Source: Syncephalis plumigaleata
Lineage: Eukaryota > Zoopagomycota > Zoopagomycetes > Zoopagales > Piptocephalidaceae
Length of the DNA stretch: 64,000 nucleotides
Reading direction: 5' to 3'
NCBI GenBank assembly: GCA_025201365.1
Contig: JAIXMF010000004.1
Span: 558,001-622,000, forward strand
Shown: positions 1-64,000 of the stretch, one piece after another
Numbering within the stretch: the stretch's first letter is position 1
Layout: each line of letters starts with the position of its first letter
Program-made: the position numbers and the translations under genes
The notes under the pieces: model-generated
The model's input: only the letters and a program-made list of their open reading frames with translations
Databases searched by the model: none
What the model was told of the DNA's origin: nothing

Positions 1-13703: not shown

Positions 13704-14002
13704 TATAGTAACGTATAGGATAACGTGTCTTTTGTATGCATGCCCGTGTATGTTTCTTTATGCATGGATGTAAATTCTCCTATAGGACCTATAATAAAAC
13801 TAATGAACGACTGATGTCATGCATGTATTGCTTGAACTGATTCATTGCTACGTCATCGCCTATTTCTATTATTAATAACGCATCATTTGTTTCATCACGC
13901 CTTCTCCCTCCTCTCCCGTTCGCTCGCTCGCTATCTCTCTCCGCTTCTTTCTTAGTTTCTTTGTTACCTTCTTCTCTTTGTGCTGAAAATTAATAGTCAA
14001 TC

Positions 14003-14751
14003 ATGTCGACCAATCCTGCCAACTATTGCTTGGTAAGCAGTGTCTAGTATTCTAATATTGTTTGTTACTAATAATGAGTGCCAATACCACTATCCATAGA
14101 ATCATACTATGCTTCGGGTGAAGGATCCGAAAGCTTCGTTGCATTTCTACACGGAAATACTTGGAATGAAGTAATATTACGCTGTATTAATATCATGCTT
14201 GCACTAACGATACACGTGTATCTAGGATGATTCATAAAATGGATAATGAAAATGGCAAATTTACCTTGTATTTCTTAGCTTATACGGATACAGTGCCGTC
14301 TGACGAAGGGGCCGCTCGTCGTGCTGCATTCAGTCAATCGGGCGTCATTGAGTTAACCCAGTAAGTTTGCATATATGAATATTACTATTATATACTTACG
14401 TTTATTGATCGCTAGTAACTGGGGCACCGAATCGGACGAGTCATTCAAAGGATATCACAATGGTAATTCTGATCCTCGTGGGTAAGTGTGCATTACATGC
14501 ATTGCAATTACACGATAACTGACATGTATGATGCTTGCGCGTAATTACTAATATTGTTAAAACAAATCAAAAGATTCGGACATATCGCCATTACGGTGGA
14601 TGACATAGAAGCTGCTTGCGCCCGCTTTGATTCACTCGGTGCTCGATGGCAAAAACGATTGACCGATGGCAATATGAAGAACATCGCATTCCTACTCGAT
14701 CCAGATGGCTACTGGATTGAGGTGCTTCAGTCTGGCTTCCCAAGTCAATAG
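14003..14751 (+). CDS. GLO1: Lactoylglutathione lyase (glyoxalase I)
   Basis: Cytosolic metalloenzyme that isomerises the hemithioacetal of methylglyoxal and glutathione to S-lactoylglutathione. Five exons join in frame: 14003-14032, 14100-14170, 14226-14360, 14416-14481 and 14574-14751. They give 159 residues, about the length of a single-domain eukaryotic GLO1. The four metal ligands of the family are visible: His in NHTMLRV, Glu in GVIELTH, His in GFGHIAITV and Glu in DPDGYWIEV. Substrate-site context such as FYTEILGMK and NWGTESD is conserved. AATAAA follows at about 14786. No frame interruption, in contrast to its neighbours. Single-domain form, not the fused double-domain form known from ascomycete yeasts. 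Confidence 0.95.
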
Positions 14752-15218
14752 TTTCTCCCTTGTGTGCACTCTTTTTTTGTTCAGACAATAAATGACAAAG
14801 TCAAGTTTTCTATGAGTAGTAGCACTATCTATCTAATCATGCTAATTAGAATTTTAGCATGCTATCCATATTAAGAAGCTTGCCTGACGAATACAGGTTC
14901 TTTGAGAAATACTAACAATCTAGAAATCATAACGGTCGCTTAATTCTCGTTATGATTATCCGGGCTACCATAAGCGGATCTATGGGAAATGCTAGACAGC
15001 GGAATATATATTCTTACTGCTTCATTAGGCAATGCTAATTTATGTTTCTTCTTTGATAGAAGACTTTCTCAAGCTTGCTTATACGTATGAATAAATATAA
15101 ATAAATGAAAAGACCACAAGTCATCATACATGTATCAATCGTTTATTCCTTTCAATTACATTAATCTCATCTATAATTCATATAATCCGTAGAGTTACCA
15201 CTCTTTAAACCATTCAAT
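14752..15218. other. Intergenic
   Basis: Short AT-rich gap between glyoxalase I and the subtilisin. It contains the polyadenylation signal of the former and no recognisable further element. Confidence 0.6.
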
Positions 15219-17794
15219 ATGTTGACCATTCCTCTAATCGTATTTGCGCTATATACTATTCCCTCCATTGCCGGAGAGCAAGTCTCGGCCGGATACACCA
15301 ATGCTAAACCATTCACCTCTTCTTATACTACTACTTATTCTTCAGAATTAAATAAATCACCCGTAATTGTTCATGCTACCGGTGCTGAAGCCATCAGATT
15401 GCGTCGACGTGATAATAGCGATGATTATCTAGACTTAAAGGCCGGCACAGGATACAAGATCGGTATTATCGATAGTGGTGTCGACTATCTACATCCGGAT
15501 CTAGGCGGTTGCTTCGGTGCCGGTTGCAAGATTGCCTATGGCTACGACTTTGTCGGCGATGCTTATACGGGCATGAATGAGCCACGCCCCGATGCCGATC
15601 CCATGGACGAGTGTAACGGTCATGGCACTCATGTGGCTGGAATTATCGGCGCTAGCTCGAGTATAGCTCCCGGTGTAGCACCTGGTGCGACACTTGGTGC
15701 CTATCGCGTATTCGGCTGTCAAGGATCGTGGCGATGGAAGTGCTGATGCAGCTATGAACGTGCCGCATCCGACGGCATGGACGTTATCAATATTCCATTG
15801 GTACCGGTCGTTTCTTCAGTAGTTATCCCGATGCGAAAACGGCACAGCAACTAGCAAGTCAGGTGTTGTTATCGTGGCGTCAGCCGGAAATGACGGCATC
15901 CTTCATATGACAGGTATATCCAGTCCAAGCGTTGCGCCCGACGTTTTCTCCGTGGCATCGGTCAATCCAACAAAGGTCGCCGCCTACTACTACATGCTTC
16001 CAGGTGCTGCCAGCACGGAAAGATCCTACTATCTGTCCTCGAATCATATTGCAGTTCCAGAGAATGCTGTCAACCTTGTCATCCGCGAGACAAGGATCCA
16101 TACGGTTGCAAGCCATTAAGTAAGGACTACACAATGCATTCGTGTTCTTGATCCGTGGCGATTGTACCTTCGTCGAGAAAGCGCTCTATGCCCAACAAGC
16201 TGGTGCCCGCGGTGTTATCGTGCAGAATAAGAACAGTCTACTCGAAGCGCCCGAAGCATCGGATCCACGTCTAACTATACCGGTCTTGCTTATTGCCAAG
16301 GATACGGCGAGTAAGTTGGTCGCGGCAATGCAAAAGTCGTCGCCCAAGGATCGCACGACCGTTTCATGGAGTTCGAGTCCATTCATGAAGGTCTATACAA
16401 AGTCGTCGTTCGCCTCGGTGTTCTCTTCGTTCGGTCCCAGCGACAATGCAACGAACATTAAACCGGATCTAGCAGCCGATGGCATGCAAATCTTTAGCAC
16501 TTATCCACGCAAACTTGGTTCCTATGCCATTCTCACCGGCACAAGTATGGCGGCTCCACGCGTCAGTGGATTAGCGGCGAAAGCACTACAGAAATACGCG
16601 GCAAACATTCCGATGGTACAACGTCCGGAAGCCGTACGACGTGCCATTGTCCAGAGTGCGGCCACACAATACTGGCCAGACTGGATGTCGTATAGCGACG
16701 AGAATGCACGTCGCGTGTTACCAACAGCCTATAGCGGCACCGGTGTGGCACGTATAAACGTCACCAATGAATCGGGCTGGGGTATCAACCCGCCATCGAT
16801 CACCTTCCCGGGAAGTACACTCGCCGAGCGACGTCAATCGCGTACTTTTACCCTTCAACTTACGGGTGACTTGCCCAAGGGCACGGTCAAGTTCATTCAT
16901 CGTCCCGCGGCATCAGTGTCCGATTGGTATAACGATACCAAGACGGTGGACATGACCTCCTCCAAGAGCGCGTCAGTTTCCTTCTCTCCTTCCTCGATTA
17001 ATATCGCTTCATCTTCCACCACTAATAACAATATTAATGCCGTTAGAAAGGAATCTGTCAAAGTGACCATGAGTCTAAGTTCATGGGGCGCACTAGACGA
17101 TATTTGGCTAGTATCAGGTGTACTCGAGGCAATTCACACCGATGCAAGCACCGGTAGACAAATGATACGCTCGATTCCATACCAAGTGATCGCTGGTACT
17201 CCGGAGGATTTGGAAATACTGCAAACTACCAATAATTATCCGCGCTTGGAGAACTCGGACGTAACGGGTTTGCCTGTTGATAGTAACAATAATAAGGGCA
17301 ATAAGAACAATAGTAAACACCTCGTATCGTTCGCCAAGAATGCAACGGTCAGTGTACGATTCCGTTTGCGTACACCATCTCCGAGATTATTCGCCGTAGT
17401 GGTTGACGCGAAAACCAATAAACAACTGGGCATCGTACCTAATATTCAAGGCAACGATCTACGTCAAAATGCCGATGGCGTATTGGACGATTACATTGCA
17501 GCCTGGTCGGGAATGATACAGCCCATGCCAAAGTTCAATCAGCCGCGGGGTAGTATAACACTCGTGCCGAAAGGCACTTATAAACTAAAGCTATACGTAC
17601 AGCGACCCTACGCCGATCCATACGATGATACCATCTACGCCACCTGGACCTCTAGCGCTACCATTACCGTTGAGGATGCGTTTAACCCTACCGCATCGGG
17701 AAGTGCCGCATCGACCGGCAGTGCCAACAACTATCTCGGTTCAATTATGACCAAGAATGGCAGTGCTAGCTCAGTATCTGGACATACTGCTTAA
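15219..17794 (+). CDS. Secreted subtilisin-like protease (S8) with PA domain
   Basis: Extracellular serine endopeptidase of the bacterial Vpr/fungal minor-protease type. The ATG at 15219 opens a signal peptide (LIVFALYTIPSIAG). Catalytic Asp is in GIIDSGVDYLHPDLGG, His in NGHGTHVAGI and Ser in LTGTSMAAPRVSG. Between His and Ser sits a protease-associated (PA) insert, readable as LIRGDCTFVEKALYAQQAGA. Downstream of the catalytic part is a beta-rich Fn3-like region of about 350 residues and a Ser/Gly-rich C-terminus without a GPI-like tail. From 16142 to the stop at 17794 the frame is open and clean. Between about 15720 and 16140 about four one-base shifts are needed (after VFGC, near DAAMN, near GTGRFFSS, and before the PA domain). 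No introns. All three catalytic residues survive, so function is plausible if the shifts are errors. Confidence 0.88.
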
Positions 17795-18351
17795 TCATTA
17801 TTCTCTCTCGAAATAATAACCATTTTCTAAATCGCTTTTATCGATTAATATCCTCACTACCTGCATACCTGCATACTTTTATACATACAGCTAAATAGGA
17901 ATGCTTGTCTCCCTTGTTTTGATTGATTCTTGTCTATCTGCCATATAATCAGATTACATTACTATCCCATACGTACGTACGTACGTACATTCATTCGAAT
18001 GAGCAATAAAGGCACTAATAATCAATAGTGATTGATGATGTCATATAATGTTATCGTGTATCTATAATATGATCTTTTTTTAGTTACTAACTACCATATT
18101 TATACCATTTGTACTACTGACCATTCTTTTAGGACAGTCTTACGGGTGATTGCTTTCTCCTCAGGAATGTAGGAAAAGGGGAAGGGAAGGTGAGATTACA
18201 TCATAATAAATCTGGACACTTACGTTGACACCCATTGAATCTACACGGTATTGTTATTCCCTTTTCTTTTACTCCTATTGCCATCTTTCTACTCGTATAT
18301 CTCGTCACTCTACTAGGATTCAACGGTTTTATCCATAGGCGTAAGAAGAAC
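17795..18351. other. Intergenic
   Basis: AT-rich gap with an AATAAA at 18005-18010 for the protease gene, an ACGT tetranucleotide run near 17971-17988, and a pyrimidine-rich stretch around 18256-18300 upstream of the aminotransferase start. Nothing else recognised. Confidence 0.6.
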
Positions 18352-20295
18352 ATGTTTCGTAAAGTAGCCGAACAAGTGTTACGCGAGATACGCAGGTAGA
18401 CTACGTTTACACTTTGATTGTTATCGTTATTCTAACACGCTATTGACACCTTGCAATACGATAACAATAGTAAGCGTGAAAGCGAGTCAGAAGCACATCG
18501 AGTATTACGTTCCTATCCGGGTAATCAGGCTGCACTATTGCAAGACGAGCCTGTTCCCGGTATTGATAGTCCCGCCAGTACTGGTGTTATCTACGTCACC
18601 GATCGGTAATTAGCAGTGTTACAACTCTATAGATATATAGATATATTTATAATCTATTTGAATTAATCTCGCTGATGCATAGTGCGAACGAAAAAGGCTA
18701 TCGATACGGTGGAGCAGAATGGGCGAATTTTGGTCAAGGTGCACCAGAAGGTGATCAGCAATGATATCGAGTGAAATGCCACACTTTATTAACATATGAA
18801 TAACAACAACAACATCATTACCATTACCATTATCATTATTATAGTGGGTCACATTCCTGGTGCTGCCCCTAAACCAACCACGTTTACAGTGCCAGAGGAG
18901 AGTTTCGAATATGCACCGGTTGAGGGTGCACGCGAATTACGCGAGGCCGTGGCCAATTTGTACAATTGTCGTTATCGAAAGGATAAGGCGTCAAAGTACA
19001 CATATGAGAACGTGTGTATCGTGCCTGGTGGACGAGCCGGTCTAACTCGAGTGGCCGCCACGATTGGCGATGTGAACGTCGGCTACTTCCTACCTGAATA
19101 CACGGCCTACGAGCAAATGCTAAGTATCTTCAAACGATTCGTGCCCATTCCCTCGGCACTCGACGCGTCATCGAGTTACCACATTGATCCACGCGTAATG
19201 CGTAAGGAAATCACAAAACGTGGCTTGGCCTAGTAGTGATGAGTAATCCGGGCAATCCAACCGGTCAAGTAGTCCAAAGAGAGGAGCTAGCCGAGTGCGT
19301 GCAAATTGCACGGGAACGCCGATGCACCATGGTATTCGACGAGTTCTACTCGGCCTATATCTATCCGGAAGAGGGCGAGGAATACGGACGTACAGTCAGT
19401 TCCTCCGAGTTTGTCGATGGTACGTATCTCAATGTGAAATAGTAACGTTTTTCTATCTTTCTTCTTCTTCTGCTAATGTGCATCTATTTTACTTAGATGT
19501 CAATGAGGATCCAGTTATTCTCGTCGATGGATTAACTAAAAATCATCGTCTACCCGGATGGCGTGTATGCTGGATAGTTGCACCTAAAAAAGTAGTGTTT
19601 GCCATGCAATCGGCTGGATCCTTCCTTGAAGGTGATAATCATACAATACTAATACTAATCAATACAAAGCATCATCATCATCATCATCATCATTAACTCT
19701 AGTGTTGTTAATTAGGCGGTGCCAATCATCCATTGCAAGTGGCGGCTATTCCGCTCTTAGACCCTGATCACTTTCAGAATGAAGTAATCGCATTGCAAAA
19801 ACACTTTAATAATAAGCGTCAATTCGTTCAGAGTCGTCTTGAGGCAATGGGCTTGCCTGTTAAACACCCACCCAAGGCTACTTTCTACTTCTGGCTGGAT
19901 CTCAGTCCATTACCCCATCCTATTAATATCGGTCTAAATTTCTTTGAAGAACTACTAAAGGAGAAAGTGTAAGTATATTTATATTCCATGCAATTATAAG
20001 ATGCAACACTAACAATAATAATAAAACAACAAACACGTATCAATAGTATTGTTGGTAAGTGATTTTATTACTCGTAATATATAGATAGGAATAAATATAT
20101 AATTGGGTTAACTATTGTATCGCACTAATAGTGCCTGGTATCTTTTTCGACGTTAATCCAGCACATCGACGTGATTTATTCGAATCGCCATGTCATCACT
20201 TTATTCGATTGTCGTTCGGTCCACCGATGGAAGATCTGGAGCGTGGCTTACTAGGTATCGAACGTCTACTAAAGCGTTACAATTATCACGCATAA
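18352..20295 (+). CDS. PLP-dependent class I/II aminotransferase
   Basis: Fold-type I aminotransferase; the substrate is not determinable, with aspartate/aromatic/kynurenine types possible. Eight exons: 18352-18395, 18471-18605, 18683-18750, 18845-19419, 19497-19631, 19716-19968, 20047-20054 and 20132-20295. Conserved sites are the substrate/PLP loop SNPGNPTGQ, the PLP-ring Asp/Tyr in VFDEFYSAY, the Schiff-base Lys in DGLTKNHRLPGWR, and the carboxylate-binding Arg in HFIRLSFGPP. Exon 7 is only 8 nt and keeps the frame through EKVIV-VPGIFF. One base appears to be missing near 19230, where GLA must run on as LVVMSNPGN. The remaining splice phases all agree. No targeting peptide is evident. Confidence 0.9.
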
Positions 20296-20468
20296 CTATT
20301 AGTAGTCGTACTAATAATTGAGCATTAATTAGTACTTGCAAATAAATTCGTTTATTCAACTTCTTGAACCCATGAATTCAGCGTAAGAATGAAATAGTTT
20401 ATTCACACATGTGTGGAAACATGTATATAAATATCAAGATATACCTCATGAATAGGATTAAGCGTTGT

Positions 20469-21539
20469 TTACGCATTTAACATCTTGACAGATGCACGAA
20501 CTGCCCGGTCAGTAACTGTTTCGCCGAAACACCTTAGGATGCTATTGAATAAAAAGGCATCAGGTCCCACGTAGTATTTGTCGCGTGGTATGGGCGAAGT
20601 AAGCGCGTGAACAATATGATCGACCACATGTTGTGCAGGCATGCCAGCCTTAACGCCGAGTTCAAAAAGATTGGTCAATCCTGCATTTATATCACGATAT
20701 GATGCGGGTATATCTTCATTGTCAACGGAGTAAGTAGTCTCCCCTTGTTCCTTTAGCGTTTGCAATGCTTTAACGGGACCAGGCGTAAGAATATTACCTA
20801 GTATACCCATTTAATGAGTTAATCGACATAGTCCATTCTATTAATCGCGTGTATACATGTGTGTGTACACATTTACACTTACCTGGTTCGATATGAGACA
20901 CGGCAACCCCGAATGGAATAACCTCGCTACGAAGCGAACGACTCCATGAAGCCATCGCCGCTTTACTGGCCGAGTAAGACGCGTAGCCGGGTGGGTTGAG
21001 CCAAGCGGCAATCGAGCCATTATTAATGATTCGTCCGTGAGACGCGCGCAACTTTGGAAGGGCAAGTCGTGTTAGCTCGACGGCACCAAGGAAATTTGCC
21101 CATAATGTACGATTCCAGTCGGCCACCGTAAGATGTTCCACCACCTTAAGCACCACCATACCGGCATTGTTGATTAGGCCGACTAATGGGACATCCAGCT
21201 CCGCAAGCCGTGCCTCCACCTGTGACCAACCCTCGGCCACGTTACTTCATCAGCTAGATCCATAATAATAGGAATGACGGTACCATTCGGAATGTAGTTC
21301 TTATTTGTGTTCGCGCTATTCTGGCGTATTAGTTCTAATTCCTCCGCTAATACGGCACCGTGTGTTTTCTGACGTACGCCCGCCATACCGTATAACCTTG
21401 CTGCGCTAAGGCCAACGCCGTTCTCGTCCAATGCCTGTACTTGTACCGGTAATAAGTACGCAGGATGATAATGCGATGTAGGCAGGTGCACAGTATACGC
21501 GTGGTTCGTCCGAGGATATCAAGGTTTTCCAAGCGACAT
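20469..21539 (-). CDS. Short-chain dehydrogenase/reductase (SDR)
   Basis: NAD(P)-dependent oxidoreductase of the classical SDR family, resembling retinol/3-ketosteroid-type members. Motifs in order: nucleotide-binding VLITGTSTGIG, structural INNAG, the N/S site IINNGSIAAW and catalytic YSASK. The last exon (20797-20469) carries the C-terminal substrate part with KYYVGPDAFLFN. One intron spans 20882-20798. The start is set at the ATG at 21539 because it precedes the Rossmann motif, but the N-terminal 100 codons use all three frames. Frame changes fall near the start, after GIGR, after GYTVW and near 21245. The rest is clean. These look like base omissions, since each restored block matches the family. 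Confidence 0.85.
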
Positions 21540-21684
21540 CGTGGATATACAATAGGATTGATGTATAATATGCATGATACGAATTAGAACAGGCTTATAT
21601 GTTGTATCAAGTCGTCCATCTTACGGGACGCTTGTCGAAAGTATTGCTGACAGCGTGCGGTGGTCATTGTTGCTAATTAGAATA

Positions 21685-21722
21685 CAAAAGGCTAACTGCG
21701 CAAATTGGATGGAAATAGCCTG
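21685..21722 (-). mobile_element. MITE terminal end, solo
   Basis: 38 bp matching the reverse complement of the element end at 22173 at about 37 of 39 positions (AGGCTAACTGCGCAAATTGG...CCTG), bordered by TA. No internal part is present on its left. It is an isolated terminal repeat or a deletion remnant. Confidence 0.6.
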
Positions 21723-22172
21723 TACAAGGCGGTCAGTACTATACGTGTGCATATGTGTATGTGAATTTGGCAATATCGTTTTATCACCTTTTTATTAATG
21801 ACAATGTGCACGCCATACTCGTAATGATGTGGTGACATGCACGTGGTAACACGGATACTGATGAAGCAAGCTGACGTGGCCAATACCACTGTTATTGTTG
21901 CTGTTGTTTTCTTGGCAAACGTTCATTACCATTCATTGTATTGTAGCGTATTACATCCATGTTTGATTCTTCACTTGTAGATAGAATTAGCGTAAAATAA
22001 ATATAGCATTAATGGTAACACACACACACACACACGAATATCCTAAATATTACTTATTAATATGTGTCAATAGTGATTAGAATGACGATATACTCTATAG
22101 TGCCAGATGATTTATTATTGGTTTAACATGTCATGAATAGTAAAGAAGGTGATAAAGTATCACTAACTATTA

Positions 22173-22247
22173 CAGGCTTTTTCCATCCAATTTGCGCAGT
22201 TAGCCTTTTGTCTTTACGAATAAATAATTGTTATGTTAGCACTTACC
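22173..22247 (+). mobile_element. MITE left end, truncated copy
   Basis: Starts TA-CAGGCTTTTTCCATCC with the terminal repeat, continues through the conserved ATAAATAATTGTTATG block and stops at about 22247. There it abuts a possible exon boundary of the doubtful gene at 22247-22653. The right half of the element is missing. Confidence 0.6.
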
Positions 22248-22653
22248 GGCTTTGAGCCCCCTGCATTCTGTTTCCCAGCCCCCCTTCCCTTGGGGAGGAA
22301 CTGGGGCGATAGCGATAACCATCGCGGATAATTTGTTATTTGCTGTTTGGTTCCCTCGATGTCCTTGTCTTCCTTGTCTTGAATGATTGGAAGCAACGAC
22401 ACTTGGATGAGGGTGTGTTGGAACATCGGTTCCACTACAAAGGTAGTTGGTGATTTGAATGAAATCCAGACGAGCAACCATAACCCCGATTCCACAAACG
22501 ATACTCGAGTCCTTTAACTTGCATGTCCTCTTAATCATTGTTTGATGTGTGCATCTAATAGAATAATGCATTAGTATACTGTAATAAATATCAAAGTGTA
22601 ATGAGTTATACTTACCGTAAGGGATCATGACAAGTAGTAGGACACTTTTTCAT
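22247..22653 (-). CDS. Possible small Cys-rich protein, doubtful and incomplete
   Basis: Weakly supported. An ATG at 22653 opens a short exon with two cysteines (MKKCPTTCHDPLR), ending at a GTAAGT donor (22615). An acceptor at 22556-22555 leads in phase to a 300-nt exon with three further cysteines near its start (CTHQTMIKRTC...IVCG). The exon ends at another GTAAGT inside a MITE fragment (22246). Local GC content is above the surroundings. There is no signal peptide and no recognised domain, and no terminal exon was found. It may be a fragment of an accessory gene truncated by the MITE. Confidence 0.2.
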
Positions 22654-23062
22654 TGATAGTGTGGGAGCTATGGTTGCTCGATTTGCTCAAGCACAATGTG
22701 TAGACGATATACAATAAGATAGTGTGAGTAGAGTGTAATAGGGACGATGAACTGGAAGATGAAGATAAGTTTATTCAATTCGTACAAAATAGGACCCATA
22801 TTTATAGTGGATAATGTAATATATTCAATATTGAAACTATGGTGAGTGTTGAAGGGACATGGCTGTAATACCAACATAGAACCAATCTCATGATGTAGGA
22901 GTGACAGGGAGTAATAAGGAGTAATAAGGAGCGCATCTCAGAAAGGATTACGTATGCCCATAGATACATTTCATCAGTGTGCTACCTTCAGATGTTCAAG
23001 AAATGAGGATCAGTGCAACAACGAGGAACTAACAACAAGAAATAACTTATCCGTAATTGGTA

Positions 23063-23291
23063 TCACTTTGCATCCAAGATATGTAAGTTTTATTAACGTG
23101 TCTATTATTTATTATCACTAATTGCAATATATGATATCGCGATCATTAATATCTCCCTCAACTGTTAGGGCAATGACAACTACTCAATGATAATAGCAAT
23201 GCGAAGACGGTGTTAACAGTTGTGCAAATCGTTTTATTAATAAACTGCAAATGTTAAAGGATAAATGCGCAAATTGAATGGAAAAACCCTG
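23063..23291 (-). mobile_element. MITE copy with internally inverted part
   Basis: The right border reads ATTGAATGGAAAAACCCTG-TA and carries the block TTTATTAATAAACTGCAAA. Core blocks (GGCAATGACAACTACTCAAT, ATAATAGCAATGCGA) are in the usual order. The left 60 bp instead match the reverse complement of the usual left segment (TAAATAATAG...ACTTACATATC), so this copy is rearranged. The left border is uncertain. Confidence 0.55.
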
Positions 23292-23330
23292 TAGTTTATT
23301 GTCAGGAGGACATTAGATATCACCAGTCTT

Positions 23331-24457
23331 CTAATGAGTGTACACGTTCCTCAATCGTTCAAGGGCATTGTCGGTTAATTTCTGAACATCTGATACACTT
23401 GGACGTGCTACAATGTTGCTAATGTTATTCTTGTAAAATCTAGTGAACAAATCCTTCGCCGACATCAAATAGTCATCGGTAAATGCAACTTTTATCCGTT
23501 TAAACGTGTCCTGCTTAGTAAATCTAACATTATATCGTAAAATAGTGTTCTTCTCGTTAAACACGGGAAGTATCAAGATGGCTAAAACGTTGTATTAGCA
23601 TTGACGTGCATTTCTAAACGTGCACTATTACGCGTACTTACTAAAGCTCTTGAACCAAGTGTAGTACCCAAGTTTTCTCAAATAGGCTATACCTAATAGG
23701 CATCCAACTTAGCATGATATGTAAACTGGGCAATTCCATCATGGATACGTACCATGGATAGTTTGCGTCACAATATCCGTCATAAGCTTTTGCGTTGATA
23801 GGCTTAATTTTTTAATGGACAAAGTACGGGCTAGTCTAACCATTAGTTTGGTAGGAGTGTAGCATTTCATGACATTATGATCTACGATAGAGCAACCACT
23901 CGCTGCGGCCGTAGTGACATAGCAGGTGTCGCTTGCATCCATGGTGTATTCCTGAATGGACATCCAACTATATCTCGTAGTTGAATCTCACTACCATCTT
24001 GTACCTGTGCGTCCATACAACTCTACACGATAATGGCTACGTTGGCTATTGTATGGCTATTCAATTGGTTAACTTACACTGCCAAATAACACTGACATAT
24101 CATCGATATCATAGCTGGAGAGTTTAGCGAGTTGCTTAACGTTACCGCAGTCAATCTTCACGTATTCGTTGCCATCGATCATGCCAACGGCCTTATACAT
24201 TGGAAGCGATCTTGAATTTTTTGCATTGATAATCTTTAAGTCTCTACTTCCAAATGCACCGTTTTGATTTAATGGATATCCATAGAAACTGTTTGTTCCT
24301 ATAGTTAGAGGCATTAATATACGTTATGTTCACAAGTAGATTTTCTTCAACTCATTTACTTGAATCGTATCCTTTTATCGTTGCGCTAACACTGCTATAG
24401 TATGACACATCACTACAATGCTAACATCACAACGAGTGCACCTTTGGTCCCAGTCAT
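23331..24457 (-). CDS. Orphan secreted protein, three to four exons
   Basis: Not a family I recognise. The ATG at 24457 starts a hydrophobic leader (MTGTKGALVVMLAL). An exon pair then encodes TNSFYGYPLNQNGAFG... and ends at a GTAAGT donor at 24077. A middle exon begins after a CACAG acceptor near 24010 (VQDGSEIQLRDIVGCP) and runs to a donor near 23755. The last exon (to the stop at 23331) starts AILILPVFNEKN and ends in an amphipathic Lys/Arg-rich helix region. Five cysteines fit a secreted protein. Two one-base shifts are needed, in the leader and near 23955. It is flanked on both sides by MITE copies, an accessory setting. A secreted effector or enzyme-like orphan is possible; no function is claimed. 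Confidence 0.55.
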
Positions 24458-24705
24458 TCTGTTGAAGGAAAAAGAGGAAAATCTAAATTCTAAGTTGAAG
24501 AGAGCGTGCTATTAAGATATGAGAATAAAATGATTCTGAACGAAGAATAAGAAGTTATGAAATAAAAGAACGAAAATAAATAGTCATACTTGATTATTTG
24601 ATTAGGACATGTCGGAAGTTAATTACATGAGGAGATGTAATTTGTTATCTGAAGATGGTAAATCAAATGACATAACGGGTACATGCCACATCTCCTAGTA
24701 ATCTA

Positions 24706-24936
24706 CAGTTCTTTTCCAACAGATTAACATAGTTAGCCTTTAACTTTTGCGGTTTATTAATAAATGATTTGCACATTAGTTAACAGCATTATCGCATTGC
24801 TATTATTCTTGACTAATTGTCATTGCCTAGCAGTTGAGGGTTATTGCTTCACATCTAAATACGTAAGTTTTATCACATAGCTATCATTTATTCGTAAAAC
24901 AGAAGGCTAACTGCGTCAATCAGAAGGAAAAGTCTG
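24706..24936 (-). mobile_element. MITE, most complete copy
   Basis: 231 bp with both borders: TA-CAGTTCTTTTCCAAC on the left and GGAAAAGTCTG-TA on the right. These are imperfect inverted repeats beginning CAG and ending CTG within a TA duplication. Internal blocks shared with the other copies include CCTTTAACTTTTGC, AGTTAACAGCATTATCGC and ACATCTAAATACGTAAG. It has no coding frame. The TA duplication and short inverted ends fit a Tc1/mariner-type non-autonomous element. Confidence 0.7.
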
Positions 24937-25754
24937 TATACACCATTGCAATAATTGAACAAGGAGTCATATCATATTGCTGTCAGTCCGCTGTACTAAA
25001 CAGTAACAGCATGCTAGTCAGGTGATGATGGCACAATCCATAAATGATGTTAGTGGCCTGTGTTCGCAATTGAAGAATAGACTAGTATTATGCATGCGTA
25101 AGTACCTGTAAAGTCAGTATTCGACGATAGGTCGTTTATAGCAATGCGTGTTGCATTCGCAAAGGAAAAATGGAACACTGATGATGGCAAATGCCTCGAA
25201 CTTCATGCTGTAGTCACTATGCGCATTTGGTGCTAAGTATGGTATACACATTTCTTCCTAGATTAATTAGTCATTTATTGTAGATCAGCTTATGATGAAA
25301 TTCGTTTTTAATAATCCGCGAGTATCGCTAATAGAAAGATAGACAAGTGATAAGCATAACATACATGCTAAATGGTACCAACCTGCTTGTCAATAGCCAG
25401 TGGAGCGAATGTAGAATAATGCCTTACGCCGAATTCGGCAAATACGAGGAGTAAACTTGAAAACAGTAACGAATAGAATAGCCCGTTTGCTTACGACCAT
25501 GCGATAGGTACATCTATTTGCGGTAACAACCTGTTTACTCAATGGCCATTGCTTGACTGTGTTATAAAGTTAACCTCATCCTGGCGTAGTTGCCGTACGT
25601 GAACACACTATATACCAACCATCTCAGCTGCTACCATTATTACCATTATTACTATTACCATTATTATTCATCTAGCTAATACTCCACTTCTTTCGTGTTG
25701 TACCCTTGAAAAGTGTACCACAAATACTTTGTTGTTTATAGTCCTGCCATAATC

Positions 25755-49437: not shown

Positions 49438-52400
49438 TGAGTAGGCTAACTCCCGCTGTTATAGATGTGTCGAGACAGGAGACAAAACTATAAGTAAGAT
49501 GTACTATAATAATGATCGGATTAAATGGAATGTATGGGCTTGTATAATCTATAGCATGCATATAATTTATATATGAAATACACTACGGTACAATCTGTGG
49601 TTAATCTAAGTGAACGCATAAATCGAGTTTTGATAATGCTTTTAATAAAACGTAAATGCATATACCACATGTTTGAATGGAAAATATCAATTAGTGAATA
49701 GTATGAAGTAATGGACAGCTTGTCTTTATTGTATGTGTATAATGGCAGTAGAATGAAATAAATGGCTTACATTACTGATAGAAATACCGGAATAGTAGAA
49801 TGGAATGAGTGTATGAAATGACTGATACTAGATGAAAAGAAGAACGAGTAGGCTAGAATACAATGTCGATCTGGCAAGTAGAAGGTAATGAAGTAATAAT
49901 GGATAGGAAGGGATAGAATAGAAAGAGTGGTAGAAGTAAAAGGTACACGTCAATATAGATCAAAATGATTCATGTTTATTAATATTGCTAGTGGATGCTT
50001 GTCAATGATGGATGGCAATGAGTGTTGGCAATAAGCATTAGCATGGTTGATTATCCTGGTATGCTGTCGTTATTGTTGAATATTAGTTAATTGACATTTA
50101 GAATGGAATTAGTACATATTGTCTGGATATTGTCACTTGCATTAGCAATGAATAGAAATGTCAACTTACCGAATAGAATGGAAATAGTATGTAGCCAGCA
50201 TCATTGGCATTTGGATGTTCTAATTGTAATATTGTTAGTGTATTGTAATAAATGAACTTACCTGTAATTGATAACTATGAACGAACGAATGAATGAATGG
50301 TTATAATAAAGTAATAAATATGTTGTCCCCATCATATCCGTATACCGCCGCCACCGTGCCATCCTAGATGGAGCGCTATACAATGCTGAACGGTTGGAGA
50401 GCCTTGCGACACTATACCACTATACTGACAAATGTTATTACGCTAACATTCAGCAGTAGACACTACGGAGGCTGGCATATGGTCCATTCATTGCAAATGG
50501 CCATACACCACATTGGCAGCTTGGGGTGGTATTCAGTTGGCCAGCTAATTACCACCACTGACAACGTTGCCGCTCCGTAGCGGTTCATGATATATTTAAC
50601 CGAAGCGCATACGAGGGATCAGTAGATTAGCACATTGATACAAATGTATCTGTGCTAATAGGACATAACATAATAAAAAAGGATTGGGATGATGCAAAGA
50701 GAGAGTTTTGATGCATAAGCAAACATTATAAGATAATGTAAGCGGAGGAGATAGAAATACATAGAGACGTTATAAAGCAAAAACAGCAATAAAATATAAT
50801 AGCGTAGACATTAAGTATTGGAATAAGCAAACATACGTTGAATTATAGCAGCATTGGAATAGAATGATGCAAGAAAGAATGATTAGAAATACATAGATAT
50901 ATTACAGTTGAATAGGATAGCGCGAATAAAGAACGATTAAACACACACAGAAACATATCATTAAATAGTGTCAGTCACCATAATACCAAGTAAACTAGGC
51001 CCTTCTCCTTGAAGCAGCAACATGATGGTCAAATATCACGGCAAAGCATAGCTAAATGATATTATGATGGCAAATAACCTAAACACATATCAATATAGAA
51101 TAAAGATATGTATTCAAGCATTTGCAAACCGATACATTTCATAATACTCATATAATAAAGAGGCTACCCGGCTACATTAACAACTGAATGACCTGTAGAA
51201 ACAATGGTGACTTACCGTTTCTTTGGGTATCCAACATTCCCTAAGTAAATGTAGTTTACCATTGCTTTGCAGTAGCTTCATATTATACAAGCATATGAAT
51301 GTCCGCAAGCAAGTAGCGTAGAAGACGACACCCGTTACAGGCACCGACATCACACTGAGTTGAAAAAGAGTCAACTACGCTCATTACCACACTCAGCGCT
51401 ACGCTATACGCAAACAGTTTACAGAGCACTAACCTATTTCGCTATGTGTATGTTTAAACAAAGAAAGTGAAAGTGAAAGTAAAGAATGAAGAGTGAAGAG
51501 TGAAGTAATGAGAGAAGAAGAAAAGAAGAGTAGCGAGGAAGAAGCGAAGCTAAGCAAGCTGTAGAATCGAGCGCTATTTATTTGTTAAAATGACGTCGTT
51601 AATCGTCATTTGGTGATTCAAGTAAGTACTGATGATGCCTCATTGTAATTCATTTTGAAATTTAGTATGCCGATAACCATCCACTTCAATAATCCAACTT
51701 GATCATATCCTTGTATTTCATTTCATTTTATTTCTTATATATGATCTTTTTACTTGACCGTTACATAATAGTGTTTATTATAATAAAATCAGGTATGACA
51801 ACGTTTCAAAAGAGAGAGAAAGATATATCTAGTATGTGCAAAGGGCGCCGCCATTATTAACCATTTAGATTGCACGCTATTCTGTATTTGGCAATAAATG
51901 CTTTATTGATAGTGATAGTGCTACATTCTACTTCATTTCCTAGTTTAGCACCTACGATTATTTTATTACGAATGATTTGTCAATGAGATTAGTCGAGACA
52001 GCAGAGTGTATTAATGTGTGCGCTGATATACCGTTTATCAAAGGTGAAACGGTAAGTAACGCTAAAGTGGCACGTACCTGAATGAGTGGGACCAGCTCAA
52101 ACCAGGCGGAATCCTTATTGGTAGAGATGTAACGACGAACCAATCATCAGTAGAAGTATCACAAGCCATTACTAATGAGTGTCGTTTTTCGAGTTCATGT
52201 CATTAACATCTAGTATGTACATTTCCTATGTTGATCAATCTACTTCAAAATTGCTATTTTGCGGACGATTGCTATTGTATATGTATGAGTTAATAATGAC
52301 TCATTAAATCACCTGCTTACTCTACATGTAGTACAACGGAATCTCGCTTAATCCTAACAAGTGCACTCTTTCTCTATCCAAATATTTCTCTCCTTCAAAT

Positions 52401-52595
52401 GCGCGCACGTAATAATGACCGCATATGAATCATATGAGTCATATGAATCATCTACATCATCTACGTCATATATACTCTCTCTTTTCTCCAAAATCTTTCT
52501 GTTCCCATTTACATTACTCTTATTTACTACATTATAACTCCTTTCTACTTCATTCAGATTGCTCTCTTATTTATCTATCTATCTATCAATAGCGT
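49438..52595. other. AT-rich gene-poor region
   Basis: 3.2 kb without a convincing gene. 49680-50300 and 50700-50930 are A/G-rich with loosely repeated AATGGAATAG-like words. A GC-richer island at 50340-50590 has a 70-codon open frame without a domain. A minus-strand open segment at 51374-51217 ends at a GTAAGT donor downstream of a pyrimidine-rich, promoter-like stretch (51460-51560, minus strand). These could be exons of non-coding transcripts. No repeat of known class, tRNA or MITE copy was found. Confidence 0.5.
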
Positions 52596-52624
52596 GCACT
52601 GTAGTTAATGAACAACTACAGTGC
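52596..52624 (+). other. Perfect 11-bp hairpin
   Basis: GCACTGTAGTT (52596-52606) and AACTACAGTGC (52614-52624) are perfect inverted repeats around a 7-nt loop. It lies 15 nt before a GTAAGT donor (52640) and about 100 nt before the tandem structured motifs. As RNA it is a stable stem; as DNA it could be a protein site. Confidence 0.6.
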
Positions 52625-52727
52625 TTATTAATTAACAAGGTAAGTTAATTATTATTAGGACACGACATTTCATATTTGCTTTTAGGTACACCCTTTTAAA
52701 TGCTGTATCAAAAACTTGCATCGCCAA

Positions 52728-52910
52728 CGTGACTAGACCGCAAGGTGACAGACGGTACTCGCATGCCGCGGGACTCTAAAAGGCATGGGGTGTGTGATAT
52801 CCCGTCACGAGTAGGCCAATAGCTTGCGTATCGTCCCAGGTACCGACCAATTGTTTTCAGCATGCAATACTGTATATCACTGTTGTTGTTGAAAGCTGTT
52901 ATTGGTCTAC
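52728..52910 (+). ncRNA. Structured RNA motif, copy 1
   Basis: Predicted pairings on the + strand: CGTGAC 52728-52733 with GTCACG 52804-52809; GNRA hairpin ACC-GCAA-GGT 52737-52746; CATGCC 52762-52767 with GGCATG 52782-52787; GGG/CCC hairpin 52787-52789/52801-52803. The closing helix is GTAGGCCAATA 52811-52821 with TATTGGTCTAC 52900-52910 (11 bp, one G-U). Two long-range pairings cross these: CGGTAC 52753-52758 with GTACCG 52840-52845, and GGGAC 52770-52774 with GTCCC 52833-52837. The G-U pair and GNRA loop support this strand. Class unknown: possibly a ribozyme or riboswitch aptamer. Confidence 0.7.
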
Positions 52911-52927
52911 GAGATGCAGTAAATGAT

Positions 52928-53097
52928 CGTGACTAGACCGCAAGGTGACAGACGGTACTCGCATGCCGCGGGACTTTAAAAGGCATGGGACACATACAGC
53001 CCGTCACGAACAGATTTGATGACTAGCGTATCGTCCCAGGTACCGACAACAACGCGCGGTAGGTGACGATCTGCCGTGCGCCGTTATCAAATCTGTT
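52928..53097 (+). ncRNA. Structured RNA motif, copy 2
   Basis: Same architecture exactly 200 bp downstream. The first 48 nt (52928-52975) are identical to copy 1, as is the 22-nt block 53026-53047. All core pairings recur: CGTGAC/GTCACG 52928-52933/53003-53008, CATGCC/GGCATG, CGGTAC/GTACCG, GGGAC/GTCCC. The closing helix is 53009-53020 with 53086-53097 (12 bp, perfect). It has no sequence similarity to copy 1's helix, so it is compensatory change along its whole length. The inner hairpin (CGGTAG 53057-53062 with CTGCCG 53071-53076) also differs in sequence from copy 1. Confidence 0.72.
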
Positions 53098-53198
53098 TTG
53101 TCATTTACTAGATGTTTGATACTAAATGAGCATGGGGTCTTCTTTCTTTAATGGTAAGCCTTTATTATTAATTAACTAATAGCTTTACTAACACACAG

Positions 53199-55501
53199 CA
53201 ATAGCACAAATGATTAGAATTTATTTAATGATGTGCTACCTTCTATTAATTACAAGGTTACCACTTGAGACATTACATCTAGCTTTTACTAATACGATTT
53301 GGATACAACATTTATTACATCGTTATAAATTCACTAATAAATTCTGCTTATTCAATTATCTCACTTCATATCATACATATTGCTCACTCATGTCATTTCT
53401 ACATTATTCTGCCATTTCAATATTGGCATCATTTCTCGTTCCTACTAACTAATCTTATTATACGTTTTTATTTAATCCATTACATACTAGATCGCTCATT
53501 CCACCATTACTTTCATACACTCCCTTTCGCTCTCTTTATTCATTATGACTATTTATTTCCATCATTCTATCTTATCCCACTACATATACATGCTTGTCAC
53601 TACTGTCAGTTCACACTGCATGTATCCACTATTCCACCTATTGCTCATTCCCCTTGTTATTTACTTCTTTACATAGCACGCGTCTTATTCGTATCAACTG
53701 CATTCCAGTTATTTCCCTTGTTTCCCTTTCCCTTCTTTACCAATATGCGTCCTCTTCGTGCTAATCTCATTTCCCTTGTCAGTAAACAACACGCGTCTAC
53801 TTCCTCTTGACTATATGCTAATTATTCCTCTCCTTCTATTTACTTGTTCACTTTCTCAGTAATACGCGTCTTTTTCTTGTCATTCGTATTCCACTTACTC
53901 CCTCTTTCACTTTAGCATACACCTTACCAATAGTAGCTATTCTGCCATACTATCTCTATGCCGTTTATTTATTTCTTTGTTTTCCTCTTGCTCTATCCTA
54001 TCTACATGCTCACTTGTCGTTATTATTACTATATCAATAAGTATTGTTTGTTGTTCGCTCTAGTCCTTTGTTTTCTATCACTGTCTTGCTTATTTATCAA
54101 TGTTTAAGCGTTTACTGCTCTCGTTGTAATATGCACCTTTCACTTTTACCACTCTTTTCCGTCATCTGTTTGTATGCCACCCTTACGTCATGCTTTTATT
54201 TGTATTTTTATTTGTTTATTGCCATCTCCATACTTTATTAACTTACAAGCATACACTGCTTCTTCGAATAAACTGGCATACGTGTTCATGCACTCTTCCT
54301 TGCTCATTCCTTGCTCATTCGTGACAAGTCAGTCATTCTACTAGTTACTGCTTGTTTATTACATTGTTTATCGTGTATTCACTTTGTTCACTCGTTGCTA
54401 CTCCTACGCCATTAACCGTAAGCATTATCAACATAGTTTATTTAATGATACACGATTTAAAATGCTCATTGAATACAGCCAACTGCTCTATCCTTATCTA
54501 TGGTGGCTTATTCTTTGTCCATTTCTATTTTGTTTGCAGTAGTCTACTGCACTTTGCTTCTACTCGTGCACTAATACCAATATGATATACACTACATGTC
54601 TGATACACCTCATTAATAAAACTGTACGTAGACTAGCACATTTCAACCAAAGCAATACAAACAATACAAGTATGCATAAATATACAGGTCAATAATACAT
54701 CGATACAAGTTCATCTGGTCTATTAATCCATTATTCTATTGCGTAAACATTAAATACTAACTGCTCCATTCAATCATCTAGCCATTTATTAAATAAATAT
54801 GCGTAATCTATTTTACTTTAGAAGCAGTTATTAACTGACCAATATCATGAGCTAATCATGATATTTATACATATCAATGGAGCAATCAATATAATTGTTT
54901 ACAATATTTATTACTATCTCACATGTACATAAATTATAGACGCGATCAGACGATAACCCGGCATGTTACAGTTTAACATAATATTCACACTAATAGAAGA
55001 CAGCAGTAGTATGCTAGAGGGAGAGAAAAACAAAATCCATATCATTTGCATAGACAAGCATATCGTTCATTACGACTGATTAATGCAAATCGTCTCATAT
55101 CTACCATTACTTCAATAGCATTGTAGCATAGATAGGATTTCATTATACACCTCTATATAATGTAAAGCTGACCAGAATTTGATGCAAGCCTTGCTACTTG
55201 CAGGATTGATAACTATACTCTAACCATGAAGCGTATAATGGTAAGGCACACACACACAATTATTGGAAGGTGGTGGTTGACACCTACGCCAATCAAAGTA
55301 GCGATTACCAATGTAACTAGACCATAAACGATATGAGCAGTCTAAACTAGCATAGTGGCAATAGTGATAGTAGCATATCCCTTATTCATCCTAGTAGTCA
55401 TTACGGTCGCTCTGCTTGGAACGCTTTCATTTCTTCTTGGACTATTTGTCAGTCGTGTTAGTATACCCTTTTCCTCTGTAAACAGAAAGTGCCATCGTGT
55501 A
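53199..55501. other. Pyrimidine-rich gene-poor region
   Basis: After a possible acceptor at 53198 there is an 80-codon hydrophobic open frame (53210-53452) without homology clues; it could be chance. From 53450 to 54600 the + strand is strongly C/T-rich, with ACGCGT words near 53680, 53792 and 53866. From 54600 on it is AT-rich without features. No protein gene is supported. Confidence 0.5.
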
Positions 55502-57083
55502 TTACTTACATCTTCCTAAATGTTGTTCTATTTGCTGTTTCTGCTCGCGTAGTAATTTCTCCTCGCCACGTAACGATTGTAGTTGTTCAGTCATTGCTTT
55601 CTTACTAGCAATAGTATTGGTAATTTTCGACTATGATTCCATTGTGATTAGTGAACTTGTTTTTCCTTCCTCCCTACTAGTTACATCATTCCTACTTACT
55701 TGATATTCCTTAATGCGTTCCATATCTGTATTCATACGCGTGGTATCCGCGTGTAGAACCATATGTTGTTGTGCTACCTCTAATCGCGATTCAGTATCTG
55801 TAATAATAGTTTGCAACCTGCATATTTGTTTGTTATCATCGTTGTCTTCTGAATAAAAAGTGAATGTATGATCGATGAATTAGCACTTACTTTACCACAT
55901 CATGTCGAATATCACGAATACGCGAGCGATTTCTTCGTATTTGCTCATTTACTTCACCTAGCGCAGTATGACAACTGTTCTGCATCTCCATTACATCTTG
56001 CACTAATCGTGCTAATGATTCACGTCGACGCACACTAGATGAGCAGTAAAGAGATATCAGTCATTAGTATTAGTCCAGCTGATATAGTATGATTGCATTA
56101 TTTATAAATATATACATACCTAGAATTACGCTGTATAGGAGGACTCATGACAGCGTGTGATTCCTCGGTCGATGTAAACAGTTCATTGAATTCAATACTA
56201 GGTATTCGGCATAGACGTCGTTCCCTATTCGTGCTTGATACGGATGATCTTCTGCTTAGGTACGCGTCGTGCGTGTGTTCATTCTGACATGCCATATCAC
56301 AGGAGAACTTGTGTGGACATCGATTCCAAAAGTATTCATTTAAATCCAAATGCGATTGTCGTTCTATACTACGCTCCAGATCCAGTTCCGATAGGTGTAT
56401 ACTGTGCCGTGGTACATCTGCCAGAATGGAACTACTAGTATCGGAGCATGCCTCCTCAATCTCTGATAGTAAATAAGGTTTTGGTCGAATGGACGAGAGA
56501 CTAGCATTACTATTTGATCGCGACCTTAGTAATAATGGTCGAGCTGGTCGGCCTACCATTGGATATATACAGATATACACGGAAGGTATGATAGCAAGCT
56601 CGTTGGTTAGATTAAATGAATAAGTAAACGATACGCATACTGTACGTGACATTGCTTACCCGTTGATCTATTGGATAGAATGGTATCACTACTGTCATAT
56701 CGTTTGATGGTAAGCGACTGCTTGTGCGCTTGTGATCGCCATTGTTCATTCTCTGAGGTTAGCGAGGCCACACGCTCTTGTTCACGATAGCAATTGGCCT
56801 GTAGATGCTCCAATTGACTCGTTAGTTGTCGATGCTCGAGTGCTCGTTCACGTCGCTCCAACTGTAGAACACGGACCAGCTCTTTCTCCGCCTTGATATG
56901 CTCTCGATTACGTCGACGTAGCATGAGGATAGTCTCGCGGCTTTGTTCAATCTCCTTGGCTAGTTTATCTATCTCGCTTAGTAGCGACACACGTTGTCGA
57001 TCAACTTCCACTCGTGACGGCGGACGTCGTTGTGCTGCGTGGCAGAGTGCTTCGAGTTGCGAGTATAAAGACGCAACTGACAT
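55502..57083 (-). CDS. Coiled-coil protein of unknown function
   Basis: Five or more exons on the minus strand. Exon 1 (57083-56660) starts MSVASLYSQLEALCHAAQRR and is an almost continuous coiled coil (SLLSEIDKLAKEIEQSRET..., LERRERALEHRQLTSQLEHL). Exon 2 (56552-56120) is Ser/Arg-rich and low in structure (RSRSNSNASLSSIRPKPYL, SRRSSVSSTNRERR), suggesting phosphorylation. Later exons return to coiled coil (MEMQNSCHTALGEVNEQIRR, SRLEVAQQHMVLHADTTRM, LRGEEKLLREQKQQIEQHLG). The last exon reads through to a stop at 55502. A further splice is possible at that point. It shares no motif I can name; a spindle-pole, septum or trafficking scaffold would be typical but is only a guess. Confidence 0.7.
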
Positions 57084-57477
57084 GGTCAGAATTCAAACCA
57101 AAATGAATGAGCGTATACGACAACAATCAGTTTTGGACGGCGTTAAGGGACAAGTCTATGCGGGTAGAGGCAAAGCCTATTAATATCATTCATTAAATGC
57201 CACCCTACTTGTTGTGACAGCGGTGCATATGCTTGTGTGTATGCATGCTTGTGTGTGTGCTTGTATGCTTGTATGCTTGTGTGTGTGTGTGTACGGGGTA
57301 GAACGCGTTGACGCTTTAGGACGTTTTCATCATTAACGCATTTTTATTGGTTACATAGTGCAGAAGCCACAAACAAAGAAGGCGTGTAAAAGCAGCAGTC
57401 GGTCGAGGAGATATGCACTCCGTAGACCATTCAATGAGCCAATAATTGCTATTGCTCTCTATCTCGCTCTTTGTCTT
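57084..57477. other. Intergenic with TG microsatellite
   Basis: Gap between two leftward genes, with an imperfect TG/TG-CT tract at about 57225-57292. No gene. Confidence 0.6.
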
Positions 57478-58780
57478 TTACAGACGCTTTGCAGATTTAC
57501 GAACTGGACGTCGAGACAACATGGCAAGCATGATGGCAGTTAATGCCGATAGACTATACCTAATGTTGATATATCATAAGAATGATCGTATAAATAAAAG
57601 ACGAATGAAAGATGAAATGAAATGAGATAGAGGTCTATTTGCTAATAATTCAATTATGCAACCACTTACCAAGTAAACGCATACTGAGCATGCATGTTAC
57701 GTACTTCGACCACCGGTGGTCGTCCAATGGGTATACCCTTGTCAGTGAGTTCACTATAAACACTGGGCGATTCATCTATGTATGTATTTTAGTATAAATA
57801 TATCAATGGATATCATACACGCCCCTACTATTTACCTGAAAGTGCCTCTAGTAGAATGGCACTTGCTCCCACATGAGCTGCCATTTCGGCAACGTTGACG
57901 TTAAACCATTTGTCATGTTCCGGTTCGTTATTAGGAGAGAAAGCATTTCTCTATTGATTGTTAATACCGAATAGAATAAAACAGCTACACTCTATAACCG
58001 TCATGCTACTATCCTTACCATTTCATCCTGACGTAGCATGCCCTCTATGATGATCTCGCCCTCTATCTATAATGCGTATAAACTAGTTAATATGCTTATA
58101 TCAGATTTATGTTACAGTGTCGTTCATATACCAAACTATCCGGACGTGAACTCTGCTCCTTTTTATCAAGTGGAATCCAGCCTCGTTTCACTAGGATTAC
58201 TTGACTGTAATGACAATTAGTACTAATACCGTTATCGAACAACATAGTATCATTTACCCGTTATCGCGTCGGAATGGTGTTATAATAAAGTAGCCTACGG
58301 ATCCTTCACCTCGCGTACGTGGTCCCATCAATATCTCCTGATCGTGAAGAAATGTACCACGAGCGTAGAAGCGACGATATTCGAGTTGAGGATATCGTTC
58401 AGGTCTATCCAGTGCATCAATATCCATATCAAAGACACTTACTCGATGTATACATCAATCTACACCGATACTTACCGGATTATCTTGGGTAGAATTACCG
58501 CGGGTAACTTACTACGCTCTTCAAGATCGTGAATTAGACCAACCTTCCAACGAAGTCGCTGCACCTGCCAGGTACCAAGACCAAATGTAGCCAGCGGGAT
58601 AGTCGCCATACAAAGAAGCTTCCAGGTGGCAGGTCGCGTAGTTACCGATTTATTCGGACGGAAATTCGTACTATAATCACGACTACTAATGAGACGCGAT
58701 AGTCGGTGAGTTTCTGCTCGTTGTAATTGCAACGGCCAGGTCCATAAACGACGAGTAGTCATATAACAATGACGCAGCAT
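57478..58780 (-). CDS. SURF1: SURF1, cytochrome c oxidase assembly factor
   Basis: Inner mitochondrial membrane protein for complex IV assembly (yeast Shy1). Seven or eight exons on the minus strand; the ATG is at 58780. The N-terminus is Arg-rich and presequence-like (MLRHCYMTTRRLWTWP). The first transmembrane segment carries the hallmark TFGLGTWQVQRLRWK. Further SURF1 motifs: YRRFYARGTFLHDQEILMGPR, VILVKRGWIPLDKK, EGMLRQDEM, FSPNNEPEHDKWFNV, MAAHVGASAILLEAL, GRPPVVEVRNMHAQYAFTW, then the second membrane helix YSLSALTAIMLAM and a basic end. The intron after exon 1 is unusually short (about 38 nt, 58475-58438). No frame changes. Confidence 0.95.
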
Positions 58781-59012
58781 AGTTCTATTATTATAGCAAT
58801 AGACGCGAGTAAATGAAAAGTAAATAACAATATAATAGTAGGAAGAGGAGAGAGAGAAAGAAAGAACAATTTCACTTTACTATTATTACTAATATTACTA
58901 TTGAATTGTGGAATCCGCTCGCTTTATTCAAATTATCAATGATTATCAACAAGTCGCGATTTCTAGTCTTGTCTTATTGCCATACTACGACTTGTTCAAT
59001 TTGATGTATATC
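58781..59012. other. Short intergenic region
   Basis: Purine-rich (58840-58870) promoter side of SURF1 and downstream side of the Rpn5 gene; both are transcribed leftward. No other feature. Confidence 0.55.
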
Positions 59013-60812
59013 CTATACAGCACGCGTAATACGATGGACCATCTCTTCCTTATTGATCAAATGCGTCGTCTTCTCCACGAGATCCATAAGACGATCCACG
59101 TCACGCGACCAATCATTTAGAATCTGAACAGGATCTCGACTGGCAGCGAATGTAATAATGCCTGCTGGTCGATCAATACGCGCGTGAACTGTCTTTGACA
59201 CGACTAGACGACAAAGGAACTCTTCCGCTTCCTAATAGTCATATCAGATGATAACAAGACATGTTAGCTAGTTAGGTAGTGGTAACAGTAATAATATTGC
59301 TATAATAGATACGTACATCATGATCGAGATCCAACAATTGTGCTAGGCGTACCATTGTAATACGAGTGTAGTATTTAGCGACAACTCGAATGTTCTACTA
59401 TTTGTTAGTACGTAGTCTATATGGCAATAGATGCTGATATCAATTACTTACATGTTCCACAATACGATGGTGTAAATCCTTCCATCGCTTCTCTCCTCCG
59501 TCAATCTCTGTGCCGAACACTGATGTCTGTCGAAGTGTATTGCCGTAGTATTCCTCGATACGTGGCCAACGCATAATCTCATCGGTAATGAAGTTCTTAA
59601 CCAAAGAACTAGCGAGTAATGCGAGTAATTAGTCAACTACTTGACAATGTAAGCAAATAGTCATTCACGTATCCACTTACTGATAGTATGGCAATTTGGC
59701 CAATGAAGGATCCTCGTAAATACGATGCAATAGATCATACTGTTCATTATCGTATGGGGCAAGAACAGCAAATAGTACGGCATTTTGTAGCACTTCCTTC
59801 CATCGTTCCTCATCCTCCTTAATCGATGGCGTATCGTAGACTTGTCGGTAGAATTTACACACTTCTAGATGTTGACCTTCATGAAGAGCGTGTCGAATCA
59901 TCAAGTCGTAGTAACGTAGTTTCAAGTCTTGATTGGCAGCATCTTTAAAGAATCGCGTATTAATCTTGCGACTAATAATCTGCGTACGAACGTAGTCTTG
60001 TCTAGCTAGACAGAGACGCATCTGTTCAAGGATAAAGTCGGTCTTTTCACGACGTTCCATAGAACCGAATGTTTCCACCTAAAGAGAAGAGATTAAGGAA
60101 GAGGATAATGATTAGAATGGAATAGAGTAACATCTCTTGTTTATCGAGAATGATACACACTTGTAGTTCCTGCAAGATATCGGCAGCTTGTTCCAGGTCA
60201 CCTTCATCTTCCTTAATCTTGGCGAGCATACGTGTGAGACGAGCACGCTCCACTTCCACGTATATCTTGCCTTCTGTTACAGTGCGTAGTGTAGTGATAA
60301 GTGCCATATGTGCCGCAGTATCAGCTAGTTCTGGCAAATACGACATTGCTTCCTGAACCATACGTGTGATAGCCTATATAGAAATGTGGTCCCTTTTAAT
60401 AACTACTCTACATGTTGATTCTTGTATCGACAAACACTTACTTGTTTAAGTTGACCATGCTTCTTCGTCAATAGCGTAATCATCTCGTTAAGCTTTGTCC
60501 ATTGACCAGTCTGCTTGCATAACCGACAAACATGCACTAGAATACGCGTGGTAGAAGCAAGATCTGCCGACTATATTAAATAACAAAGCAAAGATAATAA
60601 TAACTGATTAATAGAGGGTCATCGTCGTAAACTGGTCATCTTCTTACTTGACGTGTCTGTTTCTCGAGAGCTAGCAATCGTTCAAGTGCTGCATCTAATT
60701 GATCAGACTGCGATTGTGCTAGTGTTTCCGTCTCTGCAACTAGTGCTTCAGATTCGGCCGTGAAATCCTTTTCTTTAAGCCGATTATCGGCCATATATGG
60801 TTCAGTCTCCAT
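59013..60812 (-). CDS. RPN5: 26S proteasome lid subunit Rpn5/PSMD12
   Basis: Non-ATPase subunit of the 19S lid. Exons 60812-60648, 60570-60442, 60373-60161, 60078-59681, 59608-59452, 59394-59317 and 59231-59013 give 452 residues, close to human PSMD12. It is an all-helical repeat protein: N-terminal helices (SESEALVAETETLA-type), then TPR-like helices including ICRKIN-type RTQIISRKINTRFF and KLRYYDLMIRHALHEG. The C-terminal PCI domain is recognisable from RVVAKYYTRITMVRLAQLL, EAEEFLCRLVVSKTVHARID and GIITF, ending in a helical tail (DLVEKTTHLINKEEMVHR). All phases agree and there are no frame errors. Confidence 0.96.
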
Positions 60813-62658
60813 AGTAAATGAGATGTATCACTGTACAATCACAATAGCAAGAAACAAAAGCAGATAGACACGAGATGTACTGGTGTGGAAGATGAACGAG
60901 AATATAAGATGACTACAGTGGCTGAATAATAACAGTGTAGAAAGAAGAAAAGCGAGCTTGACTGGGTGACGTATGGAACATGAATAATGTCATTTTCATC
61001 GTCATTATCCTCGTGTTTTTTAATCCATGTCAGATCGTTTACCTATTACTACTGCTGCTGCTATTACTCTGTTATAATATAGAGCAATAGATAGACACAT
61101 CATTTCATGACATATATAAATGTATGCTATACAAATGTTCCCCTTCAAACTTGCTTATTTATTCTATGAATGAATGAATAGTAACTTACACAGTCATCGT
61201 GTGTGCTGACAACTGACAATTGTCAATGACCAATTTCCTCTTTAATCCCCGCCACTCCTCATTCTGTGCGGTGTGTGTATGTATGTGTGTGTGTGCGTGT
61301 GCGGTGTATGATGTATGCGTGTGTGCGTGCGTGTGTGTATGCGTGCGTGTGTGTGTGTATGTGTGCGGCCTTGTCTCTTCATTCATGTGGCGATTGATAA
61401 CGGTAAATGCCTGCTCACAACACTTTGCGCGTCCACGGACCTTTCTCTATATTATTTTCCCCTTGTGGTACAATTCTCTCTTCTGTCGGTTGTTTTTACC
61501 ACTTGTTTTGTCGCCATCATCTTATTTAAATTGCGTTCTACGCACTCTAGTATAGCAGCTACCGTTATCTATTCATATTACTACTACTATTATTGTTATT
61601 ATCTATTCTCATCTCGCTCTTGTGGGATCATCGTTTTCTTCCCGTTTAGTTCTCATCGGCTGGCCGGTAAGTATGAGACAAGAGGTGTATGCGTGTATGT
61701 GTATATGCGTATGTATATGTGTTGTAAGGCAAAGGCAACTACTGCAATTACGGCGATAGTAATGAAGTTGGTTATTAGTTATTGCCGCTATTAACTAACT
61801 AACTAACTAGTTGCACTCACCCTGGCTAGTTTACAATTTGACGATAGGCCGGCCAAGTTCCTTGGCTGCTTCGTAATAGCTAACTAGTCTATGCAGACTA
61901 GCCAATAATTGATATACATATGTATATATGCTGTTATTGTCGCTATTAATGATATAATAATAGTTAAAAAAATAACGCCGCCTATTACATACATATATAT
62001 ATATGTATGTACTACTAAAGTTATATGTGGCGTGTTCTACAATAACTGTTATTGTTATTGTAAACGAAGAGAGCTAGAGAAAGACTGCCTCATACCACGC
62101 ACGTAGCATCGTTGTCCTACATGCTTCATCTATCACATCGCCTGTTTTTGTAACTGACATAGGCACAACGTTTCATAAGTTGATTTAACTATTTAGCGTA
62201 CATATATATTGTTGAACCATACTTACATACTTACCTACATACATATTTGCATACTTACTTACTAACATTTTATTACTATTATTGCTTATTACTCTTTGTT
62301 CTCTCTCCTTCTCCATCATTTAGTTGACCGCCTTACAGTTGTTAGGCGTAAGCGCCGTTTACTACTATTCATCTAAATTAGCTAGTGTTCACCAATATTT
62401 CAACAAGTCTATTTCAACCGTAACTTATATTGCGCCTACATTAAACTGAAGCGTAATTGAAAAAAAAGGATTCCATCAATTATCAGCTATTATATGGGTC
62501 ATTTTCTCGTTCTTTTTGATTGAATATCACAAAAGACATTAGGCAGACGATATAGCGCGTTTAACATCTTTGATCATCATCATCGCCATTATCATTATTA
62601 TCATTATTATTCTCGTTATTTAGTAGATTGTTACTAGCAACATTATCGACACGTACTA
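60813..62658. other. Intergenic with long GT tract
   Basis: 1.8 kb between divergent genes. A degenerate GT/GC-GT microsatellite spans about 61268-61371, with TA/TG tracts at 61690-61725 and 61915-62010. A CTAACTAACTAACTAG run lies near 61793. CT-rich and CAT/ATT tracts precede the kelch gene. No gene is supported; long frames through the GT tract are repeat artefacts. Confidence 0.6.
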
Positions 62659-64000
62659 ATGTTGAAAAGAAAGAGCAAGAAGGAAAAGGAGCGCAAAGAG
62701 CAACAGCGCGAACAATGGGCGCGTGAGCAGCAACAAGCACGCGAGCAAAAGGAACTGGAAAATCAATTGCTGGCTGATGCCGTTGCGCGTACCACCAGCC
62801 CTCCTGTACAATCACCGGCAAGTAGCAGTGGTGGCGGTATGGCACGTACAATGAGTCCCCCTATGATGAGTGGTACATCATCGCCAGGTCCATCGATTAC
62901 CGCTGCTATTACGTCAACTGGTCCCAATGGTCCTAACAATGCCGGTATGCCACGTCCAAATGGTCCAAATGGTCCCAATGCCGTAGGACGCGTGCTGGTG
63001 GCGGACAACCGTTAAACTCGCCCGGTACAGGTCCAAACAAAGGTCGTCCGCCCTCTTATCCATGGTCTATCCGTCAATTGCAGCATTTAACGCCGTTTCC
63101 TCGTTGCGACTACGCGCTTTGTAGTGTAGGACCGCAGGAGATGTGTCTATTCGGCGGTCTATGCAAGGAGGGTCCGCAGAATGACGTCTACCTCATCGAT
63201 ACGCAATCACTCATTGTGACCCCTGTCCAAGTGGAGGGTGACATACCGATGCCACGCGATGGACACACCGCCGTATGCTCAAGTCATTGGGTGGTCATAT
63301 TCGGCGGTGAATCCGATGACGGTAAATGCGAGGACAGTCTATACGCGTTGAATCTAGAGACACGACACTGGATGCGTGTCAATGTTCAAGGAAACATACC
63401 GATGCGACGACGTGATCACACGGCAGTGATGGCCAACGGTGTCATGTTCATATTTGGCGGTCAATCCGACGGCTACTTCTTTAACGATCTCATGGCGTTC
63501 GACACTAGAACGCTTACTGCACCGGTACCACGCTGGGAGTTCTACGAGCCCGCTAATGATGGACCATCGGGACGTGCCGGCCATTCAACTACCGTATACC
63601 AGGATAGACTCTACGTGTTCGGTGGTACGGATGGCGAGACGTTCTTTAATGAAATGTGGTGCTACGATCTACACACATGCGTCTGGGAGCTACTTAATGT
63701 TACCGGGCACACGCCACCTGGTAGGGCGGGACATGCAGCCGCCCTTGTGGATGATTGCATTTACGTTACAGGTGGTAAAAGTGCCACCGGTAAAAATCTA
63801 AGTGATGTTGTTGCATTTCGTATTAGAAGTAAGTGATAACGTATACTAGCTAATTAACTGATCACTTATAATTAACCTATTGTATGATGATGTTTAGCAA
63901 TGCGTTGGTATACCTTCCAGCGTATGGGACCTGCTCCCACATCGAGATCGGGACATTCCATGTGCGTATTTGGCTCAAGAGTATATGTGTTAAGCGGAGA
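62659..64000 (+). CDS. Kelch-repeat protein, Tea1-like, 3'-truncated by window edge
   Basis: Cell-end/polarity-type kelch protein (Tea1/Tea3 in fission yeast) or a close relative. The start is chosen at 62659 (MLKRKSKKEKERKEQQ), a highly charged N-terminus. A Pro/Gly/Asn-rich linker with TGPNGPNNAG-type repeats follows. Then come PWSIRQLQ, FPRCDYALCSV and at least five kelch blades with the GG...W pattern (FGGLCKEGPQNDVY, FGGESDDGKCEDSLYAL, FGGQSDGYFFNDLM, FGGTDGETFFNEMWCYD, TGGKSATGKNLSDV). The intron 63829-63897 is in phase and exon 2 continues MRWYTFQRMGPAPTSRSGHS past the window. One base is missing near 62990 (GR-GAGGGQPLNSP). Whether a coiled coil follows, as in Tea1, cannot be seen. 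Confidence 0.85.

Follow-up and report, generated by a model that had tools for sequence, protein, structure and literature searches.

Do two near-identical blocks of sequence in the genome of Syncephalis plumigaleata, a fungus parasitising other fungi, mark a structured RNA, and if so, of which kind? The blocks lie in a stretch of 64,000 nucleotides (contig JAIXMF010000004.1, positions 558,001 to 622,000), here called the window, where the two motif copies start at 52728 and 52928 on the + strand. The spacing of exactly 200 bp given by the initial annotation is confirmed, as are the identical blocks described there, one of 48 nt (52728-52775 and 52928-52975) and one of 22 nt (GCGTATCGTCCCAGGTACCGAC). 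Searched with up to 3 mismatches, the window contains the 23-nt core pattern twice, and none of 100 shuffles contains it. The enclosing helix was said to differ in sequence between the copies and to pair nonetheless; pairing is indeed full in both, with 11 of 11 pairs in copy 1 (one of them G-U) and 15 of 15 in copy 2. Using slightly wider arms, the longest uninterrupted helix is 13 bp in copy 1 and 16 bp in copy 2; when the 3' side was dinucleotide-shuffled 5000 times, these lengths were reached 5 times and 0 times, respectively. The differing enclosing helices of the two copies are real. Copies a and b are identical at 93 of 95 core positions in the window, while the similarity of their 3' peripheries is matched by 103 of 200 shuffles; helices F and G are nevertheless formed by each of the two copies. 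In this arrangement, helices free to change in sequence hold a core that is nearly constant.

A DNA search of the fungus's own genome (32.6 Mb, 383 contigs) gave six motif matches, which form three pairs: the one in the window, one on contig C318 (728991/729192, the 0.73 Mb paralogue) and one on contig C329 (149803/150003). The starts of stem A are offset by 200 bp at all three loci, and the core identity between a and b is 91/95 in the C318:0.73 Mb paralogue and 86/95 at C329. A broader query (52690-52930) returned the same six copies and nothing more up to E=10. At a fourth locus, C318:1404602, only CATGCCGCGGGAC is left, fused to the 3' tail, and we regard it as a decayed remnant. With six motif copies in three loci and one remnant, the block is not a high-copy repeat, and plasmid and phage collections hold no real match to it (phages gave no match, plasmids a single one of about 40 bp with E=0.2). 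Four extra matches from a genome pattern search with 3 mismatches were set aside as noise, the reversed control having given 16. The remnant itself (3588-4194 of L062, C318:1401000-1408000) is truncated and internally deleted, and lies directly downstream of an ORF whose DUF7729 match is weak and below the cut-off.

The unit measures about 0.9-1.05 kb (about 52.28-53.33 kb), and its left neighbours differ at all three loci. Similarity between the window and the C318:0.73 Mb paralogue runs from 52275 to 54402; as the right flank is common to both up to that point, these two copies may be one segmental duplication. Similarity to C329 covers 52440 to 53331-53359. Upstream of the window copy a repeat family ends at 52278, and downstream repeat homology starts at about 53328-53495. 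The C329 locus has a ceramidase-domain ORF as a neighbour, being situated about 1.3 kb upstream of it; neither of the two ORFs tested on the other side of the locus has a Pfam match. The repeat families that flank the unit in the window, at 49692-52278 and 53495-54512, are found in many genomic places (lower bounds, 40 candidates having been scored out of 325 and out of 104, respectively). At two further loci (L070, L071) both families adjoin in inverted order, suggesting that they are parts of one larger element, and the longest ORF at another repeat locus (L063) has 209 aa.

On the + strand, the minimum-energy fold of segment 52690-53140 reaches -161.3 kcal/mol (z=-5.07), and 0 of 100 shuffles are as good; on the - strand the same segment gives -134.8 kcal/mol (z=-1.43), with 8 of 100 shuffles as good. 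This + strand fold encloses two domains in an outer helix, each domain having a closing helix of its own, and the helix pairs specified are all present in the window (11/11 for Fa, 15/15 for Fb, 18/18 for Ga, 12/12 for Gb and 17/17 for the outer helix). The outer helix (52690-53138) joins 52690-52712 to 53115-53138 by 8, 5 and 4 bp; one of its pairs is lost in the C318:0.73 Mb paralogue, where base 52705 is deleted. Domain a (52717-52918) is closed by UGCAUC/GAUGCA with a probability of 1.0 and has its core at 52728-52847, and its lobe F (52811-52910) holds hairpin G (52853-52896). Domain b (52918-53109) is closed by AGUAAAUGA/UCAUUUACU, with a core at 52928-53047 and a lobe F (53009-53097) holding hairpin G (53053-53080). 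The A lobe of copy a (52728-52809) is made of stem A (CGTGAC/GTCACG), the GNRA hairpin h1 and hairpin C, which carries GGGAC in a 14-nt loop, and that of copy b (52928-53008) has the same anatomy. Substitution density among the three loci delimits an inferred structured RNA body, the most conserved part of the unit, at 52593-53146 of the + strand. It opens with two + strand hairpins, HP1 (52596-52624, 11 bp, GCACTGTAGTT/AACTACAGTGC), with 11 of 11 pairs and no substitution in the three loci, and HP2 (52629-52651, 8 bp), which has GTAAGT within its loop and stem. A 3' hairpin, TAGCACA/TGTGCTA (53202-53238, + strand), is unchanged in the three loci. Across copies, a pseudoknot-free partition function gives probabilities of 0.48-0.98 for stem A, 0.03-0.90 for h1, 0.09-0.96 for hairpin C and 0.25-0.99 for hairpin H, and so does not, alone, favour every part of the fold.

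How are the lobes of a domain linked? The initial annotation had proposed a double pseudoknot with a GNRA tetraloop. Each of its pairings CGTGAC/GTCACG, CATGCC/GGCATG and GGGAC/GTCCC is fully formed in every one of the six genomic copies if G-U is allowed, which occurs in copies having TATGCC or TATGTC instead of CATGCC and in one with GTCTC; five copies have GCAA as the hairpin loop and one has GTAA, both of the GNRA type. The remaining pairing, CGGTAC/GTACCG (B/B'), is present in both window copies but keeps only four of six pairs in three of the six genomic copies. The double pseudoknot is not supported, as only GGGAC/GTCCC is kept throughout, and we reject B/B' on the two pairs lost in these three copies and on the changes at 53027 and 53030, which favour another element, hairpin H. 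In H (52827-52844 in copy a and 53027-53044 in copy b, + strand), GTACCG can serve as the 3' strand and present GTCCC as the loop. Copy a reads CGUAUC-GUCCCA-GGUACC with 5/6 pairs; the consensus NGUNUC-GUCNCA-GGUACC has 5 or 6 of its 6 pairs in every copy, and the changes at 53027 and 53030 in copy b of two paralogues bring it to 6/6. The loop of H can pair with the GGGAC loop of hairpin C (52770-52774 in copy a, 52970-52974 in copy b) by 5 of 5 pairs in all six copies, one G-C being replaced by G-U, where 53036 has changed from C to T in one paralogue. Hairpin H is present in the minimum-energy fold of all six copies. Its probability is 0.99 in four of them, and 0.31 and 0.25 in the two that carry the 53027/53030 changes, where a shifted UGUCG/CGACA-type hairpin competes with it; H was moreover chosen after these changes had been seen. 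Since B/B' fails in half of the copies while H is kept and its loop can pair with GGGAC in every one, we infer that the tertiary link of the model would be a loop-loop contact of C (GGGAC) with H (GUCCC) between the two lobes.

Comparison of the three loci speaks for an RNA of the + strand whose structure is under constraint. Eight independent substitutions fall in paired sites (52762, 52864, 52909, 52966, 53011, 53014, 53030 and 53036), and all eight keep a standard pair on the + strand in all three loci, whereas each fails on the - strand in at least one locus (p=0.004; 7/7 and p=0.008 if 53030 is left out). Four positions stand outside this strand test: 52962 and 52990, attributed to conversion, both of which also keep pairing; 53027, which is C-C in the window and G-C in the two others; and the deletion at 52705. 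Within 52690-53140, transversions make up 6 of 8 substitutions in unpaired or mismatched sites and 0 of 8 in paired sites, where all are transitions (p=0.007); counting the linked block 52756-52762, which holds three of the six transversions, as one event leaves 4/6 versus 0/7 (p=0.02). Over the whole body (52593-53146), 17 substitution columns in 511 sites compare with 35 in 302 flanking sites in the three loci (Fisher p=9e-6), for body limits set after the substitutions had been seen and with the conversion tract omitted except for column 52966; with the tract included the count is 28/554 (p=0.0009). Substitution density itself is not significantly lower in paired than in unpaired sites of the fold (8/287 versus 8/164, p=0.29).

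The conversion tract (52956-52999) is apparent in the C318:0.73 Mb paralogue, where copy b carries the sequence of copy a, suggesting that core sequence is exchanged between the two domains. Gene conversion between a and b thus appears to contribute to the identity of the cores; the alternation of identical and unrelated blocks within a copy would not be what one conversion tract yields. No pair changed on both sides was found in the six-copy core alignment, for which 500 shuffles were uninformative; few copies, their single genome of origin and the apparent conversion account for this absence. The pairs of stem A and h1 are invariant in all copies, so that variation gives no test of them. Consequently, strict covariation comes only from helices F, G and P0 of domain a versus domain b.

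Does the RNA belong to a known family? Rfam 15 gave no match at the gathering score over the whole window and none at E<=10 over 52600-53200; over the C329 copy (L007 2850-3520) there were two matches far below the cut-off (E=0.98 and 9.3), both non-ribozyme. Nuclear RNase P and RNase MRP RNAs are alike in being large structured fungal RNAs, but their models (RF00009 and RF00030) each have one match genome-wide, and these lie elsewhere (C2:742523 and C46:66140). As for a telomerase RNA, the candidate telomere-template hexamers CCCTAA, CTAACC, AACCCT and TAACCC are absent from 52475-53330, but six contig-end stretches are likewise without TTAGGG/CCCTAA, and the telomere repeat of this species may differ. 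Judged by title and start of abstract, none of the papers listed on Syncephalis ribozymes or noncoding RNA and on Zoopagomycota structured RNA deals with such an RNA. One survey reports 15 fungal motifs (PMC5640933); its main text contains neither Syncephalis nor Zoopag-, and its section headings show no tandem two-lobe RNA. The initial interpretation is partly supported, namely where it describes a structured RNA in tandem, missing from Rfam, whose core is near-constant and whose helices are re-paired. The motif fits no catalogued RNA family and its shape appears preserved at three loci; it is an unclassified RNA under structural constraint, which only one genome has yielded so far.

Several resemblances met during these searches were discarded. 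A likeness to the upstream repeat family was taken as chance, with 34 matches against 9 in the reversed control; six of the 34 are the motif copies, and the other 28 carry 2 mismatches, 26 of them reading CGTTACAGGTACCGAC. Model R1 found no domain in the four tested loci bearing CGTTACAGGTACCGAC, and its best value in ten repeat-family loci was E=1.7. Within the window, CGTTACAGGCACCGAC (51334-51349) resembles the 3' block of the motif. Matches to CCGNAAGGTGACAGACGG in 31 prokaryote contigs are about what chance would give by our own estimate; over these and one viral contig, the best R1 value is E=0.22. Viral scans with five patterns gave 0, 0, 1, 3 and 0 stretches. Three viral contigs with R1 scores of 21.2, 16.5 and 16.1 bits (E=0.0006, 0.008 and 0.01) had been picked for a 17-nt piece of the model; the best-scoring one, which was viewed, matches little beyond this piece and misses the core.

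Whether the unit is a gene in its own right can be addressed from its surroundings. A putative promoter lies at 52360-52476 (+ strand), where repeated ATCTACATCATCTACGTCAT elements are followed by TATATA (52469-52474), as read directly and aligned across the three loci; the stretch is duplicated at the C318:0.73 Mb paralogue and partly kept at C329. In the former case, the TATATA-containing stretch is tandemly duplicated (L008 2500-2750, C318:728.5 kb). The GTAAGT of HP2 could mark the 5' splice site of an intron of 46 nt (52640-52685). This supposed first intron has one substitution among the loci, being as conserved as the RNA body, and partly folds into HP2, so that it may belong to the RNA. 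A second possible short intron, GTAAGC ... TACTAACACACAG (53154-53199, + strand), is a weak candidate from direct reading, and its final CACAG is CACAA in the C318:0.73 Mb paralogue. A spliced exon, paired at both of its ends, is a possible alternative. The longest ATG frame starting in the unit encodes 80 aa (53210-53452), past the motif; three of four loci keep it open (the window, the C318:0.73 Mb paralogue and the remnant), and at C329 it is cut to 38 aa. Differences among the three open copies at codon positions 1/2/3 number 7/7/5, 7/4/3 and 6/5/4, mostly nonsynonymous, and the third position takes 5/19, 3/14 and 4/15 of them. With no preference for a codon position, nothing suggests a constrained protein from this frame. 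Besides, no + strand ORF of at least 150 aa lies between the unit and 61.3 kb of the window, and in L008 the 2.9 kb that follow the unit contain none of at least 110 aa; genes split by introns would escape these searches. No downstream gene common to the three loci was found in the stretches read. As the upstream TATA region is common to the loci and a common downstream gene was not found, an independent gene is favoured over a cis riboswitch or leader.

Such a leader, whether a cooperative riboswitch in tandem or another element ahead of a coding gene, would explain the aptamer-like constant core and the tandem layout; glycine-type tandem riboswitches, too, consist of two similar domains, one after the other, whose core is nearly constant. 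The possible short introns near both ends and the 80-aa frame just past the motif, open at three of four loci, would fit as well. This frame is however without codon-position constraint and cut at C329, the ORF searches downstream of the window and L008 units gave none of the sizes sought, the neighbour at C329 is ceramidase-like, and, in contrast to tandem riboswitches, neither a common downstream gene (in the stretches read) nor an Rfam match was found; we hold this reading to be very improbable. Rather more room, though still an unlikely one, is left for a non-autonomous mobile element or its remnant, in which the RNA fold would serve the element's own mobility. Left flanks that differ at three loci, a left end that coincides in two of them (52275-52278), a C329 match that ends (53331-53359) near the start of repeat homology in the window copy (53328), one truncated remnant and the repeats adjoining the C318 copies speak for it. 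Against it are the very low copy number and the pairing-compatible change in the body, and no target-site duplication or terminal repeat was noticed when the ends of three copies (window, C318:0.73 Mb and C329) were read.

Two other readings give the core an activity of its own. A pair of self-cleaving ribozymes releasing an RNA unit of about 200 nt would account for a near-constant core with freely re-paired helices and for the 200-bp period at all three loci. HDV-like ribozymes have a crossed strand order similar to the pairing first proposed here. Yet the HDV-like nested double pseudoknot is not found in all copies, B/B' losing two of six pairs, and with them the HDV-like strand order, in three of six; helix F encloses the 3' strands, and Rfam gives no match for the window motif, those at C329 being sub-threshold and of other types. 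There are two copies, not an array, and conservation starts at stem A with no scissile site obvious on inspection. Although variants of HDV-like self-cleaving ribozymes are known in fungi (PMC5640933), such a pair seems to us improbable here. A tandem exonuclease-blocking RNA, each domain of which would stop 5'-3' decay so that the two protect a stable fragment, as in flavivirus 3' UTRs, is equally doubtful. A junction plus a downstream-pairing loop is a layout common to many RNAs. The layout is like that of flavivirus xrRNAs of the divergent tick-borne or no-known-vector type, described with three-way junctions, an apical loop pairing about 30-40 nt downstream, apparently in a stem-loop, and two copies in one virus (PMC5760640); each domain here would likewise have a three-way junction with an apical loop able to pair with a downstream stem-loop, in two tandem copies. 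Differences from xrRNA are the fungal chromosome, the absence of an Rfam match at E<=10, a longer spacing (58 nt from loop to loop), a long junction linker, and the additional lobe F and outer helix.

Our preferred reading, which we put forward tentatively and at somewhat less than even chances, is that the unit is a small dispersed gene for a trans-acting structured noncoding RNA, probably made by Pol II, with twin binding platforms that act as an RNP scaffold or decoy. The gene would be transcribed from the + strand and yield an RNA body of about 450-550 nt, closed by the outer helix and made of two consecutive domains of about 190-200 nt. In each domain, lobe A would be a three-way junction of stem A, the GNRA hairpin and hairpin C, and lobe F would be helix F holding hairpins H and G; the 5-bp contact of loop C (GGGAC) with loop H (GUCCC) would tie both lobes together. 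The near-constant core around this contact may be the working surface, present twice, with peripheral helices holding it in place, their sequence free to change while paired. The two cores would then most likely be twin platforms for a protein or ligand. A bolder version, possible but on the doubtful side, is a new cellular RNA class in early-diverging fungi, with tandem loop-loop-locked domains and a catalytic or exonuclease-blocking core, that is, xrRNA-like or ribozyme.

A large structured RNA of no known class, in a fungus that diverged early, would open up a group that has been little surveyed. The unit is a compact testable object: its core is present in two near-identical versions, and the one genome holds three paralogues and a remnant. 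Further along the window, at 63.1 kb, an ORF of the kelch type shares 95% identity with a S. fuscata protein over 91% of its length, and 88% by tblastn across an intron.
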